42,847 nucleotides of DNA from a virus: positions 1 to 42,847 of IMG/VR virus record IMGVR_UViG_3300009506_000071; one strand, given 5' to 3'. The notes below the pieces were generated by a model that saw only the letters and a program-made list of their open reading frames with translations, was not told the origin of the DNA and did no database searches. Of the stretch, positions 1-42,847 are shown in pieces. The position numbers and the translations under genes were made by a program. How positions within the stretch are numbered: position 1 is the stretch's first letter; every line of letters starts with the position of its first letter.

Positions 1-2692
1 CCCCGTGGCGCCCCGCAGCGGGCGAGTACATGTCCAAAGCCAAAGTTGACTTCACCCTGTCGTGGCAGCGGTTCAAGGGGCAGACGGTGGTCCGCGGGGT
101 CGGGCGCGAAGTTTTCCACATAGTCGTGGCGGAGCCGGGCGGGACCTTGCCTTCTTCTTCCACCGGAGAGTCGCCGACGAGCAACCGAAACACGAGCCGA
201 CCGCTCAACCTGTCGTCGCCCGTCAAGAAATACTCGTGCGAGAAAGGTTTTTGGAGACCCCACTCGGCGTCGGGATTCGCGACCGTCACCATGACTCCCT
301 TCTCGCGGGACGTGGCGCCGATCTCTCCCTCGCCGAATACCTCCCCTTGCACGTCCAGCCACGCGCGTGGTTGGCGCGACTTGGGCGACGCTACGATGCG
401 CGACGGCAGGATGAGCGACTTGTTGAACTTCCCGCCTTCGACGTCGAACCCGCTCGCTACTTTCCGCGCTTCCGACAACGAGTTCACGTCGGGGACGACA
501 CCCTTCTTTTGCAGGGCGAGCGTCCACCCGACGAGGTACTTGTCGACCAGCATGCGAAGGTCGCCGTGCAGGGACTTACCTCGGAAGTGGTACTGGAAGA
601 CCGCCTTGCGCTTGCCGGGCTTCTTGGGCCAGTCCAGCAACGGGTCGTCCGCCTTCGACGCGAGCGACATCTCCTTGACCTGTCGGTCCTCGTGCGGGAC
701 CAGCACCAAGTCGTAGAGCTTCACGAAGCTCGTGAACGGCCCACCCAGCGGGTCGTAGTGGAAGTTGACCCGGTCGGATACCTCGGGGGCGAGAGCGCGG
801 CCGAGCCGGAACTCGATGACGTGCTTGGTCTCCTCGTCGAGCGGCCCGCGCAGCAGGACGTCCACGTCGTTCTTCGTCGCTCCGTCGTTGCATACTGAGC
901 CGACCAAACACACCACGCCGTCGCGGATCCGCATCGGCTTGTCGTACGCGCGAACGACGTCGTCGAGCTTCAGCGCTTCCAGCTTACCGGCTGAGCCGGG
1001 GTTGATCGCGGCGTACCGTCCCTTGGCTTGGAACGTGCGGGAAGCTTCGCCCAGCGCGTCGTCCTCCGGGGTCATTATCTCGCGCCGCCCGAGCTCGGCG
1101 AGCAGGAACACATGGGCGTTGACCAAGTCTTCGCGGGACGTGCCGTCGTCGGAGGTCTTGTCCGTCTCGGCGAACACGTCCTCGAACCAGGCGTGCATGG
1201 CGCGGTCGAACACGCGGAGCTCCGTCTCCTCCATCGCCTCGAGGGTTTGCGGGTGCGGGTTGGCCACGAACGCTTCGAGCTCCGCGTCCACACCATCGCG
1301 AAACACCTTCGCGAAGGGGAGGCCGAGTTGGCGAGCTTTGGTCACGTCCGTCTGCAAGTCGACGTCGGAGCCGAAGCGTCGACCGGCTGCGGGGCGCTTG
1401 AGCTTCAGCGGAGGGTCGAACACCACCAGGAGCTTCAGCGGCATGTACCAGAAGTCTTCGATCCCGGCGAACTCTTCGCGGCTCGCTTGGTCGACTCCCT
1501 CCAGCTTCGCCTCCGACACGTCCGCGATGCTCTTGACCTGCTCCGGTTCCCCGTAAGCTACGACGGCCCACACGTACGAGTCCTTGTTGCCCGCCGTCTC
1601 GTTGACGAGCGCCTGCGGTTGCTTGACCCTGCCGACGCGACGCACGCGGCTGAAGAACCCCGACGGCTCGTCCGCCTGCAAGCGCGCCACGTTGAACGCC
1701 GGGTCAGGGAGCTTGAGCGCTGGGAGCTTGCCCTCGGGCGGTTCGGCCTTCCACACGAGCGCTCGCTCGCCCTCCTCGATTCCCTCGCTCATCCAGCGCT
1801 TGAACATGGCCCCCGCTGCGAACGGCGTGAGCTCCGCGAGCAGGTGCGCCGGTGGTGCGTCCTTCAGCTTGCGCGGCCCGATGAGCTCCCAAAGCTCGTA
1901 GGGAGTCAGGCTCCGAACGACGGTCCCGTCGGGCAGCTCCAACTCGTGTTGGTGCGCGCCGTCGAAGCAGGTCGACTCGGACTGGAGCTCGTGGGAGTGC
2001 GGGCCTTCCTCGCTCGTCCAGAGCTCCAAGTGCTGGTTCGGCTCGGTCCACGGAACCATGTGCGAGTGGACCCCTTCCTCGCCGGTGCGCTCCGACGACT
2101 CGGCGTCGAACGAGTGCGAGTGCACGCCGTCGGAGAACGTGAACACCAACCCGCCGTCGACGACGTCGGGCGGGTCGTCCGGCCGGCGTGGGAGGTGGAA
2201 CAGGTGCTCGTGGGCGCCGTCCTCCCGCGTTGCTTGCTTGTCGCGGTCGATGACGTGGACGTGGACGCCGCCGTCGGCCACCCCGGTCGGCAAGCCCTTC
2301 GCCACCAAGCTGGGCAAGTCGCCCCTACCTTCCTCGCTCGAAACGAGCTCGCTGAGGAAGTCAGCAACTTTCGCTGAGTCCTGGCAGAGCAGCTCAAGCC
2401 TCTCGTCAGACCGCGTCTTGCCGAGCTGCTTGACCAGCTCCCGCGCTGCCGCGGGGACGGTAGGGAACTGCGCGACCTCCGCGTCGCCCAGCACCTCCGC
2501 CAGCGCCCCGAAGAAGGCGGGCAGCGAAGCGAGCGTCGCGGAGGCGTCCCGCGACAAGCTGACGCGCTCGCGGCACTTGCGCTCGAACTCCGGGAAAGCC
2601 CCGACCAAGAACTTCGCGGTGCTCGCTGCTTCGTTTTTCAAAACGAGATTCGCTGCTTCGATCGCCTTTTCGGTGCGCTGGAGAAGATCCAT
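1..2692 (-). CDS. Large virion-region protein: GxHxH repeats, nucleotidyltransferase-like and LigD 3'-phosphoesterase-like regions (3' end outside window)
   Basis: Open frame of at least 897 codons that runs off the left edge. The ATG overlaps the previous stop (TGATG). Residues 1-140 are mainly helical. Residues about 145-255 hold six GxHxH units (GVHVH, GAHEH, GVHSH, GVHSH, GPHSH, GAHQH) spaced about 20 residues apart. Around residue 595-612 the stretch LVGSVCNDGATKNDVDVLL matches the GS...D-x-D pattern of polymerase-beta-type nucleotidyltransferases. From about residue 695, AVFQYHFRGKSLHGDLRM followed by a G-W-T-L segment resembles the H...H-x-D-x-R core of the LigD 3'-phosphoesterase domain. 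Its place after portal and Mu F genes suggests a head-assembly or protease-region protein (XkdF-like position), but I see no protease domain inside the window. The domain calls are by eye; the reading frame was checked base by base over most of its length. Confidence 0.8.
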   Translation of the reverse strand, partial: MDLLQRTEKAIEAANLVLKNEAASTAKFLVGAFPEFERKCRERVSLSRDASATLASLPAFFGALAEVLGDAEVAQFPTVPAAARELVKQLGKTRSDERLELLCQDSAKVADFLSELVSSEEGRGDLPSLVAKGLPTGVADGGVHVHVIDRDKQATREDGAHEHLFHLPRRPDDPPDVVDGGLVFTFSDGVHSHSFDAESSERTGEEGVHSHMVPWTEPNQHLELWTSEEGPHSHELQSESTCFDGAHQHELELPDGTVVRSLTPYELWELIGPRKLKDAPPAHLLAELTPFAAGAMFKRWMSEGIEEGERALVWKAEPPEGKLPALKLPDPAFNVARLQADEPSGFFSRVRRVGRVKQPQALVNETAGNKDSYVWAVVAYGEPEQVKSIADVSEAKLEGVDQASREEFAGIEDFWYMPLKLLVVFDPPLKLKRPAAGRRFGSDVDLQTDVTKARQLGLPFAKVFRDGVDAELEAFVANPHPQTLEAMEETELRVFDRAMHAWFEDVFAETDKTSDDGTSREDLVNAHVFLLAELGRREIMTPEDDALGEASRTFQAKGRYAAINPGSAGKLEALKLDDVVRAYDKPMRIRDGVVCLVGSVCNDGATKNDVDVLLRGPLDEETKHVIEFRLGRALAPEVSDRVNFHYDPLGGPFTSFVKLYDLVLVPHEDRQVKEMSLASKADDPLLDWPKKPGKRKAVFQYHFRGKSLHGDLRMLVDKYLVGWTLALQKKGVVPDVNSLSEARKVASGFDVEGGKFNKSLILPSRIVASPKSRQPRAWLDVQGEVFGEGEIGATSREKGVMVTVANPDAEWGLQKPFSHEYFLTGDDRLSGRLVFRLLVGDSPVEEEGKVPPGSATTMWKTSRPTPRTTVCPLNRCHDRVKSTLALDMYSPAAGRHG

Positions 2693-3024
2693 CAGTTGCC
2701 TCCCACCCACATTCGTTCAGCCGGGGCCGGGGTCCAGTCTACCCCGTCCAGCCGCGCGCGTAGAGCCTGCGGCAGAACGTCCAGCGCGTGGGTGGTCGAA
2801 TACCCGCACTCTTTGCGGAGCAGGATGAACCAGTCGTAGATAATGTTCGTCCTCCGCTTCGTCTCCGCTTGCGTGGCTTCCGAGATCCTCCGCGCCCCGA
2901 GGTCCTCGACCAAGCTGTCGCTGACTATCCGCATGAAACTATGGAAGACTCGCTGCGCTTGGATGGGGTCGCCCAGCGTCTCCATGAGGACCGTGTGCTT
3001 GTCTCGTGCAATGATGTTCGCCAT
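2692..3024 (-). CDS. Hypothetical protein, 110 aa, head gene region
   Basis: Not recognised. The protein is mostly helical with an acidic-basic mix and no Cys-rich or membrane segment. Its stop overlaps the start of the large GxHxH protein (TGATG), so the two are probably translated together. A 30-base gap separates it from the Mu F-like gene. The ATG start has only a weak ribosome binding site. Its position suggests a small structural or connector protein, which is inference only. Confidence 0.75.
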   Translation of the reverse strand: MANIIARDKHTVLMETLGDPIQAQRVFHSFMRIVSDSLVEDLGARRISEATQAETKRRTNIIYDWFILLRKECGYSTTHALDVLPQALRARLDGVDWTPAPAERMWVGGN

Positions 3025-3054
3025 AGCGGTGCAGGATACTGCACAACGGCGAAG

Positions 3055-4278
3055 CTACAAGACGGGAAGCAACGTGCAGCGACAACCCTCGTGGGCGGGC
3101 GGAACTTGCATCCCTTCGGTCGATTGGGCCGGCGTGATGGTCTGAAAGTTCGTCGGCAACTCCCCGCGTTCTTGGGTGAATCGTGCCACGGGCGTGTCGG
3201 AGCCGCGCACCGAGATCACGTCCCCGCGCACGCGGTAGAATTGCATGTCGGCGAGCGCGGCGTCCGCGTCGGGCGCTGCGTCTGCGCGAGCGAAGCGGTC
3301 CACAGCTTCGCTGACCGGGAACTTCTGCCCGTTGAGGAAGACGCATATCGGGCACGTCGCCTCGTCCATCGCTGCCGTCCACTCGTACTCTTGGAACCCG
3401 CCGTCGCGGAAACCGCTCACCTGCCCGTAGCTTCGGGCCTTCGTCATCGCAACGTTGGCGACCATGCGGTAGTAAGCCTCCGACCTGCCGCTCACCCGCT
3501 TGCCCAGCGCGTCGTAGAGCTGGATGCCGACCGACTTGCTGTCGAGCCCGTCGGCTATGCCCGCCTTGATGATCTTGTTCGCGTCGGTCGCCCACCGCGC
3601 GGCTCGCTTGTGGTAGTCGTTCTGGATCCAGAAGAGCTGGTCCTTGCCGATGCGCGACACGGCAGCTTGGTCGGGCAAGTCCAGGAACGGTTTGACCGCC
3701 GCCCTGCGCGCCGACCCGCGAGCGGCTGCCGCGACCTTCAAGCCTTGCTCGGTAAGCGGTCCCGTGACGGCGACGGTGAGCCCGCGATTCCTAGCGATCG
3801 CAGCGATGGTGACCGACACGGCGGCGATCTCCGCCTCGGTGACCGCAGCGCTGAAGGTAACCCAGTCCGCGTTCAGGACTTTCCGCAGCTTGCGAAGCGC
3901 CCGCCCCTCCGCAGCCGTGGCGCCCTTCATCAGTTGCCTGTGGATCCGGTCCACCATCCTGGCGAACTCTCTGCGATTCATCGGGTTGGGCGCCTTGTCG
4001 AGTCGCACGACGCTCTGCGGGCGAACGTAGAGCCACTCGCCCGATCGCCGCTTGATCTTCCCGCGGAACACGAGCGCCGTTCCGTCGCCCTCCGCTGCTA
4101 GCTTCACGGCTTTGAACGCAGCGCCGGCCGGCCCGAGCAACGACGTCTCGACCCGCCCCAGCGAAGGCGAAGCTGCGGTCCAGCTCTCGCACTCGACCAG
4201 GACGGGCGGGTCGTCTTCGAGCGACTTCGGCTCAGGGACCAGCCGCCAAGGCGGTCCTGCTAGTGCTACCCGGTCCAC
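3055..4278 (-). CDS. Mu F-like minor head protein (SPP1 gp7 family)
   Basis: 407 aa from a GTG start preceded by AAGAGGT; the start lies inside the end of the upstream gene. The C-terminal third carries the family signature: a helical region ending in an Arg-rich YYRMVANVAMTKARSYG, then DEATCPICVFLNGQKFPV, and at the end PPAHEGCRCTLLPVL. The paired CPIC and HxxCRC motifs are typical of Phage_Mu_F (PF04233). These proteins bind the portal vertex inside the head and are needed for assembly or DNA ejection. Its place directly after the portal gene and two small genes fits. The N-terminal 130 residues are less conserved and may contact other head proteins. Confidence 0.9.
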   Translation of the reverse strand: MDRVALAGPPWRLVPEPKSLEDDPPVLVECESWTAASPSLGRVETSLLGPAGAAFKAVKLAAEGDGTALVFRGKIKRRSGEWLYVRPQSVVRLDKAPNPMNRREFARMVDRIHRQLMKGATAAEGRALRKLRKVLNADWVTFSAAVTEAEIAAVSVTIAAIARNRGLTVAVTGPLTEQGLKVAAAARGSARRAAVKPFLDLPDQAAVSRIGKDQLFWIQNDYHKRAARWATDANKIIKAGIADGLDSKSVGIQLYDALGKRVSGRSEAYYRMVANVAMTKARSYGQVSGFRDGGFQEYEWTAAMDEATCPICVFLNGQKFPVSEAVDRFARADAAPDADAALADMQFYRVRGDVISVRGSDTPVARFTQERGELPTNFQTITPAQSTEGMQVPPAHEGCRCTLLPVL

Positions 4279-4886
4279 GACCTCTTGTGCGTCGGAGCGC
4301 GGGGCTCGTCAAGCTCCGGCGACTCCAGCACGACGTAGTTCGCGTCGGCGTCTTCGAGCCCGCAGTCGCCCCGCGTCGAATGCCGCTCGCAAAACGCTCG
4401 CAGCAGGACGAGCTTGGTTTCCTCCCGCGGGGTGAACCCTTCGCGGCTGTACTCGGTTTTGATTTGGTACACGTACTCGGCGGGCTCCGCGCACCCCGGC
4501 TGGAAGCACAGGTCGCCGAGCACCTTGTCTATGGCTGCGTCGAGCAGCGAGCGATCGCGTTGCTCCCCGAACGTCTTGAGCATCCAAGGCGCTGCCGTGA
4601 TCGCCGTGGCAACGTTCCTGAACCCGTCCTCGTAGACGAGCATCCCTTTGCAGTAGAACTGGAGCAAACCGCTGACGCGCCACTCGTCCCCCGACAACTC
4701 GCTCATCTTGTAGCGCGGGACGGTTTTGACCAGCACCTCGTCGACGAACTCGAAGTCCTTGTGGTACTTCCAAGAAGCCCACGCACCCTTCGGAACTCCG
4801 GCCACGTCGCGCTCGCGGCGCTTGGCTACCAAGACGCGGGACTTCTCGATGCGCGCCGGGAGGCGCTTCAGGACCGCTTCCCTCAC
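4266..4886 (-). CDS. Hypothetical protein, 206 aa, between portal and Mu F genes
   Basis: Starts at a GTG that overlaps the previous stop (GTGA). I do not recognise the family. The protein is soluble, with scattered Cys residues (LCFQPGC and FCERHSTRGDCG) and a basic N-terminus. Its 3' end overlaps the Mu F gene start by 13 bases. The location suggests a structural or assembly role, but no motif supports a specific one. Confidence 0.75.
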   Translation of the reverse strand: MREAVLKRLPARIEKSRVLVAKRRERDVAGVPKGAWASWKYHKDFEFVDEVLVKTVPRYKMSELSGDEWRVSGLLQFYCKGMLVYEDGFRNVATAITAAPWMLKTFGEQRDRSLLDAAIDKVLGDLCFQPGCAEPAEYVYQIKTEYSREGFTPREETKLVLLRAFCERHSTRGDCGLEDADANYVVLESPELDEPRAPTHKRSWTG

Positions 4887-5293
4887 GTGTTCACCCGAGG
4901 AACCCGCGTCCCGCCAGTCAGCACGATGTCAACTTTGTCGGCGGTGCCGAGCACGACCGCGTCGAGCCGCACCGCGCCGATGTGACCGTGGAACGGGATC
5001 TCTCCGACCGCTCCGTCGTCGGTCAAGCTAGCGATGGCTGCGAGCTCGCGCCACACCGGTCCGCCTTCGACCGGCACCTCGATGAGCGGAGTTATGTCGA
5101 TCGACGTACCGTCGACGACCGCGCCGCCGCTGTTGCGGAACACGGGAGTCACCTTCACGGTGTCCCACTCGCGCCCGTCGAACTGGTCCTCCTGCTGCGC
5201 GTGGACCGGGACCCACGTACCCGCGTCCGCTGCGGTAAGTCCTGCGCGAACAACTGCGACGCCGTCAGTGTTGAATAGCAGCTTCCTACTCAT
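4883..5293 (-). CDS. Hypothetical virion-region protein, beta-rich, 136 aa
   Basis: The start is chosen at the ATG of MSRKLLFNTDG because GGAGGGAACCG lies just upstream; an in-frame ATG 15 codons earlier lacks such a site. The sequence is rich in Val, Thr and Gly with alternating hydrophobic residues (WDTVKVTPVF, VDIVLTGGTRVPRV), which suggests a beta-sandwich such as a head decoration or connector protein. The fold suggestion is inference. The start overlaps the end of the portal gene by 8 bases, and the stop overlaps the next GTG. Confidence 0.75.
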   Translation of the reverse strand: MSRKLLFNTDGVAVVRAGLTAADAGTWVPVHAQQEDQFDGREWDTVKVTPVFRNSGGAVVDGTSIDITPLIEVPVEGGPVWRELAAIASLTDDGAVGEIPFHGHIGAVRLDAVVLGTADKVDIVLTGGTRVPRVNT

Positions 5294-7064
5294 CGGTTCC
5301 CTCCACTCCGTCTTGGGCGTGTTGCGTTGCCGCTTCAACAGCGGCGTCCGCGTCTTGATCTTCCCGCTCCTCGCGTTCTTCGACGAGGCGCAAAGCTTGG
5401 CCCATCAAGTCCCGCAGCTTCTCGTCGCGAGTGCTGGCGAGGTCGTCCTCGTCGGGCATGATCCCGAGCTGCGTGATGGGCAAGGGCTGGCGCGCAAACG
5501 GGCGCTCGAACGGAGGCAAGTCGATCCCTACCACTTCGGACACGATGACCCGAGCTTCGTTCGGGGTGATGGCCGCCGCTTTGGTGAGAGCTTCGATGGA
5601 CGAGACGATCGCCTCCAGGTCCCTCGTCCGCGGACCCAGCGACTTGAACACGAGCAACGTTATGTTCAGCGCGGGCAGGATCACTCGGTTCATGAACGAG
5701 TCGAAGTCGTTGCGCTCCGGCTCGAAGACCTGCTCGTCGGCGAACTTGAGAGCTGCTTCGGCGGTCGCGCGGTTGAAGTCGCGGCTGTCGCCGCGAAGCA
5801 ACCGCGGCAAGCGGAAGGACGATCCGATCTTGTCGAGGTTCCGCTCGTCGTAGCCTTGGAACAAGGCGTCGCCCTGCTGCGCGTCGTTCAGCTTCTCGAA
5901 CTTGAGCCGCGGGACGATGCCTTGCTCGCCGGGCAGCATCTCGTCCTCGGAGCTGATGGCTTCGACCACGAGGACCTTGTGGAAGTTCTGCCGACCCTTG
6001 GCTCGATCGCGGAAGTGGTTCTCGATCCGCAGCCGCGTCTCCGGGCTCAGCTCCCCGCCTTGGACGAGCAACGCCATCGGCGGGATCGCCTTGTTGTCGA
6101 AGTAGTCGTAGTTGACCTCGTCGCTGGCGCGCGAGCCGAGCACGCTCAGCAACGTTCCCATCCAGCGCGGCGACCCGTACGCCGAACCGGAGTCCTCGAT
6201 GCGGAAGTGTATTATCTCGGTCGCCGGGATGTCGTCGCGCATCTTCTTGCGGTTGAACTCGTCGAGGTCCGCGTAGACTCGCCCGGTCTTGCGCGACACG
6301 ACGCGCGGGTCGCCGAACTGCTTGAACCACGTCGCCGAGTTGCCGATGAACTGGACGTACCTGCGGAAGAACCTGTGCTGCTTGACCGAGTCCCACTCGA
6401 TGAGGCTGATTGGCACCTTGTCGTCAACGGCGGTCGGGTACTCGTCCAGCGGGGTGCACCGCACGCGCTCGTGCGGGACGTGGACCAACCGCGCCATGTC
6501 GCCGTTGAGGTGTCGCAGCACCTCCCAGTAAGCGTTGCCCGACTCCTCCAAGTCTTTGCGCGTCTTGATACGAAGCTGGACGAAAGAGCCGTCCGGGTTG
6601 GCGCAGCGCAGGAACGCCTCCAGCCGCAAGCGCTCCAGCCGAGCGTGCTTGGCGAGCTGCTTCACCGTCATGTCGACTTTGATCTGGTCTGGTTCCAGCT
6701 CCTCGGAGTCGGTTTCCTCGCCCTTGTTCTGGGCGTCGCGAAACGCTTTCAACCACAGCGACTCCTTGACGGCGAGCCAAGCGTCGTCGGAGTCGAAGTC
6801 CACCTTGTTCTTGATGCGGTGCCCTTGGCCGTCGACGTTCGTCGCGTAGGCTTGGATGTTCTGCGGAAGGCTGGAGCTGTTCTCGCGTATGCGGCGCAGC
6901 GTAGTCGGGTCGTAGTCGGGCTCGATGACCCGAGACCCCGACAGAGCTGCCAGCTCGTTGTGGGCGTCCGACGACGAAGCTTGCGGGACGATCGTCGCGC
7001 CGAGCTCGCTGGCCTTCACGATGAGCTTGCGCGCGGCCCTGTGGATCGATTCTTGTTCAGCCAC
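5286..7064 (-). CDS. Portal protein
   Basis: 592 aa from a GTG start preceded by AAGGTGG. The sequence has the layout of PBSX/HK97-type portals: a wing region with TRKDLEESGNAYWEVLR, the segment IPATEIIHFRIEDSGSAYGSPRW, a stem with NHFRDRAKGRQNFHKVLVVE, and FRLPRLLRGDSRDFNRATAEA, followed by a helical crown and an acidic tail (EEREEREDQDADA). The portal forms the dodecameric ring at one head vertex through which the terminase pumps DNA. The Mu F-like gene downstream agrees. About 25 kb separates it from the terminase genes, which is unusual. Confidence 0.93.
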   Translation of the reverse strand: MAEQESIHRAARKLIVKASELGATIVPQASSSDAHNELAALSGSRVIEPDYDPTTLRRIRENSSSLPQNIQAYATNVDGQGHRIKNKVDFDSDDAWLAVKESLWLKAFRDAQNKGEETDSEELEPDQIKVDMTVKQLAKHARLERLRLEAFLRCANPDGSFVQLRIKTRKDLEESGNAYWEVLRHLNGDMARLVHVPHERVRCTPLDEYPTAVDDKVPISLIEWDSVKQHRFFRRYVQFIGNSATWFKQFGDPRVVSRKTGRVYADLDEFNRKKMRDDIPATEIIHFRIEDSGSAYGSPRWMGTLLSVLGSRASDEVNYDYFDNKAIPPMALLVQGGELSPETRLRIENHFRDRAKGRQNFHKVLVVEAISSEDEMLPGEQGIVPRLKFEKLNDAQQGDALFQGYDERNLDKIGSSFRLPRLLRGDSRDFNRATAEAALKFADEQVFEPERNDFDSFMNRVILPALNITLLVFKSLGPRTRDLEAIVSSIEALTKAAAITPNEARVIVSEVVGIDLPPFERPFARQPLPITQLGIMPDEDDLASTRDEKLRDLMGQALRLVEEREEREDQDADAAVEAATQHAQDGVEGTDE

Positions 7065-7081
7065 GCCGCCACCTTACCACG

Positions 7082-7351
7082 CTAGGCGTCCCAAGGTGAG
7101 CCCCGGCGCCTGCGCCTCGTCTTGGCGACCCCGTGCTTGCGGAACAAGCGCCGCCCCGTCTTGCATTTCGCGCACGTCGACAACGCTGCGTCGCCGGTCG
7201 CTCCCTGAGCTGAGTGGTAGCGTTTGGCGCAAGCTTGTTCCGACAAAGTTATCGCGAACTTGGTGCAGCGGAAGTACCCCGCGGACTTCGGGTCGAGCAC
7301 GGCTAGGAACGGCGCCCAAACAGCGAGCGCTAACCCTTCATCGCGACGCAC
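7082..7351 (-). CDS. Small Cys-containing hypothetical protein, 89 aa
   Basis: GTG start inside the end of the upstream gene. It contains FRCTKFAITLSEQACAKRY and STCAKCKTGRRLF, a C...C...CxxC arrangement that could bind one zinc ion, and a very basic C-terminus (KTRRRRRGSPW). This pattern is seen in many small phage proteins of unknown role. No function can be assigned. It is the last gene before the portal, with a 17-base gap. Confidence 0.6.
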   Translation of the reverse strand: MRRDEGLALAVWAPFLAVLDPKSAGYFRCTKFAITLSEQACAKRYHSAQGATGDAALSTCAKCKTGRRLFRKHGVAKTRRRRRGSPWDA

Positions 7352-7587
7352 TTCAACGCCCCGTCGGTCCCCACGGACAGCGAGCGAACCGTCATCTTCT
7401 CAGATTCGACGACGCGCTTCACCTGCTCTCTGGCATCGTCGAGGTTCTTCGCCATAACGTGGAAGTCGCGGTGCTTCTTAGGCTTGACCGCTGCGAGCTG
7501 CCGCAACCGTTCCAGCGGCAGCGAGCGGTCTAGTTTCGGGGCAACGGATATTTGAACGCGGAAGCGTTGCTTGGGTTCACGCGGCAT
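7330..7587 (-). CDS. Small basic hypothetical protein, 85 aa
   Basis: The start is placed at the ATG of MPREPKQRFRVQ, inside the end of the preceding gene; in-frame codons further upstream give an unlikely Arg/Ser-rich translation. The protein is Lys/Arg-rich (LAAVKPKKHRDFHVMAKN) with a possible helix AKNLDDAREQVKRVVESEK. It looks like a small alpha/beta protein, perhaps binding nucleic acid, but this rests only on charge. Confidence 0.6.
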   Translation of the reverse strand: MPREPKQRFRVQISVAPKLDRSLPLERLRQLAAVKPKKHRDFHVMAKNLDDAREQVKRVVESEKMTVRSLSVGTDGALKCVAMKG

Positions 7588-7759
7588 CGACGGCGAAGGT
7601 GGCACGCTCACGAACCTTGCGCAACACCTCGACGAGAGTCGTTGCCCAAGCTTCGATCTGCGGGGCGTTCGTAGCCTTTGCTTGGTACAGCTCCCCAACC
7701 TTGGTGACGTGGACGAGGAAGGGTCCACCCTCGGTTACCACTTCAAACATAGCGCCCAT
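7577..7759 (-). CDS. Small hypothetical protein, 60 aa
   Basis: The ATG follows an almost perfect ribosome binding site (AAAGGAGGT) at good spacing, which fixes the start. The product has a beta-rich N-terminus (MGAMFEVVTEGGPFLVHV) and a C-terminal helix. It lies 59 bases after the DAHP synthase gene and may be the first gene after the modification operon. Function unknown. Confidence 0.7.
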   Translation of the reverse strand: MGAMFEVVTEGGPFLVHVTKVGELYQAKATNAPQIEAWATTLVEVLRKVRERATFAVDAA

Positions 7760-7818
7760 GGGGGACCTCCTTTCAATCGTACTGCCTAACTGAAAAGTAG
7801 ATCCGCGCGCGGCGTCGG
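7760..7818 (-). promoter_or_regulatory. Short gap with strong ribosome binding site after the modification operon
   Basis: 59 bases between the DAHP synthase stop and the next ATG, containing AAAGGAGGT. It is one of the few non-overlapping junctions in this part of the genome. I see no convincing intrinsic terminator or promoter in it. Confidence 0.4.
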
Positions 7819-8823
7819 TCAACCTGCCGCGACCGCGAAACCATCCTGCAATCGTTGGTTCAACACGATTGCTTCGCGCGGCGTCAACGCTTGCGGCCCG
7901 TCGGAGACCGCCTTGCCAGGGTCGTTGTGGACCTCGACCATGACCCCCGTCGCCCCGGCTACGGTGGAGGCGTATGCCAAGGGGAGGACGAGGTCTCGCC
8001 TACCCGCTCCGTGGGACGGGTCAGCCATCACCAAGAGGCCGAACCCGTGCGACAGCATCGCGACGGCGCCGAGGTCGAGAACGTTGCGCGTCCACGGGTC
8101 GAAGCTGCGAATACCGCGCTCGCAGAACACCACCGCGGAAGCTCCCGCCATCAGCAAGCGCTCCCCGCACAGCAGCCACTCTTTGATCGTGGACGCCATG
8201 CCGCGCTTGAGCAGGACGGGCTTGCCGCACCTGCCGACTCGGTTGAGCAAAGCTTGGCTGCTCATCGAGCGCGAGCCGACTTGCATGACGTCAGCCAAAG
8301 CGGAAACGGCGTCGGCGTCCTCCTCGCTCAAGCACTCGGTCACGACTTGCATCCCGTAGGTGTCCGCGGCTTCGCGCATCCACTCCAAGCCTTTGACCCC
8401 GTGCCCGTGGAACGAGTGGGGCGAGGTGCGGGGCTTGAAGGCACCGCCGCGAAGGAACCGTACACCGCCTCCGGCGAGCTCCCCGGCAATGTCGGCGATC
8501 TGCTCCTTGCTCTCCACGGAGCACGGGCCGGCAACGACGGTTGGAGCTTCCCCGATGAACTGGTCCCCGACCGCGACGATCTTGGGTTGCTTCTCGAGAA
8601 GCATGCAATCGAACCCCGCCGTGAACACGCTAGCGACGCCCGGGATCGTTTCCAGCTCCCGCGGGTTCACCACGGCCGAGCGGGCTTCCACGGCCAGCGT
8701 CGTTTGCCCGTCGCGGTTACGACGCGGGGACGACCACAGCCCGCGGCGCGCCAGCTCGGAAGCAACCTCCTTCGGGTCGCCGTCTTCACGGAGCGTAACG
8801 AAGAAGTTTGAAGCTTGGATCAT
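7819..8823 (-). CDS. aroF: 3-deoxy-D-arabino-heptulosonate-7-phosphate (DAHP) synthase, type I-beta
   Basis: 334 aa, close in length to Thermotoga maritima DAHP synthase. The enzyme condenses phosphoenolpyruvate and erythrose 4-phosphate, the entry step to chorismate and prephenate. Residues 1-80 resemble the ferredoxin-like regulatory domain of that subclass. The barrel has GPCSVES (Cys101), [34 protein letters not shown] (His271), VEVH (Glu297) and SDG (Asp308), so all four metal ligands expected for the family are present. Its ATG overlaps the chorismate mutase stop (ATGA), so the two are coupled. Free-standing chorismate mutase next to DAHP synthase recalls bacterial fusions of the two. 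In this operon its likely job is to raise prephenate supply for the CmoA-like enzyme; that role is inferred, while the enzyme call is firm. Confidence 0.95.
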
Positions 8824-9095
8824 CTTTCCATCTCCCTAGCAACCAACGCTCGGCACTCTCCCACAATGGTGGAAAGGATCAACCGCACGGACCTTTCGCC
8901 GAGCAGGTCCGCGGCTTCCGACTCCGCGGCACGCTCGATGACTCGACGCTCCCGCAGCCTGTCGAACACGGGCTGACCATCTTCGAGCTTCCGCTGCGCC
9001 ACCAACTTCGCTACCGTGGCCCGCTTCCCCAGCAGCCGAACGAGCTCGTCGTCGATCTCGTCGATGCGCACCCGCAGCTCTTGGAGGTCGCTCAC
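8820..9095 (-). CDS. Chorismate mutase, AroQ type
   Basis: 91 aa from a GTG that overlaps the CmoA-like stop (GTGA); an in-frame upstream extension is less likely. Chorismate mutase rearranges chorismate to prephenate. The AroQ active-site residues appear at the family spacing: Arg8 (LRVRIDEID), Arg25 (GKR), Lys36 (AQRK), Asp45, Arg48 and Glu49 ([11 protein letters not shown]), with Glu80 a candidate for the last polar residue. It is a minimal, all-helical, unfused domain expected to dimerise. Its product is the co-substrate of CmoA, whose homologue is encoded directly before it, and DAHP synthase follows directly after it. This makes prephenate production the probable purpose of the pair. 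Confidence 0.93.
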
Positions 9096-9814
9096 TTGAC
9101 CCCCACCCACGCAGCGAAGTTCAAGCAACGCCAGAAGCACTCCACCGAGCCGAACCCAGCGGACGCCAAGAGGTCCTCGTTCCAGCGCGCCGTCACCGGG
9201 ACGAGCACGCCTTCCAAGCTTTGGGCCTTGCGGTCGATCTCCTCTTGGCTGTACCCGTTTCGGCGCTTCAGCTCGTGGTACATGCGGACCAGCATGTCGT
9301 TAGACTCCGCCGTGGAGCCGAGCACCTTCTCGACCAGGACGATGCACCCGCCCGAAACCGTGGTCCGCCACACGTCGCGCAGGATGCGGAGCCGGTGCTC
9401 GATCGGCATGAACTGCAAGGCGAGCACGAGCATCGAAGCCGTCTTGTCCTCCACGCCGGGCGGGTATCCTTCCCGGAGGTCGAACTCGTGCACGTGGACG
9501 CGCGGGTCGTCCTTGAACCGAGTTCGGCAAACCTTGACCATCGGGCGCGAAACCTCGACCAAGTCCAACCGCTCGTCGTCGCGCAGGTGCCGCAGCAGGA
9601 ACGACCCGGCGTCGCCGCGCGAAGCTCCGAGGTCGACGACGGAGCGCTTCAACTCCCCGAAGGAGAGCGCAACCTCCGCGACCATCGACCGCATGACGTC
9701 GATCTGCGGGATCGATCGGGCCAGCATGTCGACGAAGACGTCGGTCACCTCCGCGTCGAACTCCCACTTCGCTTTGCGGGGCATGTGGCCGAGGCTACTG
9801 GTAGAGGTTTGCAT
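9092..9814 (-). CDS. cmoA: CmoA-like carboxy-SAM synthase
   Basis: 240 aa from the ATG that overlaps the end of the asnB-like gene; ATG codons at 9850 and 9784 are alternatives. CmoA converts SAM and prephenate to carboxy-SAM. It resembles Escherichia coli CmoA along its length: WEFDAEVTDVFVDMLARSIP, the SAM motif VVDLGASRGDAG (59-70), LALQFMPIEHR, then MYHELKRRNGYSQEEIDRK and the C-terminal [14 protein letters not shown]. In my by-eye alignment the E. coli Arg199 that holds the carboxylate falls on Ala197, with Arg195 two residues earlier, so substrate use could differ. The neighbouring chorismate mutase supports prephenate as substrate. In bacteria CmoA works with CmoB on tRNA wobble uridine; no CmoB is seen here and the obvious acceptor enzyme is the DNA methyltransferase in the same operon. 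Confidence 0.87.
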   Translation of the reverse strand: MQTSTSSLGHMPRKAKWEFDAEVTDVFVDMLARSIPQIDVMRSMVAEVALSFGELKRSVVDLGASRGDAGSFLLRHLRDDERLDLVEVSRPMVKVCRTRFKDDPRVHVHEFDLREGYPPGVEDKTASMLVLALQFMPIEHRLRILRDVWRTTVSGGCIVLVEKVLGSTAESNDMLVRMYHELKRRNGYSQEEIDRKAQSLEGVLVPVTARWNEDLLASAGFGSVECFWRCLNFAAWVGVK

Positions 9815-11171
9815 GGACCCCACGATAGAACTTTGCGGGGTCGGAGACAATGCGAGCGCATCGCTCCTTGAGGCCCATCCCGTCTTGGAACGCTAGCTTG
9901 GCCCGCTTGACCACGCTGGGCGGGACCATCCCGACGTGGGCGTCTTGCAGCACCGCCTTGGGGCGGGACTTCCCTTTCTGGACGAGGGTTTGGGGCAGCG
10001 ACAACGCAAGCTCGACGAGGCCCGTGTTGAGGAACGGGAGCCGGCACTCGACGCCGCGCGACATGAATATCTTGTTGCACCGCGCGAAGTTCTTGCGGTG
10101 CTGGTCCACGAACAACTGCTTCCTGTACTCGCGCCACCCCTGCTTCTTCAGCCCGTGGTAGGCGAAGCCGTAGCTCGCCCAAAGCTCGTCGCTTCCCTCG
10201 CCGCTGAACGTTACCTTGAACCCGTCGTCGCGCATCCGATCCGCGAGCGCCGAGCACGCCCACCCGATCTCGACCTGCGCCTTGTGCGGCATCTCGATGG
10301 TTCGGATGACCCCTGACAAGTCGTCGGAGCTCGGCGGGTTCACGCGCACCTCGCGCAGCTCGATCCCGAGGTGCTCGGCAACTTGCCGCGCCGCTTTCAA
10401 GTCCGGCGACTTCGGGTCCATGACTGCCACGTAGGCGACCAAGTCCGGGATGGTTTCGACCACGTGGGCCGCCACGGCAGCGGAGTCTATGCCGCCGCTG
10501 AGCAACGTGCAGACGGGAACGTCGCTGATGGTGCGCTCCAAGGAGCCGGCGCGCACCGCTCCCCGCACGTCCGACCGCGCCGACTCGTCGTCGCCTTGGT
10601 ACTTGCTCGCGGGCACGTCGTACCAAACGCGGCGCGTGAACCCATGTTTGGTTACCTCCCACAGCTCGCCGGGGCCGACCCACCGCACGCCGCGCGGGTC
10701 GCACCCGACCGCGAGCAACGCCTTGATCTCCGACGCGAACGCGAAGCGCTTGCCCACGAAGGCGTGCAAGGGAACCTCCCCGAACCTGTCGCGAGCGAGG
10801 AACAAGCGTTCGCCCTGCGTCCAAGCGACGGCGAACATCCCTTGCAGCTTCGGGAGCGCGTCCGCCCCCCAGCGGTCGAGCGCTGCCGCGAGGACCTCCG
10901 TGTCACCCGTCGTGTCGAAGCGCTCCCCGAGCGCCTCCAGCTCGGCGCGCAGCGCGTCGCGGTTCCACAGCTCCCCGTTATACGTCATCGCGAGCTCGCC
11001 CCGCTCGAACGGCTGGTTGGACCGCGCGTTCAAGTCTTGGATCGAGAGCCGGGTGTGGCCCAGCCAAAAGTCCCCGAGCTCCACCATGCCCGAAGCGTCC
11101 GGCCCCCGGTGGGCCACGGCTGCCACGGCGGCGATCCGGGCGCTGCCGATCCCGCCGACTACGCCGCACAC
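9795..11171 (-). CDS. asnB: Glutamine-dependent asparagine synthetase-like amidotransferase (AsnB family)
   Basis: 458 aa. The start is fixed at a GTG directly followed by the TGC of catalytic Cys2, giving MCGVVGGIG after processing, as this family requires; GGGGAG lies upstream. The glutaminase domain (1-190) has GHTRLSIQDL, NQPF, TYNGELWN and TTGDTEV. The synthetase domain has the pyrophosphate loop SGGIDS (225-230), SGEGSDELWASYG (323-335) and CRLPFLNTGLVELALSLP. The family adenylates a carboxylate and replaces AMP by ammonia from glutamine. All catalytic motifs are present. Asparagine synthesis for the cell is possible, but its place between the methyltransferase and Cx-SAM genes suggests amidation of a carboxymethylated base. 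Substrate is not known. It overlaps the neighbours by 13 and 20 bases. Confidence 0.92.
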   Translation of the reverse strand: MCGVVGGIGSARIAAVAAVAHRGPDASGMVELGDFWLGHTRLSIQDLNARSNQPFERGELAMTYNGELWNRDALRAELEALGERFDTTGDTEVLAAALDRWGADALPKLQGMFAVAWTQGERLFLARDRFGEVPLHAFVGKRFAFASEIKALLAVGCDPRGVRWVGPGELWEVTKHGFTRRVWYDVPASKYQGDDESARSDVRGAVRAGSLERTISDVPVCTLLSGGIDSAAVAAHVVETIPDLVAYVAVMDPKSPDLKAARQVAEHLGIELREVRVNPPSSDDLSGVIRTIEMPHKAQVEIGWACSALADRMRDDGFKVTFSGEGSDELWASYGFAYHGLKKQGWREYRKQLFVDQHRKNFARCNKIFMSRGVECRLPFLNTGLVELALSLPQTLVQKGKSRPKAVLQDAHVGMVPPSVVKRAKLAFQDGMGLKERCARIVSDPAKFYRGVHANLYQ

Positions 11172-11626
11172 CGGGCAACTCCCCGCAGCGCCCGCTCCGC
11201 CAGCGCCAAGTTGGCTGGGTCGTTCCACCAGCGGTTCAGGCCGGAAGGGTGCGGAACCACCATGAACGTCAAGCCATTGCTCTGCCGCCACTCAAAGAAA
11301 GGTCTGGCGGGCACCTGGAACGCTCTGGCGACCCCGGACCCGAGCAGGATAGCTCGTCGCCCGGCCAAGTAGCCCCGGAGCTTACGGGCCGCCCTAGCAG
11401 CCATGCCGTGGGGGAACCTGTCCCCCCCGGTTCCCCGGCCCGGGTATCGGCCCAGCAGGTTGGTCAGCGCGAAGCAGCTCCCGAGCTCCCCGTGGGCCAG
11501 CCCCGCGAGCGCTTCCAAACGCTGGCCGGACTTCCCCGAGAGCGGGGGCTTGCGGCTTCGGCCCACGCTCGGGGCTTGCCCGACCACGACGGTCTTCCCG
11601 GCCGCGTCAAACCAAACCCGGCTCAC
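11159..11626 (-). CDS. Uracil-DNA-glycosylase-superfamily protein
   Basis: 155 aa from a GTG overlapping the methyltransferase stop (GTGA) with GGAGG seven bases upstream. The fold is suggested by VVVGQAPS (12-20) followed by PPLSGKSGQRLEAL, then LTNLLGRYPG, RRAILLGSGVARAF and VVPHPSGLNRWW (123-134), which match motif 1, the conserved core and motif 2 (HPS) of the superfamily. I see no acidic or Asn residue at the usual catalytic place after GQAPS, so it may not excise uracil. It could recognise or remove an unwanted base during DNA modification, or act as a non-catalytic base-binding protein. Both are inference. Confidence 0.8.
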   Translation of the reverse strand: MSRVWFDAAGKTVVVGQAPSVGRSRKPPLSGKSGQRLEALAGLAHGELGSCFALTNLLGRYPGRGTGGDRFPHGMAARAARKLRGYLAGRRAILLGSGVARAFQVPARPFFEWRQSNGLTFMVVPHPSGLNRWWNDPANLALAERALRGVARCAA

Positions 11627-12906
11627 AGAGCAACCTCCGAAGCGCCCTTCGCGACACGGTCCGCGAGCAGCTCGTCGCGGATCGTCCGAGCTATGTGGAA
11701 CATCATGATGGGCGGGACCGAGCGGCCCATGCGCTCCCACTTCTTCGCGTAGTTCCCCAGCAACTGGAAGTCCTCCGGGAAAGCGCACAGGCGCATGAGC
11801 TCGGCGATCGTGAACTTGCGGGTGCCGCACGGGAACACGACGCTGGCAGCTCCGCGCGGCCCGCCCCCGGCCGTGATGGTGTTCACGGGCTTGTCGGGGT
11901 TGGTCCGAACCAAGTTCTGGTAGCGTTGCGAGATCCCGCCGAGGTCGAGCTTCTTCACCTCGGCACCGATAGCGGTTCCTTTCAACGAGACTTCCTTGGC
12001 TTCCACCTCGTCGATGAGCCACTGCGACGGGGACCCGGCGCAGATGGTAGCCATCGGCTCGTCGGCGCTCATCGTCATCTTCTTGCAGGTCCACTTGTCG
12101 GACTTGCTCCCCGAGTCCCAGTAGGCCCGAGCAGCGACGGGGACGGCGTCCTTGAGCGCGTAGGTGTACGGGAACGGCTTCGGGTGCACAGGGTCGCGCT
12201 TCAGGTCCTCGCGCACGCCGACGAAGATGACCCGACGCCGCGCCTGCGGGACGCCCAGCCACTTGGCGTCGAGCAGCTTGGCTGACACGCGGTAGCCGAG
12301 CGCTTTCATCCTCGCCATGATCGTCTTGAAGTACCCGAACGCGACGCCGCGCACGAGCCCCGCGACGTTCTCCGCCACGAACACGCGGGGCTGGATGCCT
12401 TCGACCAAGCGGATGAACTCGAAGAACAGGTCGTCGGTTCGCTGCTTCTTGTCCGAGTAGTTCTTGACCGTCCCCCAAGTTTTCTCGCGCCTGCCCGACA
12501 TCGAGAACGACGCGCAAGGAGGCGACCCTTCGAGCACGTCGAGCTCCCCCGGCTCCATCCCGATCGCTTCCAGGATATGCGCTGCTTCGACCTTGCGAAT
12601 GTCGCGCCCATCCACGGTCACGCCGGGGTGGTTCAGCTCGTACGTTTGGCGCGCGAGCTCCACGAACTCCGAAGCCCACACGACGTCGAAGCCCGCCATC
12701 TCGAACCCGAGGCACGAGCCCCCGCAGCCCGAGAAGGTGGACACGACCTTCAGCCCGTTGCTGCCGCGCACGTCCGCGATCTCCTTCATCGAAGGGATGC
12801 GGTACGGCGGGCGCCGAGCCTTGCCGTTACTTCCCTGGGGTCGTGTCGAAGCAGACGACGTGGAACCCGCACTGCGGGCAGGTGTGGGTCTTTTTTGCGC
12901 CTTCAT
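11623..12906 (-). CDS. C5-cytosine DNA methyltransferase with Arg in motif X; candidate DNA carboxymethyltransferase
   Basis: 427 aa. Motifs in order: I, VVSTFSGCGGSCLGFEMAG (54-72); IV, GSPPCASFS with nucleophile Cys131; VI, AENV (179-181); VIII, QARRRVIFVG (221-230); target recognition region with two P-x-x-TI-x-AG elements (near 284 and 340); IX, RKFTIAELMRLCAFPEDF; X, MGRSVPPIMM. Motif X normally reads GNSVPP; here Arg395 replaces Asn. In M.MpeI the Asn-to-Lys change at this place permits Cx-SAM use, so a natural Cx-SAM-dependent enzyme is plausible. The ATG has GAGGAG upstream but the gene then overlaps the ParB-like gene by 80 bases; ATG 12789 is an alternative without a clear site. No restriction endonuclease is nearby. 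The family is certain, the cofactor is inferred. Confidence 0.93.
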   Translation of the reverse strand: MKAQKRPTPARSAGSTSSASTRPQGSNGKARRPPYRIPSMKEIADVRGSNGLKVVSTFSGCGGSCLGFEMAGFDVVWASEFVELARQTYELNHPGVTVDGRDIRKVEAAHILEAIGMEPGELDVLEGSPPCASFSMSGRREKTWGTVKNYSDKKQRTDDLFFEFIRLVEGIQPRVFVAENVAGLVRGVAFGYFKTIMARMKALGYRVSAKLLDAKWLGVPQARRRVIFVGVREDLKRDPVHPKPFPYTYALKDAVPVAARAYWDSGSKSDKWTCKKMTMSADEPMATICAGSPSQWLIDEVEAKEVSLKGTAIGAEVKKLDLGGISQRYQNLVRTNPDKPVNTITAGGGPRGAASVVFPCGTRKFTIAELMRLCAFPEDFQLLGNYAKKWERMGRSVPPIMMFHIARTIRDELLADRVAKGASEVAL

Positions 12907-13501
12907 CGAACTCCTCGAAGTCTTCGGGTGCCTCGCCTACGTCGTTTGTTTTCGCGAGCGCAGCTCGCATCTTGTCGATGTCTGCCGGGTCCCAGCCGAT
13001 CGGTTCGCTCACGTCATCGAGCATGGCCAAGAGTCCCTCGGTATCCCAGCCGCCGAGTTCCACGATGCGGTTGTCCGCGAGCAGGTAGGCTTCGGCTTCC
13101 GATTCGTTCTCGAACGACACGCCGCGCTGGACAGGCACGTACCACTCGCCGTCGGGACCGGCCACGATCCGCTTCGGAGGTTCCTTCCCTTGCTCCTTCG
13201 CCGCGACGAGGTTTTCGATCCTGCCGTGTCCGGCCACCATCTTCCCCGACTTCTCGTCGATGAGGATCGCTTGGGTATAGCCCCAACGCTTGAGCGACTT
13301 GCTCAGCGCGAAGTGGTCGTGAAGCTTCGGGTTGCGGGGCCAACGCTGGAGCGTCGACAACGCCATCATCTCGATGCGCATGGACGCTTCGACCGACGCG
13401 GCTTCCGCTCCCTTACCGTTGTTCTTCTTCTCCGCCGCCGCTTTCTTGGCGACAGCTTTCTTCGTGACGCGGAGAGGCGCCTTCTTTTGTGCTGTGGGCA
13501 T
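12827..13501 (-). CDS. ParB-like nuclease-fold protein with C-terminal zinc ribbon
   Basis: 224 aa from the ATG of MPTAQKKAP; further upstream the frame looks non-coding. A Lys/Ala-rich N-terminus is followed by a ParB/Srx-fold domain: LQRWPRNPKLHDHFALSKSL, WGYTQAILIDEKSGKMVAGHG with R, then ESEAEAYLLADNR and LLAMLDDVSE. The end has TCPQCGFHVVC, a probable zinc site. ParB-fold domains bind or cut DNA and hydrolyse CTP in some families, and they are common next to phage DNA methyltransferase genes. It is the first gene of the modification operon and may guide or couple modification to DNA. That role is inference. Confidence 0.85.
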   Translation of the reverse strand: MPTAQKKAPLRVTKKAVAKKAAAEKKNNGKGAEAASVEASMRIEMMALSTLQRWPRNPKLHDHFALSKSLKRWGYTQAILIDEKSGKMVAGHGRIENLVAAKEQGKEPPKRIVAGPDGEWYVPVQRGVSFENESEAEAYLLADNRIVELGGWDTEGLLAMLDDVSEPIGWDPADIDKMRAALAKTNDVGEAPEDFEEFDEGAKKTHTCPQCGFHVVCFDTTPGK

Positions 13502-13563
13502 GGGCGAATGAGATACCAAGTTCCATTGCTCCGCGCAACGCGGTTGCCGTCGGCCGGAAAAAG

Positions 13564-13764
13564 TCAGCGTTCGTAGCGTCTGCGAATAGCTGCTTCGTGC
13601 AGCTCCGAGCAGGCGTGGAACTTGCCGACCCAGCCCGGCAAGGAGAACGCCCGCCACGGGAGCCCGAGGGATTCTTCCGGCTCGGACAGGTCGAGGCGCT
13701 CGTGGCACTCGTCACACAGGACGACCCAAGCTCGGTGAATCTGCGTGACTACCATGCACGGCAT
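13564..13764 (-). CDS. Small Cys/His protein, 66 aa
   Basis: Starts at MPCMVV; an ATG three codons later is also possible and neither has a strong ribosome binding site. It holds WVVLCDECHERLDL and FHACSELHEAAI, which could form a CxxC-HxC zinc site. Unknown function. A 62-base gap without a clear signal separates it from the ParB-like gene. Confidence 0.65.
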   Translation of the reverse strand: MPCMVVTQIHRAWVVLCDECHERLDLSEPEESLGLPWRAFSLPGWVGKFHACSELHEAAIRRRYER

Positions 13765-13781
13765 CGCCCGACGATACCGCG

Positions 13782-13967
13782 TCACGGGCGGCAACGACAG
13801 CCTTCGACCGTGCAACGGATCACGTCGTCGTGCCCGCACTCGTGGTCGACCATCAGGTGGTCGCAACCGAGGCAGCGCACCTTGAACGTCACCTCGTAGT
13901 TGCGGTCCCACTGCTCGCGCGGGACGAGGCGGGGTCGGCGCGCGTCGCCCTTGCCGTTCTGACTCAC
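13782..13967 (-). CDS. Small Cys-rich protein, 61 aa
   Basis: GTG start overlapping the previous stop (GTGA). The N-terminus MSQNGKGDARRPRLVP is of a type I have seen in other phage proteins. The C-terminal half has CLGCDHLMVDHECGHDD and CTVEGCRCRP, enough Cys and His for a zinc site. Function unknown. Confidence 0.7.
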   Translation of the reverse strand: MSQNGKGDARRPRLVPREQWDRNYEVTFKVRCLGCDHLMVDHECGHDDVIRCTVEGCRCRP

Positions 13968-14476
13968 TGCCCGAGCTGCCCGCGGTGCGCCGCTGCTACG
14001 GCCGGAGGCTCGGGCTCGGGCCCGCTACCGAGCGCAGCCCGAAGCTTCGCAAGCTCTTGGAGGGCCCGAAACCTTTGCGCGACCGTCATACCTTGACCAA
14101 CGTTGTCTAAGTTGGGAGGTTGCTCCGTGGGCTCCTCGTGCTGATGGGGGGCTGGAGGCTCGTCGCGAGGCGGGCCTCCAGCTTTTCGGGCGCGGCACTC
14201 GCACAGGACCGAGTCCCACGGGCCGCCGTCGTACTCCTGGCGCTCGACTATCCCGGCCCCGCCGCACGTCTCGCAGGCGCGCTCGGTGTCGATAGCCTTG
14301 GCGCACTGGATGACCGCGAGCGCGAACTGGATCGCTTGGTCCCGGTCGAGGTGAACGACGCGCTGGTCGCCCAAGCGGACCATGACTCGTCGAGCGTCGA
14401 GGTTAGCTGCCACCCCGAGCGGGACCCGTCTACTCTGCTGCTTCTTGTTCTTGCCGTTTCGCTTCCGGTTCCCCAT
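13964..14476 (-). CDS. Hypothetical protein with CxxCxGxG-type motif, 170 aa
   Basis: Basic N-terminus (MGNRKRNGKNKKQQSRR), a middle with CETCGGAGIVER and LCECRAR, then a Pro/Glu-rich linker and a C-terminal helix. The CETCGGAG element resembles a DnaJ-type zinc repeat. An SD-like GGAGGAG lies upstream. The start lies 46 bases inside the preceding gene. No specific role can be given. Confidence 0.75.
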   Translation of the reverse strand: MGNRKRNGKNKKQQSRRVPLGVAANLDARRVMVRLGDQRVVHLDRDQAIQFALAVIQCAKAIDTERACETCGGAGIVERQEYDGGPWDSVLCECRARKAGGPPRDEPPAPHQHEEPTEQPPNLDNVGQGMTVAQRFRALQELAKLRAALGSGPEPEPPAVAAAHRGQLGQ

Positions 14477-14912
14477 ATCCGCGCTCCTCCAGTCGTTGCT
14501 TCATCCTAAAGAACTTGCCCCAGGCCCGGTGGGCGGGCTTGCTTCGTACCAGAACTCGGGCGTCGCCGCCACGGGCGACGGTCTCGAACAACCGGCAAAC
14601 CGCGAGGACCTCGTCGCTCGTGAAGCTCATCGAGCCCCGGCTCGGCTGCTTCGGCATTCTCTTGAACTCGATCGGCATCTCAGCGTTACTCCCTCGGGCC
14701 TCAGCGTCACTCAGCATCGAGCCCCCGGAGTCACTCTCTCGGGGCTCAGCATCACTCTTTCGGGGAACGACCGGCCCGCACGGGTACTCCGCGCCATCCA
14801 GTCCGTTCCGATGGTAGTTCAGCGACGAATCGTTCCACTGCCAGTGCCGCCGCGTAGCCGACGAGAACGCGAACCCGCACTGCGGGCACCACAGATCCCA
14901 CTCGGCACTCAC
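14430..14912 (-). CDS. Zinc-ribbon protein with in-frame repeat insertions, 160 aa
   Basis: GTG start in a GTGA overlap with the upstream stop. The N-terminus has LWCPQCGFAFSS. The middle (coding strand of 14680-14760) is a low-complexity segment with S-D-A-E units (PRKSDAEPRESDSGGSML) encoded by short direct repeats that also occur in the gap at 22944-23165. The C-terminal part (FTSDEVLAVCRLFETVARGG, then RAWGKFFRMKQRLEERGYG) looks like a normal helical domain. The repeats appear to have been inserted in frame into an otherwise ordinary gene. Confidence 0.7.
   Translation of the reverse strand: MSAEWDLWCPQCGFAFSSATRRHWQWNDSSLNYHRNGLDGAEYPCGPVVPRKSDAEPRESDSGGSMLSDAEARGSNAEMPIEFKRMPKQPSRGSMSFTSDEVLAVCRLFETVARGGDARVLVRSKPAHRAWGKFFRMKQRLEERGYGEPEAKRQEQEAAE
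14680..14755. repeat. Direct repeats TCAGCRTCAC inside a gene
   Basis: Four copies or near copies on the plus strand: TCAGCGTTAC (14680), TCAGCGTCAC (14701), TCAGCATCGA (14711) and TCAGCATCAC (14746), separated by CCCTCGGG-like spacers. The same unit recurs six times at 23017-23146. They are translated as S-D-A-E-type units on the minus strand. Confidence 0.75.
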
Positions 14913-15136
14913 GTCTTCCTCAGCTTCAGCATGTCGGTCAACACGCGGGTCACTTCCCCGACCATCGCGTTCGCCGTGTCCTCGTCGTGCTCCATGCCTT
15001 CGTACTTGCGCGCCACCGATCGAATCGAGTCGCGGAGCATCTTCTTCGCGCGCTCCTCGCCGTGCTCCTCCACGAACTGCGCCCAGCGCGTTCGCTTCCC
15101 GAACAGGTGCATACACGCCTCAAGAGTCAACCGCAC
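14909..15136 (-). CDS. Hypothetical helical protein, 75 aa
   Basis: The start is the GTG with GAGGAGG upstream, overlapping the preceding gene by 17 bases. The product is charged and helical (WAQFVEEHGEERAKKML, then VGEVTRVLTDMLKLRKT). Not recognised. Its stop overlaps the next GTG. Confidence 0.65.
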   Translation of the reverse strand: MRLTLEACMHLFGKRTRWAQFVEEHGEERAKKMLRDSIRSVARKYEGMEHDEDTANAMVGEVTRVLTDMLKLRKT

Positions 15137-15425
15137 CGTTGCCTCCTCCCCGACGATAATACTTGCGCCCGATGCCCGAGCCTTTGCCCTGCTTCTGCTC
15201 GAAGCGCCCGGCGAGCTCGCCCTCCGCTTCCATGCCGCGGAGTAGCCGCTGGACCGTGTTGAAAGCGGTTCGCCTGTCAACGTCCGGGCGGGAGTCAAGC
15301 AGCCAAGCGTCGACGAGCTGCGTCGAGTAAAACTCGCCGTGCTGCTCCAAGAGCCGTCCGACGATGAACCGCAGTTGCCGCTCCTCCCGCGCGTTCGCTG
15401 CCTCGATGTCTTCGATCGTCAGCAC
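15120..15425 (-). CDS. Winged-helix-like hypothetical protein, 101 aa
   Basis: GTG start with GAGGAG upstream. The order of helices with FNTVQRLLRGMEAEGELAGR followed by a Gly/Lys-rich hairpin and RKYYRRGG resembles a winged helix-turn-helix, so it may bind DNA. The similarity is to the general fold pattern only. Confidence 0.65.
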   Translation of the reverse strand: MLTIEDIEAANAREERQLRFIVGRLLEQHGEFYSTQLVDAWLLDSRPDVDRRTAFNTVQRLLRGMEAEGELAGRFEQKQGKGSGIGRKYYRRGGGNGAVDS

Positions 15426-15427
15426 GG

Positions 15428-15649
15428 CTACCGCTCCTCGTCGTAGTCGAGGTTACGGTCCTCCGCGAGCCAGCGCGGGATCGCGAGCGTTCCCTCGTCG
15501 CCCACGTCGGTCACCTCGCTCTCGGCGGTGTGGATCTGCGACTTCGGTATGCACCGCGTCCCGTCGGCCGTGTCGATGACGAACGACGCGCCGACGTCCT
15601 TCAGGATCTCCGCGAACAGGTAGACGGTTTCCTTGCCTTCGTCGCTCAT
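15428..15649 (-). CDS. Small hypothetical protein, 73 aa
   Basis: ATG start preceded by AGGAAGGGG and overlapping the previous stop (ATGA). Mostly acidic, with beta-prone segments (ASFVIDTADGTRCIP) and the ending DEGTLAIPRWLAEDRNLDYD. The pattern suggests a small beta-barrel or SH3-like protein. Function unknown. Confidence 0.65.
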   Translation of the reverse strand: MSDEGKETVYLFAEILKDVGASFVIDTADGTRCIPKSQIHTAESEVTDVGDEGTLAIPRWLAEDRNLDYDEER

Positions 15650-15930
15650 GCCCCTTCCTTTCCTAGCTTGGAACGCAGGTGGATCGTCACGGTCCCCTCG
15701 CCGAAGAACTCGGTCTCCTGGACTGCGAGATCCCACTCGTGGTGCTTGCCGATCAACGTCGCCGACGTGAACGGGTCACCGTCCTTTTGGGTGCCTTGCT
15801 CCACGTGCACGAGCACGGTTCGCTCGGTCACCTTGTCGTCGTCGGGGAACCCGCCCTCGGGGACGAGCTCCCCGGACAACCGCGCCCGGCGCTCAGCAAG
15901 CGAAACAACTTTATCGTCGTGGTCGGTCAT
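15646..15930 (-). CDS. Small hypothetical protein, 94 aa
   Basis: Acidic N-terminal helix (DDKVVSLAERRARLSGEL) and a beta-rich second half (TERTVLVHVEQG, EGTVTIHLRSKLG). The stop overlaps the next ATG. Not recognised. Confidence 0.65.
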   Translation of the reverse strand: MTDHDDKVVSLAERRARLSGELVPEGGFPDDDKVTERTVLVHVEQGTQKDGDPFTSATLIGKHHEWDLAVQETEFFGEGTVTIHLRSKLGKEGA

Positions 15931-15939
15931 CCCGCGAGC

Positions 15940-16284
15940 CTAGCAGCCCCCGACGACTTTGATGACCCGCACGTCTTTGGGCAGCGCGTCGAGGTCGATT
16001 GCAAAGCCTGACGAGCAGTCCCCGCGAATGCGGTCGACTCCCTTCGGCAGCGGGCCGTCGTTGCCCTGCTGGTAGCACTCCCACTCAAGCACGTCCAAAC
16101 TTCGCACGCGCAACTTCTCGTCCACCTCGCTCGGCTCCGCGTACTTCATGCCGAAGTAGTCGGCTAGCTTGCGCGGGAGTTCCTCGACCCCAGCTTCAGC
16201 GAGCGCGACGACGGCGCGCTTGTTCTTCTCCCACTCGGGGTCGGTCGGTTTTCGGTATAGCTCCAGAGATATGCTCAAGCCCAT
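15940..16284 (-). CDS. Hypothetical protein, 114 aa
   Basis: The start is set by a strong AAGGAGG seven bases before the ATG of MGLSISLELYR. The protein is a mix of helix and strand, with KLADYFGMKYAEPSEVDEKL and a C-terminal FAIDLDALPKDVRVIKVVGG. It may be a small folded accessory protein. No family recognised. Confidence 0.7.
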   Translation of the reverse strand: MGLSISLELYRKPTDPEWEKNKRAVVALAEAGVEELPRKLADYFGMKYAEPSEVDEKLRVRSLDVLEWECYQQGNDGPLPKGVDRIRGDCSSGFAIDLDALPKDVRVIKVVGGC

Positions 16285-16295
16285 CGTTTGCCTCC

Positions 16296-16691
16296 TTAGC
16301 AGATCAACTCGTCGGGGTACGTCTCGCCGTCGAGGCGAACCCAAACGTGCAGGCAGTTCGGGTGCACGCTCATCCACTCGCTGCGCGGGGGCAGGAGGTG
16401 CATGGCCTTCACTTCCTTGCCCATGAAAGCTTCCTTCACCTCGACCACTTGCTCCCACGTCGGCAAGCCCAGCGGGTGCGCGACCGACACGTGCCACCAG
16501 ATCCCTCCGGGGCTGCGGTCCTCCACGCTCATGATGGCAGTTAGGCGGCTCCTGTGGACCCACCGCTTGGCTTCGCTGCCGTCGGGGAGCTCCAAGCTCA
16601 GGAGCTTGCGCCAGCCTGGCAGGAGGACCATAGGGGCCATGTCGTGGGCCGTCGGGACGGGTTCGCCCGGCCGGAGCAACGGAGCGCTCAC
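16296..16691 (-). CDS. Hypothetical protein, 131 aa, phage accessory family
   Basis: GTG start within a GTGA overlap. The second half, WWHVSVAHPLGLPTWEQVVE with KEAFMGKEVKAMHLLPPRSE and HPNCLHVWV, is a pattern I recognise as common in phage genomes (family of unknown function related to DUF7694), but I cannot give a role. The N-terminus has MVLLPGWRKLLSLELPDG. Confidence 0.72.
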   Translation of the reverse strand: MSAPLLRPGEPVPTAHDMAPMVLLPGWRKLLSLELPDGSEAKRWVHRSRLTAIMSVEDRSPGGIWWHVSVAHPLGLPTWEQVVEVKEAFMGKEVKAMHLLPPRSEWMSVHPNCLHVWVRLDGETYPDELIC

Positions 16692-17245
16692 GCTGACCCC
16701 CGAGGCGGGTCCGCTAGACCCGATAGGCCAGAATCGGGGCTTTTTTGTGAGCCGTCGCCAGGATCGCTGAGGCCCCCGCACGTTTCGTTAGACAGGTTTC
16801 GCTGACCCCCGGCGACCCCTTCGTCCTCCAGCGCATCGTGCCAAACCGCGTGGACCGTGTTTCGTACGTGGGCGTCGAGGTCCACGAAGTCGTAGTCGGG
16901 CGGAGGGTTGCCCCAGCGCGCCGCAACCGCTCCGAACTTCACGGGCCGCCCTTCGTCCTCCGGGTCGGAGTATCCCTGCGCCATCTCCCACCGCGTCAGG
17001 TTCCAGCGTCGGAACTCGGGGATCGCGAACAGGGTTTCCTTCACGAGCAGCTCCAGCTCCCCGCGGGTTAGCTCGACGACGCGGAACTCGGGGAGGACTT
17101 CCTCGAAGCGTCCACGCACCGCGTCGGCGAACTTGCGCAGCACCACCTCCAAGTTCTCCGGCACGTCATAGGGGCTGATGCGAACCGACTCGCGGGCGAG
17201 CCCAGCCATCAGCTCGCTCATCGAAACCATAACTCTCTTCTCCAT
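16688..17245 (-). CDS. Hypothetical protein, 185 aa, with low-complexity C-terminus
   Basis: ATG with GGAGGGAGCT upstream. Residues 1-145 look like a folded helical protein (LEVVLRKFADAVRGRFEEVL, FDLDAHVRNTVHAVWHDALE-like segments). The last 40 residues are low complexity (SQKSPDSGLSGLADPPRG) and contain a plus-strand terminator-like hairpin at the DNA level. The tail may be a recent addition. Not recognised. Confidence 0.7.
   Translation of the reverse strand: MEKRVMVSMSELMAGLARESVRISPYDVPENLEVVLRKFADAVRGRFEEVLPEFRVVELTRGELELLVKETLFAIPEFRRWNLTRWEMAQGYSDPEDEGRPVKFGAVAARWGNPPPDYDFVDLDAHVRNTVHAVWHDALEDEGVAGGQRNLSNETCGGLSDPGDGSQKSPDSGLSGLADPPRGSA
16719..16746 (+). terminator. Intrinsic-terminator-like hairpin on the plus strand
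   Basis: CCCGAT, an 8-base loop, ATCGGG, then GC and six T residues. The polarity is plus, opposite to all genes here, and it lies within the 3' part of a minus-strand gene. It could stop antisense transcripts or be chance. Confidence 0.45.
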
Positions 17246-17257
17246 AGCTCCCTCCGT

Positions 17258-17374
17258 TCAGAACCCGTGCGGGCCGTACTTCAAGAAGTAGAAAAACGCT
17301 AGGACGGGCCCTAGCACGAACACGAGCACGACCGTTGCCGCCATGCCCAAGAAGAACGAACCCCAGCAGATCAT
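17258..17374 (-). CDS. 38-residue single-span membrane protein
   Basis: Short gene read directly from the sequence. The ATG overlaps the previous stop (ATGA). The product begins MICWGSFFLGMAATVV, continues with a Val/Leu-rich span and ends FYFLKYGPHGF. One transmembrane helix covers about residues 5-29. The next gene starts 12 bases after its stop. Function unknown; small membrane proteins of this kind are common in phages. Confidence 0.65.
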   Translation of the reverse strand: MICWGSFFLGMAATVVLVFVLGPVLAFFYFLKYGPHGF

Positions 17375-17670
17375 CGCACCCGCACCTCGTACTTGACCCC
17401 GACCGTACCGCGGTAGTTGAAGTCCTGCTCAAGCCCGGTGCGAACCCACCAGTGCACGAGTCCGCACCCAAGCCACGTCCAGCGCGACAGCTTCACGTGA
17501 ATGCCGCACCAGCCCGGCTTCGACTCGTCCTCCACGATGAACACGTCGCTCAAGAACGGAACGCTGCGCGCTATGCCACGCACGATCTGATCCCGGGTTT
17601 GCATCAAGTCGCGCTCGTAGGGCCCGGGGTCGGGCAACGCTGCGAGCAGTCTCCTCGCGTTGTCATTCAT
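17371..17670 (-). CDS. Hypothetical protein, 99 aa
   Basis: ATG with GGGAG upstream and an ATGA overlap with the previous gene. The product has an N-terminal helix (NDNARRLLAALPDPGPYERD) and a beta-rich remainder with DVFIVEDESKPGWCGIHVKL and Trp-rich WTWLGCGLVHWWVRTG. Not recognised. Confidence 0.7.
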   Translation of the reverse strand: MNDNARRLLAALPDPGPYERDLMQTRDQIVRGIARSVPFLSDVFIVEDESKPGWCGIHVKLSRWTWLGCGLVHWWVRTGLEQDFNYRGTVGVKYEVRVR

Positions 17671-17924
17671 AGCTCCCTCGCTTTCGTTCCGTGGTAGGCC
17701 CGCAGCAACGTGACCCAAAAGTCCGCCATGTCCAAGCGCTCGGGACCCGTCGCGCTCGGGTGCAAGCGCGCCAGCCGGTTGAACGCAACCTTGCGCGCAG
17801 CCGGCAGAACGTTCGACTCGAGTCGGTACGTGTGGGCGAGCTCGCGGGTGAGCGCGTTGTCTTCGACCCCGAAGATCAGCTCGGGGCAAGCGCAGTCGCT
17901 CTCCGGCCAAAGGCAGTTCTCCAT
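17667..17924 (-). CDS. Small hypothetical protein, 85 aa
   Basis: ATG preceded by AAGGAGG; TGATG overlap with the upstream stop. N-terminus MENCLWPESDCACPEL holds three Cys; the rest is helical (LTRELAHTYRLESNVLPAAR). Unknown function. Confidence 0.65.
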   Translation of the reverse strand: MENCLWPESDCACPELIFGVEDNALTRELAHTYRLESNVLPAARKVAFNRLARLHPSATGPERLDMADFWVTLLRAYHGTKAREL

Positions 17925-18508
17925 CACGCGCCTCCTTCCCCCATCAGCTCGGCGTAGTCGAACTTCGTCCCGAGTGCTTCGCGCACGTCCACGGGCTCGC
18001 CTTCCAACCTTAGCAAGCGGTTGTCGTAGATCGCCGCGTAGGCCGGAACGCTCAAGTATCCCTTCGCGAACAGAGCTCCCTTCTCCGTGATGCGCCAGTG
18101 GCCCGTCGCGTTCTCGGTCGCGGTCCTCCCGTCCATCGCTTCGATGAGCCCCCAGAACCGCAGCTTGGTGAAGTCCGCTTGAAAGTTGTGCTCGGGTATG
18201 ATCGTGACGATCTTGACCCAGTCCGTGCCGCGCCGGTAAAGCCGGATGAGCCCGACCGACATCGCTGCGTGGATGCGACGCCGGTAGACTTTGCCGAGCC
18301 GGTCGCAGCACGGGCAGTCCATGCCGCCGTCCTCCAGCTTCGAGTAGAACTTCTGCCGTGCTTCGCTGAGCGACCCGCCCGGGCCGAGCTCCTTGACCCA
18401 AGCTCCGAGCGCCGCGATGTTCCGCTTGTCCTGCTCGCTCGACGACCGCTTGTAAAGCGAGCGCAGCGTCGCGAGCGCTTGCGCGCCGTTGGTAACTCCC
18501 TCCGTCAT
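17924..18508 (-). CDS. Winged-helix-like DNA-binding protein with CPCC motif, 194 aa
   Basis: ATG with AAGGAAGGGG upstream. Helical N-terminus, then GGMDCPCCDRLGKVYRRRIH, a possible metal or redox site, and a second half with TKLRFWGLIEAMDG and GHWRITEKGALFAKGYLSVP, which is the turn-wing pattern of winged-helix regulators. The protein may be a DNA-binding regulator or replication factor. The similarity is to a general pattern, common in phages. Confidence 0.72.
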   Translation of the reverse strand: MTEGVTNGAQALATLRSLYKRSSSEQDKRNIAALGAWVKELGPGGSLSEARQKFYSKLEDGGMDCPCCDRLGKVYRRRIHAAMSVGLIRLYRRGTDWVKIVTIIPEHNFQADFTKLRFWGLIEAMDGRTATENATGHWRITEKGALFAKGYLSVPAYAAIYDNRLLRLEGEPVDVREALGTKFDYAELMGEGGA

Positions 18509-18527
18509 GTTGCCCCTTCCTTGCCTT

Positions 18528-18746
18528 CTACTTCATCTTCTCGAACTTCTCTACCGCGAGGATGAGACTCTCTAGCCGATCCGTCACCGCGCGCAACGCC
18601 TCCCACCGTTCCCCCGTCAAAGTCCCGTCCCTGCCGGGCTCGTTCTGCGTTGTCGCGAGCAGCTCCCGCAGCGCTTTCGCAACTTCGCGGGATAGTACGA
18701 CTCGCAAGCTGTGGACGAACCCGTCAGCTATTTGTCGCTGGTTCAT
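18528..18746 (-). CDS. Small helical hypothetical protein, 72 aa
   Basis: ATG of MNQRQIADGFVHSL overlapping the previous stop. It is almost entirely helical (VVLSREVAKALRELLATTQ, LRAVTDRLESLILAVEKFEK) and may be a coiled coil. Unknown function. Confidence 0.65.
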   Translation of the reverse strand: MNQRQIADGFVHSLRVVLSREVAKALRELLATTQNEPGRDGTLTGERWEALRAVTDRLESLILAVEKFEKMK

Positions 18747-19171
18747 TGTCGCGGACCTTCCGGCGTACGGCACGCAGGGCAATCGTCGGCCCACTCGATC
18801 GTCTTGTCCTTACTCGGGCACCGGCACTGGACGACGACGGTGTCGCAGTTGCGGCACTTGCGCATGAAGTGCTGGTGGGTCGCCATCGTCCTGCACGGCA
18901 CCGTCCCGAGCGCGATGCTCGGCACCGTCTCGTCCTTGCGCGCCTTGACGAACGAGACCCGGCCCGGCGACAGCTCGACCCCGAACCACTCGTCGCGTCC
19001 GCGCGTCGATCGCTCCCACGAGCGCAGGCAGTCCAGCATGAAGCGAGCGAGTAAGAAGTCCGGCGTGTTGGACTTGTTCTCGCGCGAGTGCTTGTTCAGC
19101 AACGCCGTGAGCTCAGCCCCGAACGTTTGGTCGGCCGAAGCTTCGAGCGTGTGGTCCACGGGCTCAGACAT
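18743..19171 (-). CDS. Hypothetical protein with zinc-ribbon tail, 142 aa
   Basis: The N-terminal part, LTALLNKHSRENKSNTPDFL followed by LARFMLDCL, is a segment found in many phage proteins of unknown function. The C-terminal part has KCRNCDTVVVQCRC and DDCPACR, likely a zinc ribbon. Could be two units fused in one gene. It overlaps both neighbours. Confidence 0.75.
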   Translation of the reverse strand: MSEPVDHTLEASADQTFGAELTALLNKHSRENKSNTPDFLLARFMLDCLRSWERSTRGRDEWFGVELSPGRVSFVKARKDETVPSIALGTVPCRTMATHQHFMRKCRNCDTVVVQCRCPSKDKTIEWADDCPACRTPEGPRQ

Positions 19172-19628
19172 CGCTCGACCTCCTCAGCTCATCCTTCACG
19201 CTCACTAGCTCCCAATCTTGGAAGACGACGCCTTCCATAAGCAACTGGTTGTCGGAGGCGTCCAGCGCTCGCTGGTCGCGGATAACCCGAACGCTGACGT
19301 GCGGGTCCACCGCCATCGGCAGGTACTCGGGCTCACCGATCGCGAAGTCGAACACGCGGCACGGAACGCGCCCCTGCTCGTCCTCGTTGCGCCCGAGCAC
19401 GGTGCAGACGACGCGGTCGGCTTCCCCGATGAGCTTCACCAGCGTCGGCTTGCCTTGGTAGACAGGCTTCCAAACTACGAACCCGCGGTCGGTAGTGCCG
19501 ATCGAGTGGTAGCCGGTCGGCGCATCGGGGAGCTCGCAGAGCTTCCCGGTCGCCTCCTCCAAGTAGAACTTCGCCGTGAACCTGAACCCGAACAGGTGCT
19601 CGAAATGACCCTCTGGAACCGATGCCAT
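19164..19628 (-). CDS. Hypothetical protein, 154 aa
   Basis: ATG with GGAGGGAGTC upstream, which fixes the start. The sequence looks like a folded alpha/beta protein: FGFRFTAKFYLEEATGKL, GTTDRGFVVWKPVYQGKP, DRVVCTVLGRNEDEQG. No motif recognised. It overlaps the following gene by 8 bases. Confidence 0.72.
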   Translation of the reverse strand: MASVPEGHFEHLFGFRFTAKFYLEEATGKLCELPDAPTGYHSIGTTDRGFVVWKPVYQGKPTLVKLIGEADRVVCTVLGRNEDEQGRVPCRVFDFAIGEPEYLPMAVDPHVSVRVIRDQRALDASDNQLLMEGVVFQDWELVSVKDELRRSSDV

Positions 19629-19646
19629 GACTCCCTCCTTGCTTTC

Positions 19647-19868
19647 CTAAAACGGCGAGAGGATAACGATCTCCTCCGCGAAAGATACCCACTGCCCGTC
19701 GATCGCCGACCAGCGGAGCTCGTGAAGCCGGAACGAGTCGCCCGGACCCAGGTCCCAGCTTTCGGCAGCTTCCTCGACCGCTGCCTCGTACGTCGCGAAT
19801 ACTCCCGGCGCGAGGTCGGCGTTCGCGTGTCGCGCTATGCCCCAGCGCGTTCCTGTCGGCTCGGTCAC
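19647..19868 (-). CDS. Small hypothetical protein, 73 aa
   Basis: GTG in a GTGA overlap. The product, with TRWGIARHANADLAPGVFAT and EEIVILSPF at the end, looks like a small alpha/beta domain with a central helix (YEAAVEEAAESWDLG). Not recognised. Confidence 0.65.
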   Translation of the reverse strand: MTEPTGTRWGIARHANADLAPGVFATYEAAVEEAAESWDLGPGDSFRLHELRWSAIDGQWVSFAEEIVILSPF

Positions 19869-20275
19869 AGCACCCCGAGCTCGCGCAGCAACGCGACGAA
19901 CTTGTCGGCTTCGCGTCGGTCGCTGTCTTGTTCCTCCGTGGACAGGTCGGCGTACCGTGTCCTCATTTGTCGTTGCCAACGTTCAACGAAAGGACGCGGG
20001 ACGAGCACGCCGTCTTGGTACTCGCTAACGATCGGACGATCACACCTGTTGAACAGGTACTTCATCCAGCCGCTCCACTGCTCGTGACAGAGCGCTGCGA
20101 ACTTGTCGCGGAACTCGTCCGAAGCCTCGAAGCCGGGGCACCCGCTGTCACCATCGGTGGTAGACAGCCACTCGACAACCGAGCATTGAAGTTCGGTCTC
20201 CTTCCGACGCGGCTGGAGCGCGCACGAAGTACCGACGTCGAGCTTCCGAGCATGCTTGCAAAAGTCGCAGCTCAT
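19865..20275 (-). CDS. Hypothetical phage protein, 136 aa, Cys-rich N-terminus
   Basis: ATGA overlap with the previous gene. Begins MSCDFCKHARKLDVGTSC, a CxxC element. The second half, FAALCHEQWSGWMKYLFNRC with RWQRQMRTRYADLSTEEQDS and DRREADKFVALLREL, follows a pattern common to phage proteins of unknown function. It may bind zinc. Confidence 0.75.
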   Translation of the reverse strand: MSCDFCKHARKLDVGTSCALQPRRKETELQCSVVEWLSTTDGDSGCPGFEASDEFRDKFAALCHEQWSGWMKYLFNRCDRPIVSEYQDGVLVPRPFVERWQRQMRTRYADLSTEEQDSDRREADKFVALLRELGVL

Positions 20276-20604
20276 CGGAGCACCTCCAGCACGAGCTTGG
20301 CTAGCGGGGCGACGCCTTCCTGCCAAGCGTCTTGGAGGTCGGAGTAGCCCATTTCGTGCACGTCTAGTTCGAGCAATCGACGAGCTATCCGCCGCGCTTG
20401 CATCTCGGGCCTCGGCTTCGGCAGCGGAGGAACCTCGCTCGACATTGTGCTCTGCCTGGTTGCCACGCATCTACAACCGTGTTCGCTTTCGCAGTCGGCG
20501 TGCGGTGGCAAGTTGGTCGTGTTGTGGTGTTGCTTACAGGCCGGACACGTATAGCCATCGAACTGCGCCCACGATCGCTGTTGACAGTTGGTGATGACAG
20601 TCAT
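20272..20604 (-). CDS. Hypothetical protein, 110 aa, with CxxCxxH element
   Basis: Start taken at the ATG that overlaps the upstream stop (ATGA); an internal ATG at 20445 would give a 57-residue product. The first half has YTCPACKQHHNT and CESEHGCRC, possible zinc ligands; the second half is helical (MQARRIARRLLELDVHEMGY). Unknown role. Confidence 0.65.
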   Translation of the reverse strand: MTVITNCQQRSWAQFDGYTCPACKQHHNTTNLPPHADCESEHGCRCVATRQSTMSSEVPPLPKPRPEMQARRIARRLLELDVHEMGYSDLQDAWQEGVAPLAKLVLEVLR

Positions 20605-20831
20605 GTCGCCAGGTGCCTCTCGGGGTCCTTCACCACCACGACTGGTACGTCGTGCGCTTGGAGGATCCCGAGCGTGTTGTAGGCGTGCGTCCGCACTGCC
20701 TGCTTCGACCTACTGCCTATCGGGCGCTCCACTTGCCGAGCCAGGACTTCGCCAGCGTCGACGAGGCGCCAAGACCACTGGTCAGCCAACGGTTCCGAAA
20801 TACGATGAACTTCTATCACGGTGCTCGGCAT
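20601..20831 (-). CDS. Small hypothetical protein, 76 aa
   Basis: ATG with AAAGGATAG upstream. The protein has a beta strand (MPSTVIEVHRISEP), a Trp pair (WSWRLVD) and a helical end. Not recognised. Confidence 0.65.
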   Translation of the reverse strand: MPSTVIEVHRISEPLADQWSWRLVDAGEVLARQVERPIGSRSKQAVRTHAYNTLGILQAHDVPVVVVKDPERHLAT

Positions 20832-20834
20832 CGA

Positions 20835-21023
20835 CTATCCTTTCGTCACTATCCGCTTCCGCCCCTCTTGAGCTGGGGACGCTTCAAACGTTGCTCCGCA
20901 TTTGTGGCACTCGAACCAGCGGTGCCTAAGCTTCACGAACTCCCCGTGCCCGCACACAGGACAACGGAACTCGGTTCCGAGGACGTTCAGTCGCCTCAGC
21001 TCCATATACCCGTCGTCGTTCAT
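20835..21023 (-). CDS. Zinc-ribbon protein, 62 aa
   Basis: ATGA overlap with the previous gene. It contains FRCPVCGHGEFVKLRHRW then FECHKCGATFEA, a complete CxxC...CxxC zinc ribbon, and a basic C-terminus. Probably binds nucleic acid or a protein partner. One of the clearest single-domain zinc ribbons here. Confidence 0.78.
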   Translation of the reverse strand: MNDDGYMELRRLNVLGTEFRCPVCGHGEFVKLRHRWFECHKCGATFEASPAQEGRKRIVTKG

Positions 21024-21292
21024 CGCTCTCCCCAGTCGTGCAGCGGGCAACCCGTAACGTCGTGCGGGGTCGGGCACTCGCACGCGAGTGCTTCCGCTTG
21101 CTCCTGGATGCGAAGGGCGAACTCGAAGTCGACGAGGACTCGACGCCCGGCGAGCTCGCGCTCCCAAAGCCAGTACGACCCCGGAGTCTTGCTCGTGTGC
21201 TTCCAGCCCTTGCCTCGCAGGTACGCTTCCTCGGCGAACCGCGCTTGCTCCCGCTCCCATCGAAGATGCGCGATACTTTTTAGGTCAGCCAT
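21020..21292 (-). CDS. Small hypothetical protein, 90 aa
   Basis: N-terminal helix (LKSIAHLRWEREQARFAEEA), a beta-rich centre (GSYWLWERELAGRRVLVDFE), then ACECPTPHDVTGCPLHDW, a C-C-H-C-H cluster that could bind metal. Overlaps both neighbours. Unknown function. Confidence 0.68.
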   Translation of the reverse strand: MADLKSIAHLRWEREQARFAEEAYLRGKGWKHTSKTPGSYWLWERELAGRRVLVDFEFALRIQEQAEALACECPTPHDVTGCPLHDWGER

Positions 21293-21761
21293 CAGTGCGC
21301 GCCTTCCTATGCTCGCCCCTACCGCGCCGCACGAGGTCGGCCAGCAGCTCGTCAGCCTGCCCCCGCCACTCCTCCTGCGGAATTCGGTCGTTGCCTATCA
21401 TCGCCGCATAGACTTCCGAGCCCATGACGTCGCGGAACAAACGATGGTAAACGACCTCCTCGCTCCGGCCAGGCGGGCGCAGCAACGACAAGGCGGACAG
21501 GCTGCTGAGCAGCTCCGCCTTGGTCGGCTCGGTCATGTCCCCGCCTTCCTTGAACCGACCGATGAGCTCAAGCACGTGGCTGCGATAGACCGTCTTGGTC
21601 AAGCGCAGCAACGGCGGCGTCGGCCAAAGCCACTCCCACGCTTCGTACCCGTGCACCTTGCAAAGCTCGTCGGCCTCCGCTCCGAGGTCGAACGCTCGCA
21701 TGATCTTCGTACCCTCGCCGCGCGGCAATACTGCGCCCAGCGCTCGTTCCATTGCCTCCAT
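21285..21761 (-). CDS. Hypothetical protein, 158 aa
   Basis: ATG with GGAGGGAGAC upstream (a second ATG three codons on is possible). The protein is largely helical with EAWEWLWPTPPLLRLTKTVY and SRVHVLEL-like segments, and ends in RRGRGEHRKARTDG. No family recognised. Confidence 0.7.
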   Translation of the reverse strand: MEAMERALGAVLPRGEGTKIMRAFDLGAEADELCKVHGYEAWEWLWPTPPLLRLTKTVYRSHVLELIGRFKEGGDMTEPTKAELLSSLSALSLLRPPGRSEEVVYHRLFRDVMGSEVYAAMIGNDRIPQEEWRGQADELLADLVRRGRGEHRKARTDG

Positions 21762-21791
21762 GTCTCCCTCCAGTCGGCTACTTTCCTCGGC

Positions 21792-22022
21792 TCAGAACCA
21801 AACCTCCACGATCTGCGGTTCGTCGTCCGGACTGCGTGGCACGCGAAGCATGTGGCGTCCAGCGTTCGGCAACGAGCGGCGCGCCTCCTTGAGCGTGTTG
21901 TGGACCGAGTGCTCGCGGGTCGGCGCCGTGAACCCCGGCTCGATGACGTGCTTGCGAACGACGTACTTGCCCGGGAAGTCCCGCGGGTTGTCGTAGATGA
22001 CCAGGCATGCGTCCAAGCTCAT
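21792..22022 (-). CDS. Small hypothetical phage protein, 76 aa
   Basis: ATGA overlap fixes the ATG of MSLDACLVIYDNP. The segment RDFPGKYVVRKHVIEPG and the ARRSLPNAGRHM helix follow a pattern common in phage accessory genes. Mixed alpha/beta, no catalytic motif. Unknown function. Confidence 0.72.
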   Translation of the reverse strand: MSLDACLVIYDNPRDFPGKYVVRKHVIEPGFTAPTREHSVHNTLKEARRSLPNAGRHMLRVPRSPDDEPQIVEVWF

Positions 22023-22525
22023 GTTTCTTCCCTCGGTCGAAAGATTTGAACAGGGATCGGTGATAACGCTTCGATCTCTCCTTCGCAACCGTCTTCAACC
22101 CGATAGCCTTTCAGCCAGCAGTTATGGCACACCCACTCGCACTCGCACTTCGGGCAACGAATGCGGAAGTTCAAGCGCTCCTGGTCGTCGTAGAAACTTT
22201 CGACCAGCTCCAACTTCGGGTGGTCGTTGAGGTCCAACGGGTCGCACGTGCACTCAGCTTCGGGCTTCGGGTCCGGCCACGGTTCCCCTTCCGCATCTTC
22301 CCGCGGCGGGATGAACGTCGCGAACCAGTCGTACAACTCCTGGTCAGACTCCTCGACCTGCCGCTTTACTTCGATGTCTTTGAAGTAGAGCTGGGTCGGG
22401 AACGGAGCAACGATCTCGCGTTGCTCAACTTCGACGTCGGGCAAGTCCTCCTCCAAGTCCGACCAGGAGTCCCTCGGCATACCGTCGACCGCGATCGTGA
22501 ACTTGAACTTCTTGGGCGCGCTCAT
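22019..22525 (-). CDS. Hypothetical protein with C-terminal zinc-ribbon-like Cys cluster, 168 aa
   Basis: ATGA overlap with the small membrane protein gene. Acidic middle with PWPDPKPEAECTCDPLDLND, then FRIRCPKCECEWVCHNCW, a dense Cys cluster fit for a zinc site. The N-terminus is Lys-rich (MSAPKKFKFTIAVDG). Not recognised. Confidence 0.72.
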   Translation of the reverse strand: MSAPKKFKFTIAVDGMPRDSWSDLEEDLPDVEVEQREIVAPFPTQLYFKDIEVKRQVEESDQELYDWFATFIPPREDAEGEPWPDPKPEAECTCDPLDLNDHPKLELVESFYDDQERLNFRIRCPKCECEWVCHNCWLKGYRVEDGCEGEIEALSPIPVQIFRPREET

Positions 22526-22665
22526 CGCCGCCCCCAACGTCGCGCTTGCACCCACGACCACCCGAGCCGCATCCACACGAGCAGCAAACCCGCAGCCGCG
22601 ATCTCGTTCGGGCAGACGTGCACGGTGCTCAGCACCGACCAGGCGTACACTACCAGCTCGTTCAT
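22522..22665 (-). CDS. 47-residue probable membrane protein
   Basis: Short gene read directly from the sequence, with GGAGGGAGAA before the ATG and an ATGA overlap at its end. The product begins MNELVVYAWSVLST, has one hydrophobic span around residues 21-33 (AAAGLLLVWM) and ends in a strongly basic tail (VQARRWGRR), consistent with a membrane anchor whose basic end is cytoplasmic. Confidence 0.6.
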   Translation of the reverse strand: MNELVVYAWSVLSTVHVCPNEIAAAGLLLVWMRLGWSWVQARRWGRR

Positions 22666-22688
22666 TTCTCCCTCCGCTGCTCGCTTCC

Positions 22689-22931
22689 CTAGTTTTCCGA
22701 TACGCGCTCCCAGCTATCGTGGAGCGCTTCGATCGTTAGGTAGTGGGTGGCGCAAGCGTGGTCGCCCACCGCCAGCCCGACCACTCCCGCCACGTCGACG
22801 CTCACGATCCGACACGGTTCAGCGAGCTTCTCGCCCTTGGGCCGCCACCGCTCGCCCGTGCTAACCCGCTGCGTCCTTGGCACCTCGTGCCCGATGATTT
22901 GCATATCCACGCGCTTGCTCCGCCGTTTCAT
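22689..22931 (-). CDS. Small hypothetical protein, 80 aa
   Basis: The ATG of MKRRSKRVDMQIIG is chosen; a TTG four codons earlier is also open, and neither has a clear ribosome binding site. After the basic start the protein is beta-rich with GVVGLAVGDHACATHYLT. Unknown function. It is the first gene after the repeat-bearing gap. Confidence 0.6.
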   Translation of the reverse strand: MKRRSKRVDMQIIGHEVPRTQRVSTGERWRPKGEKLAEPCRIVSVDVAGVVGLAVGDHACATHYLTIEALHDSWERVSEN

Positions 22932-23165
22932 ATAGGGCTGCAACGTCCTACAGGCAAACCCGCTCGCGGTCTACCTCCCAAAGCGGGGAGCTCCCGGCTT
23001 CGCAGCCCGGAGTCACTCAGCATCACTCAGCATCACCGCTCAGCATTGCCTCAGCATCACCCGAGGACGTGTCAGCGATTCTTGCGACGCGAGCCCAAAT
23101 GACTGGGTTTTTCACCCGGCGTCACTCAGCGTCACCTCAGCGTCACCCAAACGCCGCTGCGGGGC
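22932..23165. repeat. Intergenic region with direct repeats TCAGCRTCAC
   Basis: The largest gap without a gene in the middle block. Plus-strand units: TCAGCATCAC at 23017, 23027 and 23051, TCAGCATTGC at 23040, TCAGCGTCAC at 23126 and 23137, with GC-rich spacers. The same unit occurs inside the gene at 14430-14912. Between the two repeat groups lies a short CCCA/TGGG hairpin followed by TTTTT on the plus strand (23094-23112). No promoter consensus was seen. Confidence 0.75.
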
Positions 23166-23441
23166 CTAGTTCACCCGCCAGCGGGGCTCGGGCAGCAAGG
23201 ATGCCACCCAAGCTGCTTGGCTTTCGTCCAGCTCTGCGAGCAGCTCCGGGCCGGTACGACCCCCGAGGAAAACCGTCCCCTCCCCGATGAAGCAGCGGAC
23301 GTGCCCGACCCGCCCGTCCTCGTGCCGCACGGCGGGGTAGGCTGCCCACTTGCCCTTCCCGCCCGCTGCTTCGATCGTCCCGTCCACCGTGGTCGGCTTC
23401 CCGCACACGGCGCAGGTGCGGGGCCACTCATCCCTCGTCAC
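23166..23441 (-). CDS. Small hypothetical protein with CxxC, 91 aa
   Basis: GTG with GGAGG upstream, 14 bases inside the preceding gene. Contains WPRTCAVCGKPTTVDG and GRVGHVRCFIGEG, a possible C-C-H-C metal site resembling that of small phage zinc proteins. The C-terminal half is helical. Unknown function. Confidence 0.7.
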   Translation of the reverse strand: MTRDEWPRTCAVCGKPTTVDGTIEAAGGKGKWAAYPAVRHEDGRVGHVRCFIGEGTVFLGGRTGPELLAELDESQAAWVASLLPEPRWRVN

Positions 23442-24342
23442 GCAGGTCCTCCACGTTCTCCCGCCACGCAGCCTTGCCGGCTTCGTAGCCGTCGCGATAG
23501 TGCGCTTGGAGCGCTCCGGCCGGGATGCCTTGGATCGTGGCTTCGATGTTCCGCAGCAGGCCGCGCAGCATCGCATTGTCTCGGCGCAGCGAGCCGGTCT
23601 CCGCGGCAACCTCCGACACTGCGGGAGCTGCCAACCAGTCGCGCGCCATCTTCACCAGCACCGTGGGCACGATGAACTCGTAGCCCCGCACGTCGACGCG
23701 GCAGAGCCCCGTGTTGGGCTCGTCGAGGAAGTCGAGCACCGTCAGCGTCTCCCAGTCAGACAGCACGAAAGCATCGCCCTTGGTCAGCGGCTCACTCTTC
23801 CACACAGGCAGGTGCTCGGGTAGCACGCGGCCCGCATCCATCACCAGCTTGTCGAAGGCGCTCACGCGGCTAGGGGACAGGCCAACGCTTGCACGCCACC
23901 GAGCGTCGTCGTCGTCCTCGATCTGCTTCGCGCGCTTCAGCCCTTCTTGCATCTTGGCGTCGAGGTCGATGGGCTCGTAGGGAGTGCACCCGTAGACGGG
24001 CTGGACGCTCGCGTTCACGTCGTCGAGCGTGCGCTCGAACGCAGCTTGGCAAACCACGGGGCACCACTCCGGGCGCACCTTGTTCGCGTCGTCGTCGTAG
24101 TCGTGCCACAGTCGTTTGCCGCCACCAGGCTTGCCGATCTTGCATACCTGAACGTCGTGAACGTGGACGCGGTTGCGGCATACCTCGCACGTTAGCTCGG
24201 GACGCTGGAGCGCTTCTTGAACGCGGTCGACGACAACCTCGGGAAGCAGCATCTCCTCGCCGTCCCGCAGCACGAGCTTGCGGATCGTCATGAAAGCGTC
24301 GACCGCGGTCGGGGGATCGCCGGGTTTGCTTTGCCAGCTCAT
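23428..24342 (-). CDS. Hypothetical protein, 304 aa, with central Cys cluster
   Basis: ATGA overlap fixes the ATG of MSWQSKPGDPP. N-terminal helices, then ELTCEVCRNRVHVHDVQVC and WCPVVCQAAF, a possible zinc site around residues 50-105. The middle is acidic (RAKQIEDDDDARWRASVG). The C-terminal 60 residues look like a coiled coil (GSLRRDNAMLRGLLRNIEAT). One of the largest proteins in this block and not recognised. Confidence 0.72.
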   Translation of the reverse strand: MSWQSKPGDPPTAVDAFMTIRKLVLRDGEEMLLPEVVVDRVQEALQRPELTCEVCRNRVHVHDVQVCKIGKPGGGKRLWHDYDDDANKVRPEWCPVVCQAAFERTLDDVNASVQPVYGCTPYEPIDLDAKMQEGLKRAKQIEDDDDARWRASVGLSPSRVSAFDKLVMDAGRVLPEHLPVWKSEPLTKGDAFVLSDWETLTVLDFLDEPNTGLCRVDVRGYEFIVPTVLVKMARDWLAAPAVSEVAAETGSLRRDNAMLRGLLRNIEATIQGIPAGALQAHYRDGYEAGKAAWRENVEDLRDEG

Positions 24343-24527
24343 AACCAGTCTCTCCGCTTGAACTCTTCGACCAGTCGCTCGGCGGAGTTGCAACACTGCT
24401 CTTCGTCAGCCTCGGACCACTCGACGAAGCAAAGCGTCGCGATGCGCCGGAGCTCCTTGCTCGCAAGCGCTTTCTTGTTTGCATCGAGCCCGTCGGCGAT
24501 GCGCTCTAACGTCGCCCTTTCGGTCAT
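24339..24527 (-). CDS. Small hypothetical protein ending in DWL, 62 aa
   Basis: ATGA overlap at both ends. Helical, with SEADEEQCCNSAERLVEEF and the ending KRRDWL. It shares its C-terminal pattern and the core KELRRIA-x-x-CFV with the next gene upstream (KELRRVACYVFV), so the two are probably paralogues. Confidence 0.7.
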   Translation of the reverse strand: MTERATLERIADGLDANKKALASKELRRIATLCFVEWSEADEEQCCNSAERLVEEFKRRDWL

Positions 24528-24874
24528 AGCCAGCCCTCTTCTTTGAATGCCCGAACCAACGTCTTCGCAGCGCTCACGGCTTCGCGCGCTCCCTCGTAGT
24601 TGCCGTCTAAACGATCGAGCGTGTACGAGCTGCGCCCGTTGCTGCGGTCGGAGTTCACGAACACGTAGCAAGCAACGCGCCGCAGCTCCTTGTGCTCGCT
24701 GGCACGAGCGTAGAGCTCTTTCCACTTGTCGCGGTCCTCGCGCAACTCGGCGAGCTCCTCGACCCAAACGGCTAGCTGCTTGTAGAACGCTGCCACGTCG
24801 TCTTTGTCCGCTCCGCCGTAGTGCGCAGCGTAGGCTCCGAGGCGTTCCACGGCGTCCCGCATCTCGGCGTTCAT
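24524..24874 (-). CDS. Hypothetical protein ending in GWL, 116 aa
   Basis: Helical N-terminal half with a likely coiled coil (LAVWVEELAELREDRDKWKE), then KELRRVACYVFVNSDRSNGR and a C-terminal helix ending KEEGWL. The second half is similar to the whole downstream 62-residue gene, suggesting duplication. Unknown function. Confidence 0.7.
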   Translation of the reverse strand: MNAEMRDAVERLGAYAAHYGGADKDDVAAFYKQLAVWVEELAELREDRDKWKELYARASEHKELRRVACYVFVNSDRSNGRSSYTLDRLDGNYEGAREAVSAAKTLVRAFKEEGWL

Positions 24875-26139
24875 AGCCAGCCCCGTTTCACCATCACGTC
24901 GACCAGCGCTTCAGCCTGCTCGCACGCCATCTCGGACAAGGCTTCGCTTACTTGCTCGTCGCTAACGTCCACCCCGGCATCGACGGCGCGTTTGATGAGT
25001 TGCTTGTCTTCCATCAGCTCTTCGTATCGGGTCCTCGCGATGTCGCGTAGCAGTTCCCGGCGCAGCGCTTCGCCCTGCTTTTCCATCAAGTCGTCGATGA
25101 CGAGCATCTTGCGCGCAGGGAGTTCCTTGGTAGCTTCGAGCTTGCCTTCCTTGTCGCGCTCGTAGGCATGCCGCACCGCGTCTTGGGTCGTGGTCGGCTT
25201 GCCGGAGCACTCGATCTTGGAAGCCTGGCAGAGCATGGCGTTCAGCCCGCACCGCGTGCACGTCTCGACCCACAAACCGATCCCGCACTGCTCCTTGGGT
25301 CCGCTGAAGTCGTGCCCGCCCTGCGCGGCCTTCGCGCTTTCCTCGATCTTCCTATGGACGTGCGACCCGAGTCCCTGCTCCCGCGCTCGCTGGAACTGCC
25401 GCAGCGTTTGTGGGCAAGGGTCGTCGTCGCTCCACTGGACCGTGATGCGGTTCGGCCTGCACATGACGCAGGAGCACGCGGCCTGCTGCCGAAGCGGGCA
25501 CCACGAGACGCGACCGTCTTCGTCGGGCTCATCCGTGGTGAATGCTTTGCCCGTCAGGTTGCATGAGCTTTCGTAAGTATCGTGGTTGTGGAACGGGCAA
25601 TTGAAGCAACCTTGCGCGTCGATGGTCCAACGCGCTTGCTCCAGCATGCCGTCGTCCTTCGCCGCTTCCAGCTTCGGGTCGTCGGTTACTTCGTGGAGGT
25701 CCCAGTTAGGCAGGTCCGACTCGGGGTCCCACCCGACCCCGTTGTCGCCCCACTCGACGAAGACCCTGTGGATCTTCGAGCGCAGCGGGCACCCGGCTGG
25801 CGCCCGCGTGTCGGTCGTGTCCAAGCTCGGGTCCAAGTTGCACCGCTGGACGTCGCGGCAGAACGGCCCGCGGAACGGGCATCCGATGCACCCGCCCACG
25901 AGCGCATGGCGCGTCGTCTGCTCGGCCATACGCTCTCGCGCTTGCAGCTCCTCGGGGCTCGCTGTCGTCGGGTCATACCCTACTCTTCCGCCTTCGTTTG
26001 TCATGACTCCCTCCTTGGTCATCGGTTGCGTCGCATCTTCTACCGCGACGCGCAGCGCGTCCAGCTTCGGTCTCGAACGTAGGTCGCCGCAGTACGCGAC
26101 GGCCGCGTCGAAGACCGGACGCATGAAGTCGCGTGGCAC
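24871..26139 (-). CDS. Large Cys-rich protein with duplicated Cys modules, 422 aa
   Basis: The GTG start is a choice: ATG 26124 is possible, and ATG 26004 has the best ribosome binding site (AGGAGGGAGTC), but codon use upstream of 26004 still looks coding. Two repeated modules, CIGCPFRGPFCRDVQRCNL...CPLR and CFNCPFHNHDTYESSCNL...CPLR, are followed by CSCVMCRPN and CTRCGLNAMLC. Each could bind metal; the CxxC...C...C spacing would also suit an iron-sulfur cluster. The C-terminus is helical and ends VMVKRGWL, like the two genes downstream. No enzyme family recognised. Confidence 0.75.
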   Translation of the reverse strand: MPRDFMRPVFDAAVAYCGDLRSRPKLDALRVAVEDATQPMTKEGVMTNEGGRVGYDPTTASPEELQARERMAEQTTRHALVGGCIGCPFRGPFCRDVQRCNLDPSLDTTDTRAPAGCPLRSKIHRVFVEWGDNGVGWDPESDLPNWDLHEVTDDPKLEAAKDDGMLEQARWTIDAQGCFNCPFHNHDTYESSCNLTGKAFTTDEPDEDGRVSWCPLRQQAACSCVMCRPNRITVQWSDDDPCPQTLRQFQRAREQGLGSHVHRKIEESAKAAQGGHDFSGPKEQCGIGLWVETCTRCGLNAMLCQASKIECSGKPTTTQDAVRHAYERDKEGKLEATKELPARKMLVIDDLMEKQGEALRRELLRDIARTRYEELMEDKQLIKRAVDAGVDVSDEQVSEALSEMACEQAEALVDVMVKRGWL

Positions 26140-26152
26140 CCGTCGCAGCCGC

Positions 26153-26392
26153 TCATGAGCAACAGCTCGGGTTCTTCGGGCAGGCAGTCCGCCCTTTGCA
26201 GTTGCCCGGGTCGTAGCAGAAACTTGGGCAATCGCTCCGCACGTCGAGGCGCGGGTTGGCCGGGTACGGCAGCGGCTCCAGCTTCACGGGAACGTCGAAC
26301 GCACGAGCTCGCGCCCGCGCTTCGTCGAGGTCCTTCGCTTCGATGCACCCCGAGGAGCGCTTCGCGAACGTCACCCAGTAAAAGTTCTGCAC
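26153..26392 (-). CDS. Small Cys-rich phage protein, 79 aa
   Basis: GTG with GGAGGG upstream. The C-terminal half, DVRSDCPSFCYDPGNCKGRT followed by ACPKNPSCCS, has seven Cys in a pattern I have seen in other phage accessory proteins. The N-terminus is alpha/beta (FYWVTFAKRSSGCIEAKDLD). Function unknown. Confidence 0.75.
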   Translation of the reverse strand: MQNFYWVTFAKRSSGCIEAKDLDEARARARAFDVPVKLEPLPYPANPRLDVRSDCPSFCYDPGNCKGRTACPKNPSCCS

Positions 26393-26394
26393 GG

Positions 26395-26571
26395 CTACCC
26401 TCCTATGAGCGCGCGAACGAGCCGAGCCAAGTCGTGGCGCGTCATCACTTCCAGCATCGTGTCAACCTCCGACGCAGCGTTCGCGCCATCGCGGATCTTG
26501 TCCAGGTACTTCGCGACGATCGGGTCGTTCAGCCGCCTGTTCGCTTCCCTCAGCTTTCCTATGTCGAGCAT
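26395..26571 (-). CDS. Small helical protein, 58 aa
   Basis: ATG with GGAGGAAAGA upstream, overlapping the previous gene by 13 bases. Entirely helical (LDIGKLREANRRLNDPIV, TMLEVMTRHDLARLVRAL). Longer in-frame extension lies over the neighbour gene and is not credible. Unknown function. Confidence 0.65.
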   Translation of the reverse strand: MLDIGKLREANRRLNDPIVAKYLDKIRDGANAASEVDTMLEVMTRHDLARLVRALIGG

Positions 26572-26921
26572 TCTTTCCTCCAGTCGTTGTCGTCCCACGG
26601 GCACTCGCCCGCTTGGATGCAATCCCACTCGTGCTCCGTCGGTTGTCGGAACTTGCCGACGAGCTCCGCTTCCACGTGCTCGGCGTAGTCGCCGCAGCGG
26701 TGGTACTCGGTCTTGCCTTCCCAAACCGATACGCCGTGCGGCGCGTTGTCGAGCCCGAAGTCTTCGAGGTACGCGAGTCCGGCTTCGTGCATCTCGAACC
26801 GCACGTGCGGGCCTACCGTCCACAGCACGACCCCGCGTCGATAGGCGTCGCTCGCAACCACAGCCAGCGACGGCTTGTCCCACGCCGAGCTTGGGTAGCC
26901 ATCCCACTTGTCGTCACTCAT
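26559..26921 (-). CDS. Hypothetical protein, 120 aa
   Basis: Mixed alpha/beta with many Trp and acidic residues: KPSLAVVASDAYRRGVVLWT, GPHVRFEMHEAGLAYLEDFG, HEWDCIQAGECPWDDNDW. Not recognised. Overlaps both neighbours. Confidence 0.7.
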   Translation of the reverse strand: MSDDKWDGYPSSAWDKPSLAVVASDAYRRGVVLWTVGPHVRFEMHEAGLAYLEDFGLDNAPHGVSVWEGKTEYHRCGDYAEHVEAELVGKFRQPTEHEWDCIQAGECPWDDNDWRKECST

Positions 26922-27138
26922 CAGTTGTCTCCCTTCTTGCCCGCCGACGTGCGGGCGCGTTCCAGTCCACGGTGCAGCTCGGCCCGCACAGGATCGTCCC
27001 GACGGGTTCGGGCCCGTCGATGGTCATCGGCCTGCCGCAGTTGTCGCAGCGCTCCTCCCACGGGCCACCGCAGCTCGGGCACGAGCTCTCGTAGTAACAG
27101 ATGTCGCAGTAGGAGCAGTAGAAGTCGGGGCTAGGCAT
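26914..27138 (-). CDS. Zinc-binding small protein, 74 aa
   Basis: ATG with GGAGGACCG upstream. Contains YCSYCDICYYESSCPSCGG, CDNCGRPM and ILCGPSC, i.e. four CxxC-type pairs, enough for two zinc sites. The tail is basic. Likely a double zinc ribbon; partner unknown. Confidence 0.75.
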   Translation of the reverse strand: MPSPDFYCSYCDICYYESSCPSCGGPWEERCDNCGRPMTIDGPEPVGTILCGPSCTVDWNAPARRRARRETTDE

Positions 27139-27385
27139 CGCGGTCCTCCATGACCGCTTTGCCCACGACGCTGTCGACCGGCTTCAGCTCGACTCCCTTC
27201 CACGGGAACAGAGCAACCACGCCGCCGTGCCAGCGAGCGCAGCTCGGGCAAACCTGCCGGCGCTCCGAGAACACCGACTCGCCGAGAAGCATCGTGTCTT
27301 GGAGCTCCCACGCCGTCTTGGCCCCGCACTCGGGGCACAGGGGCGCGCCATCGGAGGCCGGGCGCGGACAGAGATCGTTATCCAT
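27131..27385 (-). CDS. Zinc-ribbon protein, 84 aa
   Basis: Start at MDNDLCPRP by GGAGGTTGACG upstream. It contains LCPECGAKTAWEL and RRQVCPSCARWHGG, a CxxC...CxxC ribbon. The ending is beta-rich. Unknown role. Confidence 0.72.
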   Translation of the reverse strand: MDNDLCPRPASDGAPLCPECGAKTAWELQDTMLLGESVFSERRQVCPSCARWHGGVVALFPWKGVELKPVDSVVGKAVMEDRDA

Positions 27386-27387
27386 CG

Positions 27388-27708
27388 TCAACCTCCAGGC
27401 TTGCAATGGCAATCCACGTCCGGGTTGCTCCCGCAGCTCGGGCAACGAAAGTCGAGTTCGTCCGCGAGGACGAACGGCGGGGTCGGCTTCGAGACTTCCC
27501 CACCCGCGCCGAAAACTTCGTACGCCGCGATCGCTACTGCCACGGCCGACTGCGGGTGCGCCGCCTTCTTGGCCTCAGCGAAAACTGCCAGCAACAACTC
27601 ACGCTCGAACTGGAGCGCGTCTGCGAAAGGGCGCGAGTCCTCGTCGAAGTCGCACAAATACTCAAGCTCGTACCAGGCGGAGTCGCCTCGTTGCCTTGCT
27701 TCAGCCAT
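27388..27708 (-). CDS. Hypothetical protein with C-terminal CxxC, 106 aa
   Basis: ATG of MAEARQRGDS, with GGGAGG a little far upstream. Helical (FADALQFERELLLAVFAEAK) with a C-terminal FRCPSCGSNPDVDCHC, a likely zinc knuckle. The end overlaps nothing; two bases separate it from the next gene. Confidence 0.7.
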   Translation of the reverse strand: MAEARQRGDSAWYELEYLCDFDEDSRPFADALQFERELLLAVFAEAKKAAHPQSAVAVAIAAYEVFGAGGEVSKPTPPFVLADELDFRCPSCGSNPDVDCHCKPGG

Positions 27709-28417
27709 GTTGCCCGTGCCTCCCTTCCTGGTAGGCCCGCACGCGCTCCTCGGCTTCCGCTTTGCTGAACGGCTCCCCGTAGTCCAGCCGTGCGTCGGCC
27801 ACGACGCAGCGGGCATCCAGCAGCCCGCGATGGATCATGAAGTCCACCGCGGCCGCCATCATGTCGGCCGCGATCTTGTCGAAGGGACGCCCGACCTCGA
27901 AGTCCATCGTTAGGTCCTGCTTGTCGTAGGCCAGCGCCTCCCACAAGCGCCAGCGAAGCTCGCGGTAGTCGGTGCAGTCCTCCTTCGGAACGACGTGCAC
28001 GAGCACCCGCTGGCGCGCCACGTCGATGTCGGCGTGGACCGTCTCGACCCCGTCGACCGCGCGCACCTGCTCCTCGATGCCCGGAGGCATGCGGTCCCTG
28101 CGAACGAAGCGCATGATGGCGTCGCAGTTCATGCACCAAGCCGTGAACTCGTTGCCCGCGAACGGCGCGAACGCGACGAACTTCTGCTGGCAGCGGGTAC
28201 ACTCGACCTCCATGCGGTCCATCTCCCCCGCCATCCCCGCCGTGCGCTTCGGCGCCTTCGGGTTCGGGTAGCAGTTCAAAAGCTTCTTGCAGAACGTGCA
28301 GGCCACGGTGCTGGCTCCGTGCTCCAGCGGTCCTGCGACGAGGAACTGCGAGCCGCACTCCATGCAATCGACGGTCACGGTCTCGAACTCCGCGATCTCT
28401 AGCTTGTCGTCACTCAT
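27701..28417 (-). CDS. Double zinc-ribbon protein, 238 aa
   Basis: ATG with AAAGG upstream. Residues 15-50 hold VDCMECGSQFLV and VACTFCKKLLNC; residues 70-105 hold VECTRCQQKFVA and AWCMNCDAIMRF, two ribbons in tandem. A folded alpha/beta region follows (QRVLVHVVPKEDCTDYRELR), and an acidic helix ends the protein. Possibly a nucleic-acid-binding accessory protein. Confidence 0.75.
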   Translation of the reverse strand: MSDDKLEIAEFETVTVDCMECGSQFLVAGPLEHGASTVACTFCKKLLNCYPNPKAPKRTAGMAGEMDRMEVECTRCQQKFVAFAPFAGNEFTAWCMNCDAIMRFVRRDRMPPGIEEQVRAVDGVETVHADIDVARQRVLVHVVPKEDCTDYRELRWRLWEALAYDKQDLTMDFEVGRPFDKIAADMMAAAVDFMIHRGLLDARCVVADARLDYGEPFSKAEAEERVRAYQEGRHGQHG

Positions 28418-28601
28418 CCTTTGCCCCTTTCAAGTTCGTCACGAGCAGGACGCACCGCTCGTTCCTGATGATTGCTCGGCCGTCCGGCACGGCGTCGTTC
28501 TCTACGACGTCGATCTCGAACGGTCCAACGCTGTGCTTCCTGCTCGGGAATAGCTCGTCGGAACAAACGAAGCGCGACAGGTCGAGGACGCGCTCAACCA
28601 T
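28410..28601 (-). CDS. Small hypothetical protein, 63 aa
   Basis: ATG start and overlaps of 8 bases on both sides. Beta-rich, with LFPSRKHSVGPFEIDVVEND and RNERCVLLVTNLKG. Unknown function. Confidence 0.65.
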   Translation of the reverse strand: MVERVLDLSRFVCSDELFPSRKHSVGPFEIDVVENDAVPDGRAIIRNERCVLLVTNLKGAKDE

Positions 28602-28776
28602 CGTAGGACTCGCCGATCTGTCGGTACGTTCCGCCGCAAGCGAAGTCGCAGCTCCCGCCTTCGTTCACGCCAGGGTAGTCCTCGCGTTCGTGCCCGCACC
28701 CGTCGCATTGCCAGCGGTAGCGCAAGTTCAACTCCCGCACGTCGTTCCACTCTCGGTCGTCGTCATACCATCTCAT
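28594..28776 (-). CDS. Small zinc-ribbon-like protein, 60 aa
   Basis: The ATG of MRWYDDDREW is chosen because GGAGGGAG is eight bases upstream, while the GTG two codons earlier is too close to it. Contains WQCDGCGHEREDYPG and CDFACGGTY, a CxxC...C...C set. Likely binds zinc. Confidence 0.68.
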   Translation of the reverse strand: MRWYDDDREWNDVRELNLRYRWQCDGCGHEREDYPGVNEGGSCDFACGGTYRQIGESYDG

Positions 28777-28803
28777 CGTCACTCCCTCCCTGCTTGCGCC
28801 AGC

Positions 28804-29406
28804 CTACGGCGCCTCGGGGTGCGGGACCAACCAAACGCCGGCCGGCGCGAGCTCGCTCAAGAAAAGTTGGTTCAGCACCATCCATGGTTCGTGGTTGGGC
28901 GTCTCGGCCGGGTGCCTGCCGTCGAAGGCCCGCAGGTGCCTGTCCGCTTCGGCGAGGCTGGTTACCAAGACGGGTGCAGGCCCGATGCCGACGCAGACGA
29001 CGCAGGGGCGATAGCAGTGGAGCCACTTGGGCGGAGCGCACTGCTCGACGTAGACGTTCGCGCCCGACGCGATCCGAGTTAGGTGCGCGAACTTCGGCGT
29101 CGACTTGTAGGCGATCTCGTCGACCTCCTTGGCTACCGCGTCCGCCTGTTGCTGGAAGACGAGCTTCGCGAGGTTGGGAGCGCAAGACGCGCGCAGCCTA
29201 GCCCCTTCGGCGTAGCACGCCGCAGCGCTGATACCGTCGGTGACCAGGATGCCCGCGCGGTTTTGGAGCTCAACGTCCCGGTTGCACTCGGGGCAGCGGA
29301 TCGTCTCGTGCTCGCCGTCAACCAGGAGCTTGCGCCCTGTCGTCCAGAACTTCTTCTTGCACTCCCAGCACCGGACGAACGTTACGCCTTCGTCGAGGGT
29401 CGTCAC
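28804..29406 (-). CDS. Zinc-ribbon hypothetical protein, 200 aa
   Basis: GTG in a GTGA overlap with the end of the frameshifted gene upstream. Residues 10-45 hold VRCWECKKKFWTTGRKLL and IRCPECNRDVEL, a zinc ribbon. The rest is a helical-mixed domain with further Cys (HCYRPCVVCVGIG). The frame stays open upstream into the preceding gene, so an N-terminally longer form without a frameshift is formally possible but gives an Arg-rich junction. Confidence 0.7.
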   Translation of the reverse strand: MTTLDEGVTFVRCWECKKKFWTTGRKLLVDGEHETIRCPECNRDVELQNRAGILVTDGISAAACYAEGARLRASCAPNLAKLVFQQQADAVAKEVDEIAYKSTPKFAHLTRIASGANVYVEQCAPPKWLHCYRPCVVCVGIGPAPVLVTSLAEADRHLRAFDGRHPAETPNHEPWMVLNQLFLSELAPAGVWLVPHPEAP

Positions 29407-29550
29407 GGCGCCTCCGGGTATTGCTTGTCGTACTCGTCGACGGCGAAGCTTAGCTTCAAGACTCGGTTCTCGACTGTGGGTCGCAAGCGCGCAGCTTGTG
29501 CAAACCCACAAAGTTGTCTCGTCGTCGCTCAAGTCTTGGCAAGGGCTCAC
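29403..29550 (-). CDS. Small gene with apparent +1 frameshift
   Basis: The start (GTG, GTGA overlap with the upstream stop) and the stop (TGA, GTGA overlap with the downstream start) are both typical of this genome but lie in different frames; the 148-base span is one base more than a multiple of three. First frame: MSPCQDLSDDETTLWVCTSC. Second frame: RPTVENRVLKLSFAVDEYDK then QYPEAP. Both parts look coding. A mutation, sequence error or programmed shift would explain this. Confidence 0.55.
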
Positions 29551-29738
29551 GGCAGCAACTCCTTGACGAGATCCTCGTAAGACTTGCCCGTGACGAGCGG
29601 GGCTGCCTCGACCTCGTGGTAAGACCAGCCCAAACGCTCGTGCAGGTTGTTGGCTTCCTGTTCGTCGAACAGGACCGCGAGGACTTTGCCGCACTCGACC
29701 GGCGACTCCTGCCGGCGTAGCACGTACACGGTCGTCAC
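29547..29738 (-). CDS. Small hypothetical protein, 63 aa
   Basis: GTG start in a GTGA overlap. The product, beginning MTTVYVLRRQESPVECGKVL, then AVLFDEQEANNLHERLGWSY, is a compact alpha/beta unit ending in KSYEDLVKELLP. Not recognised. Confidence 0.7.
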   Translation of the reverse strand: MTTVYVLRRQESPVECGKVLAVLFDEQEANNLHERLGWSYHEVEAAPLVTGKSYEDLVKELLP

Positions 29739-30025
29739 GGCGTCCGCTCCTTTCGGATGCGAAGCTCGTCCCGCATGCGTTGCTGGCAAAGCTCGATCGC
29801 CCGCATCACTTCCCCGAACGGCTCCGTCGTTACGAGGTTTTCGTCGCTGCGCATCGTCAGCACCGTCCCCGCGTCGCCTTCTTCGTCGTCCTCGTCCAGT
29901 TCGCGCACGTGAACGCTCACGATGTCTTCCCATCGCACTGCGAACGGGTCCCCGACTACGTCGAGCAGCACTATCCAGCCAAGCGGAACCTCGTCGACCA
30001 CGGTTACCTTCTTCTCTTCGCTCAT
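29735..30025 (-). CDS. Hypothetical acidic protein, 96 aa
   Basis: ATG with GGAGGGAGGC upstream. Beta-rich N-terminus (KKVTVVDEVPLGWIVLLDVV), an acidic loop (RELDEDDEEGDAG), and a C-terminal basic helix (MRAIELCQQRMRDELRIRKE). Unknown function. Confidence 0.7.
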   Translation of the reverse strand: MSEEKKVTVVDEVPLGWIVLLDVVGDPFAVRWEDIVSVHVRELDEDDEEGDAGTVLTMRSDENLVTTEPFGEVMRAIELCQQRMRDELRIRKERTP

Positions 30026-30696
30026 CGTATGCCTCCCTCCAGTTCAAGTCCGCACCAACGTTCCGTGATAGTCAGCGGGTTCGCGGTGCCGTAGGTGTCG
30101 CGTGCTAGCTTGGCCCAAGCTTCCCGTCCACCCGAGACGAAGGCGTGGGCCCATCGCAGCGCAGCCGGCAACGGCACCATCGCGCTCGGCAGTCCGAAGC
30201 GCTGCGAGATCCTGTCGCAGCGCCGGATCGTCGCGGTGGTGTAGTCGCCCAGGTTCGGAGTCGGGACCATAGCGTCGGGGTCGGAGCAAACCGACGGCGC
30301 CTGCGGCTTGCACGCGAAGTACCCGCGGCAAGCGTCGGGGCGATCCTCGTACACGGTGCAATCGAAGTACACGCCCAGCAGCGGGCACGTGATCTGCCGC
30401 ACGAACCAGGAGCGGTTAGTGGTGCCGTGCTTCAGCAACTCCTTCTCCTGCGCCTCGCAAATCGGAAGGATGCTCCGCTCCAGCCACGCAGCTTTGCCCT
30501 GCTCCTCCAGCGAGCGAACGATCGCGACTGCCTCGACTACGAAGCAGGTCACGACGAACTTGCAGCACTGGTGGCAGCCGCGCTCGCACGCCACCTTCGC
30601 CTCGCACTGCTCCAACGCGACCGCAACCTGCGCGTCGGTCTCGGTCCTCGATGCCCGCAGCTTCGCGGCTACCTTGAAAGTCAATCCTTGCTCCAT
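30022..30696 (-). CDS. YkgJ-family putative metal-chelating Cys protein, 224 aa
   Basis: ATG of MEQGLTFKVAAKLR; the upstream region has no strong ribosome binding site. The family signature is present: CERGCHQCCKFVVTCFVVEA (37-56), a helical region, CPLLGVYFDCTVYEDRPDAC and CRGYFACKP. YkgJ/CxxxCxxCC proteins bind zinc or an iron-sulfur cluster; some are oxidoreductases or flagellar modification enzymes, but most are uncharacterised. It is the largest recognisable enzyme-like gene near the terminase and may be a chaperone or modifier. Confidence 0.82.
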   Translation of the reverse strand: MEQGLTFKVAAKLRASRTETDAQVAVALEQCEAKVACERGCHQCCKFVVTCFVVEAVAIVRSLEEQGKAAWLERSILPICEAQEKELLKHGTTNRSWFVRQITCPLLGVYFDCTVYEDRPDACRGYFACKPQAPSVCSDPDAMVPTPNLGDYTTATIRRCDRISQRFGLPSAMVPLPAALRWAHAFVSGGREAWAKLARDTYGTANPLTITERWCGLELEGGIR

Positions 30697-30800
30697 GCTT
30701 GACAACCCTGCCTTTCGTTCTACTCTCTCGCCGTTCCTCCTTGCGTTGATGAACGGCTTTGCCTGACCGCCCCTGTCATAGCTCGCAGGGGCGGTCGTTT
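30697..30800. terminator. Strong hairpin at the end of an operon unit
   Basis: GACCGCCCCTG (30765-30775) pairs perfectly with CAGGGGCGGTC (30786-30796), an 11-base stem with a 10-base loop, followed by GTTTTC on the plus strand. On the minus strand the hairpin encloses the stop of the gene 30776-31690 but has no T tract. It could act as an intrinsic terminator for plus-strand RNA, or as an mRNA stabiliser or processing site for minus-strand RNA. The rest of the gap shows no promoter consensus. Confidence 0.55.
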
Positions 30801-31690
30801 TCTTCCAGCTCCCGTATCCGTTCTCGGACGCGCACCGACGGGGCCGTGATGAGCTCCCGCGAGCGACGCTGCCGCCAGCGCGTCCACAGCGCGAACCCGT
30901 CCATCCTGCGCGCGGGTCGGTGGTCCCACGTTTGGTAGGGCTTGAACACGTGGACCACGTCGCGGTCGCGCCTCCCGCCGTCGAGGACGAACGGGCGCGG
31001 GTCGAACGTGAACGTGTCGCGCTGCCGCTCGAAGTCCTCGATCGCGTCGAGGATCGACTGCCACGAGCGTCCGTTGCTGTACCACCGATAACGCGCGGCC
31101 AAAGCCTCGCGCTCCTCCTCCTTGCGCTTGCGCTCGGCCCACGACAACCGCTCCTCGGGGTCGGGTTGCTTGTCGGCGTCGGGGGCCTCGGGAGCTTCGC
31201 CCACCGGGTTCCACTTCGGGTGCCGAGCGAGAACGACCCGGGCAAGCTTCGACGCTTCGGCGAGCGACCGCGCCCAGACGATCGCGCGGTCCCTGTCCCC
31301 GAAGTGAACGCGCGGCACGCCGTCGAGCTCGCACGCTACCGACGCCTCGGCGGCTGCTTCCTCGCTCGTGGCAACGAACGACGCGAACGGCGGGTCGATG
31401 GAGAGCAGCGGGGACTGGAAGCCAGCCCAGCCCGCGACCAAGCACATGGACAAGCCGTCGTGGTACGGGACGAACCCGCCGCGCACCTTCCAGCTCAGCG
31501 GCGCGTCGTCCTTCTCCACGTAGTCGGGGACGGGCCAACCGCTACGCCCGATGACCGAGCGATAGTGGAGCGAGCCGAAGCATGCCCAGCGAACGTCCAC
31601 GTACCGCGCTCGCTTGCGGTCCTCCTCCGCGAGCTGCTCGCCCAAGCACTGGAAGCAGTAGCCCGGAGCGCTGTGGAGCTCGCAGCTCAC
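30776..31690 (-). CDS. Hypothetical protein, 304 aa
   Basis: GTG in a GTGA overlap with the HTH gene. The N-terminus has YCFQCLG (CxxC). The middle has SIDPPFASFVATSEEAAAEA, possibly an alpha/beta fold, and a long charged helix (RLSWAERKRKEEEREALAAR) that may be a coiled coil. The C-terminus is basic (MDGFALWTRWRQRRSRELIT). Not recognised. Confidence 0.72.
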   Translation of the reverse strand: MSCELHSAPGYCFQCLGEQLAEEDRKRARYVDVRWACFGSLHYRSVIGRSGWPVPDYVEKDDAPLSWKVRGGFVPYHDGLSMCLVAGWAGFQSPLLSIDPPFASFVATSEEAAAEASVACELDGVPRVHFGDRDRAIVWARSLAEASKLARVVLARHPKWNPVGEAPEAPDADKQPDPEERLSWAERKRKEEEREALAARYRWYSNGRSWQSILDAIEDFERQRDTFTFDPRPFVLDGGRRDRDVVHVFKPYQTWDHRPARRMDGFALWTRWRQRRSRELITAPSVRVRERIRELEENDRPCEL

Positions 31691-32061
31691 TTCAAGCCTT
31701 CGGTGATCGCCCAGCTCGGAACGTACACCCGACGCCCGACCTTCCTCGAGGGCAACTCGCCGGAGGCTATGAGCCTGCGAACCGTCTTGACGTGGCACCC
31801 GAACGCGGCTGCCACCTGCTCCGCCGTCACCCACTTGCTCTCCTCGTAGCTCTTCACGGGGACCGCGCCCGCTTGGTCGATGCGCAGGTAGAAGTCGCAG
31901 CCGGGGTCGACGTAGGAGTTCGCTACCGCTGCGACCTGCGCGAGCTCGGCGACCCCGAGCTTCGTTTTCTTACCGACCACCTTCGCGAGCGCTTCCCCGA
32001 CGGGACGCTTGCGCAGCTCAACGGCGCTCCGTGGTTCGCTTGCCCCTTTGCTGGTTGCCAT
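31687..32061 (-). CDS. Excisionase/MerR-type helix-turn-helix DNA-binding protein, 124 aa
   Basis: ATG with GGAGGGAGCC upstream. The C-terminal segment WVTAEQVAAAFGCHVKTVRR followed by LIASGELPSRKVGRRVYVPS is the HTH_17 pattern (helix-turn-helix plus wing), used by excisionases, terminase-adjacent regulators and site-specific DNA binders. The N-terminus is a poorly conserved basic helix. It is the first gene after the terminase and may control the following block or take part in packaging; both are inference. Confidence 0.82.
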   Translation of the reverse strand: MATSKGASEPRSAVELRKRPVGEALAKVVGKKTKLGVAELAQVAAVANSYVDPGCDFYLRIDQAGAVPVKSYEESKWVTAEQVAAAFGCHVKTVRRLIASGELPSRKVGRRVYVPSWAITEGLK

Positions 32062-32269
32062 CGGCTCCCTCCTGCCCTGTCTAGATCCATCAGCTCCAGC
32101 GAAAGTCCAGCAGAACGTCATTCCGCTCCCAACTTTTCCTGCCCTGCCCAGGGGCCTAGTGCTGGGCCTAGAAGGGCCCTTCTAAGCCCCGACCCCCAAG
32201 GACGAGCGAATGCGCGCAGGAATACGCCCCGCGGGGGCAGGGAGGCAGGGAGCGGGCGCTCTTGGGCTT
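32062..32269. other. Intergenic region with palindromes after the terminase gene
   Basis: 208 bases between terminase and HTH gene. It has a perfect 16-base palindrome TAGAAGGGCCCTTCTA (32169-32184), a 10-base palindrome CCCCGCGGGG (32227-32236), and several GGGCCTAG words. No -35/-10 pair, T tract or ORF is seen. The palindrome could be an operator, a transcription terminator core without T tail, or a packaging signal. No direct evidence chooses between these. Confidence 0.5.
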
Positions 32270-33880
32270 CTAAGATACCCGCTGGACGTTCGCCAGAGTC
32301 TCCAGGGCCGATCTGCTGAGGGAGCCCGCCCCGTTGCTTGACCCGTTGGACTGCGCTTCCAGCTTCGCCTTGGCATCCCGCAAGGCTTGCGCGCGACGCT
32401 GCTTCTTGCGGAGCTTGCGTCGGATGCGGCGGGCGAGCTCCCGCGCCAGCCACGAACCCATGAGCCGGTCCCCGGTGTGCGCTTGCGGGTCGTACTCCAG
32501 TTGCTCGACCACCCACGCTCGGATCTCCTCGTCGAGCTCCCCGTGGACCGTGTCCGGCCCGCACGTGGCGTTCGCGTTCGGGATGATCCAGCGGCCCGCC
32601 TCCTCCTCCGCCGCGAGGGACTCCAGCCCGTACGTCGGGTCAGCCTTGTTCTTCCCGGTCGTGAACCGTGCCACGGGCATCACGACCTCGTGCTCCTGCG
32701 CTTGCTGGACGATGAACTCTTGGGCTGCGTTGTTCTCGACCATGAAGTACCCGCCGAAAGCGTCGAAGGCTCCCGCCATCCGACCGATGATCTCCGAACC
32801 CTTCCAGCGCCCCGCTTGGATCTTGAGCGGCTGCCTGTCGTCGTTGGGGTGGACGAACAACGAGAAGATGACCGTGAGGTCGTTGCGCTTGCGCAGGCCG
32901 ACCCCGAGGTCGACGCCGTGCACCACGAACGAGCCGGCCGGGAGCTCGTCCGGTAGCTCTTGGTAGACCGGCGCTCCCTTGCCGCGTTGCAGGCAGCGGT
33001 TGATCCACGAGTGGTGGAAGCGACGCGCGCCTTCGTCGTACGGCTTGAGCAGGAACATGCGGGCGAACTCAAGCTCCCCGAGGTCGATGCGCTTCTCCTG
33101 CAAGCGCTCGGGGTTCCAGCGCTGCGGGTCGACGATGTCGCCGTCCGCGTCGAATATCGGGCAGCGCTCGACGAACCACCCGTCCTTCTCCAGCAGGTGC
33201 GCGAAGTCCTCCGGGTGCCAAGCGTTCGTCAAGAATATGACCCGCGAACGTTTCGTGAGTCGGGTGAACAACGTGGAGCGCACCCAAGCCGCTGTCTCCT
33301 TGCGCTGCGCCTCGGTCTTCGTGTTGTCCTGGCTGAGAATGTCGTCCAAGTAGAGGTCGTCGATGCGAGCGCCTTGGATGGCGCCGTGCAAGCCGACGGC
33401 TTGGATGGACGGGTCGCGGGAAGCGTAGGGGCGCTGGACCGTGATCTCCGTGTCGGTCCACTTCGACCCGCGCCGCAGGTTCGGGTGAACTTCGTGGAGC
33501 GCCTCGGAGCTCTCGATGAGTTGCTTGATCTGCCCGAGCGGCTTCTTGGCCTGCTTCTCCGTGTCCGAGCAGATGACTATGCGGCGGGTCGGGTCGTGCG
33601 CGAGCGTGTCGATGCTCCGGGCGACGACGAGCTGCGTGGACTTGCCGCTCTCCGGGTACGACCACAGCACGAAGCGCGAGTGCTGGTTCGCTATCTCGTG
33701 CCAGCGCTCGTGCTGCGGGAGCTGCTCGATCGGAGCGCCTGTCTCCTCGTCGCGGATGGCGAACTCAGCCAGCGTATTGACGTTCTCGCGAGCGAGCTTG
33801 ACGCGCTGTCGCCTGTAGGCGACGAACGCTTCAACCATCTCGTGGGGAATGCCGGGTGCGATGGCGTCAGCCGCCTCCAT
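32270..33880 (-). CDS. terL: Terminase large subunit
   Basis: 536 aa from the ATG of MEAADAIAPG. ATPase domain: Walker A WSYPESGKST (73-82), Walker B YLDDIL (177-182), and the coupling region RVIFLTNAWHPEDFAH. Nuclease domain: GSFVVHGVDLGVGLRKRND with the first Asp, GGYFMVENNAAQEF with a Glu, and MGSWLARELARR near the end. This is the usual order for phage packaging motors that translocate DNA through the portal and cut it. The start overlaps the small subunit end by 14 bases. Confidence 0.93.
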   Translation of the reverse strand: MEAADAIAPGIPHEMVEAFVAYRRQRVKLARENVNTLAEFAIRDEETGAPIEQLPQHERWHEIANQHSRFVLWSYPESGKSTQLVVARSIDTLAHDPTRRIVICSDTEKQAKKPLGQIKQLIESSEALHEVHPNLRRGSKWTDTEITVQRPYASRDPSIQAVGLHGAIQGARIDDLYLDDILSQDNTKTEAQRKETAAWVRSTLFTRLTKRSRVIFLTNAWHPEDFAHLLEKDGWFVERCPIFDADGDIVDPQRWNPERLQEKRIDLGELEFARMFLLKPYDEGARRFHHSWINRCLQRGKGAPVYQELPDELPAGSFVVHGVDLGVGLRKRNDLTVIFSLFVHPNDDRQPLKIQAGRWKGSEIIGRMAGAFDAFGGYFMVENNAAQEFIVQQAQEHEVVMPVARFTTGKNKADPTYGLESLAAEEEAGRWIIPNANATCGPDTVHGELDEEIRAWVVEQLEYDPQAHTGDRLMGSWLARELARRIRRKLRKKQRRAQALRDAKAKLEAQSNGSSNGAGSLSRSALETLANVQRVS

Positions 33881-34589
33881 CCCCCGCCTTTCCCTTCCCC
33901 CCCGGCAACACGACCAACCCTTGCCGCGCGACGCGCTGGACGGCGCGCGTGGTCGCGTGGAACTCGTCGACCACGTCTTGGAGCGAGCCCGGAGCGTTCG
34001 CGATGATGTCGGTGGGCTCACCCAGGATCAAGCGCTCGCTGCGGACCACCTCGCCCGCTGCCTCGCTCGACCGCGAAACTATCCGCGCCAGTTGCTCCAT
34101 GAACCGCATTCGCTGCTGTACCGTGAACGGCTTCTTGGTCACGGGGTCGATGCCGCGCTTGAGGTCGAGCCCCAACTTCTGCGCCTGCTCCAGCATGCCT
34201 TGCAGGGCGAACCGCGTGACCCCGACGAGGCCCATAACGTTCTGCCGCTGGCTCCGAACGAGCCCGGCTTCCTGCTTGCGGACGGCGACGACGTCCTCGA
34301 ACGCCTTGTTCGAGTTCTCCTTCACGCGCTGGGCGCGCTCGTCGGCGTCCATCGCCTTGCGCTTGGCCTCCTGGTCCGCGAGCGCTGCGCGGGCTGCGGC
34401 CTGCTCCTCGGCGACGATGTCTTGCATCGGGCGACGTTCGAGCCTCGGCCAGCCGTCCATCCAAGCCCGGCGCGCCGTGTTTCGGGACACTCCGGCACGT
34501 TTGGCCGCCGCGCTCACGTTGCCCGGCTCCTCGCGGAACGCGGCCAAAACAGCGTTCCAGGTGTCGATGGGGATCGCGTGGTTGCCCAT
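33867..34589 (-). CDS. terS: Probable terminase small subunit
   Basis: 240 aa from the ATG of MGNHAIPIDTW. The N-terminal helix-turn-helix NVSAAAKRAGVSRNTARRAW (about residues 24-43) is followed by long charged helices, a coiled-coil-like region and the C-terminus APGSLQDVVDEFHATTRAVQ. HTH plus oligomerising helices is the layout of small terminase subunits, and it overlaps the large subunit gene. The longer form than usual is a point of caution. Confidence 0.8.
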   Translation of the reverse strand: MGNHAIPIDTWNAVLAAFREEPGNVSAAAKRAGVSRNTARRAWMDGWPRLERRPMQDIVAEEQAAARAALADQEAKRKAMDADERAQRVKENSNKAFEDVVAVRKQEAGLVRSQRQNVMGLVGVTRFALQGMLEQAQKLGLDLKRGIDPVTKKPFTVQQRMRFMEQLARIVSRSSEAAGEVVRSERLILGEPTDIIANAPGSLQDVVDEFHATTRAVQRVARQGLVVLPGGKGKAGDGGG

Positions 34590-34760
34590 TTCGACCAAGT
34601 TCTTACCACCGAACGTGACTCCCGGCCAGGTAGGTGGTCATGTTGGGTCACGTTGGCCGCCTGGCACTTCGCCCCGCGGTACACGTGCCCCGAACGCAAG
34701 AATGCCCGGGACAGCCGAAGCCATCCCGGGCGGAGTTGCGGGGCGAGGCGGGCGCGGCGT
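34590..34760 (-). terminator. Gap with terminator-like hairpin before the terminase genes
   Basis: 171 bases. GCCCGGGA (34704-34711) pairs with TCCCGGGC (34724-34731), followed on the minus strand by ATTCTTGCGTT. It is a likely intrinsic or partial terminator for the upstream genes and separates them from the packaging operon. A promoter for the terminase operon would be expected here but no consensus stands out. Confidence 0.5.
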
Positions 34761-35198
34761 TCAGCCGCGTCGGACGGTTCCCTCGGTCGGGTCGTACAGG
34801 AACCGCGGGGGGGAGTAGCCGCGACGGGTTGCTCGGAGGCACTCGTCGAAGCGTTCGAGGAACATGCGGGCCGCAGCGTCGTAGGTTGCCGTGCTGTCGT
34901 CGTCCAGCGCGTAGGCCGAGACGTGCATGGCGTTGCGGTGGCACCTGCCGCTCGGGTCCGTCACCTCGACCAGCACTCGGAAGCAGTCCTCCTCGGGCAT
35001 GTCGAAGCCCTTGGTCAGCCGCTGGAACTCCTGCTCGTACTGGCGCCGGACCTTGGCAGTGCTCTCCTGCTGCCGCTGCAACGAGGAGAGCTGCTCAGCT
35101 ATGGCGCCCACGAGGCGCTCGATGTCGCGGTCGGGCAAGCCGACCCGGGCCTGCTCGAGAACGGCGTGGGCGAGCTCGGTTGCGAGTTCCGTTGTCAT
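34761..35198 (-). CDS. Hypothetical protein, 145 aa
   Basis: ATG of MTTELATELAHAVLEQ with AAAGGTACG upstream. The first half is helical and may form a coiled coil (VGAIAEQLSSLQRQQESTAK). The second half, with FRVLVEVTDPSGRCHRNAMH and the ending RFLYDPTEGTVRRG, is alpha/beta. Not recognised. Confidence 0.7.
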   Translation of the reverse strand: MTTELATELAHAVLEQARVGLPDRDIERLVGAIAEQLSSLQRQQESTAKVRRQYEQEFQRLTKGFDMPEEDCFRVLVEVTDPSGRCHRNAMHVSAYALDDDSTATYDAAARMFLERFDECLRATRRGYSPPRFLYDPTEGTVRRG

Positions 35199-35212
35199 CG
35201 TACCTTTCCCGT

Positions 35213-35578
35213 TCACGTGTGGCCCCTCCGCGCTACGAAGTCCTCGATAGCTTGCGCGAGCTGCTTCAGCGCGGGGGTCGACGCCCCTCCGAGCAGCGGG
35301 CCGGCCAGCACCATCGCCTTGCGAACGCGGGCCTGCGCTGCTTGGTGGTTGAACTGCCTGCGGGTCATCGGGTCGTCGTGCAGAAGCTCGGGCTGCGGTC
35401 CCTGCGTCCCGCGCAGCGGGTACGGCCCGCCGTCGTGGCGCCACTTGCTGCCGTCGTTGAGCCTGACGAACCGCTTGTAGATGCCTTCCACCTTGCGCAA
35501 CGTCAGCGTCCTGTTGCCCCCGAGCGTCGTCGCTTCGACGAACACGCGCTCGCCGACGGTCCACGGTTGCTCAGGCAT
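35213..35578 (-). CDS. SH3-like small protein, 121 aa
   Basis: ATG (TGATG overlap with the upstream stop) chosen over a TTG one codon earlier. N-terminal WTVGERVFVEATTLGGNRTL, then IYKRFVRLNDGSKWRHDGGP, a pattern typical of small phage beta-barrel proteins; a C-terminal helix follows. Function unknown. Confidence 0.72.
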   Translation of the reverse strand: MPEQPWTVGERVFVEATTLGGNRTLTLRKVEGIYKRFVRLNDGSKWRHDGGPYPLRGTQGPQPELLHDDPMTRRQFNHQAAQARVRKAMVLAGPLLGGASTPALKQLAQAIEDFVARRGHT

Positions 35579-35828
35579 CAAAACCCCACGGGCAAGCCGA
35601 GGCGCTTGCGCTCCTCGACGACGAGCTCGGCCACGTACATAGCGAACCCGCAGGCTGCTCGCGCCGGTAGTCGTCCACGCGGTTGCGCGTCCGCTCCTGC
35701 TTGTCGACGACGTAGCAGCAACGCCCGGCGCACACCGCCTCGTACCGCTTGTCGACTCCCTCCTTGGCGAACGTGCGGTTCAACCTGTCCCGCAACGCGC
35801 TCGGCCTCACTTTCTTCTTGCTTCGCAT
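35578..35828 (-). CDS. Frameshifted paralogue of the right-edge gene
   Basis: ATG of MRSKKKVRPSALRDRLNRTF with AAGGAGGGAGAG upstream. The first frame continues to VDDYRREQPAG and then becomes Ser-rich and non-credible. The other frame gives AMYVAELVVEERKRLGLPV and stops in a TGATG overlap with the next gene. The 251-base span is not a multiple of three, so a shift of one base (loss of one, or gain of two) joins the two parts. The gene at the right edge of the window is a close, intact relative with the same KRYEA-C-VVDK-RVD-Y core, which supports the joined reading. Confidence 0.65.
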
Positions 35829-35899
35829 CTCTCCCTCCTTGCTCTCGGTTCCAACTTCTCGAACGATTCTCATAGCATGGCTATTTGCAGGCCACTTGC

Positions 35900-36328
35900 T
35901 CAGCCCACTGCGGTGCGCAGGTCGAGCAACGCTTCGTGGAACGCCTCCTGCGGCGTGTCGCCCGTGCCTTCGCTTTGCAACGACTTGCAGCTCCCTTCGC
36001 TGATGACGGTGACCTTGCACGCGACGCGGTTCGACATGAGCTGTCGGAACTTGACCGACCGGCTGGGCTTGCCGCGCAGCCACTCCTCCCACTCCTCCCA
36101 CGACTCCCCCGGGTCGACGACGAACGCGGTCCTGCGCTCGGTGTGCAGGCCCGTGTCGAGCTCGCGCTCGCACACGATGTACCCGAGCAGCCGCGCGCCG
36201 AAGTACGGCTCGCTGTACGTGCGGACCCGGGCGCGCGGGCCGAACTGCCGCAGCACCGCCTCGGTCGGGTCCGACCACTCGCGCTCCGACACCACCAGGG
36301 TCGGGAGCGATTGCTTCTTTTCCCTCAT
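35900..36328 (-). CDS. Hypothetical protein, 142 aa
   Basis: ATG with GGAGGGAAACT upstream. Mixed alpha/beta: FGARLLGYIVCERELDTGLH, then ESWEEWEEWLRGKPSRSVKF. No motif recognised. A 71-base gap lies before the next gene. Confidence 0.7.
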   Translation of the reverse strand: MREKKQSLPTLVVSEREWSDPTEAVLRQFGPRARVRTYSEPYFGARLLGYIVCERELDTGLHTERRTAFVVDPGESWEEWEEWLRGKPSRSVKFRQLMSNRVACKVTVISEGSCKSLQSEGTGDTPQEAFHEALLDLRTAVG

Positions 36329-36352
36329 AGTTTCCCTCCGTTAGCTCGTCTG

Positions 36353-36904
36353 TTACCAAAGCATGAAGCGCCCGCCTCTGTCCTCGCAGGCATTGCACCT
36401 CCAAACGCGCTCGTGCTGTCGAGCGCCCAAGCTCTCGTCGGTCATGAACTTCGTCCGGTGCCGGGTGCCGCACCACTTGCAGCAGGCCCAGCGCTCCGGC
36501 CGCAGCAGGTTTCCCCACCAGCGCACGAGGCGGCGCCTCAGCCGGCGCCTCAGCCGCGCGAGCGAGGATTCCGAAGTCCGCTGCGGGCGCGCCGGGCGGA
36601 CCATAGCGGGGCTCCTGTACCCCGCGGCGGGGTCGGTCACCCGGAGCGGACGCGGCTCGGGGACCGGGGACAGCGGGGCCACCATGCGCCGCAGTCCCTC
36701 CGCTGCTTCCTGGGCGTCCACGCCGAGCTCGCGCATCGGGGGCGGGTGCTTGGGCCCCGGGTACTCGGGAGCTCGCGGTCGGTATCCGGGCATCGTGCAC
36801 TCTCCTCCGTGCAAGTCGCAGCCGCACGGGCATCGCGGGTCCAGCGACGACTCGGGGGGCGGCGGAACCCACCTGCGCTCCTGCGGTGTTTGGAACGTGA
36901 CCAC
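36353..36904 (-). CDS. Pro-rich protein with zinc-ribbon-like end, 183 aa
   Basis: GTG start with TAGGATAG before it, four bases after the previous stop. The N-terminal half is rich in Pro and Gly with CPCGCDLHGGEC, the middle has an Arg-rich run (ARLRRRLRRRLVRWW), and the end has ACCKWCGTRHRTKF and WRCNACEDRGG. A disordered linker followed by a zinc site that may bind RNA or DNA fits this composition; inference only. Confidence 0.68.
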   Translation of the reverse strand: MVTFQTPQERRWVPPPPESSLDPRCPCGCDLHGGECTMPGYRPRAPEYPGPKHPPPMRELGVDAQEAAEGLRRMVAPLSPVPEPRPLRVTDPAAGYRSPAMVRPARPQRTSESSLARLRRRLRRRLVRWWGNLLRPERWACCKWCGTRHRTKFMTDESLGARQHERVWRCNACEDRGGRFMLW

Positions 36905-36908
36905 GGCG

Positions 36909-37337
36909 CTATCCTACTCGAATCGTGAAGAAAACTTCGACGCGCAGCGAGGCAAGGTCGCAGTCCGCTTCAACGTTCACCTTGTCGACGCGAAGCGCCG
37001 CGTACCTGTAGGACGTGCCGAGCTTGACCCGCCCGTCGGCGAGCTTGAGCAGCTCGTCGTCCGAGTCGGTATCCCCGTCCCGGCGCAGCTCGTCGAGGTC
37101 GGTTGCGGTGCTCGCCGCGACGGCGGTCCGCACGAGCTCCACGGGGTCGAAGCTCGGGGTCTCCAGCGCCTCGTAGGAGAACCTGGTCATCGACGCCGTG
37201 CGGCAGAGCTGCTCGCCCTCCCGCGGCTCGGCGTCTTTGGGTAGCCACGTCACCGGACCTTCCGCGGAGTTGCGGCTGACCAGGTCGACGAACCGCTCGC
37301 TGAGCAAGGCCTCCTCGATTCGGTGCACGTCAACCAC
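36909..37337 (-). CDS. Hypothetical protein, 142 aa
   Basis: GTG with GGAGGACCGCC upstream. Alpha/beta with MVDVHRIEEALLSERFVDLV and a C-terminal VEADCDLASLRVEVFFTIRV. Not recognised. Confidence 0.7.
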   Translation of the reverse strand: MVDVHRIEEALLSERFVDLVSRNSAEGPVTWLPKDAEPREGEQLCRTASMTRFSYEALETPSFDPVELVRTAVAASTATDLDELRRDGDTDSDDELLKLADGRVKLGTSYRYAALRVDKVNVEADCDLASLRVEVFFTIRVG

Positions 37338-38511
37338 GGCGGTCCTCCTCCGAGCAGCGCGGGCAGCGTGCCCCGTACCGCGCGCCGAACTCCCAGCCGC
37401 GCAGCTCGGAGACCGAAACCTCGTCGACGCCGTCGCGTTCGCCGACCGGGGCGAGCAGCACCTCGTCCTTGCACTGGCCGCACCGGACGCGCGGCGCTCG
37501 CTTCATGCACTCGGGGCAGACCCAGTCACGGTCGGGTTCCCCGACCTTGCGCCACTCGTTTTCGAGGTGCGTCCAGCCGCGCAGGTCGACGAGCGAGTAA
37601 GCCGACTCGCCCACCGTGCTCATCGGCAAGCGCTCCCGCACGCCGCACCTCGCGCACCGAACGGCTTGGCAGGGCGACAAGTCCTTCGCTTCCTCGCGTT
37701 TCGACGCGCACCGCGGGCACCGCCAGTGCGACCCCACGTACTCCCACGACTGAGGTTCCTTGAACGCTAGGAACTCTTGCATGCGGTGCTCGGTCGAGCC
37801 GGGCATCTTGACGACGAGCGACGAGTTGTTGTTGCTCAGCTCCAGCATCCCGGTGGCGCAGCACTCGGCGCAGCCAACCGACAAGTGCGAAACCGTTTCG
37901 GTCACCGTGTCGGGTCGCTCCTTGTCCTCGCGCAACGCCTTGATGAGCTGGGCTGCGAGCTTCGTCGCCGACCCGGCTACCTTGCGCCTCGGGTACGTGT
38001 CCTCCAAGAAGTCCCGCAGCGCTTGCACGTCGTTGGCGTGCTCGGCGCCTTCGCGCAGGAAGTAGACGGCCATGTCGACCTCGTGCCAGCCGGTCGGGTC
38101 CGCGCCGCGAGATCGTAGCTCCTCCTTGGCGCGCAGCTCCCCGAGTACCTCGCCCAGCCACTTCAGCTTCGCCTCAGCGGAGGGCCCGCTCGTCTCAGCG
38201 ATTCCCTGGTTTCCCTCAGCAGAACGCCGAATCGTCTCTTGCAAACCCCAGATCGTCTCGCGGTTGGCCAAGCACGACGGGCAAAGCACCGGAGCGCCGG
38301 GCTTGGAGCTGCAATCGGTGCACTCGACGAACCCGCGCGCCGAAGCTCCCACGGCGTCCTGCAAGACGCGGTAGACCTTCCCGGCCGCGCCCAGCAAGTC
38401 GTCGCGCACCGAGCGCCCGTCCGTTTCCGTGGGCAACTTCTCCGCGTGCTCGGTAACCACCTCCGCCAGCCGGACCGCCGCTTCTACTAAGCTGTAGCCT
38501 CGTTTGCTCAC
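37330..38511 (-). CDS. Large zinc-ribbon protein, 393 aa
   Basis: GTG in a GTGA overlap. Residues 65-90 hold CTDCSSKPGAPVLCPSC; later CAECCATG, HWRCPRCASKREE, AVRCARCGVRERL, WVCPECMKRAPRVRCGQCKD and RCPRCSEED form at least five CxxC pairs in the C-terminal half. The middle is helical (KLAAQLIKALREDKERPDTV). Multiple zinc ribbons make a scaffold or nucleic-acid-binding role likely, but the function is unknown. Confidence 0.75.
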   Translation of the reverse strand: MSKRGYSLVEAAVRLAEVVTEHAEKLPTETDGRSVRDDLLGAAGKVYRVLQDAVGASARGFVECTDCSSKPGAPVLCPSCLANRETIWGLQETIRRSAEGNQGIAETSGPSAEAKLKWLGEVLGELRAKEELRSRGADPTGWHEVDMAVYFLREGAEHANDVQALRDFLEDTYPRRKVAGSATKLAAQLIKALREDKERPDTVTETVSHLSVGCAECCATGMLELSNNNSSLVVKMPGSTEHRMQEFLAFKEPQSWEYVGSHWRCPRCASKREEAKDLSPCQAVRCARCGVRERLPMSTVGESAYSLVDLRGWTHLENEWRKVGEPDRDWVCPECMKRAPRVRCGQCKDEVLLAPVGERDGVDEVSVSELRGWEFGARYGARCPRCSEEDRRG

Positions 38512-38813
38512 CTGTCGCTCCTGTTGCTCGGTTCCTCTCGATAGCCCGCTACCTCGGCGACGCGCTGCCGCCGCGCCCTCCAAGCGTGCACCGCTGCGTC
38601 TGCTACCTCAGCGCACGAGTAGCCCCGGCCGGCTGCAAGCGCGGCCAAGAAAGCTTTCTCCCACCACTCGAACTCGCTCCGGGTCATAGCCCCGAGCGCT
38701 GCCTCGGCACCCGCAGCCCGAACTAGGTCGGGCGGTTCGGGCGGGCGCGACACTCCGGGCGGCGGGGGAGGCACAGGGTTCTCCGGTATCTTCCCGTCAA
38801 CTTTCGCTCGCAT
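38508..38813 (-). CDS. Pro-rich hypothetical protein, 101 aa
   Basis: ATG with GGAGGGAAACG upstream. A Pro-rich start (PENPVPPPPPGVSRPPEPP) precedes a helical domain (MTRSEFEWWEKAFLAALAAG, CAEVADAAVHAWRARRQR). The helical part resembles small phage accessory domains. Unknown function. Confidence 0.68.
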   Translation of the reverse strand: MRAKVDGKIPENPVPPPPPGVSRPPEPPDLVRAAGAEAALGAMTRSEFEWWEKAFLAALAAGRGYSCAEVADAAVHAWRARRQRVAEVAGYREEPSNRSDR

Positions 38814-39000
38814 CGTTTCCCTCCTTCTCTCGTTTCCTCCGACACGCGAAGCAGCGCGGCCCGTCGTCCCAAACCCACCGCATCGGGAGCTCGACCACGC
38901 GCGTCACCTTCCAGTCGTTGACCTCCAGCACGCCGTCGCCGCGCACCGTGCAACCCGAGCAGCATATCTCCGCCCGGACCCTCGCTCGAAACCAAGTCAT
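38797..39000 (-). CDS. Small Cys-containing protein, 67 aa
   Basis: ATG of MTWFRARVRAEICCSGC in an ATGA overlap. It holds CCSGCTVRGDG and PRCFACRRKREKEG, a CxxC...CxxC zinc pattern. The 3' end overlaps the next gene by 17 bases. Confidence 0.68.
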   Translation of the reverse strand: MTWFRARVRAEICCSGCTVRGDGVLEVNDWKVTRVVELPMRWVWDDGPRCFACRRKREKEGNDASES

Positions 39001-39251
39001 CGGACCATCCCTGGCGGCGGCCCGAAGGCGTCCAGCGGCCACAGGAGCTCGCGAACGTCGCACCCGAGAACGCTCGCGTACCAGTAGACGACGTGCAAGC
39101 TCAACCAATGCTTGCCCGACTCCTCGCGGGCTACCACGGGCCGGTGCTTGCCCATGATGCGAGCGACGTCCGCTTGGGTCAACCCGGCCTCGAGGCGCTT
39201 CCAAACTATCTGCGCCGCGATCGAGTGCTTCACGAGCGACTCCCAGCTCAC
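38997..39251 (-). CDS. XRE-family helix-turn-helix regulator, 84 aa
   Basis: GTG in a GTGA overlap. Contains WKRLEAGLTQADVARIMGKH then RPVVAREESGKHWLSLHVVY and YASVLGCDVREL, the complete lambda-repressor-like domain (HTH_3). Probably a DNA-binding repressor or activator of phage genes. It has only this domain and no oligomerisation region. Confidence 0.85.
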   Translation of the reverse strand: MSWESLVKHSIAAQIVWKRLEAGLTQADVARIMGKHRPVVAREESGKHWLSLHVVYWYASVLGCDVRELLWPLDAFGPPPGMVR

Positions 39252-39808
39252 TGGCCCTTCTTCCTCAGGATCCCTTGCACTGCGAGCTCGGTCGCCAGCA
39301 GCATGGCGTCCAGGTTCCTGCCGCCGTCACGGACGAGCTCCAGCATCTTGCGCACAGGGGCCAAGCTCCCGCGCGTCTCGCACACCGTGACCTCGTTCTC
39401 GACGTTGCCCAGCGTGTGGTCGAGGTGCAACCGAGCTCGGCCGATGCCGTGCAGCACCGACGTGAACGAACCCGCGGGCCTGCCGCAATCCGTGGCGTCG
39501 TCGGCTTCCTGGTCAACCAGGTCGGGCGCCTTGTCCTTGTCTGCTCCGACCTTCTCCACCGCTTCCAACGCACCGCGCAATCGCTCCCGAACTTCGCGGG
39601 GCAAGTGCCGCGCTTGGTGCGAAGCTAGCACCTCCTCGGCTGCGTCGACGAGCTCGTGCCACTCGTCGCCCTTCGGGGCGAGCGGCCCGCACAAGACCGC
39701 CCAACCGCTCGGCGGTTTCCTGACGTGCCTCACGTGCTCGCCGTCCTTGACGCACTCACGCTCCTCGACGTCGCAGCCGCACCCTACGCATACCCATCGC
39801 TCTCCCAT
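39248..39808 (-). CDS. Hypothetical protein with N-terminal Cys cluster, 186 aa
   Basis: ATG with AAGGAGGGAGCG upstream. The first residues, MGERWVCVGCGCDVEEREC, could bind zinc. The rest is helical with LVDAAEEVLASHQARHLPRE and a C-terminal GGRNLDAMLLATELAVQGIL. Not recognised. Confidence 0.7.
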   Translation of the reverse strand: MGERWVCVGCGCDVEERECVKDGEHVRHVRKPPSGWAVLCGPLAPKGDEWHELVDAAEEVLASHQARHLPREVRERLRGALEAVEKVGADKDKAPDLVDQEADDATDCGRPAGSFTSVLHGIGRARLHLDHTLGNVENEVTVCETRGSLAPVRKMLELVRDGGRNLDAMLLATELAVQGILRKKGQ

Positions 39809-39821
39809 CGCTCCCTCCTTG

Positions 39822-40058
39822 CTACTCGACCCAGCGCCCCTTCTCGAAGCAGTGGTGCGGCCGCAGCTTGGCGCGCTTGTCCAAGCTATGGCTCATCCTC
39901 CACAAGAAGCACACGGGGCACCGACCAGGGTGGCTCTTGTCGAACCACTCGTTGAACTCCCGGGCGGCGCGTCGCTTGTCCATCCAGTCGACTAGCCAAA
40001 GCTGGAGGCCGACGAGAACGGCGAGCAACGCCAACCACCAATGCCACTGCTCAAGCAC
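39822..40058 (-). CDS. Single-span membrane protein with CxxC, 78 aa
   Basis: GTG just upstream of the preceding stop. Residues about 6-24 (HWWLALLAVLVGLQLWLVDW) form one transmembrane helix, followed by a basic segment and a soluble part with CPVCFLWRMSHSLDK and HHCFEKG, a probable metal site. The basic residues after the helix suggest that the Cys part is cytoplasmic. Confidence 0.72.
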   Translation of the reverse strand: MLEQWHWWLALLAVLVGLQLWLVDWMDKRRAAREFNEWFDKSHPGRCPVCFLWRMSHSLDKRAKLRPHHCFEKGRWVE

Positions 40059-40959
40059 CCGGCCTCCTGAACAGCGACAGCGGGAAGCCGTTGGTCGAGA
40101 ACCCGGCCGCACCTTTGTGGCCCCCGCCTCCGTACTTCTTCGCGATAGCCCCGCAGTCGACCCTGTCCTTCTCCGTGTAGAGCGAAACCTCCCAGCGACC
40201 ATCGCGGTTCAGGTAGAACAGGATCTTCAAGTCGTGCCTGTCCGGGTCCCACGCCGAGTCGAGGACTTTGCTGTTCGCGGTGCCGCGCACGCCGTAGTTC
40301 GCAGCGATGGCTCGCAGCCCGTCGATCGTGGTCTCGAACGCGCAAGCGTGGGCGACCTTCGCGTTGACCTGTGTTTGGTACTTCAAAACCTTCTTGCCAA
40401 CCTGGAGAACCTCGTCCACGAAGTCCTCCGAGCTGTCGCTCGTCCCGTCCGGGTCCAACGCGAACTTCCAAAACCTGTCGTGGACGCCGCTCTCGACGTA
40501 GAGCCGCGCGCCGTACTGGAACGCCAGAACGTCCGGGTCGTCGTGGTCCCACACGTCGTACCGCCCGAGCAAGCGCACCGCGCGCGGCGGGGTCGGCTCG
40601 CTCAAGAAGAAATACTTCCACGTGAGCTCGCACGCCGCACTCCCCAACTCCCAAGCGCCGGCAGCAAAACGGTCGAAGCCCGCCTCGTTCGCGTCCTTGA
40701 CCGCTTCCTTGTGGTGGTCGATCCACGTCAGGGAGTTCGCGACGTTCAACAGCTCCAGCATGCGGCTGAAGGGTTGCAGCGAAACGTCGACCATGTAGAC
40801 GTCGCGCCCGTCGCACTCGTCGAGGTTGAAGTCGTCGGCGTAGTCGAGCCCGTTGAAGTCGACGACGTCGCAGTCCAGGGCGCGCTTGATTATCGCGCCC
40901 GAGCAGATCCCGTCGAGGTCGGTGCGGTGGTAGAAGCAGAGCGGCCTATCCTTCGGCAT
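40051..40959 (-). CDS. DHH-family phosphoesterase
   Basis: 302 aa, ATG with GGAGGCG upstream. Motifs: HRTDLDGICSGAI (11-23) with the metal ligands His, Asp and Asp, MVDVS, LTWIDHHKE (DHH at 81-83), and the DHHA1 part KKYGGGGHKGAAGF near the end. DHH-DHHA1 enzymes cleave phosphodiesters in nucleotides, cyclic dinucleotides, or short RNA. In a phage it may recycle nucleotides or cut a signalling molecule. The substrate cannot be told from sequence. Confidence 0.88.
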   Translation of the reverse strand: MPKDRPLCFYHRTDLDGICSGAIIKRALDCDVVDFNGLDYADDFNLDECDGRDVYMVDVSLQPFSRMLELLNVANSLTWIDHHKEAVKDANEAGFDRFAAGAWELGSAACELTWKYFFLSEPTPPRAVRLLGRYDVWDHDDPDVLAFQYGARLYVESGVHDRFWKFALDPDGTSDSSEDFVDEVLQVGKKVLKYQTQVNAKVAHACAFETTIDGLRAIAANYGVRGTANSKVLDSAWDPDRHDLKILFYLNRDGRWEVSLYTEKDRVDCGAIAKKYGGGGHKGAAGFSTNGFPLSLFRRPGA

Positions 40960-41215
40960 CTTTCGCCTCCTGCTTCGCGTCCAACTCGGCCTGCACCTCC
41001 CTAACTTTCTCCGCGATCTCCGCCTTGCGCTCGATGGACTTCGCCAAGCTGCGCGCCGTGGAGGGGTCGAGCCCCAGCCACTTCACGCTCTTGCCGAACT
41101 CGACGACGACCAGGCCGCGGTGCTCCGCGACCATAATGTTCAGCTCGCCCTCGTCTGACTCGTGCACCTTGCCGTCGGGGAACTCCCCCGTGGCGCCCAG
41201 CTTCACCTCGCTCAT
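40946..41215 (-). CDS. Small acidic hypothetical protein, 89 aa
   Basis: ATG of MSEVKLGATG with AAGGAGGGAG upstream. A beta-rich start (ELNIMVAEHRGLVVVEFGKS) and a C-terminal coiled-coil helix (ARSLAKSIERKAEIAEKVRE). Probably a small folded unit that forms oligomers. Unknown function. Confidence 0.7.
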   Translation of the reverse strand: MSEVKLGATGEFPDGKVHESDEGELNIMVAEHRGLVVVEFGKSVKWLGLDPSTARSLAKSIERKAEIAEKVREVQAELDAKQEAKDAEG

Positions 41216-41943
41216 AACGCTCCCTCCTTGAACTTCGCGTATGCTCTGCCCTCGACGGTTTCCTCGTCGGGAACTCCCTTCTCCCGCCACACCTTGCCGT
41301 CGCGTATCGGCGGAGGCGGGTTGACGTGGAACGAGTTCCACTTGTCCAGCCCGTGGACCGCTTCGTGGACTGCCGGCGAGCCTGTCGCGATCGAGTGCTC
41401 GACCAGGCTGCCTCGGATGAGCGCGCTCAGCGGCCCGCTGCCGACGCCGCGCTTGAGCTGCCCGCGAACTCCCGAGCTGCCCTTGAGCGTCGGCCACGCC
41501 GTCTTCTCCCACGCTTCCTCGTACTCGGCGTCCGCGACGTAGTTGAAGCAGAAGTCGCGCAGCTCCTCGCACGGGTCCCAGCGACACTTGCCGTCGTACT
41601 CCTTCCACGCAGCTCCGGCAACGCGGATCGCCTTGGCGCAGGCTTCGGCGAGCTCGCGCGGGCTCGCGGTGCGCCCGGGTTCGACCGGCTTGGTGATCGG
41701 CTCGCGGTACGGGTTGCCGTCGACGACCAGGCGCTCCTCGACCTTCGCACCGTTCGCGAGCTTCGCGACCAGCTCCCGGCTAACCACCAACGTCGTCTTC
41801 CCGTAGCAACCGTTCGGCACGTCGATCCGCAAGCCCTTCGGGTACTTGATGCGGCGGCAGATCGTCAGCGCGACGATCCCTATGACGACGGCTCCAGCGA
41901 TCGTTAGTCCGAGCACGAGCCAAGCTTCGGGCGGGTTGTTCAT
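41212..41943 (-). CDS. Membrane-anchored hypothetical protein, 243 aa
   Basis: ATG in an ATGA overlap. Residues 8-28 (WLVLGLTIAGAVVIGIVALT) are a single N-terminal transmembrane helix followed by CRRIKYPKG, so the remaining 215 residues lie on the cytoplasmic side by the positive-inside rule. The soluble part has scattered Cys and no recognised domain. Confidence 0.72.
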   Translation of the reverse strand: MNNPPEAWLVLGLTIAGAVVIGIVALTICRRIKYPKGLRIDVPNGCYGKTTLVVSRELVAKLANGAKVEERLVVDGNPYREPITKPVEPGRTASPRELAEACAKAIRVAGAAWKEYDGKCRWDPCEELRDFCFNYVADAEYEEAWEKTAWPTLKGSSGVRGQLKRGVGSGPLSALIRGSLVEHSIATGSPAVHEAVHGLDKWNSFHVNPPPPIRDGKVWREKGVPDEETVEGRAYAKFKEGAL

Positions 41944-42284
41944 TCGCTCTCCCCTTTCGAGTCCGCGCAGGCTGCCTCACCCGTAGATGCCTGTCCACCG
42001 AAGACGAGCGCGTGAGCGCGCTTGACCAACCTGTCCACGGTATCCAGGACGACTGCCTCGTTGTTCGGGGAAAGCTCGATCGCGATCTGGTAGTCCTCCT
42101 CCGGGTCATCTAGCTTCGGACCGCTGCAATCCAAGCTCACGACGCCCGTGCTGAGCACCTCCGCCTCGAAGCGGTAGCCTGCGGCGTTCAACTCAACCGC
42201 GAGCTGCTCTACCTCCGCGGAACGGTCGAACCCTCCCTCGACCTTCCTGCCGTTCGGCAACACGTACTGGGTAAACGGGATCAT
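41940..42284 (-). CDS. Hypothetical protein, 114 aa
   Basis: ATGA overlap fixes the ATG of MIPFTQYVLPNGRK. Beta-rich first half (AAGYRFEAEVLSTGVVSLDC), then a helix and an acidic, Ser-rich end. The layout NGRK...G recalls small phage-encoded beta folds. Not recognised. Confidence 0.68.
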   Translation of the reverse strand: MIPFTQYVLPNGRKVEGGFDRSAEVEQLAVELNAAGYRFEAEVLSTGVVSLDCSGPKLDDPEEDYQIAIELSPNNEAVVLDTVDRLVKRAHALVFGGQASTGEAACADSKGESE

Positions 42285-42667
42285 ACCTTGCTCCTTTCGT
42301 ACTCCTGCTCCATCACTTCCGACAACAGGTCGAGCAGCTCGACCTTGAGCCCTTCCTTGACGCTCGCTGCGTCGCCGTCCAGCCGAACCCTGCGCTCGGA
42401 GGTTCCGCGCAGCACGACGCGCCCGGTCGGTCGCTTGAACGACAGCGCGAACAAGCGTCCGGCGATCATCCCTGACCGCTCGAACCCGGAGCGGGTCCGC
42501 TTCCACTTGCCGTCCCAGTCGAGCGAGTTCAAGAACCGCCCGGTGGCGAGGTGCTGACAAGCGTGGCGGACGCGGCGGGAGCAGGACGTCGACCCGCAGA
42601 ACGAGCAACGTTGCTCGCCCACGAGCAGGCGCACCTCCTCCGGCCAACGCTCCCGCAGGTGCTTCAA
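42281..42667 (-). CDS. Hypothetical protein with CxxC, 128 aa
   Basis: Start at a TTG that overlaps the upstream stop (TTGA). The N-terminal part has RCSFCGSTSCSRR and RHACQHL, a Cys/His zinc site; then LNSLDWDGKWKRTRSGFERS and a C-terminal helical region. Unknown. Confidence 0.62.
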   Translation of the reverse strand: MKHLRERWPEEVRLLVGEQRCSFCGSTSCSRRVRHACQHLATGRFLNSLDWDGKWKRTRSGFERSGMIAGRLFALSFKRPTGRVVLRGTSERRVRLDGDAASVKEGLKVELLDLLSEVMEQEYERSKV

Positions 42668-42847
42668 CCTTTCTCCTCCTCGATGAGCCGCGCTAAGTAA
42701 GCTGCGAGCTCCGATTTGCGGTAGCGGTCGACCCGGTGTCGCATGCCGAAGCGCTTGTCTACAACGAAGCAGCTCTTTCCTTCGCACCGCGCCTCGTACC
42801 TGCTGTTGACCCGCGCGTGGACGAGCTTCTTGTTGATCCTGTCCCGC
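42664..42847 (-). CDS. Paralogue of the frameshifted gene (5' end outside window)
   Basis: Partial; it enters from the right edge. The visible part, RDRINKKLVHARVNSRYEAR then CEGKSCFVVDKRFGMRHRVD and YRKSELAAYLARLIEEEKG, matches the gene at 35578-35828 in the order RDR-N, RYEA-C, C-VVDK, RVD-YR. It is intact and gives the guide for reading the frameshifted copy. Function unknown. Confidence 0.75.
   Translation of the reverse strand, partial: RDRINKKLVHARVNSRYEARCEGKSCFVVDKRFGMRHRVDRYRKSELAAYLARLIEEEKG

Follow-up and report, generated by a model that had tools for sequence, protein, structure and literature searches.

A phage operon predicted to join carboxy-SAM-dependent cytosine hypermodification to its own prephenate supply

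The window analysed here is the whole of IMG/VR viral contig IMGVR_UViG_3300009506_000071 (42,847 bases), and as it carries portal and terminase genes, the label 'phage' is correct. From position 13501 to 7819, on the minus strand, we confirmed all seven of the co-directional open reading frames that had been predicted. In this order they encode ParB-like, C5-cytosine methyltransferase (C5-MTase), UDG-like, AsnB-like, CmoA-like, AroQ-type chorismate mutase and DAHP synthase proteins, and the family named for each holds, with E-values from 1e-7 to 1e-124 against Pfam, TIGR and PHROGs profiles (Table 1). The genes had also been described as overlapping, which is so at five of the six junctions: the overlaps are 80, 4, 13, −10, 4 and 4 bases in operon order, the sole exception being a 10-base gap between the AsnB-like and CmoA genes that becomes an overlap if CmoA starts at 9814. 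The AsnB-like gene starts with GTG and its product with MCGVVGG.

Table 1. Genes of the candidate hypermodification operon, in operon order
Feature	Position	Strand	Evidence
ParB-like protein, translational overlap with CmoX	12827..13501	-	PHROG 620 ParB-like 8e-29
CmoX candidate, cytosine C5-carboxymethyltransferase (SPPC, ERMGRSVPP)	11623..12906	-	Pfam DNA_methylase 7e-56; PDB 8YF3
UDG-fold protein (GQAPS ... HPSGLNRWWND)	11159..11626	-	Pfam UDG 8e-8; AlphaFold/Foldseek
AsnB-like, glutaminase and synthetase domains; predicted ammonia-using CmoY-type amide ligase	9795..11171	-	TIGR01536 3e-80
CmoA, candidate carboxy-SAM synthase	about 9092..9784	-	TIGR00740 1.4e-40, under equivalog cut-off; PDB 4GEK
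AroQ-type chorismate mutase, predicted prephenate supply	8820..9095	-	Pfam CM_2 1.4e-16; active-site residues
DAHP synthase (B. subtilis/Thermotoga type I), predicted shikimate entry boost	7819..8823	-	TIGR01361 9e-91, above cut-off

The original prediction knew of no phage system of this form, but the core CmoA-CmoX-CmoY chemistry is already published: in Synechococcus phage S-B43, CmoA makes carboxy-SAM (Cx-SAM), CmoX makes 5-carboxymethylcytosine (5cxmC) and the AsnB-like CmoY extends 5cxmC (Yang et al., Nat Commun, December 2025, PMC12783734). The window C5-MTase has the expected fold, with SPPC as its nucleophile motif, and its top PDB match is SpCmoX (8YF3, 3e-58, versus 4e-23 for the runner-up). 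Its ERMGRSVPP segment aligns with ERVGRMVPP of 8YF3, an Arg replacing the motif X Asn at the position of SpCmoX R350, and the GRSVPP clue picked out earlier is thus the published selectivity Arg. Every readable CmoX gene in 75 CmoA loci has Arg at this position, whereas Asn is found in 75 of the 75 readable C5-MTases from 80 control loci, none of which has CmoA. CmoX and CmoA share one operon in the window, and against the 75 loci of the sample in which they are associated, CmoA occurs in 0 of 50 control contigs. The proposal that CmoA feeds Cx-SAM to the C5-MTase stands: that the latter is a Cx-SAM-dependent cytosine C5-carboxymethyltransferase supplied by CmoA is a prediction well supported at the level of sequence.

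A PDB search places the window CmoA nearest to solved CmoA proteins (4GEK, E. coli CmoA, 1e-28; 1IM8). It scores under the TIGR00740 equivalog cut-off (139.5 vs 193.3 bits), as does CmoA of Streptomyces phage TurkishDelight, and is off consensus at the positions mapped to E. coli Tyr39 (Ile) and Arg199 (Ala), the latter forming a salt bridge to the cofactor carboxylate. The missing Tyr39 and Arg199 equivalents would suit a C5-MTase making plain 5-methylcytosine beside a CmoA-like protein that is degenerate or a differently acting methyltransferase. However, highly active SpCmoA has Glu at the Arg199 position, so Arg199 is no defining trait of phage CmoA and the idea that its loss disables the window protein is weakened. 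Moreover, wild-type SpCmoX, bearing the same selectivity Arg, takes Cx-SAM only (Yang et al. 2025, PMC12783734). A plain methyltransferase at this locus can be seen in a sister phage (L219) that is syntenic with the window, sharing ParB (49% identity, at the matching place), flanks and portal (67%); its C5-MTase is of the ordinary Asn type, with CGNSVPP. We regard plain 5-methylcytosine as highly improbable here. The AsnB-like and DAHP synthase genes have no match within the 21-kb L219 locus, and CmoA and chorismate mutase are absent across the whole 36.7-kb L219 contig.

The window ligase comprises an N-terminal glutaminase domain and an ATP-pyrophosphatase synthetase domain, with the catalytic residues intact and the motifs Cys2, HTRLSIQD, YNGE, DTE, LLSGGIDS and SGEGSDE all kept. 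Its viral relatives adjoin CmoX and/or CmoA in 29 of 29 cases. The sole characterised CmoY ligates glycine; different amines are predicted for other ligase clusters, and ammonia for the glutaminase-bearing subgroup (Yang et al. 2025, PMC12783734). By its sequence the window ligase appears to be a member of this last subgroup and a predicted ammonia user. Amidation of 5cxmC in DNA by such a ligase is plausible, and the product of the window pathway is probably 5-carbamoylmethylcytosine. The glycine precedent and the predicted spread of amines would also allow an otherwise identical pathway in which the ligase couples an amino acid or another amine, giving for example 5-glycylcarboxymethylcytosine, but an enzyme that used an amino acid would have no need of the complete glutaminase domain, Cys2 and its partner residues included, that the window ligase keeps, and we hold this variant to be quite unlikely.

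Chorismate mutase had been proposed to supply the prephenate, and DAHP synthase to start the shikimate pathway leading to it. The chorismate mutase scores 60.9 bits against a CM_2 cut-off of 27 (Pfam), and its R8, R25, K36, D45, R48 and E49 correspond to E. coli R11, R28, K39, D48, R51 and E52 (1ECM offset). An AroQ chorismate mutase is also found in 4 of 77 other CmoA-CmoX contigs (~5%): directly after CmoA in L094, between ParB and CmoX in L075 and L089, and about 2 kb upstream in L017, which makes at least two different placements in or near the CmoX cluster. None is found in 53 MT2-type contigs or in 50 control contigs. The difference between 4 of 77 CmoX-type contigs and 0 of 50 controls is not significant alone (p = 0.15), and the link to the pathway comes from placement in or beside the cluster, not from count statistics. 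The chorismate mutases of CmoX clusters are 18-36% identical and differently positioned, which indicates repeated recruitment. Because the gene recurs in other CmoX clusters, its role as prephenate supply for CmoA is supported by context.

The case for DAHP synthase is weaker. The protein scores above its cut-off (TIGR01361, 303.9 vs 267.8 bits) with conserved catalytic motifs, and its gene lies within the inserted block that L219 lacks. Beyond the window, class I enzymes occur in 0 of 150 and class II enzymes in 0 of 45 CmoA contigs, so the pathway link rests on one locus. A viral scan with the window DAHP synthase as query returned no relatives. Matches to DAHP synthase and chorismate mutase from tblastn against a phage collection were mainly short unannotated records named for Listeria, Staphylococcus and Enterococcus phages, along with unverified fecal scaffolds; we took all of these as mostly bacterial DNA and not as support. 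We also rejected the possibility that the DAHP synthase gene is host DNA at a prophage edge, since it is followed immediately by phage genes in synteny with L219, which extend to the portal gene.

Phage metabolic genes are common in general, and with DAHP synthase confined to the window among CmoA contigs, the two shikimate-pathway genes might be a general auxiliary gain that raises the host's output of aromatic amino acids or other products of chorismate, their position near CmoA being accidental. Their 4-base overlaps (CmoA/chorismate mutase and chorismate mutase/DAHP synthase), the location of both inside the block missing from L219 and the recurrence of divergent chorismate mutases elsewhere in or near CmoX clusters make such a coincidence improbable. 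Most likely, the two genes raise the host prephenate supply.

The UDG-like protein has the UDG fold (AlphaFold model pLDDT 87; Foldseek matches to UdgX, family 4 and TDG, up to 1e-5). In UDG motif 1 the catalytic residue is Asp, Glu or Asn (GQDPY, GEAPG, GINPG). Motif 1 reads GQAPS in the window protein and in four relatives, the usual catalytic acid being absent. The protein could be an essential pathway step, for example excising and replacing bases or removing modified bases after their deamination: its gene overlaps CmoX and AsnB, UDG-like genes lie in the clusters or contigs of L017, L048-L050, L067, L089 and L155, and the fold matches include TDG-like structures bound to 5-carboxylcytosine. 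The original prediction had listed it among the seven genes of the candidate pathway. A homolog nevertheless sits at another place in the Asn-type L219, and only 6 of 80 CmoX-type loci have such a gene; together with the missing acid, this leaves a pathway role unsupported and, in our view, unlikely, and given the L219 homolog we read the gene as probably accessory. The ParB-like protein, assigned through PHROGs, has no Pfam match at 1e-3.

We consider it likely that the operon encodes a self-provisioning CmoA-CmoX-CmoY DNA hypermodification system. With DAHP synthase opening the shikimate pathway, host enzymes would lead on to chorismate, which the chorismate mutase of the phage would convert to prephenate; from this and SAM, CmoA would make Cx-SAM. 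CmoX would then place a carboxymethyl group on C5 of cytosine within a short motif of the phage DNA, and the ligase would adenylate the carboxylate of 5cxmC and amidate it with glutamine-derived ammonia, the UDG-like protein being treated as accessory. The modified base would most likely protect against restriction. In the window this scheme is backed by the identities of the genes, their key residues, synteny and co-occurrence, and homologs give precedents for the CmoA step, the CmoX step and glycine ligation. Amidation with ammonia is our inference, as is the part of chorismate mutase and DAHP synthase in supplying prephenate.

If the GC motif of SpCmoX is applied, the contig contains about 9,900 modifiable cytosines, which at an assumed ~100 genomes per cell would call for on the order of a million Cx-SAM molecules per burst, with one prephenate spent on each. 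On balance we lean towards a wider view, in which the phage rewires host central metabolism to feed DNA modification: a flux-setting DAHP synthase and a branch-point chorismate mutase would keep Cx-SAM non-limiting, 5cxmC would be capped with ammonia to give a DNA base not yet observed, and other phages would have recruited chorismate mutase separately, into the cluster or next to it. An all-in-one carboxymethylation cassette could also be built from the natural genes of this operon.

The window resembles S-B43 in its adjacent, co-directional CmoA, Arg-type C5-MTase and AsnB-family ligase. Many S-B43-type members likewise have a ParB neighbour, ParB adjoining many published CmoX genes (Yang et al. 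2025, PMC12783734), and the selectivity Arg is common to both. Unlike S-B43, the window adds chorismate mutase, DAHP synthase and a UDG-like gene, and its ligase has a full glutaminase domain, which SpCmoY (about 270 aa) lacks. The published work counts the origin of the prephenate among its unanswered questions, and its main text mentions neither chorismate mutase nor DAHP synthase (PMC12783734); the two genes beside CmoA offer a direct, testable answer. A literature search, with bioRxiv and most subscription journals outside its scope, gave nothing relevant on either enzyme with phage genomes or Cx-SAM, and prephenate supply genes in a CmoX-type phage cluster appear to be undescribed.

The E. 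coli CmoA/CmoB tRNA cmo5U pathway shares with the window a homologous CmoA and the conversion of prephenate and SAM to Cx-SAM, but we recognised no CmoB-like gene in the operon, where the acceptor, by CmoX homology, would be DNA cytosine. Engineered M.MpeI N374K, as cited in Yang et al. 2025, also accepts Cx-SAM with a basic residue for the motif X Asn; it is CG-specific, whereas the window CmoX is natural and carries Arg. The glutaminase-type CmoY cluster (representative A0A7T0Q3R0) has a two-domain asparagine-synthetase-like ligase beside CmoX and CmoA and is predicted to use ammonia; its authors did not obtain soluble protein (Yang et al. 2025, PMC12783734). The cultured phage TurkishDelight (NC_073473) has the core set in the window order, ParB-ParB-CmoX-AsnB-CmoA, and an Arg-type CmoX 48% identical to that of the window, but no chorismate mutase, DAHP synthase or UDG-like gene within the 8.5 kb examined. 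It is a place to look for the second predicted product, 5-carbamoylmethylcytosine.

The IMG/VR viral record, with 42,847 bases and a G+C content of 61-70%, encodes a portal protein, a terminase large subunit and a seven-gene operon specifying, in order, ParB-like, C5-cytosine methyltransferase, UDG-like, AsnB-like, CmoA-like, AroQ chorismate mutase (CM) and DAHP synthase (DAHPS) proteins. Pfam, NCBIfam and PHROGs support all seven family calls and bear out the operon originally predicted, with gene limits slightly corrected; its genes had been described as overlapping, which holds for the other junctions (4 to 80 bases) but not for AsnB/CmoA. The proposed core chemistry, a DNA hypermodification pathway built on carboxy-SAM, was broadly correct, yet it can no longer count as new, since CmoA, CmoX and CmoY steps have been shown for Synechococcus phage S-B43 (Yang et al., Nat Commun, 7 December 2025, PMC12783734). 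There, CmoA turns SAM and prephenate into carboxy-SAM, the C5-methyltransferase homolog CmoX produces 5-carboxymethylcytosine, the AsnB-like ligase CmoY joins glycine to this base, and the crystal structure (8YF3) has the motif X Asn replaced by Arg (R350).

Coordinates of the features discussed
Feature	Record	Position	Strand
Seven-gene operon	window	13501 to 7819	-
Candidate CmoX	window	11623-12906	-
CmoA	window	9092-9784	-
Extra block relative to L219	window	11626 to 7819	
81-aa gene	window	7580-7822	
UDG-like homolog	L219	1044-1763	
CmoA	L114 (PV550095.1)	7962-8714	
Arg-type CmoX	L209 (KR093632.1)	2992-4062	
CmoX with duplicated C-terminal part	L155	7515-9155	
phrog_5475 protein	L168	7991-9505	

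The S-B43 enzyme, SpCmoX, is the best solved match of the window methyltransferase (3e-58; runner-up 4e-23), and alignment of ERMGRSVPP with SpCmoX ERVGRMVPP places the window Arg on R350. Arg occupies motif X in every readable CmoX from loci retrieved with AsnB or CmoA queries (75 loci with CmoA). For 80 control viral loci, collected by similarity to the methyltransferase of the sister phage L219 with peptide patterns that excluded motif X, the residue is Asn in 75/75 readable methyltransferases and CmoA is absent from all 80 loci and from 50 of 50 control contigs over their whole length. Both the Arg-type and the Asn-type counts come from related sequences and not from independent events. 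Arg is also found in a divergent C5-methyltransferase group adjoining CmoA (L077, L083), and the GRTV motif of such enzymes beside CmoA in viral loci L077, L078, L081, L082, L083 and L112 suggests a second origin of carboxymethyltransferases. Arg-type CmoX genes adjoining AsnB and CmoA occur as tandem pairs in L007-L011 and L033, perhaps with two sequence specificities. Moraxella phage Mcat8 (L209) has an Arg-type CmoX (ERMGRMVAP) and no CmoA detected in its record; it might draw carboxy-SAM from host CmoA. In locus L155, a window-like phage CmoX begins with a copy of a methyltransferase C-terminal part (a second GRSVPP); genes for UDG-like, DUF1653 and CmoA proteins come next, and neither AsnB, CM nor DAHPS was detected in the sequence retrieved for this locus.

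L219, the closest relative found (portal 67% and ParB 49% identity), provides a natural control. Small flanking genes keep the same order, and at the equivalent place L219 has a methyltransferase of ordinary type (CGNSVPP). AsnB and DAHPS have no match in its 21-kb locus, and neither CmoA nor CM occurs anywhere in the 36.7-kb contig. Relative to L219, the window carries an extra block, including both CM and DAHPS, between the methyltransferase and the 81-aa gene, and this block is accompanied by Arg in place of Asn. Since L219, Asn-type and without CmoA, has a UDG-like homolog, located elsewhere, the UDG-like gene is not tied to carboxy-SAM; the window protein has the UDG fold, and its motif 1, GQAPS, lacks the catalytic acid.

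The window CmoA scores under the CmoA equivalog cut-off and has Ala, Ile and Ala at the E. coli CmoA Arg199, Tyr39 and Thr positions (Arg199/Tyr39 numbering mapped in the present analysis), which are mostly conserved in phage CmoAs. In E. coli CmoA, Arg199 engages the carboxylate of the cofactor through its side chain (PMC3663124); SpCmoA, whose rate is tenfold that of the E. coli enzyme (PMC12783734), has Glu there, so Arg199 is dispensable in phage CmoAs. The window protein is a candidate carboxy-SAM synthase. Alcaligenes phage Afa-NA1 (L114) encodes a CmoA with 41% identity to it, adjoining a portal gene, in surroundings with annotated adenine methylases and no annotated C5-methyltransferase. 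Across 189 CmoA loci, a C5-methyltransferase is found in 80 and a ParB-fused class I methyltransferase-fold protein (phrog_5475) in 74; the two never occur together, and the 74 loci showed no ligase. The phrog_5475 protein (~505 aa, between ParB and CmoA; for example in L168, L036, L088, L177, L181, L187 and L195) may be a second type of carboxy-SAM consumer, a candidate non-C5 transferase.

The window ligase retains glutaminase (Cys2, HTRLSIQD, YNGE, DTE) and synthetase (LLSGGIDS, SGEGSDE) motifs, and all 29 viral relatives found with the AsnB-like protein alone adjoin CmoX and/or CmoA; because of these features, the last step is most likely ammonia-dependent amidation, which would give 5-carbamoylmethylcytosine. 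The S-B43 authors had predicted ammonia use for another cluster of ligases, one that carries a glutaminase domain, but could not assay it (PMC12783734).

CM_2 scores above cut-off in 4/150 other AsnB/CmoA contigs, all CmoX-type (4/77 vs 0/53 for the other CmoA type). CM directly follows CmoA in L094, lies between ParB and CmoX in L075 and L089, and in L017, where the score is barely above cut-off, is ~2 kb upstream of CmoX. The five CMs, including that of the window, share 18-36% identity, with AroQ catalytic residues R8, R25, K36, D45 and E49 invariant and R48 present in four. As the contrast with controls (0/50 contigs) is not significant (p = 0.15), the argument for CM supply rests on placement. 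DAHPS was found in 0/150 other AsnB/CmoA contigs (class II, 0/45). The steps from DAHP to chorismate must be done by host enzymes; from established pathway knowledge, we infer that the phage would add the shikimate entry enzyme (DAHPS) and the branch-point enzyme (CM) for prephenate, with the host covering the steps between.

Prephenate availability was flagged for investigation in PMC12783734, the main text of which makes no mention of chorismate mutase, DAHP synthase or glycosylases. The core of the window system is of this already published kind, and its provisioning by CM and DAHPS appears to be undescribed in the literature searched.
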